51,937 bases of DNA, from NCBI GenBank assembly GCA_947447615.1, contig CANFJQ010000002.1, positions 1 to 51,937 on the forward strand, written 5' to 3'. The DNA is from Comamonadaceae bacterium (GTDB taxonomy: Bacteria > Pseudomonadota > Gammaproteobacteria > Burkholderiales > Burkholderiaceae_C). The notes under the pieces were generated by a model that was not told the DNA's origin, did no database searches, and saw only the letters and a program-made list of their open reading frames with translations. Of the stretch, positions 1 to 51,937 are shown one piece after another; positions within the stretch are counted from its first letter, which is position 1; the number at the start of each line of letters is the position of its first letter. A program made the translations under genes and the position numbers.

Positions 1-429
1 GACGAAAGTGATGATGGGCGTATCGCGCTGGCGGCAGACCTCGATCAAGCGGCGGGTTTGCGCCTCCACGCCATTGGCCGCATCAATCACCATCAGCGCC
101 GCATCCACGGCGGTGAGCACGCGGTATGTGTCTTCCGAAAAGTCTTTGTGTCCGGGTGTGTCCAAAAGATTAATCACATGCTCGCGGTACACCATTTGCA
201 TCACGCTGGACGCCACCGAAATACCGCGCTGCTTTTCGATCTCCATCCAGTCCGATGTGGCGTGGCGCGAAGCCTTGCGCGCCTTGACCGACCCAGCAAT
301 CTGAATCGCACCGGAAAATAGCAAGAGCTTTTCAGTCAGTGTGGTTTTACCGGCGTCGGGGTGGGAAATGATCGCAAAGGTGCGACGGCGGCGGGTTTCA
401 GAGGCGAAGGACAAAGCGGGGGATTCCAA
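1..429 (-). CDS. prfC: Peptide chain release factor 3 (RF-3), N-terminal part, runs off the left edge; TTG start proposed
   Basis: Reverse complement translates to ...[37 protein letters not shown]...[33 protein letters not shown]...[35 protein letters not shown], with translational-GTPase G1 and G3 motifs typical of RF-3. Confidence 0.93.
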
Positions 430-500
430 TGGGGCGGCGCAGGTCGCGCGAAGTTGGTTATTTTAAGATGGCCCTCTTGCTACATCAGGGAGCGTTGAAC

Positions 501-743
501 ATGTTGTTTGCAGTGGTATTTACCGATAAGCCCGGCCATGGCGCTTTGCGTGCCGAGTATCTGGCCGCGCATATTGCCTGGGTGGATGCGAACAAAGAAC
601 AAGTGCTGGTCGCCGGTTCGCTGCGCGAGAACCCGGCGGATGTGCCTAAAGGTGGCTTGTGGGTGGTGCAGGCCCCTGAAAAAGCTGATGTGCATGCGTT
701 GATGCAGACCGATCTATTTTTAAAACTAGAATTAAATGGTTAA
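501..743 (+). CDS. YciI-like protein, apparently shortened at the C-terminus
   Basis: MLFAVVFTDKPGHGALRAEYLAAHIAWVDANKEQVLVAGSLRENPADVPKGGLWVVQAPEKADVHALMQTDLF resembles YciI; the last residues (LKLELNG) are atypical and coincide with a drop in GC. Confidence 0.7.
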   Translation: MLFAVVFTDKPGHGALRAEYLAAHIAWVDANKEQVLVAGSLRENPADVPKGGLWVVQAPEKADVHALMQTDLFLKLELNG

Positions 744-986
744 ATAAATTGCAAATTAACAATAAAAAAGCATTATTGAGCAAATTTTGAACATTTATCT
801 TATATTATGGTTTCTTAGATCAACTCGTGTGAATTAGCTGGGAGGCTTTTGATGAGGGAAATTAATGAAATTCTGCGTTTTTGAATGATGGCTTTCAACG
901 CTATTGGTTTTAGGTGCATTGAGAAATACGGTCATAAAAATCAACAGCTCGAGACTGGATTGAAATTGTTTCAGGGAGAAAAAATC

Positions 987-1541
987 GTGAAATCTAAAAA
1001 TTGGAATGTCGTTAGAAAACTTCTATGCCTGCTACTTTTCGCGCATTCTTTTAATTCGTATGCTGCTTTTTCCGATTTTTTAATTCATTATCGAGTGCCA
1101 GGCTTTCTTCATTACTGCGTTAAAAATGGACCTAATCCAGAGGAAAATTTTTATCAATACAATGAAGAACATTGTCAGGAGCATTACAACAAGCCCTACT
1201 CCCAAGACTTTATTTGGATTTACAGTCCCGCGAAAAATAAAATAACAGTTGAGGCTAGGATTAATTGGGGAAAGGGCAGAGAGACCAATGTCACAGCACA
1301 TGGCTTCTACAATAAATTCTCTGATAAAGTAAAATTAAATTCATTTGAACCATCCGAGTGGGACAACGGTGATGAAACCGTGGACTCGAGCACTGGATTG
1401 TTAAAAAATACCTGCGAAGTATCAATTAGGCGCAGGAACAATAAATTTGAATTTAAACCAAAGGTAAAACTTGGTTGCAATCTTCCTGAACAGTTTCTCT
1501 GGACTGTAGGTAAAATGCCGGGGGTAAGAATAAAAAAATAA
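987..1541 (+). CDS. Hypothetical secreted protein in an AT-rich segment
   Basis: GTG start preceded by AGGGAG; signal-peptide-like N-terminus (KSKNWNVVRKLLCLLLFAHSFNSYAAF); several Cys; much lower GC than its neighbours. Confidence 0.6.
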   Translation: MKSKNWNVVRKLLCLLLFAHSFNSYAAFSDFLIHYRVPGFLHYCVKNGPNPEENFYQYNEEHCQEHYNKPYSQDFIWIYSPAKNKITVEARINWGKGRETNVTAHGFYNKFSDKVKLNSFEPSEWDNGDETVDSSTGLLKNTCEVSIRRRNNKFEFKPKVKLGCNLPEQFLWTVGKMPGVRIKK

Positions 1542-1563
1542 ATATATTAAGGAAAGCGTTCGT

Positions 1564-1720
1564 TTATTGAAACTCATACCAAACCCCCCTGCCACTCCCA
1601 TGCTGTTTCAAATACTGGCGCTCCACCAGATTCCGGAAATGTTGCTTGGGCGTATTGCGGTTGGCACCGGTTAATGCGACGGCGTGTACCTGTGGTTTGC
1701 GCCAAGGTGTGGAGGTATTG
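1564..1720 (-). pseudogene. Remnant of a winged-helix C-terminal domain (Fic/AlbA-associated type suspected)
   Basis: Minus-strand frame reads ...VHAVALTGANRNTPKQHFRNLVERQYLKQHGSGRGVWYEFQ*, a helix-turn-helix/wing-like tail with no upstream domain. Confidence 0.4.
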
Positions 1721-1773
1721 CACTGGGGCAAGGCGCTTTAAAGCCGCCAGACATTAATTTAAGGTTCCCCGAC

Positions 1774-1893
1774 TCAAAAAGTCTTTCGCGCAGCCTGCAA
1801 TACTTCCAGCAATTGCGCCACATCACCCTCGTGCTTGTGCAGGTGTGGCGTGATGCGGATGGCAGGTCCGCGGATGCTTACGTGGACGACATG
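1774..1893 (-). pseudogene. 3'-terminal fragment homologous to the class-V aminotransferase at 2755-3900
   Basis: Minus strand encodes HVVHVSIRGPAIRITPHLHKHEGDVAQLLEVLQAARKTF*, against QVHVSIRGPAIRITPHLYNHEGDVARLLEVLDKALRKA* at the end of the intact gene. Confidence 0.85.
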
Positions 1894-1915
1894 GGCTTAC
1901 CAGCGATGGCCTCAA

Positions 1916-2332
1916 TTAATCAGTCAGCGCCTCTATCGGCACCTGGAAGCGCTGTGCCAGAGCACGCACCTGACGCAGGTTAAGACTACGCTTGCCGGCA
2001 AGCACAGCAGACACAACACTCTGCGCCCCTATTTCAGGCAAGTCGCACTGGCGCAGGCCGTGTTGCTCCATTAAAAATGCCAGCCTGCTTTGCGGCGTGC
2101 CTGCATCAGGCCAAGGGTGCATCCTGTCCTCATACTCCCTGATGCGCAGCGCCACCCAATCGACCAAGACAAAAATGGGGTGGTCATCGTCAGCCCCAAA
2201 CTGCTCAAAGCAGTCGTCAACAAAACGTAGCATGTCGTTGTAGTGGGCCTCATCCCGGATGGGCGCACCCAAGCCTAATGCGGTGTTCACTGCGCCCCAC
2301 GGGGCCAAAATATCAGAGACCTTCATTTCCAA
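1916..2332 (-). CDS. higA: HigA-type antitoxin with C-terminal XRE helix-turn-helix
   Basis: 138 aa; acidic N-terminal part followed by HTH (LRQCDLPEIGAQSVVSAVLAGKRSLNLRQVRALAQRFQV); downstream of and overlapping a HigB-like toxin. Confidence 0.85.
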   Translation of the reverse strand: MEMKVSDILAPWGAVNTALGLGAPIRDEAHYNDMLRFVDDCFEQFGADDDHPIFVLVDWVALRIREYEDRMHPWPDAGTPQSRLAFLMEQHGLRQCDLPEIGAQSVVSAVLAGKRSLNLRQVRALAQRFQVPIEALTD

Positions 2333-2613
2333 GCTCCTTGGTCATATTCCTTGTGCGTCAGAACGGCTTTTACCCACACCAGTCCCGGTTTGAACGCAAT
2401 GGCCGCCACCAGCCGGTACTTGTTGCCGCCGATGTTGAACACGTAACGATCCTCCACTTTGTCCACACTGGCAAAAGTTGCCTTGAGCTGGGCAAAGTTG
2501 GTAAACATGCCATGCTCTATCAAGCGCCGAAAGTTTTGCAGCGGCTGCTGGGCGTCAGCATGTATCGCTGCGAATTCACGCAGCACTTTGTTGGAGATCA
2601 ACTTCATCGCCAT
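2323..2613 (-). CDS. higB: HigB-type mRNA interferase toxin
   Basis: MAMKLISNKVLREFAAIHADAQQPLQNFRRLI...FNIGGNKYRLVAAIAFKPGLVWVKAVLTHKEYD matches the HigB family pattern; 10 bp overlap with higA. Confidence 0.87.
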   Translation of the reverse strand: MAMKLISNKVLREFAAIHADAQQPLQNFRRLIEHGMFTNFAQLKATFASVDKVEDRYVFNIGGNKYRLVAAIAFKPGLVWVKAVLTHKEYDQGAWK

Positions 2614-2620
2614 GGGTAAA

Positions 2621-2637
2621 TATAGCATATTGCTATA
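2621..2637. promoter_or_regulatory. Palindromic putative HigA operator upstream of higB
   Basis: TATAGCA-TAT-TGCTATA, a perfect 7 bp inverted repeat ending 7 bp upstream of the proposed higB start. Confidence 0.6.
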
Positions 2638-2754
2638 AATATTTGGTTCCCTGTACGCTAGAAAGCCGGTGTGCCAGGGGCTCAAGGCATTACGTGGCGC
2701 CTACAGTTCGCCCCGGCGGGTGTCGGTGTAGGTTTAAAGGCTTTACCAGGTCAC

Positions 2755-3900
2755 CTAAGCCTTGCGCAAGGCCTTGTCCAAGACTTCCAGCAATCGCGCC
2801 ACATCGCCCTCGTGGTTGTACAGATGCGGCGTGATGCGAATGGCCGGTCCGCGGATACTGACATGGACTTGGGCGGCAGCCATTTGTCCGGTCAAGCTGG
2901 GCGGTATAGGACCCGGCCAGCGCAGGCCCAAAAAATGGCCGGCGCGCAAATGCGCGGGCGCGGCGTGCAAGCCCCAGGGCGCCACTTGCGCGGCGATGCG
3001 GTCGGTCAGGCCGCCCAGGGTGTGCGCGATGCGCGCCACCTGCCAGGCGGTAATTTGTTCCAGCGCGGCCATGGCCATAGGGAGGGCGACGAAGTTGGCG
3101 CGCTCGCCCATGTCGTAGCGCCGGGCGCCCGCAGCGTAGCCTTCTCGGTAATCGACCAGGCGCGCAAAGTCATGCGCGGCTTCGCGGTTGGCCCAGTTTT
3201 CTTCCAGCGGCTGGCCGTCCTGCCAGCGCGGCGCCACATACAAAAAGCCCAGGCTGTAAGGCCCCAGCAGCCATTTGTAGGTAGCCGCCACCAAAAAGTC
3301 GGGCCGCAGCTGCGATACATCCAGAGGCAAAGCGCCCAGGGACTGGGTGGCGTCGACCAATAACAATCCGCCGTGCGTGTCCAGCGCCAGCCGCACCGCT
3401 ATCAGGTCGATCAGGCCGCCGTCGGTCCAGTGGCAGTGGCTGAGCACCGCCAACCGGGTGCGGGCATCGATAGCAGCCAGGATGGCGCGCGTCCAATCGC
3501 CGTCCTGCGGACGGTCCACGGTGACGATGCCCGCACCGGCAAGCCGCGCCGCGCGGCGCAAGGGGTAGAGGTTGGAGGGAAATTCGTCGCCGCAGATCAG
3601 CACCTGGTCGCCCGCCTGCAATCGGATGTTTTTCAGGGCTGTTTCGATGCCATAGGAGGCCGAGCCGACGATGGCGATGTCATCGGTTTGCGGGCCTATC
3701 AGGCGCGCAAATAGGCCGCGGGCCTGGTCTGGGAGCGAGAAAAAGTCCGCCGGGCGCACCCGCCAGGGCTGGGTTTTACCTGCTATGCCCTGCTGGCCCG
3801 CTGCGGAGGCGCTGCGCAAAAGGGGCGACATATAGGCGCAGTTGAAGTAGGCGACGTCCTCTGGGATGTCGAAAAGCGCGCGCTGACAGGGGATCGTCAT
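2755..3900 (-). CDS. PLP-dependent class-V aminotransferase (cysteine desulfurase/selenocysteine lyase-like)
   Basis: Contains LLLVDATQSLGALPLDVSQLRPDFLVAATYKWLLGPYSLGFLYV (PLP-lysine region) and the full class-V fold order. Confidence 0.88.
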   Translation of the reverse strand: MTIPCQRALFDIPEDVAYFNCAYMSPLLRSASAAGQQGIAGKTQPWRVRPADFFSLPDQARGLFARLIGPQTDDIAIVGSASYGIETALKNIRLQAGDQVLICGDEFPSNLYPLRRAARLAGAGIVTVDRPQDGDWTRAILAAIDARTRLAVLSHCHWTDGGLIDLIAVRLALDTHGGLLLVDATQSLGALPLDVSQLRPDFLVAATYKWLLGPYSLGFLYVAPRWQDGQPLEENWANREAAHDFARLVDYREGYAAGARRYDMGERANFVALPMAMAALEQITAWQVARIAHTLGGLTDRIAAQVAPWGLHAAPAHLRAGHFLGLRWPGPIPPSLTGQMAAAQVHVSIRGPAIRITPHLYNHEGDVARLLEVLDKALRKA

Positions 3901-4034
3901 AACAGGTGCTAAGGATAGGGGGTAGTAGAGAAAGCGGACATGGTCACATCCTAAGTGGCGGCTCAAGTAAATCGTATTGGTGTCGATAAAGAGATATCGA
4001 AAAACCTTTGAGGCCTTCACCTGGTTGCCGAAAG

Positions 4035-7000
4035 ATGAAATTTCTCTTAATTTGCGCGATGGCGCTTGCCTTGGCTGCTTGTGGCGGCGGCCAGGACAAT
4101 GCTAGTTTAGGGCCTGTGCAGGGCGTGGGTCCAGGTACACCCCTGCGCGGTACGGTGGCCGTTGGCCTTGCGCTGGCGGGCGCCAAGGTCGCGGCAAAAT
4201 GCAGAAGCAACGATAAGCATACCTATGAAAATCTAACGCTAAGCCTATCCAACCCCACGGTGTTTACCTTGCCCTCCACCCAAGGCGACTATCTTGAAAA
4301 CGCCTTGTTTAATGGGCAGGTGGTGAATTTGGGTGCGAGCATTCATTTGCCTGGCAAATTGAGTAAATACCAAATTTACTACGTCGTGGGATTAAAGTTG
4401 CTTGATGATGGCAGATACGAGTTCAAACTCTCCGATGATCCGTTAGATCCCGCCAGCCTGCTCAACACTCTAGGCAACACGCTTGAGGGCAGCTTTTCAT
4501 TGATCACTAGCAATGTGGTGACAGAACAAGTAACTGCGGACGGTTCTGGCGTTTATAGTTTTTCCAAATTAGCATATCTGGGTGCCAGGGCGCCATGTAT
4601 CTTAGAGGCCACCGGTGGCACACAAACAGACGGCGCACCATCGGTAGCGGTGATGCATTCGATTGCGAACGATATTAACGGCCTGGCCAATATCACTCCG
4701 CTCACGGAGTCCCTATTGGCGATTTTGTTGCAATCGGGAGATTTGAGTAATTATTTTGCGCATTTCGACGAGAGCAGTGCCTTTCAGTTGCGCGACCTCG
4801 CAAGCACAGTCAACATTCAAAAGGCTTGGGACAAAATTAAGGCGCGCCTGACCAACAATGGAATTGATTCCAGTGCCATTGCAAGTAACCCTATGACCGA
4901 GCTATTGGTCCCAAAGTCGACGCCTCAATCCAATGACGGCAATGCTTATGACAAATTGCTGGACAAAATAAAAACAACGGCACTGAGTACGGAAGCGGCG
5001 CCCTATGCCAAAGTGCTCAACGGCAAAGAGGCTTTAATTACGCTAGTCAAGCTTGACAGCCGTGGCTTGCCCTTGAAAAATCAGTTCGCGAAATGGGTGG
5101 ACAACGGCAGTGAGCTCGATGGCACGCGATGGGATTGCGTTCACGATACGGCCACCGGTATCTACTGGGAAGTCAAGCGCAATGACCCTAATCACTTTCG
5201 CCATAAGGGTCACAAATATACTTGGTATGACACCGGCAAATTAAATGGCGGTGACCCTGGGGCCGAGCAAAACGCCACATGTACCGGCGTCGAGGATCCT
5301 ATTAAATGCAATACTCAAAGCTATGTTAAAGCGGTGAACAGTGCGCGCTTGTGTGGCTTTGATGCTTGGGTGGTGCCCGATGTGGATACCTTCCAAAAAT
5401 TTCCGCTCAATAACGCGTCTGCAGTGATCGCGAACACGGATTATTTTCCGGATATCCAATCGGAGCCGTTGGCCAGCACGCCCCTGTGGACCCGCACGCC
5501 CAGCGCCAACAATGCAGATGGCAAATATGCCTGGACCTTCAATTTGACCAAGGGCCAAGTACAGGATGGCTTGAAAGTGGTGGCCCGTCCGGTACGGCTC
5601 ATGTTGTCGGTGGAGACGGTAAAAATTGCGAGTATTTCCAGCGCCAACAAAATCACATTGTCGCAGGCACCCAGCACTCCGATCACACCTTTACCCATGC
5701 TTCCCAACGACAATTCCGTTTTGTTCTCCGATCGGTTGCTCACGCTTCGCTCTGATGGTGTGCTCAATCCTCCATTGGCGCAAACTGCGAGCTACTTTCC
5801 CGTGGCCTTGGATAACACGACTTCGCCAGGCCCTTCGTTTCAATTAGCAGCTGTGTCTAGGGGGCAGGCGCTAGGCACATCGACGACGAGCAACGCATCC
5901 ACTTCCGAGCTGCCCACAAGCTACGTGGTGTTTGAAACCCGGCAAGCGGAAAAGCTGGAAGACGCGAGCTACTGCAATGGCGCTATCGAGTCAACGCGCC
6001 CTGAGAAGCGTTACAAGTTAGCTGCCGGCGAAGTGACCGATACAGTAACTAAATTGGTCTGGAAACAATGTGCCGAAGGTTTAAGCGGCGATAAGTGCGA
6101 CGTCGGCAGGGCCAAGGATTACGGTTTTTCAGATGCGAAGGCTGTTGCTACGGGGAGTTGGCGCTTGCCTACGCGAGCGGAACTCGCCACTTTGGTTGAA
6201 AGAAAATGTACCGGTGTATGGAAAAAGCAGGTCATCGCCAGTGGCTTGTGGATGAGCACCCGTTTATTTACGATCACAGGCGGCTGGGAGCAAGAGGCGC
6301 AATGGAGTACGCCGGTCGCTGTAGATTCCGCAGGCATGGAGTTCAGTGGCGATGGCACCAAAGATTGGCATGCAGAGGCCTCTAGCAGCGATTACTTTAT
6401 GCGCAAAAAGTCGCCGGTCGGTCCCGTAATGCGCATTGCGGGTGAATCGGGGTTTGGTTGGCGTGATGGCGTTCCTGCAAACCCGACGGGCCAATCGCTT
6501 CCCTTGTGGATGACGCAGCGAATTTTTACGGCTAACGGTAAGTCTCCGCAAGAAGCTCAATGGTCTACGCCGGTCGAGATAAAAGACGGCAGTACGTTGA
6601 AATTTAGTGCAGATGGCTTGTCCTACCATTTCCCGCCAGCGAGTAATGATGTCTTTATGATCGACACTAAGGACGCTGCGCCGACTATGATCCGCGGCGA
6701 AGCGGGTGGCGTCACCAGTACGGTTACGCAAGTCAAGGGCGTGGCTTTTTATCGGGGTAATTACACCGAAGATCTTTATCCTAAAGGTGGCAGCTTCTCA
6801 GCGCCTACGCCTGACTACCCATTGTTAACGACGGCCTCCAAGCAGGCGATGGTCACGGGCATTACTTTTTATCGGGGTAATTATTCGCCAGGTACTCCGG
6901 TGGGGGGGTCTTTCGAAAATCCAACACCTATGAGTAGCGGTTGGAGCGATGGGGTGCCGGAGCAATTGACCGGTAACGCTCCCGTTTCTGCAGCCGATTC

Positions 7001-7199
7001 GGCGCAGGCTATCCATCCAAAGTTATTTCCCCAGGCCAGCAGCCAGCCCTATCCTCAAATATTTTGGACGTCCAGTGCTGTGTCGGGTACCTCGGCGGCT
7101 TGGGCTATCAATTTTTACAACGGCTTTGAACTACCGCTGGACACAGTCAATCCTCCTCAGCCCGTATTTGTGCGGTTGGTGCGATCCACCACGCCCTAG
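4035..7199 (+). CDS. Large lipoprotein with two Lcl/DUF1566-like domains and inserted internal repeats
   Basis: Lipobox MKFLLICAMALALAACGGG; DUF1566-like segments (WDCVHDTATGIYWEVK...WVVPDVDTFQKF...; WRLPTRAELATLVERKC...FWTSSAVSGTSAAWAINFYNG...VFVRLVR); duplicated LWM(S/T)..R.FT....EAQWSTPV modules. Confidence 0.8.
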   Translation: MKFLLICAMALALAACGGGQDNASLGPVQGVGPGTPLRGTVAVGLALAGAKVAAKCRSNDKHTYENLTLSLSNPTVFTLPSTQGDYLENALFNGQVVNLGASIHLPGKLSKYQIYYVVGLKLLDDGRYEFKLSDDPLDPASLLNTLGNTLEGSFSLITSNVVTEQVTADGSGVYSFSKLAYLGARAPCILEATGGTQTDGAPSVAVMHSIANDINGLANITPLTESLLAILLQSGDLSNYFAHFDESSAFQLRDLASTVNIQKAWDKIKARLTNNGIDSSAIASNPMTELLVPKSTPQSNDGNAYDKLLDKIKTTALSTEAAPYAKVLNGKEALITLVKLDSRGLPLKNQFAKWVDNGSELDGTRWDCVHDTATGIYWEVKRNDPNHFRHKGHKYTWYDTGKLNGGDPGAEQNATCTGVEDPIKCNTQSYVKAVNSARLCGFDAWVVPDVDTFQKFPLNNASAVIANTDYFPDIQSEPLASTPLWTRTPSANNADGKYAWTFNLTKGQVQDGLKVVARPVRLMLSVETVKIASISSANKITLSQAPSTPITPLPMLPNDNSVLFSDRLLTLRSDGVLNPPLAQTASYFPVALDNTTSPGPSFQLAAVSRGQALGTSTTSNASTSELPTSYVVFETRQAEKLEDASYCNGAIESTRPEKRYKLAAGEVTDTVTKLVWKQCAEGLSGDKCDVGRAKDYGFSDAKAVATGSWRLPTRAELATLVERKCTGVWKKQVIASGLWMSTRLFTITGGWEQEAQWSTPVAVDSAGMEFSGDGTKDWHAEASSSDYFMRKKSPVGPVMRIAGESGFGWRDGVPANPTGQSLPLWMTQRIFTANGKSPQEAQWSTPVEIKDGSTLKFSADGLSYHFPPASNDVFMIDTKDAAPTMIRGEAGGVTSTVTQVKGVAFYRGNYTEDLYPKGGSFSAPTPDYPLLTTASKQAMVTGITFYRGNYSPGTPVGGSFENPTPMSSGWSDGVPEQLTGNAPVSAADSAQAIHPKLFPQASSQPYPQIFWTSSAVSGTSAAWAINFYNGFELPLDTVNPPQPVFVRLVRSTTP

Positions 7200-7372
7200 T
7201 TAGCCTAACGGCGGACTTGGACTTTAGTGCGCATCGGCCCTTACGCTCAGCGCAGCCAGATCCCTTACGCCTTGCTGGAGTCCGGGCTAGGCTTGCCTTG
7301 TGACAATCAGCGAGCCGGTGTTTACACTGGCCTTCAATGCACTAAGCCCTGGCCAGTCCTGGCCTTCACCCC

Positions 7373-7795
7373 ATGCGAATCGAAATTCCAGAATCCAAGA
7401 AACTCGTCTATGAGATGCTCATCCCCATGCGCTGGGGCGATATGGATGCGATGGGCCATATCAATAACACGGTGTATTTCCGTTACATGGAGACGGCCCG
7501 CATCGACTGGATGCGCCTCATCGGATGCGCCCCCAGCGCGCATGGCGAAGGCCCCATCATCGTCAATGCGTTTTGCAATTTTTATCGCGAGTTGCGCTAC
7601 CCCGGCGATGTCCGCGTCAAGATGTATGTGAGTGACCCGGCGCGCACCACTTTCGAGTCCTGGGTCACGATGGAGCGGGCCGACCAGCCGGGCCAAGTAG
7701 ACGCAGCCGGTGGCGCCACCACGATCTGGGTGGACTTCCCTAGCCAGAAGGCTATGCCCTTGCCCCAATGGGTGCGCGATATCGTCAGTCCGTAA
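7373..7795 (+). CDS. Acyl-CoA thioesterase, 4HBT/YbgC-like hotdog fold
   Basis: MLIPMRWGDMDAMGHINNTVYFRYMETARIDWM is a canonical 4HBT motif. Confidence 0.88.
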   Translation: MRIEIPESKKLVYEMLIPMRWGDMDAMGHINNTVYFRYMETARIDWMRLIGCAPSAHGEGPIIVNAFCNFYRELRYPGDVRVKMYVSDPARTTFESWVTMERADQPGQVDAAGGATTIWVDFPSQKAMPLPQWVRDIVSP

Positions 7796-7850
7796 TCGCG
7801 AAAGCACCTTGCCATGCGGGGGACGTGAAGGGTTTGGTATCATTCGACCA

Positions 7851-7957
7851 CTCCGAGGAGCGTTGCAGTTCACGCAAAGTGAATGAGGCTCGGGGTACAG
7901 GGGCCCTGTCTCCTGCATGTTTCAACTGCGCTCACCCACTGGTATCTGCGGGGTGAG
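7851..7957 (+). ncRNA. S-adenosylhomocysteine (SAH) riboswitch plus candidate expression-platform hairpin
   Basis: CCGAGGAGCGTTGCAG...GAGGCTCGG...CAACTGCGCTCACCCA matches the SAH riboswitch core. Pairings seen: CCGAG 7853-7857/CTCGG 7889-7893; GAGCG 7858-7862/CGCTC 7929-7933; TTCAC-GCAAA-GTGAA 7869-7883. It lies directly upstream of ahcY. Confidence 0.92.
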
Positions 7958-8014
7958 TTAGCTTTCTCCCGATTCGCCAGTGGTTTTCAAAATGTACTTT
8001 TTGGAGCCTTTGTC

Positions 8015-9466
8015 ATGAACGCTGTATTGAAACCCATCAAAAACCAAGACTATGAAATTGCCGACCTGAGCCTCGCCGCTTGGGGTCGCAAAGAACTCAA
8101 CATTGCCGAGACCGAAATGCCCGGCCTGATGGCGATTCGCGAAGAATTCGCTAAGGCGCAACCCCTCAAAGGCGCGCGCATCACCGGATCGCTGCATATG
8201 ACGATCCAGACCGCCGTGCTGGTTGAAACCCTGCAAGCCCTGGGCGCGCAAGTGCGCTGGGCTTCTTGCAACATCTTCTCTACCCAAGACCACGCCGCCG
8301 CCGCCTTGGTGGCTGCCGGTACCCCGGTGTTTGCCTACAAAGGCGAGTCCCTGGAGGACTATTGGGATTACACCCACCGTATTTTTGAATTCGGCGGTAA
8401 AAAAGGCTCAGCCGCTGAAGGCCCGAACATGATTTTGGACGACGGCGGCGACGCCACGCTGCTCATGCACCTGGGCGCAAAGGCCGAGAAAGACCTCAAA
8501 GTACTGGCCAAGCCCGGCAGCGAAGAAGAAGTTTGCTTGTTCAAAGCCATCAAAGCCAAGCTCAAAGTCGACCCGACCTGGTACAGCCGCCGCCTGAAAA
8601 ACATCATCGGCGTGACCGAAGAGACCACTACCGGCGTACTTCGCTTGAATGAAATGGCCGCCCGTGGCGATTTGGCTTTCCGTGCCATCAACGTCAATGA
8701 TTCGGTGACCAAGAGCAAGTTCGACAACCTGTACGGCTGCCGCGAGTCCTTGGTCGATGCCATCAAGCGCGCTACCGACGTCATGATCGCCGGCAAAGTG
8801 GCCCTGGTGGCCGGTTACGGCGATGTGGGCAAGGGCTCGGCCCAAGCGCTGCGCGCCCTGTCCGCGCAAGTGTGGGTGACCGAGATCGACCCGATCAACG
8901 CTTTGCAAGCCGCTATGGAAGGCTACAAAGTCGTCACTATGGAATACGCAGCCGACAAGGCCGACATCTTTGTGTCCGCCACCGGCAACAAAAACGTCAT
9001 CACCTACAAGCACATGGCGGCCATGAAAGACCAAGCCATCGTCTGCAATATCGGCCACTTTGACAACGAGATCGATGTCGAATCCCTGTCCAAATGCAAG
9101 TGGGAAGAGATCAAGCCCCAAGTGGACCATGTGATTTTCCCGGCCAAAGGCAAAACGCCTGCCAAGCGCATCATCTTGTTGGCCAAAGGCCGCTTGGTGA
9201 ACCTGGGCTGCGGCACCGGCCACCCCAGCTTTGTGATGTCTTCCAGCTTTGCCAACCAGACGATTGCCCAGATCGAGCTGTTCACCAAGCCCAAGGAATA
9301 CAAAAACGGCAAGGTCTATGTGCTGCCCAAGCACCTAGACGAAAAAGTGGCCCGCCTGCACCTGAAGAAGGTTGGCGCCATGCTGACTGAGCTGACCCAA
9401 GAGCAGGCCGATTACATCGGCGTGAGCAAGGCCGGCCCCTACAAAGCGGACACCTACCGGTATTGA
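8015..9466 (+). CDS. ahcY: Adenosylhomocysteinase
   Basis: [45 protein letters not shown]...ending [13 protein letters not shown]-binding [14 protein letters not shown]. Confidence 0.97.
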
Positions 9467-9477
9467 TGCGCCACTGA

Positions 9478-10326
9478 ATGCGCATTGACCAATTGCTGGT
9501 GCACCGCCAGCATGCCAGCACCCGTTCGCAGGCGCAGCGCCTGATTGCCGATGGGGTGTTGTGGCAGCAAGGGGACGCGTGGAAACGCATCCTCAAAAAC
9601 GGCGACGAAGTCCCCGAGGACGCGCCGCTTAAGCTGCTCAATGCCCAAGAGGCGCGCTATGTGTCGCGCGGTGGTCTCAAGCTCGAGGCCGCCTTGGCGC
9701 ATGTGCAATTGGACGTCAGTGGCATGGCATGCCTGGATGTGGGCCAGTCCACCGGAGGCTTTACCGACTGCTTGTTGCAGCGCGGTGCAGCATCCGTGGT
9801 GGGTGTGGACGTCGGTAGCGCGCAGTTGCATCCGCAATTGCGCACCGACCCGCGCGTGCTATGTGTGGAAAAAGTCAATGCGCGCGCTTTGACAGCCGAC
9901 GATTTGCTGCAAGCCTACGAAGACAGCATTGGCGAGCAAGGGGTGTTTGATAGTGGCGAGGAGCCTGACGAAGACGAAGCAGCGGTGCCCAGTTTTTCAC
10001 CGGCTTTTGACCTGATCGTTGCGGACTTGTCCTTTATCTCGCAAACCTTGGTTTTGCCTGCGGTGGTCGCCCTGCTCAAGCCGGGCGGCAGCTTGCTCAC
10101 CCTGGTCAAGCCGCAGTTTGAACTGCAGCCCGGTCAGGTGGGCAAAGGCGGCATCGTCAAAGACGCATCTCTGTATCTATTTGTTGAGCAGCGCTTGCGT
10201 GATGCATGCGCCGCCCTTGGCCTGGAGGTCACTGCGTGGTTCGATTCCCCCATTGCCGGCGGGGATGGCAACCGCGAGTTTTTTATCTGCGCCCGGCATC
10301 CGGGCCTTGACCCTTCTTCCAAATGA
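9478..10326 (+). CDS. tlyA: TlyA-family rRNA 2'-O-methyltransferase (S4 plus FtsJ-like domains)
   Basis: MRIDQLLVHRQHASTRSQAQRLIADG (S4), YVSRGGLKLEAAL...CLDVGQSTGGFTDCLLQRGA (SAM motif). Confidence 0.93.
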   Translation: MRIDQLLVHRQHASTRSQAQRLIADGVLWQQGDAWKRILKNGDEVPEDAPLKLLNAQEARYVSRGGLKLEAALAHVQLDVSGMACLDVGQSTGGFTDCLLQRGAASVVGVDVGSAQLHPQLRTDPRVLCVEKVNARALTADDLLQAYEDSIGEQGVFDSGEEPDEDEAAVPSFSPAFDLIVADLSFISQTLVLPAVVALLKPGGSLLTLVKPQFELQPGQVGKGGIVKDASLYLFVEQRLRDACAALGLEVTAWFDSPIAGGDGNREFFICARHPGLDPSSK

Positions 10327-10333
10327 GAACGCC

Positions 10334-11191
10334 ATGTTTTCTACCCCTCGGGTTCCAGTCAGTCTGGAATTCTTTCCTCCCAAGACCGTGGAAGGCGCTG
10401 ACAAACTGCGCTTAGTGCGCCAGCAACTTTCTGTTTTACATGCCCGTTTTTGCTCCGTGACCTACGGGGCCGGAGGCTCCACCCAAGAGGGCAGCCTGCG
10501 CACCGTGGCCGAGCTGGCGAGTGAAGGCGAATGCGCTGCGGCGCACTTCACCTGTATCCATGCGACGCAAGACTCGGTGCGCGCCCATTTGCACACCTTG
10601 CAGTCCATGGGCGTGCGCCATTTGGTGGCATTGCGCGGCGACTTGCCCGAGGACTATGTGCCGGGCGCATTTCCGTATGCCAGCGATTTGGTCGCCTTTG
10701 TGCGCCGGGAAACCGGCAAGGACTTTCATATCGAAGTGGCTTGCTATCCCGAAACGCATCCGCAGGCCGCGTCCCCGCAAGACGATGTGCGCGCCTTTGC
10801 CGCGAAAGTGCACGCTGGAGCGGACTCGGCCATCACCCAGTATTTTTACAACGCCGATGCGTACTTTCGCTTTGTCGAAGAGACGGCGGCCCTTGGGCTG
10901 GATATCGACGTGGTGCCGGGCATTTTGCCGATTGCCAACACCGGCCAGTTGCTGCGCTTTTCAGCGGCCTGCGGCGCAGAGATCCCTCGCTGGATACGCC
11001 AGCGCCTGGAAAGCTTTGGCCAGGACATGGCATCGGTACAAGCGTTTGGGCTGGAAGTGGTGACGCGCTTGTGCGAGCGTTTGCTCGCCGGCGGCGCGCC
11101 GGGCTTGCATTTCTACACGCTCAACCAGAGCGCGCCAACGCTGGCGATTTGCAATGAACTGGGGATGCTCCAGGGCGCACCGCAGCGCTAA
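10334..11191 (+). CDS. metF: Methylenetetrahydrofolate reductase
   Basis: VSLEFFPPKTVEGADKL...FCSVTYGAGGSTQEGS...ALRGDLPEDYV...ITQYFYNADAYFRF...GILPIAN. Confidence 0.96.
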   Translation: MFSTPRVPVSLEFFPPKTVEGADKLRLVRQQLSVLHARFCSVTYGAGGSTQEGSLRTVAELASEGECAAAHFTCIHATQDSVRAHLHTLQSMGVRHLVALRGDLPEDYVPGAFPYASDLVAFVRRETGKDFHIEVACYPETHPQAASPQDDVRAFAAKVHAGADSAITQYFYNADAYFRFVEETAALGLDIDVVPGILPIANTGQLLRFSAACGAEIPRWIRQRLESFGQDMASVQAFGLEVVTRLCERLLAGGAPGLHFYTLNQSAPTLAICNELGMLQGAPQR

Positions 11192-11207
11192 GTGCGCGCA
11201 TGTAAGC

Positions 11208-13676
11208 TCACACTGTCACCGGTTTGGTTTTCCAGATCTCGCGGGCGTACTGTTCAATCGTGCGGTCCGCTGAAAACGGGCCCATGGCGGCGATGTTGTG
11301 CAGAGTCTTGAGCGCCCAGGCATCGGGCTTGCGGTAGGCGGCGTCGGCAGCGTCTTGGGCGGCGGCGTAGCTGGGGTAATCGGCCAGCAAAAGGTAGTGG
11401 TCGCCCCAGTTCACCAGCGCGTCATAAATATTTTGGTAGCGCTGGGGTTCGGCGGGGCTGAAGGCCCCGTCGCGGATGGCCAGCAGCACCTCTTCTAGCT
11501 CCGGGCAGGCATCCAAAGCCTGGCGCGGCTGGTATCCCGCAGCGCGGGTGGTAGCGACCTCGGGCGTGGTCAAGCCAAAGATAAAAATATTGTCTTCACC
11601 CACGCCATCAAGAATTTCCACATTCGCACCGTCCAGCGTTCCGATGGTCAGTGCGCCGTTGAGCGCGAGCTTCATATTGCCGGTGCCCGATGCCTCTGTA
11701 CCGGCGGTAGAAATCTGCTCGGACAAGTCGGCCGCCGGGATGATGCGCTCGGCTAGGCTGACGCTGTAATTGGGAATGAAGACGATCTTGAGTTTGTCAC
11801 CTACGCGCGGGTCATTGTTAACTGTGGTGGCCAGGTCGTTGATGAGTTGAATGATGAGCTTGGCCATGCGGTAAGCCGAGGCCGCTTTACCGGCAAACAC
11901 GATGACACGCGGCAGCACATTGGCCTCTGGATCGCGCAGGATGCGCTGGTAGCGCGCAATCACATGCAGCACATTGAGCAACTGGCGCTTGTATTCATGG
12001 ATGCGCTTGACCTGCACATCAAACATGGCGTCCACCGGCAGCGTAAGCCCCATGTTCGTCTGCACCCAATCTGCCAGCCGCTGCTTGTTGGCGCGTTTGG
12101 CATCTTGCAGCGCTTTGATCAGCGCTGGCTGGTTGGCCAGCGGCGCCAAAGCCCCGAGCTGGGTGAGGTCGCGCCGCCAGCCGGTGCCGATGTATTTGTC
12201 AAGCACCGCCGCCAGGGCGGGATTGGCCTGCGCCAGCCAACGGCGCGGTGTGATGCCATTGGTTTTATTGTTAAAGCGCGCCGGCCACACCTGCGCAAAA
12301 TCGGCAAATATCGATTGCTGCATCAGCCCCGAATGCAGGGCCGAAACCCCGTTGATCGAGTGGCTGGCCACGACCGCCAGATAGGCCATGCGCACCCTGC
12401 GCTCGCCTTGCTCGTCCACCAAAGAGACGCGCTGCAACAATTCAGGCCCAGCCCCCTGCGCAGTCAGATCTTCCAGAAAGCGCGCGTTGATATCAAAAAT
12501 GATTTGCAAATGGCGCGGCAGGATGCGCCCAAACATGTCCACCGGCCAGGTCTCCAGGGCCTCGTGCATGAGCGTGTGGTTGGTGTACGAGAAAACCCCT
12601 TGGCATAGCGTCCAAGCTTGGTCCCACGGCAGCGCATGTTCATCGAGCAGCAAGCGCATGAGCTCGGGAATAGCCAGCACCGGGTGGGTGTCGTTGAGGT
12701 GAATACTGACCTTGGCGGGCAGTTGATTGAAATCGGTATGGGTCTGGAGGTAGCGGCGTAGCAAGTCCTGCACGCTGGCGCTGACAAAGAAATATTCCTG
12801 GTGCAAACGCAATTCCCGGCCAGCTGGCGTGGAGTCGTCCGGGTAGAGCACGCGGCTGACGTTTTCGGAGTGGTTTTTGCTCTCTACTGCAGCGAAATAA
12901 TTTCCCCGGTTGAAAGCGCCGAGGTCGATTTCGTGGGTAGCTTTTGCCGACCACAAACGCAGCGTGTTGGTGGCCTGCGTGTCGTAGCCGGGGATGATGG
13001 TGTCGTAGGCCATGGCTTGCACTTCATGCGCGCTCACCCATTGGCACTTGCCATTTTCTTCCAGCACCTGGCCACCGAACTGCACCCGGTACACCACCTC
13101 GGGCCGGGCGAATTCCCAGGGGTTACCCTGGGTCAGCCAATAGTCGGGCACTTCCACCTGGCGACCGTCCACAATGGTCTGGCGGAACATGCCGTAGTCG
13201 TAGCGAATGCCGTAGCCATAACCGGCGATATTGAGGGTGGCCATCGCATCCAGAAAGCAGGCTGCTAAACGACCCAATCCGCCATTGCCCAAGGCCGCAT
13301 CGGGCTCAAGCTCACTGATCGCGGCCATATCCACGCCAAAATCGAGCAAGGCCTGCTGCATACGCGCGCGCAAACCCAGCGCCAACAGTGCGTTACCAAA
13401 GGTGCGCCCCACCAAAAATTCCATGGACAGGTAGTACACCCGCTTGGAATCCTGGGCGTACTGGGCCCGGGTGGTTTTCATCCAGCGTTCGATCAACTGG
13501 TCACGCACCGCATAGGCTGCAGCATTCAGCCAATCCTGCGCGCTCGCCGCCTGCGGGTCTTTGCCCACGCTGAACATCAGTTTGTTGGCAATCGCACGTT
13601 TGAGCGACTCCAGATCCCGCTTGGGGCTGTCGAAGGGAAAAGTGGCTTGGGGGGAGGTCAAATCAGAAATATTCAT
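11208..13676 (-). CDS. glgP: Glycogen/starch/alpha-glucan phosphorylase
   Basis: [22 protein letters not shown]...[12 protein letters not shown]...[18 protein letters not shown]...[28 protein letters not shown]. Confidence 0.97.
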
Positions 13677-13695
13677 GGGCAATAGGCGCTTGAAA

Positions 13696-15162
13696 TTAGG
13701 GCGTTGAAATAAGTGATGCGTACAGATCGCGGTATTGCCGAGCGCTGTCCTGCCAGCTCGATGCAATTCGCATGCCGTTGTGGCGGACGCGGTTCCAGTC
13801 CGCCCGCCGACGGTACAGCGCAAAGGCGCGGCGCAGGGCGCTGCGGTAGGGTGTGCTGTCAAAAGCGTCAAATACAAAACCGGTGGCACTGCTGTCGTCC
13901 AGGGTTTCTAGGTCGGTATCTGTCACGGTATCGGCCAGACCGCCGACGCGGCGCACCAGCGGCAGGCTGCCGTATTTCATGCCATAGAGCTGGGTCAGCC
14001 CGCAGGGCTCAAAGCGCGAGGGCACCAGCGTCACGTCACTGCCGCCAAAAATGCGGTGCGCCAGCGCTTCGTCATAGTCCAGCCGTACCGCCACGCGTCC
14101 GGGGTAGGCATGCGCTTGCCCAGCCAGCGCATGCTCGAGCGCGGCGTCACCGCTGCCCAGCACCAGCAACTGGCCACCGCCGCCGACAATTTCCTCGATC
14201 CCGCCCAGCACCAGCGGCAGGCCTTTTTGCTCGGTCAGGCGGCCCACCAGAGTGAACAAGGGCGCATCGGGCAGCGCTTCCAAATCGGTCTCGGCTTGCA
14301 AGTGCGCTTTATTGAGGGCTTTGCCGGTTAGTTTGCGCATATCAAAGGGGTGAGGCAACAAGGCATCGTGCTTGGGATCCCACACGCTGCCGTCCACACC
14401 GTTCAAGATGCCGCTGAGCTGCGCCGCCCGGCTACGCAGCAATCCGTCTAAGCCAAAGCCCTGCTCTGCGGTCTGGATTTCGCGGGCATAAGTAGGGCTT
14501 ACGGTGCTGATGTGGTTTGCGTATACCAGGCCCGCTTTCATAAAAGAAACCTGCCCATAAAACTCAAGACCACCAACACTAAACGCACTGGCGGGCAAGC
14601 CCAGTTCGGGAAAACAGCCCGCGTCAAAGCAGCCCTGGTAGGCCAGGTTGTGAATGGTGAACAGAGAAGGAACCCGGTGCGGGCTGTCCCACAAGGCCAT
14701 GCAAGCAGGCGCCAGACCGGCATGCCAGTCATGGCAGTGCACCAATTGGGGACTCCATGCGCTGTCCAAACCGTAAGCCAGGTGCGCCGCGCCCCATCCC
14801 AGTGCAGCAAAACGCCGGTGGTTGTCGGTGTAGGGGTGATGCTGCGCGTCATGGTAGGGGTTGCCAGGCCGGTCATACAGGCCCGGCGCTAGCAGCACAT
14901 ACGCCTTGAGCGCCTGCCCCGCAGCACCCAGTCCGGGTAAGTGCCCCAAAACTACCTCGATGCGCTCGCCCCAGGGGGTGGTGAAATTGCCGATGGTCTG
15001 CGCTGCATGCAGGCCAGCCACTACCGCAGGGAAGCCCGGTAACAAGGGCCGCACATCGCAAGCTTGTGCGCCCAGTGCTGCGGGCAGAGCGCCTGCCACA
15101 TCGGCCAAGCCGCCGGTTTTGAGCAAGGGAAAAAGTTCGGAGCTAACTTGAAGAATACGCAT
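13696..15162 (-). CDS. glgA: Glycogen synthase (ADP-glucose, GT5)
   Basis: [31 protein letters not shown]-terminal [31 protein letters not shown]. Confidence 0.96.
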
Positions 15163-15185
15163 GCACACAAGCCGGGGCGGGACGC

Positions 15186-16475
15186 TTAGGGGGAAGTTAA
15201 TCCGTCGAGCATAGCTTGGGTTATCAATACCACGCCATTCTCGGTGCGCTCAAAACGCGCAGCGTCCAGCGCGGCGTCTTCGCCGACGACCAGGCCCTCG
15301 GGCAGTTCGCAGCCCCGGTCCACCACAATTTTGCGCAAACGGCAGCCCCGGCCTACTGTGACGTCGGGCAAAAAAACCGCTTGGTCAATCACGCAAAAAG
15401 AATGCACCCGCACGCCAGAAAACAAGACGGAATTACTCACTATCGAGCCCGAAACAATGCAACCGCCTGAGACCATGGTGTTGATCGCCTGCCCATGCTT
15501 GCCTTGGGCATCCTGCACAAACTTAGCCGGGGGGAGCTGGCGCTGGCTGGTCCAGATCGGCCAATTGGTGTCATAAATATCCAGCGCTGGCGTCACCGAT
15601 GCGAGGTCAAGATTGGCCTCCCAAAACGCGTCTATCGTGCCCACGTCACGCCAATAGGGTTCAGACTCCTGCGTGGACGACACACAGGACATGGAGAAGG
15701 GATGGGCAATTGCACGCCCTTCCTGTACCACGCGCGGAATCACATCTTTGCCAAAGTCGTGGCTGGACGATGCGTTGGCCAGGTCTTCTTCGAGCACGCG
15801 GTAGAGGTACGCTGCATTAAAGATGTAAATACCCATGCTGGCCAGCGCCACATCCGGTTTACCCGGCATGGGCTGGGGCTGTTCGGGCTTTTCATCAAAG
15901 CGGACGATGTTGCGTGCCGCTTCTATGGCCATGACCCCGAATGCACTGGCCTCTTGCAGCGGCACTTCGATACAGCCCACCGTGCAATCCATGCCACTTT
16001 CCACATGGTCTTTGAGCATCAGCGAGTAATCCATTTTGTACACATGGTCACCGGCCAGGATGACCACGTAATCCGGGTTGCTGCTTTGGATGATGTCCAG
16101 ATTTTGGTAAATCGCATCGGCGGTACCGCGGTACCAGTGTTCGTCATTGAGCCGTTGTTGGGCTGGCAACAGGTCCACCATCTCGTTGAGCTCGGCGCGC
16201 AAAAAACTCCAGCCACGCTGAATATGGCGCAATAGCGAATGCGATTTGTATTGGGTGATGACGCCAATACGCCGGATGCCGGAGTTGACACAGTTGGACA
16301 GTGCGAAGTCAACAATGCGGAACTTTCCACCGAAATACACCGCCGGCTTGGCGCGCTTATCGGTCAGCTGCTTCAAGCGGGAACCACGTCCACCGGCCAG
16401 CACCAGAGCGATGGTGCGGCGCACCAGCATATGGGGCTGCATGGAGGGCTTGTGCGGGGCATCTTTAGTGGACAT
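15186..16475 (-). CDS. glgC: Glucose-1-phosphate adenylyltransferase
   Basis: [51 protein letters not shown]...[12 protein letters not shown]. Confidence 0.97.
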
Positions 16476-16484
16476 GGGTCGCTC

Positions 16485-18599
16485 CTAAGGTGGTTCTTGT
16501 TGCGTTGATGTCGGTGCTGCGCTGGCAAGCCACAAACTCCCCGGTGGCAGCATTTCAACATGTTCCAAGCGTCTATTAGGGCTGTCCCCGCCAGCCGTGT
16601 CAATCAGAAGAAACCACGCCCCCGGCGGCAGCGTACAGCGCATCGGCTCGGACGCGCCGTTACACAGCAACAGGCAACTGGCATGCAGTGCATCGTTGTG
16701 GTGCGTATCACCTATTGCGGTGGCCCAGTCGAGCTGCACTGCCAGCGTGTGGCGCGCCGGATCGTTCCAATCCTGCGGACGCGGCGAGCTTGCATCGGCC
16801 AAAAACCACCGCGCCACCACGCCCTGGTCTGCACCTTCTGCTTGCCACCAGCCGCTACTGCGCAACACGGCGCGACTTTGGCGCAGCGCTTGTACCGAAG
16901 CGATGAAATCGGCATAGCCCGCATCGGCAGCTTCCCAGTCCAACCAGCTGATGGCGTTGTCCTGGCAGTAGGCGTTGTTATTGCCGCCCTGGCTGTGGCC
17001 GATGCTGTCACCGGCCTGCACCATGGGGGTACCCAGCGACAGCAGGGTGATCGCCAGCAGCACGCGCTGCCATTGGCTGCGTTGGGCGCGAACCTGCGGG
17101 TCTGCGCTATCGCCTTCGACACCGCAGTTGATGCTCAGGTTGTGGCCATGCCCGTCGCGGTTGTCTTCGCCATTGGTCTGGTTGCGCCGTTCGGTGTAGC
17201 GCAGCAGATCGGCTAAAGTAAAACCGTCGTGCGCAGCGACAAAATTTACGCTGCTATGGGCCGCCCGTGTGCGGGGTTCAAAGGTGTCGCTAGAGCCAGC
17301 CAGCCGCATAGCCCACTCGCCCAGGCCCCCATCGCGGTGCAGCCAAAAACTGCGCTGCGTATCGCGAAAGCGGTCGTTCCACTCTAGCCAAGCCGCCGGA
17401 AACTGCCCGAGCTGGTAACCGCCTTCGCCGATGTCCCAGGGCTCGGCCACGAGCGTGCAGCGCGACAAGAGCGGATCGTCCGCCAGGGCCTGCAACAGGG
17501 GCGCGCGGGCCGAAAACGCATAGTCCTCCTCTGCCGTACCGCGCCCCAGCGCCGGGGCTAGGTCAAAGCGAAAACCGTCTATTCCATAGTCCAGCACCCA
17601 GCTGCGCAGGCTTTGTAGCACCATGCGGATGACCAGCGGATGGTCTAGCCGCAAACAGTTGCCACAGCCGGTCCAGTTACGGTAGCGCGCCGGATCTTCC
17701 GAATCCAGGTGGTAGTAGGTCGCATTGTCGATACCGCGCAAGCCCAGGGTCGGGCCCTGCTCGTCGGTCTCGCCGCTGTGGTTGTAGACCACATCGAGCA
17801 GCACTTCCAATCCTGCATCGTGCAAGGCGCTGACCATGGCGCGCAACTCGCTGCGCGGCGTAGTGCCGGGCTGGCCACTCCAATAGCGCGCGGTCGGTGC
17901 GCTCCAGGCAATAGGGCTGTAGCCCCAGTAATTGCGCAGGTTCAGCGTGAGCAAGCGCAGCTCATCGGCGCAAGTAGCCAGGGGCATCAGGCTGACGGTG
18001 GTCACCCCCATTCTTTTGAGATGCGCAATGGCTGCCGGGTGGGCCAGCCCGGCATAGCTGCCGCGCAGTGCCGGGGGAATATCGGGGTGCAGGGCGCTAA
18101 AGCCTTTGACGTGCAATTCGCAAATCAGGCGTTGCGCCGGGTCAAGCACCGGGCCGCGCGCTGCGGGCGCAAAGGGCTCCACCACGATGGCTTTCATGGC
18201 CTGCTGCGCGTTGTCGCGCGTGTCTTGCAGCATGGGCGCGTCCGCGCGGTGGCCTAGGTGAATATCCTGCCCCTCGTAGCTACCCAAGACCGACGCGGCG
18301 CTGGGGTCGAGCAAAAGCTTGTGCGGATTGAAACGCTGGCCCTGCGCCGGTTTCCATGGGCCGTGCACGCGCCAACCGTAAATTAATCCGGCTGTTGCGC
18401 CGGGGAGCAGGGCTTGCCAGACACCGTCAACCGCCGCAGGCATGGGCAGGCGCTGCGTTTCGGTCTGGCCGTTGGCGTCAAACAGGCACAAGTCCACCGC
18501 TTGCGCATGGGGCGCTGCCAAAGCGAATTGCACGCCGCCGTCCACCACGCTTGCGCCCAGCAGCGCTACGCCATTCAGGCGCTGCAAGGCCGCGTTCAT
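16485..18599 (-). CDS. glgX: Glycogen debranching enzyme (GH13)
   Basis: LHVKGFSALHPDIPPALRGSYAGLAHP...LLDVVYNHSGETDEQGPTLGLRGIDNATYYHL...GIDGFRFDLAPALGR. Confidence 0.94.
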   Translation of the reverse strand: MNAALQRLNGVALLGASVVDGGVQFALAAPHAQAVDLCLFDANGQTETQRLPMPAAVDGVWQALLPGATAGLIYGWRVHGPWKPAQGQRFNPHKLLLDPSAASVLGSYEGQDIHLGHRADAPMLQDTRDNAQQAMKAIVVEPFAPAARGPVLDPAQRLICELHVKGFSALHPDIPPALRGSYAGLAHPAAIAHLKRMGVTTVSLMPLATCADELRLLTLNLRNYWGYSPIAWSAPTARYWSGQPGTTPRSELRAMVSALHDAGLEVLLDVVYNHSGETDEQGPTLGLRGIDNATYYHLDSEDPARYRNWTGCGNCLRLDHPLVIRMVLQSLRSWVLDYGIDGFRFDLAPALGRGTAEEDYAFSARAPLLQALADDPLLSRCTLVAEPWDIGEGGYQLGQFPAAWLEWNDRFRDTQRSFWLHRDGGLGEWAMRLAGSSDTFEPRTRAAHSSVNFVAAHDGFTLADLLRYTERRNQTNGEDNRDGHGHNLSINCGVEGDSADPQVRAQRSQWQRVLLAITLLSLGTPMVQAGDSIGHSQGGNNNAYCQDNAISWLDWEAADAGYADFIASVQALRQSRAVLRSSGWWQAEGADQGVVARWFLADASSPRPQDWNDPARHTLAVQLDWATAIGDTHHNDALHASCLLLCNGASEPMRCTLPPGAWFLLIDTAGGDSPNRRLEHVEMLPPGSLWLASAAPTSTQQEPP

Positions 18600-18609
18600 C
18601 ACACTGCGC

Positions 18610-20799
18610 TCACGCGGGTTCCAGCACCAGGCAGGACAGCGGCGGCAGATGCAGAAGCAGCGATTGTTCGTGCCCGTGCGCCCCCTGTGCCTCGGCATGC
18701 AAGCTGTTGTTGCCGATACCGCTGCCGCCGTACACGCTTGCATCGGTGTTGATCACTTCACGCCATGCGCCCCCTTGCGCAACACCGAGTCGATAAGCGG
18801 TGCGCGGCAAGGGCGTGAAATTGCACACCACCACCGCGCATTGGCCGCTGCGCGACCATCGGGCAAAGGCCAATACCGATTGGGCATGGTCTTCGTGCGC
18901 GATCCAGCTGAACCCGGCGGAATCGACATCCTGCGCGTGCAAGGCGGGCAGGTCGCGGTAGACGCGGTTGAGATCACGCACCAAGCGCTGCACACCGGCG
19001 TGTCCCGGCTGGTCTTGCAGATGCCAGGGCAGGCTTTGGCCATCGGCCCATTCGGTGGGCTGGGCGAACTCACCCCCCATGAACAATAGTTTTTTACCCG
19101 GATAGGCCCACATCAGGCCGTAGAGCGCGCGCAAATTGGCCAATTGCTGCCACGGGTCGCCCGCCATCTTGCCCAGCAGCGAACGCTTGCCATGCACCAC
19201 TTCGTCGTGCGAGAGCGGGAGCACAAAGTTTTCGCTAAACGCGTACATCAGCCCAAAAGTCAGTAAATTTTGGTGGTGGCGGCGGTAGACGGGGTCGAGC
19301 TGAAAGTAGTCGAGCGCATCGTGCATCCAGCCCATATTCCACTTGAAGTGAAAGCCCAGCCCACCGCTGGCCAGGTCGGGCGCTGGCGGGCGGCTCACGC
19401 CCGGGAAGGCGGTGGATTCTTCGGCAATCATCAGCGTTCCAGGCCGCTCCACGCCGACTTGGTGGTTGAGGCGGCGCAGGAAATCCATGGCCTCCAGGTT
19501 TTCGCGCCCGCCATGGGCGTTGGGTATCCATTGGCCGGGCTCGCGGCTGTAATCGCGGTACAGCATAGAGGCCACGGCATCGACGCGCAGGCCGTCAATG
19601 CCAAAGCGCTCCAGCCAGTACAAGGCGTTGCCGATCAAAAAATTACGCACTTCGGTACGGCCGAAGTTGTAGATCAGCGTATTCCAGTCCTGGTGAAAAC
19701 CTTCCTTGGGGTCAGCGTATTCATAGAGATGCGTGCCGTCAAAAGTCGCCAAACCGTGCGCGTCGCTGGGGAAGTGCGCGGGCACCCAATCCAAAATAAC
19801 GCCCAATCCGGCAGCATGGGCCGCGTCCACAAAATACTGAAAATCCTCCGGGTTGCCAAAGCGCGCCGTGGGCGAGAACATACCCAGCGGCTGGTAGCCC
19901 CAGGACGCATCCAGCGGATGCTCACTTACGGGCATAAGCTCTAGGTGCGTGAATCCCAGGTCGCGGGCATAAGGCACCAGGGTGTCGGCCAGTTCGCGGT
20001 AGTTCAGCCAGCGCCAGCCGTCCGCTTTGCGCCAGGAACCCAGGTGCACTTCGTACATCGACAAGGGCGCGTTCAGCGCATTGGCTGCGGCGCGCGATGG
20101 CTGCATTGCGCGCCGGGGTGGCAGCCCGCACACCACGCTGGCCGTGGCCGGCCGCAATTGGGTTTGGAAAGCGTAGGGGTCCGCTTTCAATGCGACCAGG
20201 CCCTGCGCGCCCAAGATTTCAAACTGGTAGGTATCACCGCGCACCACCTGGGGCACAAAGATTTCCCACACGCCGCAGCCATGGCGCAAACGCATAGGGT
20301 GGCGCCGCCCGTCCCACTGGTTGAAACTGCCGACTACCGATACCCGCTTGGCATTGGGCGCCCAAACGGCAAAGCGGGTGCCCGGCACGTCCGCACGGAC
20401 CTCGGGGTGCGCGCCCAGGCATTCGTAGGGCCGCTGGTGCGAGCCTTCGGCCAGCAGCCAAATGTCCGCATCGGAAAGGATTTCAGAGAAAGCGTAGGGG
20501 TCATCTAGCAGTGTGTGGTCAGCGGTGTTGCCTGCGCCCGGCTGCCAGTGCACCCGCAACTGGTAGTCAAAGGGCACGCTGCGCCCCGGCAGCACGCTGC
20601 TAAACACATCGCTATTTCCCAGTCGCTGCAAGCTGCCCGCTAAGCGATGCGTGTTGCGCTCTACCACGTCCACCGTGCGGGCATGGGCTAGCACGGCGCT
20701 AACCCACAAACGCCCGTCCTGCACATGCATGCCCAGCACGCCAAACGGGTCGGCGTGCCGCGCCGCCATCAGGGCGGAAACATCGTGGTCTTTGAGCAT
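18610..20799 (-). CDS. glgB: 1,4-alpha-glucan branching enzyme
   Basis: MSMYEVHLGSWRK-like region; LMPVSEHPLDASWGYQPLGMFSPTARFG...VILDWVPAHFPSDAHGLATFDGTHLYEYADPKEGFHQDW...GIDGLRVDAVASMLY. Confidence 0.96.
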   Translation of the reverse strand: MLKDHDVSALMAARHADPFGVLGMHVQDGRLWVSAVLAHARTVDVVERNTHRLAGSLQRLGNSDVFSSVLPGRSVPFDYQLRVHWQPGAGNTADHTLLDDPYAFSEILSDADIWLLAEGSHQRPYECLGAHPEVRADVPGTRFAVWAPNAKRVSVVGSFNQWDGRRHPMRLRHGCGVWEIFVPQVVRGDTYQFEILGAQGLVALKADPYAFQTQLRPATASVVCGLPPRRAMQPSRAAANALNAPLSMYEVHLGSWRKADGWRWLNYRELADTLVPYARDLGFTHLELMPVSEHPLDASWGYQPLGMFSPTARFGNPEDFQYFVDAAHAAGLGVILDWVPAHFPSDAHGLATFDGTHLYEYADPKEGFHQDWNTLIYNFGRTEVRNFLIGNALYWLERFGIDGLRVDAVASMLYRDYSREPGQWIPNAHGGRENLEAMDFLRRLNHQVGVERPGTLMIAEESTAFPGVSRPPAPDLASGGLGFHFKWNMGWMHDALDYFQLDPVYRRHHQNLLTFGLMYAFSENFVLPLSHDEVVHGKRSLLGKMAGDPWQQLANLRALYGLMWAYPGKKLLFMGGEFAQPTEWADGQSLPWHLQDQPGHAGVQRLVRDLNRVYRDLPALHAQDVDSAGFSWIAHEDHAQSVLAFARWSRSGQCAVVVCNFTPLPRTAYRLGVAQGGAWREVINTDASVYGGSGIGNNSLHAEAQGAHGHEQSLLLHLPPLSCLVLEPA

Positions 20800-20822
20800 A
20801 GGGTGCGGCGCGAAAGCGGTGG

Positions 20823-22475
20823 CTACTCGCGCGCCAGACCGAAGTAGCCGCCCCAGGGCTGCAAGGCCACATAGCCCTCGATCAGCAAAGCACCTTGCAG
20901 ACCGCTGCCCTCCAGCGACTGTGTGCCGTAGTGGGCGGGCGGCAGCGGCCAGTCCACCGCCGTGTCGCTGAAATTAAAAACACACAACACGCATTGCCCG
21001 GCATGGCTGCGCTCAAAGGCCAGCACCTGCGGATGCAGGGGCAGCAGCCGCATACCGCCATGCACCAGCACCGGGTGCTGCGCGCGCCAGCGGATCAGGC
21101 CGGTATAGAAATGAAGCAGGCTGTGCGGATCGGCGCGTTGCGCGTCGACCGCCAGCGCGAGGTGTTCTGGCGGCAGTGGCAGCCAAGGCTCGGCACCACT
21201 AAAACCGCCCAGCGCCTGCTGCGCTTCCCAGGGCATGGGGGTGCGGCAGCCGTCACGGCCCTTGAACTCGGGCCACATGGCTTTGCCAAAGGGGTCTTGT
21301 AATTGCTCGAATGGGATGTCCACCTGCGTGAGGCCCAGCTCATCGCCCTGGTAAATACAGGGACTGCCGCGCAAGCTCATCTGGAAAGCGGCAGCCAGGC
21401 GCAGCAGTCGCGCATCGGGCGCTGCCCCGCCCCAGCGCGTGGCCACCCGCATCACATCGTGGTTAGAAAGTGCCCAGCAGGGCCAACCGTCGCCCACGGT
21501 GGCCATGAAGGTGTCGAGCAGGCCGTGCAAAAACGTGGCGTTTTTATTGGCCCCCAGCAGGTCAAAGGAATAGGCCATATGCAGCTTGTCGCCGCCACGG
21601 GTGTATTCGGCCATGCGGGCCAGACCGTCGTCATCACCGATTTCACCGACCATGGTGCTACCGGGGTAGCGGTCCAGCAGGGCCCGCAACTCCTTCAAAA
21701 ATCCGAGGTTCTCGGGGCGGCTTTTGTCGTACACATGGTGCTGGCGGCTGTAGGGGTTGACCGGGTCGACCGACGCATCTTTGGGATCGGGCTGGCCGCG
21801 CCCTGGGTTGTTGCGCAACGCCTGGTCGTGGAAGTAGAAATTCGCGGTGTCCAAGCGGTAGCCATCCACTCCGAGCTCCAGCCAGAAACGCACGTCGTCT
21901 AGGATGGCTGCGCGTACCTGCGGGTTGTGGAAATTGAGGTCAGGCTGCGAGACCAAAAAGTTGTGCAGGTAGTACTGCAAGCGCCGGGTGTCCCACTGCC
22001 AGGCGCTGCCACCAAAGATGGAGAGCCAGTTATTCGGTGGCGTGCCATCATCACGGGCATCGGCCCACACATACCAATCGGCTCTGGGGTTGTCCTGGCT
22101 GGAACGGCTTTCGACAAACCAGGGATGTTGATCGGAGGTGTGCGAGAGCACCTGGTCGATCATGACTTTCAGGCCCAGGCTATGGGCATTGCTCACAAGT
22201 TCGCGAAAGTTGTCCAGTGTGCCGAACAGCGGGTCGATGTCGCGGTAGTCGCTGACGTCATAGCCGAAGTCTTTCATCGGGCTTTTAAACACCGGCGACA
22301 GCCACACCGCGTCTGCGCCCAGGGCTGCAACATGGGCTAATCGTTGCGTAATGCCCGGCAAATCGCCCACCCCGTCACCATTGCTATCTTGAAATGAACG
22401 CGGGTAGATTTGGTAGATGATGCCGCCGCGCCACCAATCTGCGTTTTTAAACCGCGCTGTGGACGCTGTTGTCAT
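20823..22475 (-). CDS. GH13 alpha-glucosidase/oligo-1,6-glucosidase-like alpha-amylase family enzyme
   Basis: WWRGGIIYQIYPRSFQDSNGDGVGDLPGITQRL...DAVWLSPVFKSPMKDFGYDVSDYRDIDPLFGTL...GVDGYRLDTANFYFHD. Confidence 0.93.
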   Translation of the reverse strand: MTTASTARFKNADWWRGGIIYQIYPRSFQDSNGDGVGDLPGITQRLAHVAALGADAVWLSPVFKSPMKDFGYDVSDYRDIDPLFGTLDNFRELVSNAHSLGLKVMIDQVLSHTSDQHPWFVESRSSQDNPRADWYVWADARDDGTPPNNWLSIFGGSAWQWDTRRLQYYLHNFLVSQPDLNFHNPQVRAAILDDVRFWLELGVDGYRLDTANFYFHDQALRNNPGRGQPDPKDASVDPVNPYSRQHHVYDKSRPENLGFLKELRALLDRYPGSTMVGEIGDDDGLARMAEYTRGGDKLHMAYSFDLLGANKNATFLHGLLDTFMATVGDGWPCWALSNHDVMRVATRWGGAAPDARLLRLAAAFQMSLRGSPCIYQGDELGLTQVDIPFEQLQDPFGKAMWPEFKGRDGCRTPMPWEAQQALGGFSGAEPWLPLPPEHLALAVDAQRADPHSLLHFYTGLIRWRAQHPVLVHGGMRLLPLHPQVLAFERSHAGQCVLCVFNFSDTAVDWPLPPAHYGTQSLEGSGLQGALLIEGYVALQPWGGYFGLARE

Positions 22476-22672
22476 CAATGCTGGGGCTCCAAAAGTACAA
22501 CCGGCCCTGCGCCGATGGCTGCAAACATTGTAGGCGGGGCTGCCGTTGATACGACGGCGATCCAGCGTCCATCCGCGCGGCTGGAGGCCACCACCGCTTC
22601 AATGAATTGCATGCCGCGCAAGCCATCCTCCACGGTGGGTACCTGGCAGGCCAGTAGGTTGGGCGTACGCTC
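22475..22672 (-). pseudogene. 3' remnant of a Gfo/Idh/MocA-type oxidoreductase
   Basis: Minus-strand frame ERTPNLLACQVPTVEDGLRGMQFIEAVVASSRADGRWIAVV...LLEPQH*; the PTVEDGLRGMQFIEAVVASSRADGRW tail is typical of these oxidoreductases. No N-terminal Rossmann domain is present. Its stop codon overlaps the GH13 start (TGATG). Confidence 0.7.
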
Positions 22673-22675
22673 CTA

Positions 22676-23566
22676 TCAGCCCCCCGACTCCAGCGTATGC
22701 CGCGCATGCGTGTCTTGCTTGAGCGTCTGCACCAGTTGCGGCAGCGCCAGCGCCAATTGCGCTTTGAGCGTAAAGGGTGGGTTGATCAGGAACACGCCGC
22801 TGGCGGGCAGGCCCGGGCGCACGGTTTCGCCGGCGTCGTCTTGCAGCAGCTTGCTCGATTTCACGGTCAGCGTGATGTCCAGCCAACTCTTACCTGCTTT
22901 GTTGGCCAAGGTGCGCAGTTTGCGCGGCAGGTCGTGCGCCTCCGGGCGCGGGATGATGGGGTACCAGACCATGTAATTGCCCGTGGCAAAGCGCGTCAAG
23001 GCATCTGCCACCATGGCGGCCACGCGGCCATAGTCGCTTTTGATTTCATAACTTGGGTCGCACAGCAGCAGAGCGCGGCGCGAAGGCGGTGGCAGAAACT
23101 TTTTCACTGCTTCAAAACCGTCCTCGCGCGCAATCGCCACTTGCCGCCCGGCCTCCAGTTGCGCGATATTGGCGGTCAGGGTTTTGCTGTCTGTGGGGTG
23201 CAGTTCAAACAACTTCAGTTTGTCGCGCCCGCGCAGCGGCTGTTGGCAGATAAAGGGCGAACCTGGATAAACCTTCCACTGGCCCGGCGCATTAAATCCG
23301 GCGACCATGTCTAGATAGTCCTGCACCAGCGGCGCCCAGGGCTGGCTGGGGCTGGTCTGGGCCAGCTTCAGAAACCCTTGGCTGGCCTCGGCACTGGTTT
23401 GGGCGTAGTCGCCGTCCAGCCGATACAAACCGGCCCCGGCATGCGTGTCCATGACAGTAAACGGGGTTTCTTTGAGCGTCATGTGCTTGAGCAGCGCCAG
23501 CAAAACCATGTGTTTGAGCACGTCGGCGTGGTTGCCCGCGTGAAAAGCGTGTCGGTAACTGAACAT
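22676..23566 (-). CDS. rlmJ: 23S rRNA (adenine(2030)-N6)-methyltransferase
   Basis: MFSYRHAFHAGNHADVLKHMVLLALLKHM...DTHAGAGLYRLDGDYAQ...LLCDPSYEIKSDY...LINPPFTL. Confidence 0.95.
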   Translation of the reverse strand: MFSYRHAFHAGNHADVLKHMVLLALLKHMTLKETPFTVMDTHAGAGLYRLDGDYAQTSAEASQGFLKLAQTSPSQPWAPLVQDYLDMVAGFNAPGQWKVYPGSPFICQQPLRGRDKLKLFELHPTDSKTLTANIAQLEAGRQVAIAREDGFEAVKKFLPPPSRRALLLCDPSYEIKSDYGRVAAMVADALTRFATGNYMVWYPIIPRPEAHDLPRKLRTLANKAGKSWLDITLTVKSSKLLQDDAGETVRPGLPASGVFLINPPFTLKAQLALALPQLVQTLKQDTHARHTLESGG

Positions 23567-23644
23567 GGCGGCTATGGTAACCGCCGCTACTCCCCACCAA
23601 CGCGCTTGGCCGGACAATCGCTGTTTTGGCACCGACAAGTTTTC

Positions 23645-25285
23645 GTGGACCCTTTTTTACCCTTTTCATCCTTCATTCAGGACGGCGCGCAATTACTACA
23701 GCACGCGCAGTTTGCGCAGGCCTTGGCCTTGTCGCTGTGCAGCGGCTTGGCGGCCACGCTGCTGGCACTGGGCGCCAGCGCTTGCATCTTGTCCACGGGC
23801 TTGGGTTTGCGCGCACCGCGCAAGCATGCAGCGCTTTTGCCTGCCATGCTGGCCTTGCCGCATGTGGCTTTTGCGCTGGGCTGTGTATTGTTGCTGGCAC
23901 CCTCGGGTTGGTGGGTGCGGTTTTTGTTTACGCTGCTGCAACCCTGGGCTGCACTGATGCCCTGGCCGCTGGACGCGCCGCCGCCTTGGCAAAGCACGCA
24001 AGACCCCTGGGCCCTGGGTTTGGTGCTGGTGCTGGTGTGCAAAGAAATTCCGTTTTTATTGTGGGGTGCAATGGCGCATATGCAGCGGCCCGATGTGGCG
24101 CAGGCTTGGGCTGCGCAAATGCGTGTCGCGGCTACGCTGGGCTACAGCGCGCAGTCGGCCTGGTGGCGCGTGGTCTGGCCGCAGTTGCTGCCGCGCATGG
24201 CCGGGCCGCTGCTGGCGGTCTGGGCCTACAGCCTGTCGGTGGTGGACGTGGCCTGGATCATCGGGCCAGGCGCACCGCCCACGCTGGCCGTGCTGGCCTG
24301 GCAGTCGCTGCAGGATGCGGACCCGGCTGTCCGGGCGAAGGGGCTGGCGGCTGTTGTATTACTTTTGCTTTGCACCGTGCTGGTGGCTGGACTTGTATGG
24401 ATGCTGTACCGCATGGATGTGCGCTGGCTGGCCCCGGCGCGCTGGACGCGTGGGCCGCAGCGCTTGGAGCATGCCAAGGGCGCGAAAGGCAGCTCCTTCC
24501 GGGTCACTCTCGGGCGGTGCCTGCTGCGTACTTTGCCCGCCTTGTACGCGCTGGTCGCAGCGGCGCTTTTGTGGGGCAGCGTGGCTGGAGCCTGGCCTTT
24601 TCCTGCGCTGTGGCCGCAGGCTTGGACGCTGCAAGCCTGGCAGCAAGTGCTGGGCAGCACCAGCGTGCTGGGCACCACCTTGTGGCTGGGGCTGGCCAGC
24701 GCGGGCACTGCATTGGTGCTGGCAGTGGCTTGCCTGGAAAGCCTGCCTGCGCCTTGGCGTGCCGCGCTGTTTAGCGCCGCTTACCTGCCGCTGGCCTTGC
24801 CGAGCTTGCTCTGGGCGATTGGCTTGCAGCGCCTGTGTATCGCTTTGGGCTGGGACGCCAGCGCCTGGGGCTTGTGGTTGGCGCATAGCCTGAGTGTTTG
24901 GCCTTATGTGCTGCTCAGCTTGCAAGGCCCGTATGCAGCGCTGGACCCGCGTGGGGCGCAGTTGGCGGCCAGCCTAGGCCGCTCGCACGGGGCCTATCTG
25001 TGGCAGGTGCAATGGCCCCTTTTGCGCGCGGCCTTGGCGGCGGCGTTTGCGGTGGGCTTTGCGGTGAGCGTGGCGCAGTTTCTACCTACCTTGTTTGTGG
25101 GCGGCGGGCGCTTTGCGACGGTGACCACCGAGGCGGTGGCGCTGTCATCGGGCGGCCAGCGTTCGTTGCTTGCCGCTTTTGCCTTATTGCAATGGCTGTT
25201 GCCTGCATGCCTGTTCGCACTGGCACTGTGGCTGGGCCGCAAGCGGCGTTTTGCGCAGCCCTTTTTTGCGCGTGGCCTGGCTTAG
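23645..25285 (+). CDS. YnjC-like ABC transporter permease (two-permease fusion), apparently lacking the first N-terminal helix; GTG start proposed
   Basis: Two binding-protein-dependent permease halves, with ALALSLCSGLAATLLALGASACILSTG at the N-terminus; the next gene is a YnjD-like ATPase. Start uncertain. Confidence 0.8.
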   Translation: MDPFLPFSSFIQDGAQLLQHAQFAQALALSLCSGLAATLLALGASACILSTGLGLRAPRKHAALLPAMLALPHVAFALGCVLLLAPSGWWVRFLFTLLQPWAALMPWPLDAPPPWQSTQDPWALGLVLVLVCKEIPFLLWGAMAHMQRPDVAQAWAAQMRVAATLGYSAQSAWWRVVWPQLLPRMAGPLLAVWAYSLSVVDVAWIIGPGAPPTLAVLAWQSLQDADPAVRAKGLAAVVLLLLCTVLVAGLVWMLYRMDVRWLAPARWTRGPQRLEHAKGAKGSSFRVTLGRCLLRTLPALYALVAAALLWGSVAGAWPFPALWPQAWTLQAWQQVLGSTSVLGTTLWLGLASAGTALVLAVACLESLPAPWRAALFSAAYLPLALPSLLWAIGLQRLCIALGWDASAWGLWLAHSLSVWPYVLLSLQGPYAALDPRGAQLAASLGRSHGAYLWQVQWPLLRAALAAAFAVGFAVSVAQFLPTLFVGGGRFATVTTEAVALSSGGQRSLLAAFALLQWLLPACLFALALWLGRKRRFAQPFFARGLA

Positions 25286-25286
25286 G

Positions 25287-26018
25287 ATGCGCTGGCTTAT
25301 GTCCAATTCGCCCGACACTCCCGCAGCGCTGCACCGACCGGCGCACAAGCCCGGCGACCCGCTGATGCCCAGTTCTCTTGACGATCCCCCGGCGCTACAC
25401 CTGCAAGTGCAGCGCCTGCGCAGCCCCGGTGCGACCTTGGTGCAAGGTCTAGACATTGCACTGCCTTCGGGCACGGTACACACCCTCATGGGGGCCAGCG
25501 GTTCGGGCAAGTCCAGCTTGTTGGCGGCGGTGTGCGGCACGCTGGCGCCGACCATGCAATTTCAGGGCGCGGTACATGTCATGGGGCGTCGCGTGGACCA
25601 CTTGCCCACGCGCGCACGGCGCATTGCTTTGTTGTACCAAGACGATTTATTGTTTGCGCACATGACGGTGCGCGAAAACCTGTTATTCGCTATTGCCGCC
25701 GGGCCGCAAGCCGCGCGCGAAGCGCAGGTGGCGCAGGCCTTGGAGGAAGTGGAGTTGGCCGGTTTTGCGCATGCCGACCCGGCTACGCTATCGGGCGGTC
25801 AGCGCGCGCGCGCCGCACTGGCGCGCGCCTTGTTGTCGCAACCGCAAGCTTTGATGCTCGATGAGCCCTTCGCCAAACTCGATGTGGCGCTGCGCCAGCG
25901 CATGCGCGCGCTGGTAGGGGGCGCAGTGGCCCGGCGCGGCATCAGCGCCCTGGTGGTCACGCACGATCCGGCCGACATCTTGGACGCGCAGCGCGTCACG
26001 CATTTGGCCGCACCATGA
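25287..26018 (+). CDS. YnjD-like ABC transporter ATP-binding protein
   Basis: Walker A MGASGSGKSSLL, signature LSGGQRARAALARALLSQPQALMLDEPFAKLD. Confidence 0.92.
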   Translation: MRWLMSNSPDTPAALHRPAHKPGDPLMPSSLDDPPALHLQVQRLRSPGATLVQGLDIALPSGTVHTLMGASGSGKSSLLAAVCGTLAPTMQFQGAVHVMGRRVDHLPTRARRIALLYQDDLLFAHMTVRENLLFAIAAGPQAAREAQVAQALEEVELAGFAHADPATLSGGQRARAALARALLSQPQALMLDEPFAKLDVALRQRMRALVGGAVARRGISALVVTHDPADILDAQRVTHLAAP

Positions 26019-26058
26019 GTCCGCATAACGTGTCATTACTTGCACCGACAATGCCGCT

Positions 26059-26745
26059 ATGTTGGACCGCTTTACTACCCGCCTGATACGCCCGGCTGTG
26101 CAGGCGCTGGCACGGCCGCTGCTGTATTGGGGTATTGCGGCCAATAGCATTACCTGGGCTGGGTTTGCCTTGGGTGTGCTCGCTGCCGCTTGTATAGCTG
26201 CGCAGGCCTGGATGGCGGGTTTGGTTTTGCTCTTGTGCTCGCGCCTGTGTGATGCCCTTGATGGCGCTGTGGCCCGTGGCAGCGGAGGTGGCACGGCAGT
26301 AGGTGGCTTCTTAGATATTGCTTTGGACTTTGTTTTTTATGCCTTGATGGTGCTGGCCTTTGCGCTGGCCGATCCGGCGCGCAATGCGCTGGCCGCAGCG
26401 GTTTTGATTACGGCTTTTGTAGGCACGGGCAGTAGCTTTCTGGCCTTTGCTGCATTGGCTGCGCAGCGCGGTTTGCATAACCCGCAATATCCTGAAAAAT
26501 CGTTGTACTTTGTGGGCGGCTTGACCGAGGCAACCGAGACCCTGGCAGTACTGTGTGCCATGTGTATTTGGCCTGCCTACTTCGTGCCGCTGGCCTATGG
26601 TTTTGCAGGCTTGTGCGCTATTACCTGGCTGGGCCGCATCGCCGCCGGAGTGCGTTTGTTGTCCGGTGCGCCGTCCGGTCAACACCAGGCGACTCGGGTG
26701 CAAGATGTGCCGCACGCACAGCGCGGGCAGGACAACCATGTTTAA
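26059..26745 (+). CDS. CDP-alcohol phosphatidyltransferase family protein (YnjF-like)
   Basis: SRLCDALDGAVARGSGGGTAVGGFLDIALDFVFY is a recognisable variant of the DG(x)2AR(x)8G(x)3D(x)3D motif. Confidence 0.88.
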   Translation: MLDRFTTRLIRPAVQALARPLLYWGIAANSITWAGFALGVLAAACIAAQAWMAGLVLLLCSRLCDALDGAVARGSGGGTAVGGFLDIALDFVFYALMVLAFALADPARNALAAAVLITAFVGTGSSFLAFAALAAQRGLHNPQYPEKSLYFVGGLTEATETLAVLCAMCIWPAYFVPLAYGFAGLCAITWLGRIAAGVRLLSGAPSGQHQATRVQDVPHAQRGQDNHV

Positions 26746-28999
26746 CGCGCGCATGCTCTGGCGTGTAGCGCTAGGGGCCTTGCTCGCACTTGCGCTAGTT
26801 GGTGTAGTGCAGGGCGCTGATTGGTTTAGCCTGACGCGATTGCAATCGCAATACCAAGACTTGAAAGCCTGGCACGCACAAGCACCTTGGACAGTGCGCG
26901 CTGCGTTTTTTGCGCTGTATGTCCTGCTGGCCAGTGCCGCCGTGCCTGGCATTGTGGTGCTGACCTTGGCCGGTGGTGCGGTGCTGGGTTTTGGCTGGGG
27001 TTTGCTGTTGGTGTCTTTTGCGTCCAGCCTGGGCGCCACGCTGTGCTTGCTGGTGGTGCGCCATGTACTGGCTGATAGCTTGCCCGCTTACCTGGGCGCC
27101 GGCATGACGCGGCGCTTAGGGCATATGACGCGCGGCTTGGAGCGCGAAGGTGTTTTTTACTTGCTCAGTTTGCGCTTGATCCCGCTTGTGCCCTTTGGCG
27201 CGGTCAATGTGCTTATGGGTTTGACGCGCATGCGGGCCTGGCGCTTTTATGTGTTCAGCCAATTAGGCATGTTGCCCAGCACCGTGATTTATCTGCAAGC
27301 TGGTAGCCAGTTGGCGGCCTTGCAATCGGTATCCGACATCTTGCAGCCGCAGGTGGCAGTGGGCCTGATCGCCTTGGCGCTGGCCATGGCCGGCACACCC
27401 TGGTTGACGCGGCGCCTATTGGCTTGGCTGCGCCGGCGCACGGTGGCCGCACGCTGGAAGCGCCCAGCGCGTTTTGATTACAACCTGATCGTCATTGGCG
27501 GCGGTGCGGGTGGTTTGGTGTCTGCTTATGTGGCCGCGCACGCGCAAGCACGCGTGGCCCTGGTGGAGGCAGGCGAAATGGGTGGCGATTGCCTCAACCG
27601 TGGCTGCGTGCCCAGCAAGGCCTTGATTCAAAGTGCGCGCGTCGCGCAGCAAGCGCGGCAAGCGCAGGGCTTTGGCATACACACCGGGCCGGTGCAGGTG
27701 GACTTTGCTGCCGTCATGCAACGTGTGCGCAGCATCATCGCCGCCATCGCGCCCAACGACAGCCCCGAGCGTTACCGCGCCATGGGGGTGGACGTGTTGC
27801 AAGCCTATGCTTACATTATCGACCCCTGGACGGTGGAGTTGCGCCGCAGCGGCCAGGCGCCCGAGCGCATCAGTGCCCGCAGCATTATTTTGGCGACCGG
27901 GTCGCAGCCGGCCGTGCCCGCTATTGCTGGCCTACAGGACAGCGGCTATGTGACCAGCGATACCCTGTGGGATGTGTTGGAACAATCTGCCGCGCTGCCC
28001 CGGCGCATCGCCATCGTGGGTGGTGGGCCGGTAGGTTGCGAGTTGGCGCAGGCCTTTGCGCGTCTGGGTGCGCAGGTGAGTTTGGTCGAGGCCGCGCCCG
28101 CTTTGCTATCTAAAGAAGATGCAGATGTCAGCGCGCTGGTGCAAGCCGCATTAAGTGCCGATGGTGTGCGCGTATTCACAGGGCACCAGGTCTTGCGCTG
28201 CGAAACACTGCCCGCGCATGCGGGTGCGGATAAATTGGTGGTGATACGCCAAAACACCGCGTCGCATGGCCAGCAGTCTTCGATGCCTGACACGCCCGCC
28301 GCGCAAGACGACGAATTTGCCGTCCCCTACGATTTGCTCCTCTGCGCCACTGGACGCCAAGCCCGGCTGCGCGGTTTTGGCTTGGAAGCGCTGGGCATAG
28401 CCAGCGATACGCTTTTGCACACCGACGCGTATTTGCAAACCCTGATTCCTTCGATTTATGCTGCCGGGGACGTAGTGGGCCCCTACCAGTTCACCCATGC
28501 CGCTGCGCACCAAGCCTGGTATTCGGCAGTCAATGCTTTGCTCGAGGGTTGGGGCGCGCTGCGGCCCGACTACAGCGTGTTGCCCACTGCTGTCTATGTA
28601 GCCCCCGAAGTGGCACGTGTGGGCCTCAATGAACAACAAGCGCAGACGCGCGGCCTGGCCTATGAAGTCACCCGTTTTGAGCTTGCAGGCCTGGACCGTG
28701 CGATTTGTGATGCAGCGCATGGCGCAGTGCCTGCCGGTTTTGTCAAAGTGCTGACGGTGCCCGGGCGCGATACCTTGTTGGGCGTTTCCATCGTAGGTGA
28801 GCATGCCGCCGAATTGCTTGCGCCCTATGCGCTGGCCATGCGCCAGGGCATAGGTTTGAAAGGGATTTTGGCCACCGTCCACAGCTACCCGACGCTCAGC
28901 GAGTCGGCCAGGCATGTGGCGGGCCAATGGCAGCGCGCGCACTTGCCCGCAGCAGCCATGCCTTGGCTGGCGCGCTGGCACCGCTGGCGGCGCGGCTAG
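26738..28999 (+). CDS. Fusion of a VTT/TVP38-like membrane domain with a pyridine-nucleotide-disulfide oxidoreductase (dihydrolipoamide dehydrogenase/mercuric reductase-like)
   Basis: N-terminal VTT-like ALYVLLASAAVPGIVVLTLAGGAVLGFGWGLLLVSFASSLGATLCLLV...LRLIPLVPFGAVNVLMG; C-terminal YNLIVIGGGAGGLVSAYVAA...MGGDCLNRGCVPSKALI redox-disulfide motif; dimerisation domain. Confidence 0.92.
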   Translation: MFNARMLWRVALGALLALALVGVVQGADWFSLTRLQSQYQDLKAWHAQAPWTVRAAFFALYVLLASAAVPGIVVLTLAGGAVLGFGWGLLLVSFASSLGATLCLLVVRHVLADSLPAYLGAGMTRRLGHMTRGLEREGVFYLLSLRLIPLVPFGAVNVLMGLTRMRAWRFYVFSQLGMLPSTVIYLQAGSQLAALQSVSDILQPQVAVGLIALALAMAGTPWLTRRLLAWLRRRTVAARWKRPARFDYNLIVIGGGAGGLVSAYVAAHAQARVALVEAGEMGGDCLNRGCVPSKALIQSARVAQQARQAQGFGIHTGPVQVDFAAVMQRVRSIIAAIAPNDSPERYRAMGVDVLQAYAYIIDPWTVELRRSGQAPERISARSIILATGSQPAVPAIAGLQDSGYVTSDTLWDVLEQSAALPRRIAIVGGGPVGCELAQAFARLGAQVSLVEAAPALLSKEDADVSALVQAALSADGVRVFTGHQVLRCETLPAHAGADKLVVIRQNTASHGQQSSMPDTPAAQDDEFAVPYDLLLCATGRQARLRGFGLEALGIASDTLLHTDAYLQTLIPSIYAAGDVVGPYQFTHAAAHQAWYSAVNALLEGWGALRPDYSVLPTAVYVAPEVARVGLNEQQAQTRGLAYEVTRFELAGLDRAICDAAHGAVPAGFVKVLTVPGRDTLLGVSIVGEHAAELLAPYALAMRQGIGLKGILATVHSYPTLSESARHVAGQWQRAHLPAAAMPWLARWHRWRRG

Positions 29000-29038
29000 C
29001 CAGAAGGCTCGCCACGCGCTTAGTCACAATGGGGGGCT

Positions 29039-31549
29039 ATGCAAAAACACTCCGGCCCCATCTTGCGCGACCTGGTGCTGGTAGGCGGCGGCCATAGCCA
29101 TGTAGCCGTGGTCAAAGCCTTTGGCATGCAGCCGCTGGCGGGTTTGCGTATTACCTTGGTGTGTACCGATGCGCACACGCCGTATTCGGGCATGTTGCCC
29201 GGTTATGTGGCTGGTCACTATGGCTATGACGAAGTCCATCTCGATTTAGTGCGCTTGTGCGCCTACGCCGGGGCACGCTTTGTGCGGGCGCAGGTTATCG
29301 GCATAGACCGCGAGGCACGCCAAGTGCTGCTGCACGGGCGCCCGGCCTTGGACTATGACGTGCTGGCGATCAACACCGGCTCCACGCCGCAAGTGGCGCA
29401 GGTGCAGGGCGCAAGTGAACATGCGATACCGGTCAAGCCGATTGCCGCTTTTAACGCGCGCTGGTTGCAAATCCTTGCCCGCGTGCGCTCCGGGCAGGGG
29501 CCGCGCCACATTGCGGTGGTGGGCGCGGGCGCTGGAGGCGTGGAGTTGCTGCTGGCAATGCAATACCGCTTAGGCAAGGAATGCAAAGCGCTAGGCCTAC
29601 AAGCGCCACAGTTTGCGTTGTTTTCTGCGGCGCCCACTATTTTGCCCTCGCACAACGCAGGCGTGCGTGCGCGCTTTATGCACACCTTGCAAGCGCGTGG
29701 TGTGCAAGTGCATCTGGGCGCGCGGGTGCAGTCGCTTAGCGCTAGCGGTGTGCAGGTGCTGCGCGCAAGCGATGCGGGTTCTGCGACGCCATCGGCGCAG
29801 CACGTGGCGAGCAACGACTCAAATCTCGTATCGCGTTCCGCAGATGAGCTGGAATACGTAGAGGCCGATGCCGTTTTCTGGGTGACGCAAGCATCGGGCG
29901 GCAGTTGGTTGACTTCCACCGGCTTGGCGCTCGATGCCGACGGCTGTGTGCGCGTGAACGCGTATTTGCAGTCCGACAGCGACGCACGGATTTTTGCCAG
30001 CGGCGATGTGGCCGCTTTCGGCCCGCGCCCGCTGGAAAAAGCCGGTGTGTTTGCGGTGCGCATGGGCATGCCATTGGCGCGTAATCTGCGCCATGCCTTG
30101 TGCGGACTGCCCTTAAAAGCCTATCGTCCCCAAAAGCATTGGCTGGCCTTGATCAGCACGGGCGATCGCTATGCGGTGGCCTCGCGCGGCATGCTGGGCT
30201 TTGCCGGTACCTGGGTATGGCGCTGGAAAGACCAAATTGACCGGCGCTTTATGCAGCGTTTTTCTGATCTGGGCTTACCCGCGATGGCGCCCGCAGCAAG
30301 CGATACAGGCGCGCAGGCGCTGGCCCATTTCGCAGACCTGGATGCACAAGAGCGCACCCAAGCGCAAGCAGCCCAGGCCATGCGTTGCGGTGGCTGCGCC
30401 GCCAAAGTGGGGGCGGGTGTGCTGGGTAGGGCGCTGGGCGGTTTGCAGACGCTGGATAGCCCGGATGTGCTGATTGGCCTATCCGCGCCCGATGACGCGG
30501 CGCTGGTGCGCATTCCCCCAGGCAAAGCGCAGGTGCAAACCGTGGATTTTTTCCGCGCGTTTATCGACGACCCCTACCACTTCGGCCAGATTGCCGCCAA
30601 CCATGCGCTGGGCGACATTTTTGCGATGGGCGCTACGCCGCACACCGCCACGGCCATTGCCGTGGTACCGCCGGGCTTGGACCGCCAGACCCAAAGCCTG
30701 TTGTCGCAGCTCATGGCCGGTGCGGTGCAGGTACTCAATGCGGCAGGCTGCGCGCTGGTGGGGGGCCACAGCGGCGAGGGGCCGGAGTTGTCGCTGGGCT
30801 TTGCCATCAACGGCCTGGTGGATCTGGACGCGCAAGGCCAGCCGGTGCAGCTGATGCGCAAAACCGGCGCGCGGGCCGGTGACGCCTTGATTTTGACCAA
30901 GGCCTTGGGCACGGGCACTTTATTTGCGGCCCACGCCCTGGGCCGCGCGCGTGGCCGCTGGGTGGAGGCGGCGCTGGACAGCATGGCCCAATCCAGCCAG
31001 GGCGCCGCCCACACCCTGGCGCAGTTCGGCGCCCGTGCGTGTACCGATGTCACCGGCTTTGGCTTGCTAGGCCATTTGGTGGAAATGCTGCAAACCGAGC
31101 GCCTGGGCGCGCAATTAGACATGGCGTCTTTGCCGCTACTGGATGGCGCATTGGCGTCGATGGATGCTGGTATTTTCAGTTCCTTGCACAGTAGCAATGC
31201 CCAGCAAGGCTCGGCGATTGCGGGTTGGCCTTGGCACCCGGGAAAAGAATCGGGCCGGGGTTCCGACGCAGGCCTTGGCGCGGGCTTGGGCAAAAGCACC
31301 CATTCAAGTCCAAGTCCAAGTGCTGACGCTGACGATGCAGAACTATCTGCCGCCCAAGCGCTGCGCTTGCGCCGCGCCTTGCTATTTGACCCGCAAACCG
31401 CCGGCGGCTTGCTGGCCAGCGTGCCCTGGGAGCAGGCGCAGGCCTGTTTGCAAACCTTGCGGGCACAGGGTTATGCGCAGAGCGCGTTGATCGGGCGGGT
31501 GTGCGAAGTGGCCGATTTCCGGGCGCCCATCACGCTCGTGGAACAATAG
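29039..31549 (+). CDS. selD: NDH-type FAD/NAD(P) oxidoreductase fused to selenide, water dikinase (SelD)
   Basis: N-terminal LVLVGGGHSHVAVVKAFGMQPL...INTGSTP; C-terminal RCGGCAAKVGAGVLGRAL...DDAALVRIPPGKAQVQTVDFFRAFIDDPYHFGQIAANHALGDIFAMGATPHTATAIAVVP...GGHSGEGPELSLGFAINGLV. Confidence 0.93.
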   Translation: MQKHSGPILRDLVLVGGGHSHVAVVKAFGMQPLAGLRITLVCTDAHTPYSGMLPGYVAGHYGYDEVHLDLVRLCAYAGARFVRAQVIGIDREARQVLLHGRPALDYDVLAINTGSTPQVAQVQGASEHAIPVKPIAAFNARWLQILARVRSGQGPRHIAVVGAGAGGVELLLAMQYRLGKECKALGLQAPQFALFSAAPTILPSHNAGVRARFMHTLQARGVQVHLGARVQSLSASGVQVLRASDAGSATPSAQHVASNDSNLVSRSADELEYVEADAVFWVTQASGGSWLTSTGLALDADGCVRVNAYLQSDSDARIFASGDVAAFGPRPLEKAGVFAVRMGMPLARNLRHALCGLPLKAYRPQKHWLALISTGDRYAVASRGMLGFAGTWVWRWKDQIDRRFMQRFSDLGLPAMAPAASDTGAQALAHFADLDAQERTQAQAAQAMRCGGCAAKVGAGVLGRALGGLQTLDSPDVLIGLSAPDDAALVRIPPGKAQVQTVDFFRAFIDDPYHFGQIAANHALGDIFAMGATPHTATAIAVVPPGLDRQTQSLLSQLMAGAVQVLNAAGCALVGGHSGEGPELSLGFAINGLVDLDAQGQPVQLMRKTGARAGDALILTKALGTGTLFAAHALGRARGRWVEAALDSMAQSSQGAAHTLAQFGARACTDVTGFGLLGHLVEMLQTERLGAQLDMASLPLLDGALASMDAGIFSSLHSSNAQQGSAIAGWPWHPGKESGRGSDAGLGAGLGKSTHSSPSPSADADDAELSAAQALRLRRALLFDPQTAGGLLASVPWEQAQACLQTLRAQGYAQSALIGRVCEVADFRAPITLVEQ

Positions 31550-31553
31550 GGGT

Positions 31554-32675
31554 ATGACGGAAGAATTACCGACACCCTCCGCAGACTCTGTGGTCACGGG
31601 TGAAGAAGCCATTGCCCTGGGCGCCCAGTTGGCCGCCAGGCCCTACCGGCGGCCCGAGCATTTGGTCTTATGGGGGATGGGCCCAGCCCATATCCGCGTG
31701 CTCGAACACTTCAAGCGCCAGCCCTTGGCGCATGTCCAGATCACGGTCTTAGCCCAACAAACCCAGACTTTTGCCCCGCGCAAACTGGCACGCTACGTCG
31801 CCAACGATGTGCCGCTGGCCGATTGCATGGTCGATTTCGAGCCGCTTTTGCAACAGGACAAAGTGCAATGGACCGGACGCCAAGGCCGAGGCCTCAATGC
31901 CGTGTCGCGCAGCATCTTGCTGGACGACGGCCAGTCCATCAGCTACGACCTGCTGTCTATCAACACCGGCCCGGTGCCGCACCGCGAAGCTATCGAAGCG
32001 GCCATGCCCGGCGCGCGTGAACACGGCCTGTTTGTGCCACCGCTGGAAGGTTTTGCCAATTTATGGCCCAAGGTCTGCGGCCTGGGCCGCACCCGCGCGC
32101 TACGTATGGCGGTCATTGGCGCCGGCACCGAGGGCTTTGAACTGGCCCTGGCCGTGCGCCAGCGTATGCCTACTGCCGCGGTGACCTGGATCATCGGCCC
32201 CCAGCAAGAGGGTGACAAAGCCTATCCCGAAACTTTGCACCAGCGCATGCTGCAATTGCTGCGTGAGCAGCGTGTCACCGTGCTGTATGAAACCGTGGCC
32301 TCGCTCACGCGCGATGATGTGGTGCTGTCCAGTGGCGCACGCCTGGCCTGCGATGTGCCGATTTTGGTTTTGGCCCACACCGCGCCCGCCTGGCTCGTCC
32401 CCAGCGGCCTGGCGGTGCAAGACGAGGCTATGGCCACCGACGCCTTCGAGCGCAGCAGCAGCCACCCGGAAGTGTTTCATGTCTGGCAAGACAGCGAAGC
32501 GCTGGCCAATAACGTGCACGCGATGATGCAGTCCGAGCCTGCCAAACTGCGCGCTAACAAGCCACGCGCATTGCAGTTTTTGTACGCAGGCGCCAGCCAC
32601 GCCTTGCTGGCCTGGGGCGGACAATGCATGCAAGGCCGCGCAGTCGCCTGGCTGAAGAAATTCTTAAAATCCTAA
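31554..32675 (+). CDS. NDH-like FAD-dependent oxidoreductase, distant paralogue of the SelD N-terminal domain
   Basis: LVLWGMGPAHIRVLEHFKRQPLAHVQITVLAQ...YDLLSINTGPVPHREAIE...AVIGAGTEGFELALAVRQR; starts 5 bp after the NDH-SelD stop. Confidence 0.85.
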   Translation: MTEELPTPSADSVVTGEEAIALGAQLAARPYRRPEHLVLWGMGPAHIRVLEHFKRQPLAHVQITVLAQQTQTFAPRKLARYVANDVPLADCMVDFEPLLQQDKVQWTGRQGRGLNAVSRSILLDDGQSISYDLLSINTGPVPHREAIEAAMPGAREHGLFVPPLEGFANLWPKVCGLGRTRALRMAVIGAGTEGFELALAVRQRMPTAAVTWIIGPQQEGDKAYPETLHQRMLQLLREQRVTVLYETVASLTRDDVVLSSGARLACDVPILVLAHTAPAWLVPSGLAVQDEAMATDAFERSSSHPEVFHVWQDSEALANNVHAMMQSEPAKLRANKPRALQFLYAGASHALLAWGGQCMQGRAVAWLKKFLKS

Positions 32676-32703
32676 TTCGCGTTTTTCATTAGGGAGGCAC
32701 ACC

Positions 32704-33180
32704 ATGGATTCAATGCAAACTCCGCTGCCGGAAAGTATGGACATTCCCCAGCGCAAAGTCGATACGCTTTTGCAGCACTATGGCTTAAGCCATACGCACC
32801 CGGTCAATGAAGTGATTCATTTTGTGGCGATTCCCGCCATCATGCTTAGCCTTAACGGCTTGTTGTTTGCGGTGCACCCGGCTTTGGTTCTTTTGTTGAT
32901 CGCCGCGAGCCTGGTCTATTACGCCCGTCTATCCTGGCCTTTCACCCTATGCATGTTGCTCTTGTCCTCCGTAATGCTGGCCTTGGTCGATGCTATGGAC
33001 GCCGCGGGTGTGCTGGTGCAAGCCAGCGTGGGAATTTTTGTTCTTGCCTGGATTTTTCAATTCATCGGCCACCATCTAGAGGGCAAAAAACCTTCTTTTT
33101 TCGAGGACCTGCAATACCTGCTGGTCGGGCCTTTGTTTGTCCTGAGCAAAGTTTTCGAGCGCCTAGGCGTACGCTGGTAA
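32704..33180 (+). CDS. Mpo1-like/DUF962 membrane protein
   Basis: VDTLLQHYGLSHTHPVNEVIHFVAIPAIMLSLNGLLF...WIFQFIGHHLEGKKPSFFEDLQYLLVGPLFVLSKVF. Confidence 0.88.
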   Translation: MDSMQTPLPESMDIPQRKVDTLLQHYGLSHTHPVNEVIHFVAIPAIMLSLNGLLFAVHPALVLLLIAASLVYYARLSWPFTLCMLLLSSVMLALVDAMDAAGVLVQASVGIFVLAWIFQFIGHHLEGKKPSFFEDLQYLLVGPLFVLSKVFERLGVRW

Positions 33181-33264
33181 ATCGGACGTGTTGGCCATAG
33201 CGCGCAAGTTGCCTGTCCCCACGCGCAGCTTGATACCGGCTGCATCTGCCCGAGATTGCGCCTG

Positions 33265-34494
33265 ATGGCACGCGTTGCTGTCCTAGGCGCGGGCTTTGTT
33301 GGACTGTCCTCGGCCTACTGGCTGATGCGCGACGGTCACGAGGTCAGCTTGTACGAGCCGCGTGGCGCAGCGGGCGGCGCCTCCTTCGGCAATGCCGGCA
33401 CCTTTGCCAATTACGCCTGCATCCCCGTCAACAACCCTTCGGTGTTTCGTGATCTGCCGCGCTATTTGTTCTCGTCGCAAAGTCCCTTGCGCGTACGCTG
33501 GTCGCACTTGCATGCCTTGGCCCCCTGGCTTACGCGCTTTTTATGGGCTTCCACACCCGCGCGCTACACATCTACCGTAAGCGTCTTGTCGCATCTGCTG
33601 GCCCGCGCGCAAAGCGGCTACGACGCGATGCTGGCCGAGGCCGATCTACAGCGATTCGTCCGGCCACAAGAATGCTTATATTTGTATTCCAGCGCCGCCG
33701 CTTTTGAAGGCGCACGCGAAACCCTGGAATTGCGCCGCAGTTTGGGTGTGGAGTCCGATATCTTGGATGCGGATGCGATTGCCAAGTTAGAGCCGCAGCT
33801 CAGCCCCATCTTTCATCGCGGCGCCTTGTTCAAAGGTTCCTGGCACCTGAGCGATCCCTCGGCCTTTCTGCATGCCTTGTTGGCGTATTTGCAAGACAAG
33901 GGGCTGGTGGTCCATCCGCTGGCTGTGACGCAAGTACAAGCGGATGACAAGCAAGTGCGCTTGCGTGGCGCAGGCCATGACAGCGCCTACGATTACCTGG
34001 CCCTGTGCGCGGGTGTGCATTCCAAAGCCTTGGCAGCCCAATGCGGCGACGATGTGCCGCTGCAAGCCGAGCGTGGCTACCACCTGATGTTCCCTGGCAG
34101 CACGCCTTTGATTTCACGTCCTGTAGGTTGGGCCGAGCGTGGTTTTTATATGACGCCCATGGCGCAAGGCATACGCGTGGCCGGCACGGTGGAGTTGGCG
34201 GACTTGGGGCAAGAAATGCACCCCGGTTTGCTGGATTTACTGAACTTTGCATCGCACCGCGCCTTGCCCGCCTTGGGTGCGCCGCAGGCGCCTTGGCTAG
34301 GTTTCCGACCGACGCTGCCCGATGGCCTGCCGGTATTGGGGCGTTCGCGCAATAGCGCGCGGGTGGTGTATGCCTTTGGCCATCAGCACATTGGGCTGAC
34401 TTTGGGTGGCTTGACCGGGAGTTTGGTGGCCGACATGGTAGGTGGCCGTCCAAGCGCCTTGGATTTACATCCTTTGCGCGCGCAAAGGTTTTGA
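33265..34494 (+). CDS. FAD-dependent D-amino-acid dehydrogenase/oxidase (DadA-like)
   Basis: MARVAVLGAGFVGLSSAYWLMRDGHEVSLYEPRGAAGGASFGNAGTFANYACIPV...PTLPDGLPVLGRSRNSARVVYAFGHQHIGLTLGGLTGSLVADM. Confidence 0.9.
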   Translation: MARVAVLGAGFVGLSSAYWLMRDGHEVSLYEPRGAAGGASFGNAGTFANYACIPVNNPSVFRDLPRYLFSSQSPLRVRWSHLHALAPWLTRFLWASTPARYTSTVSVLSHLLARAQSGYDAMLAEADLQRFVRPQECLYLYSSAAAFEGARETLELRRSLGVESDILDADAIAKLEPQLSPIFHRGALFKGSWHLSDPSAFLHALLAYLQDKGLVVHPLAVTQVQADDKQVRLRGAGHDSAYDYLALCAGVHSKALAAQCGDDVPLQAERGYHLMFPGSTPLISRPVGWAERGFYMTPMAQGIRVAGTVELADLGQEMHPGLLDLLNFASHRALPALGAPQAPWLGFRPTLPDGLPVLGRSRNSARVVYAFGHQHIGLTLGGLTGSLVADMVGGRPSALDLHPLRAQRF

Positions 34495-34518
34495 TCTTGC
34501 TGCTATAGCATCTGCGTT

Positions 34519-34854
34519 TTAGTGGGCCGCGCTAATGCCCTGGTTAGGAAAGCCCATATTCCATCCCGAGCTGGCCCAGCGCGTGTCCACCGTCGTGGCA
34601 GATGGTGTGGAGACGGCTAGTTCTACAGGGGCAGGCTTGGGTGCGTTTTTGTGCACGCGCTCAATCAATCCTTCCGCGATCAGGCTGCGCATCAACTCTT
34701 TGACATCGCCCACGGTCGTGAGGCTGCGCATCAGGGTAGAGGTGGAGGTTTGGCCATTGATACACCAAAGTACGGTACGCATGCGGCGCGGCATACCGGA
34801 ATTCAAATCCTTTAACGCATCGAGGCCTTTAGCTGTTTTGGCGAATACTGACAT
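34519..34854 (-). CDS. Conserved-looking small hypothetical protein, possible winged-helix
   Basis: MSVFAKTAKGLDALKDLNSGMPRRMRTVLWCINGQTSTSTLMRSLTTVGDVKELMRSLIAEGLIERVHK; codon-consistent ORF ending close to the convergent DadA-like gene. Confidence 0.65.
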   Translation of the reverse strand: MSVFAKTAKGLDALKDLNSGMPRRMRTVLWCINGQTSTSTLMRSLTTVGDVKELMRSLIAEGLIERVHKNAPKPAPVELAVSTPSATTVDTRWASSGWNMGFPNQGISAAH

Positions 34855-35349
34855 ATAAGCTCCTGAACACATACCAATAAGCACAATTTACCTTGTGTTT
34901 GAAAACATTCTAATAAAATTTATATAAATGGCAAGTTTTTTCTTAAAAACATTTTTCCCGTAAATACAACAAATACAAAGTAAACCAATTTTTATGAAAA
35001 AATCGTTAAAAATGATATTTCGGCGCGGTAGTGGCTGTGCCCTAGTCGACAGCGCCGGACGCAAGCGCCTAAGGCGGGATGGTCTCGCGTGCAGGGTCGC
35101 GGCGCAGATCCAATGCCGGTCTGCTGCTCGCAGGCCAACTTTGCGCAGTTCCTGCATTCGGTGATGTGCGCAGCAGAGCGCACAGAACATGGCGCAGCTT
35201 AGATTTGCGCGCGCAGTAGAAATAAACATCAAATTGCATCGGTGCGTGGGTGACAGCAGGGCGTGTGCTGCAGTTCCAACGGATGGCCCACACTGTATAG
35301 GTAATAATTTCTAAATTATGAATTAAACAGATGTAAAAAAGGAGGCGGC

Positions 35350-35790
35350 ATGAGTGCATTAGCAAAGCAATTGAAAGACGAAATTAGCAGATCCGCAAAC
35401 CGGCACGTACGGCAAAGCCTGACGGCGATGAAAAAATCTTTGGCACAACAACGCAAGGAAAACGCGACCTTAAAAAGGCGGCTTTCCGCGATGGAGCGGG
35501 CCTTGATGCAATTAGCTAAGGGCGCGGGCGTCGAAGCTTCAGCGCCAAGCAAAGGCGGCAGGAAAAAAGTACGCTTTAGCGCATCGGGCTTTGCGAGCTT
35601 GCGCAAAAAGCTGGGTATCAATGCCGCCCAGACCGCGGCCTTGCTCGGCGTTAGCGACCAGTCGGTTTATAAGTGGGAGCAGGGCAAGGTCAGACCCCGC
35701 GCGGCACAGTTGGAAGCCATTGTCGCCCTGCGCAAAACCGGGAAGCGCGCCGTGCACAAGCGCCTGGCCGAATTGGCCCAAGCGCAATAA
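35350..35790 (+). CDS. XRE-type HTH protein with basic coiled N-terminal region
   Basis: AGGAGG Shine-Dalgarno upstream; C-terminal FASLRKKLGINAAQTAALLGVSDQSVYKWEQGKVRPRAAQLEAIVALRKTGKR. Confidence 0.85.
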   Translation: MSALAKQLKDEISRSANRHVRQSLTAMKKSLAQQRKENATLKRRLSAMERALMQLAKGAGVEASAPSKGGRKKVRFSASGFASLRKKLGINAAQTAALLGVSDQSVYKWEQGKVRPRAAQLEAIVALRKTGKRAVHKRLAELAQAQ

Positions 35791-36453
35791 TCAGAGTTCT
35801 GCAAAGTTAGCGATAAGGCGGTCAGGGTGGCTGTCTGCAATGGCAGCCCCCATGTTGTAGCCATAGGGGACCACCCAAACGGCCACGCCGGCATTGCGCG
35901 CAGTGGCTACGTCGATGCTCGAATCGCCTACGAAAAGCGTTCTGTCCGCAGTCACATCAAAGCGCTCTAGGCAGCTGAGCACACCGTCAGGCCGGGGTTT
36001 CTTGGTAGGCAAGGTGTCCCCACTGATGACGCAATCAAACAGCGGCGTCAATGCATGCGCATCCAACACGGTTTGGGTGTAAGCGCCTTCTTTATTGGTA
36101 ACTACCCCAAGGCGAACACCCTGCGATTTGAGCCGGTGTAAGGTTTCCACCACATGCGGGTAGCAGTGGCTGCGCGTGCCGCAACGGGCGCGGTAATGCG
36201 TCTTGAAGACAGCGGCAATGTCAGCCAAACGCTCAGAGCTGCGGACTGTCGCGTCACTTAGCCCTTGCACAAAGGCCAATGCCTGGATGAGCAGCTCCAG
36301 CGTTCCGTGACCTATCCAGTTATTGACTTGCCCTTGCGAGACGCTTGCAAAATTAAAGTGCTGCAAGGTGTCATTCACGGCATCGCAAATTTCCGGAGCG
36401 GTCTCAACCAAGGTGCCGTCCAGGTCAAAGAGGATTAGGTCATAGGACTTCAT
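35791..36453 (-). CDS. cbbZ: Phosphoglycolate phosphatase
   Basis: MKSYDLILFDLDGTLVETAPEICDAVNDTL...KPRPDGVLSCLERFDVTADRTLFVGDSSIDVATARNAG; last gene of the cbb operon. Confidence 0.92.
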   Translation of the reverse strand: MKSYDLILFDLDGTLVETAPEICDAVNDTLQHFNFASVSQGQVNNWIGHGTLELLIQALAFVQGLSDATVRSSERLADIAAVFKTHYRARCGTRSHCYPHVVETLHRLKSQGVRLGVVTNKEGAYTQTVLDAHALTPLFDCVISGDTLPTKKPRPDGVLSCLERFDVTADRTLFVGDSSIDVATARNAGVAVWVVPYGYNMGAAIADSHPDRLIANFAEL

Positions 36454-37325
36454 GATGCGCGCTTTTTGCGTTCCATCATGCGCCAAATAAAGGGCGTGAA
36501 GATCAGCTGCATCGCCAACTCCATCTTGCCGCCGGGGACGACGATGGTATTGGCGCGGCTCATATAACTGCCGTCAATCATGCTGCGCAGGTATTGAAAG
36601 TCGATGCCCTTGGGTTTGGCAAAGCGGATCACCACCATGCTTTCATCGGGCGAAGGAATGTCGCGGCTAATAAAGGGGTTGCTGGTATCAACCATAGGCA
36701 CACGCTGAAAGTTCACGTGCGTATGTATGAATTGCGGGCAGATGTAGTTCACGTAATCCGGCATACGGCGCAAGATGGTGTCGGTGACTGCCTCAGTACT
36801 GTAGCCGCGCTTAGATTTGTCGCGCCAGAGCTTTTGTATCCACTCCAGGTTAATCACGGGCACCACGCCAATAAGTAAATCCGGGTGTTTGGCGATATTT
36901 ACCTCAGGCGTTACCACCGCGCCGTGCAGACCTTCGTAAAACAGCAAGTCTGTGCCCCTAGGTACATCTTCCCAAGGCGTGAAAGTGCCTGGCTCTTGCT
37001 TAAAAGGTGCCGCTTCCTCGTGGTCGTGCAGATATTTACGCTGCTTTCCGCTACCGGTTTTGGCGTAGTCGGCAAACAAGGCCTCCAGTTCGGAGAACAA
37101 ATTATTTTCCGGGCCAAAGTGGCTAAAGTTTTTATTACCTTTAGCCTCGGCCTCGGCCAGACGCACCTTCATTTCGGCGCGGTCGTAGCGGTGAAAACTA
37201 TCGCCTTCGATGATGGCGGCGTTTACGCCTTCGCGGCGGAAGATGTTTTCAAACGTCCGGGTGACCGAGGTGGTACCCGCGCCGCTGGAGCCGGTGATTG
37301 CAATGATCGGATGTTTCTCTGACAT
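36450..37325 (-). CDS. cbbP: Phosphoribulokinase
   Basis: HPIIAITGSSGAGTTSVTRTFENIFRREGVNAAIIEGDSFHRYDR; 4 bp overlap with cbbZ. Confidence 0.96.
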   Translation of the reverse strand: MSEKHPIIAITGSSGAGTTSVTRTFENIFRREGVNAAIIEGDSFHRYDRAEMKVRLAEAEAKGNKNFSHFGPENNLFSELEALFADYAKTGSGKQRKYLHDHEEAAPFKQEPGTFTPWEDVPRGTDLLFYEGLHGAVVTPEVNIAKHPDLLIGVVPVINLEWIQKLWRDKSKRGYSTEAVTDTILRRMPDYVNYICPQFIHTHVNFQRVPMVDTSNPFISRDIPSPDESMVVIRFAKPKGIDFQYLRSMIDGSYMSRANTIVVPGGKMELAMQLIFTPFIWRMMERKKRAS

Positions 37326-37349
37326 GGGGACTTCCTAAACTGAAAATTC

Positions 37350-38441
37350 TCAAAATCGAAAAAGGCTGCGTTCGGCGAACAGCGGGTTGTGTTCCTCCGC
37401 CTGCGCTGGTTCGCTGTGGTAGCGCTCGATGCGCTCCACCTCATTGCGTGAGCCAAACACCAGGCCGATGCGCTGGTGCAATGACGTGGGCGCCACGTCC
37501 AAAACCGGCTTCTCGCCGGTGCTGGCCCGACCTCCAGCTTGCTCCATGATCATGCCTACGGGGTTGGCCTCGTACAGTAGGCGCAATCGCCCAGCCTTGC
37601 TGGGGTCCTTGGTGTCGCGGGGGTACATAAAAACGCCGCCCCGCATCAGGATGCGGTGGGCCTCGGCCACCATGCTGGCAATCCAGCGCATATTGAAATC
37701 CTTGCGGCGCGTCCCGGTCTTACCGGCCAGGCATTCATCCACATAACGCTTCACCGGCGCTTCCCAGAAGCGACTGTTGGAGGCGTTGATCGCAAACTCA
37801 TGCGTGTCCGGCGGAATCTGGATGTTGCGGTGGGTGAGCATGAATTCACCCAGGTTGGGGTCTAGGGTAAAGCCCTGCACACCATTGCCCAGGGTGAGCA
37901 TCAGCATGGTGGTGGGCCCATAGATGGCGTACCCGGCAGCGACCTGGCGGGTGCCCGCTTGTAAAAAATCGGCTTCCTGCACATCGCGCCCGTCTTCCGG
38001 TCCACGCAGTACCGAAAAAATACTGCCCACCGATACATTGACATCGATATTGCTGGAGCCGTCTAGCGGGTCAAACACCAGCAGGTATTTACCGCGCGGG
38101 TATTGCGTCGGAATTTGGTAGGGGTGCTCCATCTCCTCGGAGGCCATGCCCGCCAGGTTGCCCGCCCATTCGGTGCGTCGGATAAAGGCCTGGTTGCTAA
38201 GCACATCCAGAGTTTTTTGCGCCTCGCCCTGCACATTGACCGAGGCGCCGTCGCCCGTTTTATGGTCACCCAGCACCTGCCCAAGTTCGCCGAAGGCCAC
38301 GCCGCGCGCAATCGCTTTGCATGCCAGGGCAATATCCAGTATCAGGGCGTTGAAGTCGCCGCTGGCACCGGGGTATTTGCGCCGCTCTTCGATCAAGAAT
38401 TGCGTGAGGGTGGAATGCTGGGAGCGGGCGGACAAGGGCAT
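37350..38441 (-). CDS. cbbF: Fructose-1,6-bisphosphatase
   Basis: [64 protein letters not shown]. Confidence 0.96.
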
Positions 38442-38464
38442 GGCAAGTTCTCTGGAAATCAAAA

Positions 38465-39184
38465 TCAGGCTGCGTGTACTTGGGAATGCCAGATGCGCAA
38501 GTCTGCGACGGTGGTGCCACCCAAATCTGGCACGACGCGCAATGCACCTCCAAAGCGATGGTGCGCCGTAAAGCTATTGGGCGTAATCACCGTCGGTAAG
38601 CCCGCAGCCAGCGCGGCTTGCAAACCGTTGGCTGAATCTTCAATAGCCAGGCAGTCGCTACCAGCCATGCCCATGCGCTGCAAGGTTTGCAGATACACCT
38701 GGGGGTGCGGTTTTTTGCGCGGTGCAGTGGATGCATCCTCCACCACACCAAATAAGCTGCGCCAGTGCGCGCCTATGGCTTTTCGCAAGAGGGCAGCTAT
38801 GTTGACGGGCGAGGTGGTGGTGGCAATGGCCAGCGCCAGGTTTTGTTCGTATGCTGATTCGATAAGGCGTAATACGCCCGGGCGCAGGCTCACCATGCCG
38901 TCATTGACCATGCCTTCGTAGGCGGCGGTTTTGAGCTCGTGCAGGCGCGCAATCGTGTCTTGCAAGGAATGCGCCTCAATGCCTACTATGTCGCCGCGCG
39001 TGCGTTTCCAGTAATGGGAAATGCGTTCTTTGCCACCGGAGACTTCCAGCAGTTCGATATAGAGCGCCTCGTCCCACACCCAGTCCAGCCCTTCTTCGGC
39101 AAACGCATGGTTAAAGGCAGCGCGGTGCGCAGACTCGGTATCGGCCAAGGTGCCGTCTACATCAAAAATGAGCGCTTTGAGCAT
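38465..39184 (-). CDS. cbbY: HAD-family phosphatase (xylulose/ribulose-1,5-bisphosphate type)
   Basis: [38 protein letters not shown]...; position between cbbX and cbbF. Confidence 0.92.
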
Positions 39185-39199
39185 ATGGCGTCCCGGTGT

Positions 39200-40165
39200 T
39201 TAGTTGGTTTGGAAGACCCGGCTGGCAAGAATGTCAGCTGCTTCGATTGTCGTCAAGTCATCGGCGCTCAGGATACGCTGGCGGTCGGCAAACAGGCGGC
39301 TGGCCTGGCGCAGGCGGGCCCTGTCGAGCGCATTACGCACGCTGCGGGCGTTGGCAAAGTGCGGCTGCACCACGCGCAAGCCCAGATAGCGTTCAAACGC
39401 AGCTTGCGCGCCTTCGCCAAAGCGGTAATTTTGCTGTGCCAAGGTCATACCGGCGATGTGCAGCAACTCGCCCACCGCGTAGTCCGGAAAGTCCAGATGG
39501 TGGGCGATACGCGAGCTCATGCCGGGGTTGGATTGGAAAAAAGTATCCATGCGGTCTTTGTAGCCCGCCAGGATAACGACCAAGTCGTCGCGCTGGTTTT
39601 CCATCACTTGCAGCAGGATCTCGATGGCCTCCTGGCCATAGTCACGTTCGTTTTCCGGGCGATAGAGGTAATACGCCTCGTCGATAAACAAGACGCCGCC
39701 CATGGCGCGCTTGAGCACTTCTTTGGTCTTGGGCGCGGTGTGGCCGATGTACTGGCCCACCAGATCGTCACGCGTCACCGATACCAAATGCCCTTTGCGT
39801 ACAAAGCCCAGCCGGTGCAGGATTTGCGCCATACGGCTGGCCACCGTGGTCTTGCCCGTGCCGGGGTTGCCGCTAAAGCACATGTGCAGGCTGGGCGCTT
39901 GGCTAGTCAGGCCCAGGTTCACGCGTAGCTTGTCGATGACCAGCAAAGCGGCAATATCCCGTATTCGCGCTTTAACCGGCACCAGCCCCACCAGGTCGCG
40001 GTCCAGCTCCTGCAACACGGCTTCTACTTGCGAGCCTTCCAGCACTTCGGCCACCGAGCGCGCACCGGAGGTGTTGTCGCTTGGCTTTTCAGTGGCCGCT
40101 GGCGCGGCGCTACTGACGGCAGCCGCCGGTGTGCTGCCGGGAATGGAATACGAAGGTGCGCTCAT
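39200..40165 (-). CDS. cbbX: Red-type RuBisCO activase (AAA+)
   Basis: [98 protein letters not shown]. Confidence 0.97.
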
Positions 40166-40199
40166 AGGGTGCTAATGCATGGATAGGGTGCGGCAAGGC

Positions 40200-40640
40200 C
40201 TAGCCTTTGTAGCGATCGCCTTCGGGCTGGTTGGCTGCATAAGCGCGTGTGCTGTAACGCAGCGAACGGCCATTGACCTCCTGGCGCTCCAGCATAAAGC
40301 CGGGCTCATTCTTCGGGCGATTCACGATAAAGCTCATGGCAATCGTTTCAACCCCGCGTGTGGAGTCAAAAGCCATCATGCGTATGTAGTGATTGGGAAA
40401 TGCGGCGCGGCAGGCCTTGAGTTCTTGCATCACACCCGCAGCATCGTGCAGGTCAAACATCGGGTTGCCGAACATATCCCAATAGGTGTTGCGCGGGTGC
40501 GGGTCGTCGGTGTACTCCACGCTCCAGGCATAGCCTTTGCGCAGGCCGTATTCGATTTGTAGTTTGATTTCAGCATCCGTCAGGTCAGGCAGAAAACTGA
40601 ATTGGCCTTGCGTCAAACGGCCGGTCGGGTTGGTCATCAT
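40200..40640 (-). CDS. cbbS: RuBisCO small subunit, red type
   Basis: LTQGQFSFLPDLTDAEIKLQIEYGLRKGYAWSVEYTDDPHPRNTYWDMFGNPMFDLHDAAGVMQEL. Confidence 0.97.
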   Translation of the reverse strand: MMTNPTGRLTQGQFSFLPDLTDAEIKLQIEYGLRKGYAWSVEYTDDPHPRNTYWDMFGNPMFDLHDAAGVMQELKACRAAFPNHYIRMMAFDSTRGVETIAMSFIVNRPKNEPGFMLERQEVNGRSLRYSTRAYAANQPEGDRYKG

Positions 40641-40669
40641 GGTGTGTTTCTCCTTGCAGCGTGGTTGGT

Positions 40670-42237
<1,568 letters not shown>

Positions 42238-42522
42238 GATGGTTGCTGTTCTGTGTCGGTACCTGTGGGAGTGCCTGGGCAATCGGCCACCGCATCGGCG
42301 GGCGCTTTGGGGCTCAAGGATCCATTTGCTTACGGCCTTACGGACTTACGGTCTGGCGTGCGTCAGCGCCCTTGCGCCAGTGGCGGTCGCGCTTAGCCCG
42401 TGCCTGCATGGCCCGCGGGCGCCTGAAGTGCCGCCTTTTCACTTGCTAGCCGGGGAGGGTGGGCCCGCAGATGGGCCGCACGCCGCGCTGCCATGCGATG
42501 CATGCGCCTTGGATTGCGACAA

Positions 42523-42552
42523 CACGCAGCACCGATCATGCGGTGCTGCGTG
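42523..42552. terminator. Strong 12 bp stem-loop downstream of sgaA
   Basis: CACGCAGCACCG-ATCATG-CGGTGCTGCGTG perfect inverted repeat about 42 bp past the sgaA stop; no long U-run. Confidence 0.5.
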
Positions 42553-42594
42553 CAACTACGCGTGGCGTGCGGGTAGCCGCCAGGAGTGACGCTT

Positions 42595-43848
42595 TTAGCT
42601 GGCTGCGAGCGCGGGGTTGGTGCTCGATGTGCCGCTGTGCGTGCCTTGTGGCTTGGGCACAGCACACAGGCCCGACGGGGCCTCGTGCGTGCGCCAGTAA
42701 TGGCCCGCAGCCGCTGCGCCGCTGCCGGGCTGCACTTTGACGCCGCAATCGAGCATGGCCATTTCTGCGCCGTTGATGGCGGCCATCAAATGGATTTCAT
42801 TCATATCGCCCAAATGCCCGATACGGAATAGCTTGCCCGCCACTTTGGACAGGCCGCCGCCCAACGACAGGTTGTAGCGCTGGTAGGCGCGTGCAATCAC
42901 CTCGGTACCTGCAATGCCTTCGGGCAGCATGACCGCCGACACGGTGTCGGAGTGCCAGCGCTTCTCTTTGGCGCAAAGTTTGAGTTGCCAGCCTTGGGTG
43001 ACCGCCGCGCGCACGCCTTCGGCCAGGTAATGGTGGCGGGCGATGACATTGTCCAGGCCTTCTTCGCTGATCATTTTGAGCGATTCAATCAGCCCGTACA
43101 TCAGCGGCAATGCCGGGGTGTAGGGGAAGTAGCCGGTGGCATTGCTTTGGATCATGTCGGGCAGATCAAAGTAAGCGCGCTTGAGTTTGGAGCTGGGGTA
43201 CATGGCCAGCGCCTTGGGGCTGGCGCACAAAATACCCAGGCCCGCGGGCAGCATCAAGCCTTTTTGCGAGCCAGACACGGCCATGTCAATGCGCCAATCG
43301 TCGAAGCGGAAATCGATGCAACCCAGCGAAGACACGCAATCGACAAACAAAAGGGCAGGGTGGGCCGCCTCGTCCAGGGCTTCGCGCACACCGGCAATGT
43401 CCGAAGTGACACCGGTGGCCGTTTCGTTGTGGCAGACCAGCACTGCTTTGATCTGGTGCTGCGTATCAGCCTTCAGGATGTCTTCGTATTGCTGCAAGGG
43501 CACGCCGGTGCCCCACTCGCATTCGACAATTTGTACGTCCAGGCCTAGGCGCTCGCACATATCAATCCACAGGTGGCTGAACTGGCCAAAGCGCGCCGCC
43601 AGCACTTTGTCGCCGGGGGATAAAGTGTTGGTCAGTGCCGCTTCCCAGCAACCCGTGCCCGAGGACGGGAATATGAAAGGCGTACCGGCCTGGGTGCGAA
43701 ACACTTCGCGCAGCCCAGCCATGATGGTGTGGGTGAGCTGGGGAAAGCGTGGCGAGCGGTGGTCTTCCATCGACACCATCATGGCGCGCTGAATACGCTC
43801 GGGCACATTGGTGGGACCGGGGACAAAGAGAAAATTACGACCAGCCAT
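42595..43848 (-). CDS. sgaA: Serine-glyoxylate/alanine-glyoxylate aminotransferase (class V)
   Basis: MAGRNFLFVPGPTNVPERIQRAMMVSMEDHRSPRFPQLTHTIMAGLREVFRT...FPSSGTGCWEAALTNTLSPGDKVL...AVSGSQKGLMLPAGLGIL. Confidence 0.93.
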   Translation of the reverse strand: MAGRNFLFVPGPTNVPERIQRAMMVSMEDHRSPRFPQLTHTIMAGLREVFRTQAGTPFIFPSSGTGCWEAALTNTLSPGDKVLAARFGQFSHLWIDMCERLGLDVQIVECEWGTGVPLQQYEDILKADTQHQIKAVLVCHNETATGVTSDIAGVREALDEAAHPALLFVDCVSSLGCIDFRFDDWRIDMAVSGSQKGLMLPAGLGILCASPKALAMYPSSKLKRAYFDLPDMIQSNATGYFPYTPALPLMYGLIESLKMISEEGLDNVIARHHYLAEGVRAAVTQGWQLKLCAKEKRWHSDTVSAVMLPEGIAGTEVIARAYQRYNLSLGGGLSKVAGKLFRIGHLGDMNEIHLMAAINGAEMAMLDCGVKVQPGSGAAAAGHYWRTHEAPSGLCAVPKPQGTHSGTSSTNPALAAS

Positions 43849-43905
43849 GGCGGTATCCTTTCATTCGGAATGTTGAGGAGCGTGAATGTAAATGCCCAAA
43901 GTTCG

Positions 43906-43951
43906 AAAGTAAATTCATATATTCTTTAGTTTCAGTTAAGCTATCACTGAA
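43906..43951. promoter_or_regulatory. Putative CbbR operator/promoter between sgaA and cbbR (copy 2)
   Basis: AAAGTAAATTCATATATTCTT...TTCAGT-N9-ACTGAA (palindrome 43931-43951); the last base is the A of the cbbR ATG; 57 bp upstream of the sgaA ATG. Confidence 0.75.
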
Positions 43952-44919
43952 TGAAAAACGCAACTTTCCGCCAATTGCGCGTGTTTAGCGAGGTGGCCCG
44001 CCACCTGAGCTTCGCCCGCGCCGCGCAAACCCTCAATCTCACGCCCCCGGCCGTGACCATGCAGGTGCGCGAGCTGGAAAAACACATTGGTATGCCCTTG
44101 TTCGACCGCAGCGGGCGCACCGTCACGCTGACTACGGTGGGCGAATACATGTTGGTCTATGCCCGCAAAATGCTGGCCACCCTCAAAGACGCTGAGGACG
44201 CGGCGGCGCGGCTGCAAAAACTGGAAGTGGGTTTGCTCACCATCGGCATGGTCAGCACGGCCAAGTATTTTTTACCGCATTTGCTGGCGCGTTTTCGCCA
44301 GGAGCATCAGGGCGTGGACATCAAGTTGGTGGTGGGCAACCGCGAGCAATTGGTCAAGATGCTCTATGCCAACGAGGTGGACATTGCCATCATGGGCCGC
44401 CCGCCGACCGAAATGGCGACGCGCGCCGAGCCTTTTGCCGCGCATCCGCACGTGTTTGTGGCGCCGGTGGACCACCCTTTGGCGCTTGGCGAAACAATTT
44501 CCCCGAGCGATTTGCAAGGCCAGCCCTTTATCTTGCGTGAACCCGGCTCGGGTACGCGCGCCGCCATGGAGCGCTTTTTGGACAAAGCCCGCGTCGAGCC
44601 GCGCGTGAGCATGGAAATGGCCAGTAATGAGACCATCAAGCAAGCCGTCATGGCCGGTATGGGTCTGAGCTTTTTATCGTTGCACACCCTGGGGCTGGAG
44701 TTGGACAACCGATTGATTGCCGTGCTGGATGTGGAGGGTGCGCCGGTGGTGCGTGCCTGGAACGTGGTGCACATGTTGTCTAAATTGTTATCGCCCGCTG
44801 CCGAGGCTTTTCGGTATTTCGTACTTGAAAACGGCGAAGACTATTTGGCGCAGCAGTTTGCGCGCCACATCCAACTAGGCCAGATCGACGTGGGGCTTAT
44901 TGGCCCATCGGCTTCGTAA
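43951..44919 (+). CDS. cbbR: LysR-type transcriptional regulator of CO2 fixation
   Basis: KNATFRQLRVFSEVARHLSFARAAQTLNLTPPAVTMQVRELEKHIGMPLFDRSGRTVTLT; location divergent from the sgaA/cbb genes. Confidence 0.93.
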   Translation: MKNATFRQLRVFSEVARHLSFARAAQTLNLTPPAVTMQVRELEKHIGMPLFDRSGRTVTLTTVGEYMLVYARKMLATLKDAEDAAARLQKLEVGLLTIGMVSTAKYFLPHLLARFRQEHQGVDIKLVVGNREQLVKMLYANEVDIAIMGRPPTEMATRAEPFAAHPHVFVAPVDHPLALGETISPSDLQGQPFILREPGSGTRAAMERFLDKARVEPRVSMEMASNETIKQAVMAGMGLSFLSLHTLGLELDNRLIAVLDVEGAPVVRAWNVVHMLSKLLSPAAEAFRYFVLENGEDYLAQQFARHIQLGQIDVGLIGPSAS

Positions 44920-45168
44920 ATCCGCGCCGTGGGCCAGGCCTGCCGCGATCAAAAAAAGCGCCATGCCAGGCCAGCCCCCTGGCACTAGGGCGCAGCGTAG
45001 CGCCAGCATGAGGCAGGCCCCGGAAATAATTGTCAGCACGCAGTCTGCTAAAGCCAGTCCGCGCCCGGTCCATTTGTGAAAAGCCCAAAGCAGCAGGGCT
45101 TCCAGGGTGATGAAGCCGATGGCAATATCTACGACCAGCGTGCCCTGGTAAAGCTGCTCCAGATTCAC
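44875..45168 (-). CDS. Small membrane protein downstream of bchP
   Basis: 97 aa, several hydrophobic helices; 4 bp overlap with bchP; its 3' end overlaps the convergent cbbR by 45 bp. Confidence 0.65.
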   Translation of the reverse strand: MNLEQLYQGTLVVDIAIGFITLEALLLWAFHKWTGRGLALADCVLTIISGACLMLALRCALVPGGWPGMALFLIAAGLAHGADLRSRWANKPHVDLA

Positions 45169-46373
45169 ACCCTGGCCAATCCGAGCAGATGTGCCATGTC
45201 CTTGAAAAAGATGCGCACATGCGCCATCGGCTTTTTGCGCACCAACTGCTTGTTCATGTACGACTCAAACGTGAGCTGCTGCACGTCGCGGTCTTCGCAA
45301 ATTTTGACAAAGCGCTCGCGCCGCTTTTCGTTGCTGTACCAAAACCATTGCATGATGCCCAGCACGGTAAATACGGTGCGGTGGGCACGCATAAATTCTT
45401 TGCGCGCATAGCGCAGGCTTTTTACCTCGCCGGTGTGCAATAGCTTTTCTACGGCATGGGCGGCTAGTTCGCCACCGTACATCGCGTAGTAAATGCCTTC
45501 GCCGGAAGCGGGCGCCACCACGCCTGCAGCGTCTCCGGCCAGTACCACATCGCGCCCGTTGTCCCAGCGCTTGAGTGGCTTCATCGGCAGCGGCGCACCC
45601 TCGCGGCGCAAGACTTCGGCCTGGCCTAGGCCCGAACTATGGCGCAACAAGCCCACCGCGTGGCGCAGCGAAAAACCTTTGTCCGCACTTCCGGTGCCAA
45701 TGCTCAGGGTGTCTCCATGGGGGAACACCCAGCCATAAAAATCCGGTGAAAGCTGGCCCTGGTAATACACATCACAGCGCGTGCCGTCATAACCCACAGG
45801 TTTAATAGCAGGGGCTTTGACGATCTCGTGGTACGCGAACACATATTGCGTGTCCTTGGCGCCGTCCACACCGGCCTGGCGCGCCACTTGGGATTTGGCG
45901 CCGTCGGCGCCGATGATGCTGCGCGCCCGCACCTTTGCGGGAGTGCCTTCGCCGCGCTGCGAACGCTCGCGCGCCTGGAAGTGCACCACGCTCACGCCAT
46001 CGGCATCGCGGCTGAGTTTGTCAAAGGTACCGATGCGCCGCACTGCACCTGCGCTGGCCGCCCGTTCGCGCAACCATTCATCAAATTCGGCACGGTCCAC
46101 CATGCCGACAAAACCGTTGTCGATGGGAATGTCCACCTTGTGATCGCTGGGCGCAATCATGCGCGCCGACTGCGCCTTGGCAACCAGCAAATGGTCGGGT
46201 ATGGCGTAGTCTTTTATCAAGCGCGGCGGTATCGCGCCGCCGCAGGGTTTGATGCGCCCGGCCCGGTCCAGCAACAGCACCGAAAGCCCGCGCTGCGCCA
46301 GGGTGTGCGCCGCCGTAGCGCCCGCTGGGCCACCGCCCACTACCACCACGTCAAATGTTTCAGTCGTTTCCAT
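45165..46373 (-). CDS. bchP: Geranylgeranyl (bacterio)chlorophyll reductase
   Basis: FDVVVVGGGPAGATAAHTLAQRGLSVLLLDRAGRIKPCGGAIPPRLIKDYAIPDHLL...GWVFPHGDTLSIGTG. Confidence 0.96.
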   Translation of the reverse strand: METTETFDVVVVGGGPAGATAAHTLAQRGLSVLLLDRAGRIKPCGGAIPPRLIKDYAIPDHLLVAKAQSARMIAPSDHKVDIPIDNGFVGMVDRAEFDEWLRERAASAGAVRRIGTFDKLSRDADGVSVVHFQARERSQRGEGTPAKVRARSIIGADGAKSQVARQAGVDGAKDTQYVFAYHEIVKAPAIKPVGYDGTRCDVYYQGQLSPDFYGWVFPHGDTLSIGTGSADKGFSLRHAVGLLRHSSGLGQAEVLRREGAPLPMKPLKRWDNGRDVVLAGDAAGVVAPASGEGIYYAMYGGELAAHAVEKLLHTGEVKSLRYARKEFMRAHRTVFTVLGIMQWFWYSNEKRRERFVKICEDRDVQQLTFESYMNKQLVRKKPMAHVRIFFKDMAHLLGLARV

Positions 46374-46479
46374 CGCAGTTTCTCCTTCGCTTACGCAAAG
46401 CCCAAAAGCCTGTGCCGCGCACTGCGTGCGTGCCACTCCATTCCTGCCCCCTGCATGCATGCCCTCACGTGCCGCGCCT

Positions 46480-47367
46480 TCATGCGCCCGCCTGCACCAG
46501 GGCGCGCAGCGCAAAGGCGCTGACCATCATCCCGGCCACAAAAAACGGCACACCAAAACCGCTGTACCAAAGCGCTCTTTGGCTAACCCGCGTCAAGAAA
46601 TAATCCATCATCAACACCTGTACGGCCAGCAGCACCGCCACCGCCAGCGCGCGCCCAGCTTGGCCCCAAGCAAATAGCAGCAGGATGACCAGCAATTGCG
46701 GCAAGACCATGAACCAGCACGCCACCCTGGCCGCGCGTTGTTCGCCCAGTTGCACCGGCAGCGAGCGCACGCCCATGGCGCGGTCACCGGCGACGGCCTT
46801 GAAATCATTGAGCGTCATGATCCCGTGGGTGCCTACGCTGTAGAGCAGGGCCAGCCAGAGTGACCGTGGCTCTGGCATCTGGCCCCCTGCCATCACGGCG
46901 GCGCCCGTCGTCCATGCAATCCCTTCGTAGCTGATGCCGCAAGCAGCATTGCCCCACCAACCGTTTTCTTTGAGCCGCAGCGGCGGCGCGCTGTAGGCCC
47001 AGGCCAGTAACAGCCCCAGCACCGCCGCACCAAACCCCCAAGGCCCGAGCAAGCTGGCCACCGCCAGCGACACCAGGGTCCAAATCACTGCAATGTAGAG
47101 GCCCCAGCGCCCTGGCATGCGTCCTGAAGGGATTGGGCGTTGCGGCTCGTTGATCGCGTCCACATGCCGGTCAAACCAATCGTTCACCGCCTGGCTGGTG
47201 GCGCAGACAAAGGGGCCGGCCAGCGCCACCCCTATGAGGGCCAGCAGCCATTTGCCGTCCATAGGCACGCCCGATGCCACTACGCCGCAGGCGAAAGCCC
47301 ACATGGGCGGAAACCAGGTGATGGGTTTGAACAGCTCGGTAACGGCTGAAAGTTGGGGCAAAGACAT
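46480..47367 (-). CDS. bchG: Bacteriochlorophyll synthase (ATG start chosen; GTG possible at 47391)
   Basis: PITWFPPMWAFACGVVASG...QAVNDWFDRHVDAINEPQRPIPSGRMPGRWGLYIAV...TLNDFKAVAGDRAMGVRSLPVQLGE. Confidence 0.96.
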   Translation of the reverse strand: MSLPQLSAVTELFKPITWFPPMWAFACGVVASGVPMDGKWLLALIGVALAGPFVCATSQAVNDWFDRHVDAINEPQRPIPSGRMPGRWGLYIAVIWTLVSLAVASLLGPWGFGAAVLGLLLAWAYSAPPLRLKENGWWGNAACGISYEGIAWTTGAAVMAGGQMPEPRSLWLALLYSVGTHGIMTLNDFKAVAGDRAMGVRSLPVQLGEQRAARVACWFMVLPQLLVILLLFAWGQAGRALAVAVLLAVQVLMMDYFLTRVSQRALWYSGFGVPFFVAGMMVSAFALRALVQAGA

Positions 47368-47398
47368 GCCTAGTGGTTTTAACGATGACACATTAAAG

Positions 47399-47416
47399 TG
47401 TCAAGATAAATTTACA
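47399..47416. promoter_or_regulatory. Candidate PpsR/CrtJ site upstream of bchG
   Basis: TGTCAAGATAAATTTACA fits TGT-N12-ACA exactly; overlaps an 18 bp palindrome TGACAC-N6-GTGTCA (47386-47403). Confidence 0.6.
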
Positions 47417-47468
47417 CAATCTTATGGTTTCCCCTAGGGGCTGGTTTAACTCCCCCGCTTCCCCCCCG

Positions 47469-47496
47469 CCCCTTCACCCCCGCCGGGGTGAAGGGG
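47469..47496. repeat. 12 bp perfect stem-loop
   Basis: CCCCTTCACCCC-CGCC-GGGGTGAAGGGG. Confidence 0.8.
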
Positions 47497-47599
47497 AGCT
47501 TGAACAGCCAATTTGGTTTATTTGGGCCGGATAGGGGTGTTGATTCGCGGCGTTACGGTGCGGGTTTGTTTGCGCAGATTGGTGAACGCGGCAGTCTTA

Positions 47600-48025
47600 G
47601 TTAAAGGCTAAATGCTTGGCGCGGATGCGAGCGCGGGACAGTACGCGTGAGCGCCAGCGGGCGCGCTTGCGCCCACGCGCGTAGCGCCCAAAGGCGTGTG
47701 CAAGGTGAGCGCAGCGAACGAGCACACGCGGGCCCCCGCTGCCATAGGCCGTGCTGAGCAACGCAGCGGCGACCGGATCAGGGCGGGCGCTTGTCTGAGC
47801 GTAGCGAGTTTGCGCCCGACCCCGGGCGGTGCGAGTAGCGCAAGGTACCCCGCAGGGGCACGGCCTTTGGCTCGCCTTTTCTTTGGTTACTTTCTTTTGG
47901 CGAAGCAAAAGAAAGTAACTCGGCCTACAAGGCCGAAACCGCTACTCCAGCCCACGACTCATAAAAAAGATATTTTTGCTCACGTTTTTTGGCGAAGCAA
48001 AGAAAAGTGAGGCGGCCAGCCGCCC
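47600..48025. repeat. Composite structured noncoding/REP-like block
   Basis: Recurring GAGCG(C/T)AGCGA-like motifs (47707, 47797 and variants); 14 bp hairpin GTTACTTTCTTTTG-GCGAAG-CAAAAGAAAGTAAC (47886-47919); related hairpin CTCAC...GGCGAAGC...GTGAG (47979-48011); GGCGG-CCAG-CCGCC (48011-48024). Confidence 0.6.
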
Positions 48026-48034
48026 ACAAAAGCC

Positions 48035-49501
48035 TTAGCTTTCAGCCTCTCCACCACCATCGCCCATGCCAAATCGCCGCAGCTTGACGTAAAGGCTTTG
48101 CCGCGAAAGGCCCAGCATTTCAGCCGCCGAGGCGCGGTTGTCGCCGGTCAGCTCCAGGGCCGCTTCGATGCACAGTTGCTCGATCAGGTCGGTGGTCTCG
48201 CGCACAATGTCTTTGAGCGGCACGCGGCCCACCAGTTCGGTCATTTGGCCAGTGGAGCGTGGTAATTCGCGGCCCGGCTTGGCCTCGTTGTTCAAACGCA
48301 GGCCGACGTCGCGGATGGTAAAGCCCAGGCAGCGTTGCTCGCCGGTGGTGACGGCCACCGCCGAGATTTCTACATCCGTGGTGGAGCCGTAGTCGCCGCG
48401 CATACGGGTCGCAAACAGGCGCACTACATCGCGTTGGCGCAAATTGGATATCAGCACGCTCAAATCCACCCCGGCGCGGCCCAGCCAGCGCTCTAGTGAT
48501 TCGCCGCGCACCAGGCCTTCGTTGCTGACCTGGGCCAGTTGCAAAAACGCCCGGTTGGCGGTGAGCACATTGCCGCTCAGGTCGGTGACCACAAACGCAT
48601 CGGGCGCGCTCTCCATCACGTCGGTCAGTATCTGTTTGGCGTTGGTATTGCCCGAGGTATCGGCGCGCAGGTTTTTAGGCGTCAAGCGGAGCAAAAAGTG
48701 CGAGGACTGCTCTTGGCGGAACAAGGACACCGATACGCGCACATCGGCGTTATCGGGCAACAAACGCAGGTCCAGCGGTTCGGACTGCCCGCTGGCGCGC
48801 AGGCCGGAGAACACCTGGCTGAGCGCCGTGTTGCTGCGCTTGTCCAGGCTTTGCGCCAGGCTCCAGCCGGATTTGGACAAAGCCTCGCCAAACATGGCTT
48901 GCGCCGCCGGGTTGCAGTCTTCCAGCTTCTCAGTGCTGGCATCGAGAATCAACAGCGCCTCAGACGACACCTGGAACAGCAGGCGGTAGCGGGTTTGTGC
49001 GTGCTTGAGCTGCCAGTAATCGCGCTCCATCGAGCGCTGTGCGGTAATGAGTTTTTGCTGCAAAGCCGCCTGGGGCCGCAGATCGCGACCGAAAGCAATC
49101 GCTCGGGCCGAGCTTGCGCCCTGCGCGGCAGGAATTTGGATGAGCGAATACGAAAGCGGCAAGTCCATCCCATTGGCGCTTTGGTGGTTTAGGTGGCGCC
49201 AGCGCGGGCCTTTGCCGTTGCCCAGATCGCGCAACATAGAGGCTACTTTGGGGCGGCTCTCTTCGGTCACGGTTTGCGACCAGGGCTTGCCCAGCCATTC
49301 CTGGTAGCCCTGGTTGAGCAAATCCTCACCGCTAAAAGCCGCGTCCTGAATGACGCCATCACCGTCCATAACCAGCACCACGTCCGCCGCAGCGGTGACA
49401 AGGCGCGATACGGTGTCGGCATCGAGCCCGTTAAAAAAGCGTTGCGCATCATCAAAACGCCCCGCATGCGGTGTCGGGGCGGTTTCGAGCGGCTGGTTCA
49501 T
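48035..49501 (-). CDS. ppsR: Photosynthesis-gene transcriptional regulator PpsR/CrtJ (PAS domains plus Fis-type HTH)
   Basis: ALELTGDNRASAAEMLGLSRQSLYVKLRRFGMGD C-terminal HTH; PAS-like ESAPDAFVVTDLSGNVLTANRAFLQLAQV; next to ppaA/aerR and bch genes. Confidence 0.94.
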   Translation of the reverse strand: MNQPLETAPTPHAGRFDDAQRFFNGLDADTVSRLVTAAADVVLVMDGDGVIQDAAFSGEDLLNQGYQEWLGKPWSQTVTEESRPKVASMLRDLGNGKGPRWRHLNHQSANGMDLPLSYSLIQIPAAQGASSARAIAFGRDLRPQAALQQKLITAQRSMERDYWQLKHAQTRYRLLFQVSSEALLILDASTEKLEDCNPAAQAMFGEALSKSGWSLAQSLDKRSNTALSQVFSGLRASGQSEPLDLRLLPDNADVRVSVSLFRQEQSSHFLLRLTPKNLRADTSGNTNAKQILTDVMESAPDAFVVTDLSGNVLTANRAFLQLAQVSNEGLVRGESLERWLGRAGVDLSVLISNLRQRDVVRLFATRMRGDYGSTTDVEISAVAVTTGEQRCLGFTIRDVGLRLNNEAKPGRELPRSTGQMTELVGRVPLKDIVRETTDLIEQLCIEAALELTGDNRASAAEMLGLSRQSLYVKLRRFGMGDGGGEAES

Positions 49502-49532
49502 AAAAAATCCGTATTCATCAAAGGGGGTCTGC

Positions 49533-50462
49533 TTACTGCACCGGGGCGCCACTCGCAAGGTGCAAGCGCACCAGCGAGGGTGCCTGGCGCGCTTCGCTGG
49601 CAAGCAGGTCAGCGCCCGTTTCAGCAAAGACTTCCGGGTGGAGGGCGAACAGCGGACCGCCCACCATTATGCACACCGACTTATTGTGCGAAGCCTTGCG
49701 TACCGCGCTGATTGCGGCAACCAGGCTGGGCAGTCCGACCTTGGTCGCCAGGGAAAATCCCACGACATCAAATCGGCGCCCGCCGGCCAGCGTCTGGGGG
49801 GATTCGCCCAGGTCATAGGGGCCCCCTACGACTTCCCAGCCCTCTTGGCGGAACAACTCGGCCACCATCGCCAGGCCAAATGTGTGCTGTTCACCTGGCG
49901 TCGGCACTAACAAGACACTTAGGCCATTGGGCGTTGGGTTGCGGGCGTTTTCGTGTTCGCTATTGAGGTCATGCAGCATGGTCTGCAGGCGCCCTAAGCC
50001 GACGGTGACATCGGTGAAGTCGCACAAATCTTCTTCCCACAGTGTGCCCAGGTAGCGCGCGGCCGGGGCTAACAAGTCCAGGAAAATGGATTCAATCGGG
50101 GCGCCCTGGCGCCGCATGGACGTAATACAGGCCAGCGCGTCTTTCTCATTGCGCCCCAGAATCAGCTGGCCGAAATGGGCTACTTCTTGCTCGCTGACTT
50201 TGACCGGCACCAGTTCGGGCGGCACTTCGCATTCCAGCGGCGTGCGGTGCGCCAGCATCAGGCGCGGAATGATTTCATGCTGAATGGCCTGGGCCAGGAC
50301 GGCCACGGTGAGGTCGGCGTCCATGCCGCCAGCGGGCGCGCCTGCGTCGGAAGCGCCCGCGTCCAGCGGGCCGCCTTGCTGGCTGCCGCGCCAATTCTCA
50401 CTGCGCCTAGTTGCGCCAAAACCTGCATCGTGCACGACGGAGCTCCGGTTGGATGAACCCAT
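49533..50462 (-). CDS. ppaA: PpaA/AerR-type cobalamin-binding regulator
   Basis: B12-binding-like LVPTPGEQHTFGLAMVAELFRQEGWEVVGGPYDLGESPQTLAGGRRFDVVGFSLATKVGLPSLVAAI; adjacent to ppsR. Confidence 0.9.
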   Translation of the reverse strand: MGSSNRSSVVHDAGFGATRRSENWRGSQQGGPLDAGASDAGAPAGGMDADLTVAVLAQAIQHEIIPRLMLAHRTPLECEVPPELVPVKVSEQEVAHFGQLILGRNEKDALACITSMRRQGAPIESIFLDLLAPAARYLGTLWEEDLCDFTDVTVGLGRLQTMLHDLNSEHENARNPTPNGLSVLLVPTPGEQHTFGLAMVAELFRQEGWEVVGGPYDLGESPQTLAGGRRFDVVGFSLATKVGLPSLVAAISAVRKASHNKSVCIMVGGPLFALHPEVFAETGADLLASEARQAPSLVRLHLASGAPVQ

Positions 50463-50707
50463 GTGCGCCTCCTCTCTTGAAGGAATGGTTGTCTCTTCTC
50501 ATTTTTGGAACCGGCCAGGGCCGGGTGCCGGGGATCGCCGACATGGCCCGCTGCGCGCGACACCACGCGCAGATGACGAAAAATCTTGACTATGGTCGCT
50601 GTCTAGTTCGTTTTACGCCGCAATTTGATTCAGGTCAAAGAAAATTTAGTACCCGACCAGTTTACTGCGGTTTAGGGAGTGTCTGAAAAAAATGACGTAA
50701 CAAAAAG

Positions 50708-50736
50708 TTGACATTTATCAAAAGCAGGGATAAATT
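50708..50736 (+). promoter_or_regulatory. Sigma70-like promoter of bchF
   Basis: TTGACA-N17-TAAATT. Confidence 0.55.
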
Positions 50737-50742
50737 GGGCCC

Positions 50743-51937
<1,195 letters not shown>

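Follow-up and report, generated by a model that had tools for sequence, protein, structure and literature searches.

How did a small toxin-antitoxin (TA) module come to lie between an intact aminotransferase gene and an extra, in-frame copy of that gene's 3' end? An earlier sequence-only reading of this window (the whole stretch analyzed, 51,937 nt, which is one entire contig of a 2.9-Mb, 221-contig genome assembly, code G000) gave the minus-strand order as class-V aminotransferase (AT), then higB-higA, then the last ~37 codons of an AT with their own stop, and proposed that an element had integrated into the 3' end of a gene and restored it. Open reading frames, Pfam matches and alignment confirm that order, and its description of the second gene end as homologous but diverged is also correct; the proposed origin holds in part.

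The module and the two gene ends

The AT gene (2755..3900, minus strand; an intact open reading frame from ATG, with an Aminotran_5 match in Pfam, E 3.6e-20) is the gene whose end recurs, and its own 3' end, designated type P, terminates in LRKA before the stop. A 90-nt core within that end (2779..2868, minus strand, AT codons ~345-374) constitutes the proximal repeat copy and aligns with 1798-1887 at 78 of 90 nt (87% identity, E 2e-28), a value that rules out a chance repeat. The distal AT gene end (1774..1887, minus strand), homologous to AT and in frame with it, reads ...AHVVHVSIRGPAIRITPHLHKHEGDVAQLLEVLQAARKTF up to its own stop and terminates at 1774; its last ~8 codons are of another type, type D, as in the single AT end of the related genome G010. 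Its AT homology starts at codon ~342-345, and the residues 5' of there (AHV...) are not AT sequence. Because a stop codon lies close upstream (1897-1899) and no start codon is evident, the distal copy is not a gene. A whole-genome search found these two AT ends only, and since the same layout recurs in two other, independently assembled genomes (MAGs), an assembly artefact is ruled out.

The toxin gene higB (2323..2607, minus strand) matches PF09907 HigB_toxin (E 2.6e-26) and PDB chains 5ycl/5ifg (E ~3e-12), and the antitoxin gene higA (1916..2326, minus strand), whose start overlaps the end of higB at 2323 by ATGA, matches 5ifg_B (E 5.8e-11) and, weakly, HTH_3. The two proteins have matches among solved HigB/HigA chains (5ifg, 5ycl, 6kml), and by these family matches, toxin followed by HTH antitoxin, the pair is predicted to be a bona fide HigBA type II TA module. 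The spacer between the AT stop and higB (2608..2754, minus strand) has a homologue in the related genomes G020 and G035 and is missing in G041. Alignment of higB upstream regions places a palindrome, TATAGCATATTGCTATA (2621..2637), just 5' of higB; it is mostly kept among close higBA relatives and is likely to serve as a promoter/operator. On the other side of the module the alignment shows the joint (1888..1915, minus strand), where conserved sequence downstream of higA, ~24-30 nt long, gives way to AT codon ~342-345. This joint 3' of higA, at AT codon ~342, is identical in place in four higBA genomes (the window, G020, G035 and G041), and a single founding event for all four is therefore likely.

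The surrounding spot and its states in relatives

Beyond the distal gene end lies native sequence. The segment 1688..1773 comprises the AT-yciI intergenic region and the last yciI codons, TCGLRQGVEVLHWGKAL with the stop (plus strand), as identified by translation and by its match to the flank in G002. The 5' part of yciI (429..720, plus strand; identified by Pfam, relatives and translation) is interrupted by a separate A+T-rich insertion of ~967 bp (721..1687, 37% G+C), which carries an orphan 218-aa open reading frame without family (885-1541) and a short winged-helix-like fragment (1567-1689); past it, at 1688, the yciI tail picks up again. The 5' part of prfC (1..429, minus strand) forms the left border of a variable spot that extends to a thioesterase gene (4HBT), with ahcY beyond. 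This interval, 430-7372 in the window, ranges from ~80 bp to 7.7 kb across species, being down to ~80 bp in G135 and G121 and ~4-7.7 kb in the window's group. In other genomes it holds BrnT with a CopG-type antitoxin plus ParE (G134), a ParDE-like pair as read from sequence (G139), or an MNT/HepT pair (G055); the prfC-thioesterase interval is thus a variable, TA-rich spot.

The spot is at the 5' side of prfC, a gene that is a known target of integrative and conjugative elements (ICEs; SXT/R391). Also within it, at 4008-7199 of the window, is the gene of a large Lcl_C-domain protein whose DNA is only ~60% identical to the G020 counterpart, while the thioesterase gene and ahcY beside it are 89-100% identical between the same two genomes; either fast divergence or allele replacement may be responsible. 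Identity of the G020 prfC to relatives falls to ~65% at a contig end (L009, ~9330-9583), which is possibly chimeric.

Those relatives that carry a name are freshwater Comamonadaceae-type MAGs. Across relatives this locus is present in several states. Relatives without higBA were expected, on the sequence-only reading, to show a single uninterrupted gene end, and G002 does so: AT, with one intact end, is followed by yciI and prfC. In G010, likewise without higBA, AT is a pseudogene in three pieces with its end adjoining prfC. G041 has an N-terminal remnant of AT, higBA, a frameshifted AT end, yciI and prfC. The most elaborate arrangement is that of G020 and G035: a full AT, a triple RidA gene (Ribonuc_L-PSP x3), a second and decayed AT end (in G020 extending back to codon ~303 and damaged by deletions and a stop), higBA, then a third AT end that stays in frame up to its stop, and prfC. 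G055 has higA without recognizable higB, together with its MNT/HepT pair and without AT; both AT and higBA are missing from G140, and G129 has yciI remnants only. In Limnohabitans-like genomes (L012, L013) AT lies in a different neighborhood, so that they are of no help in rooting the spot.

Two further observations concern the cargo genes. One open reading frame with three tandem RidA-type domains occurs in two genomes of the window's group (L009 6211-7533, L011 6207-7472), and elsewhere as one diverged copy, in G138. The higB of G120 consists of two pieces separated by ~1.7 kb (L147 216-2163), and the toxin gene appears to have been broken by an insertion.

Resident end, newcomer allele and the probable manner of joining

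Which of the two window ends is resident is indicated by the flank. Window positions 1688-1887, containing the AT end and the yciI end, align to G002 6232-6027, and the native yciI flank adjoins the distal copy, not the proximal one; the distal copy is therefore the resident AT end, and the newcomer is the AT allele upstream of higBA. When all ends are placed in one tree, those in distal position in G000, G020 and G035 cluster with the single end of G010 (support 95/92). The AT-end trees were built on 129 columns and are weak evidence, and the support for placing the window distal copy comes mostly from its last ~8 codons. The topology pairing both window copies is disfavored but not firmly rejected (p-AU 0.062), and a tree of the AT body gives no resolution. 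Within the distal copy the last 24 nt match G010 at 18/24 positions versus 6/24 for the window's own proximal end, whereas its 87-nt body matches the proximal type at 75/87 and the G020 distal end at 62/87. With a P-like body and a type D tail the window distal copy is thus a mosaic, probably produced by later conversion between the repeats. The distal end of G041 is P-like despite the common higBA joint.

Between the window AT ends there are 9 synonymous and 3 nonsynonymous differences (dN/dS 0.08, from a comparison that left out the G020/G035 distal ends and the higA row of G041), a ratio implying that most of the divergence arose while both were ends of functional genes in different lineages. 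This bears on another origin that the sequence-only reading had allowed, decay of a tandem paralogue. Spelled out, higBA would have come to lie between or within two adjacent AT genes of an ancestor, followed later by RidA, and the downstream AT copy would have shrunk to its last codons. The longer remnant in G020/G035, reaching back to codon ~303, the N-terminal AT remnant that faces the AT end across higBA in G041, and an AT already reduced to a pseudogene in G010 are what such decay might leave. Yet two full AT genes occur in 0 of 103 genus members and 0 of 401 family members, only one AT end is present in G002 and in G010, and purifying selection acted during most of the divergence between the two ends; decay of a tandem pair is unlikely, though it deserves to be kept in view.

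The proposal of integration into a gene's 3' end finds support in the empty site of G002 and in the distal copy on its native flank, whereas a dedicated element is not supported. In its explicit form, Campbell-type or site-specific integration, a small circular element carrying an AT end and higBA would have inserted with an integrase supplied in trans or since lost. The layout is indeed the classical footprint of such an event, with a regenerated gene end and a displaced fragment (as defined in PMC4383910), and the repeat starts at codon ~342 in the four genomes that have one joint. No phage-integrase family (PF00589) match is present in or near the cargo or anywhere in the window's contig, bearing out the remark that no integrase is present as far as this family is concerned; the genome's matches are on other contigs. 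Nor is the boundary constant across independent insertions, since the repeat start differs per round (codon ~342 for higBA versus ~303 for RidA), and no conserved att core was identified. The further expectation that gene-end repeats would flank higBA elsewhere failed among the genus loci examined, several of whose flanks end at contig ends. The sequence-only reading had also named the repeat without higBA as evidence against itself, and this is found in part, in that the AT-end repeat brackets the RidA-type gene as well in G020/G035. Integration of a circular element is accordingly judged improbable. As to carriers, relatives of the AT and HigA proteins are absent from viral contigs by the scans used, so that no phage carrier of either was found; plasmid relatives of HigA are common, and since they are <60% identical, with one exception at 60-80%, a recent plasmid source is ruled out.

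There are also signs of ordinary recombination. Comparison of G020 with G035 gives ~95% identity over the stretch that starts right after AT, spans RidA and higBA and runs into prfC, against ~85-90% for the ahcY side and the greater part of AT; this step indicates that recombination transferred the cargo block, with a breakpoint close to the end of AT. Between G000 and G020 higB has a dS of 0.03 versus 0.3-0.5 for the adjacent AT ends, and the spacer and AT ends beside higB are 20-30% different. The observed architecture, empty sites, flank identity and mosaic divergence are best explained, with somewhat better than even confidence, as the scar of repeated AT-anchored homologous recombination with non-homologous downstream joining in the variable prfC-thioesterase spot, which suggests that higBA arrived by ordinary recombination at AT and not by a dedicated integrating element. 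The incoming DNA, a diverged AT allele with higBA downstream, would have recombined homologously inside AT, and its far end, just beyond higA, would have been fused without homology to the resident AT within that gene's final ~37 codons. The newcomer allele would then complete a functional AT, and the resident gene end would be displaced behind higBA while still attached to its native yciI flank; a resident end at that flank with a newcomer allele upstream is the arrangement seen, its tail of type D and its body P-like. In G020/G035 a second round would have placed a new AT allele and the triple RidA gene in front and left the second remnant, and higBA may afterwards have been partly exchanged between species by ordinary recombination.

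Such an event would amount to RecA-type recombination with one illegitimate joint, that is, homology-facilitated illegitimate recombination (HFIR), a process that has been described in natural transformation (PMC3240628) and has been proposed to act in T6SS arrays (PMC5361080). Natural transformation is probably the route here as well; ComEC-type competence sequences are present in the genome, split over two contigs. A donor haplotype, AT-higBA with a single AT end, was not found among the genomes searched, and the HFIR mechanism is therefore one that we infer. Once in place higBA may have persisted through addiction to the module itself, through retention of an intact AT on one side, or through both.

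The order of events could also be reversed, with higBA breaking the resident AT near codon 342 and an intact allele later replacing the 5' part. G041, with its N-terminal remnant, higBA and AT end, looks like that initial broken state, and the right joint is identical in all four genomes, but a deletion may equally have removed a full AT from G041, whose distal end carries a frameshift; moreover, G000 and G020/G035 have homologous spacers between AT and higB, and these are not the flank that follows AT in G002. Insertion followed by rescue is very improbable. A bolder extension of AT-anchored recombination, which we regard as quite unlikely, is that the AT gene end is a reusable landing pad to which small cargo modules (RidA, HigBA) are added serially, each leaving a gene-end repeat; if true, the array would record successive captures, integron-like but without an integrase.

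Comparison with known systems

The most interesting part of the locus is the stacked second round in G020/G035. Read as a recombination scar, the locus would show how small TA modules enter and spread through chromosomes without a mobility gene; it is one where leftover gene ends tell the resident allele from the new one, and, in a freshwater betaproteobacterial group, it puts on record a variable spot at prfC that is rich in TA genes. The module itself looks ordinary, resembling known HigBA type II systems (PDB 5ifg, 5ycl, 6kml) in toxin-antitoxin order, sizes and sequence.

Like tDNA islands (Islander, PMC4383910) and SGI1 in trmE (PMC8409611), a regenerated end and a displaced fragment bracket the cargo, but unlike gene-3'-end islands there is no integrase, the cargo is <1 kb, the target is not a tRNA gene and the boundary is not constant. 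The locus is also like the short variable segments of PMC2884548, sub-kilobase to kilobase in size and accounted for by homology-assisted recombination; unlike them, it retains a leftover gene end by which resident and newcomer can be told apart, and the footprint occurs twice at one locus. Further parallels are the HFIR displacement arrays, the Vibrio cholerae T6SS effector-immunity arrays (PMC5361080) and the rhs C-terminal displacements (PMC2935791), in which likewise a conserved 5' anchor recombines, new cargo arrives at its 3' side, the old 3' end is moved downstream and rounds can stack. Here, in contrast, a metabolic PLP-enzyme gene takes the place of an effector as anchor, an unrelated TA module or RidA gene is carried along, and the leftover gene end lacks a start of its own. 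The scar adds one more case to a known type of event, and the cargo in this case is an ordinary TA module.
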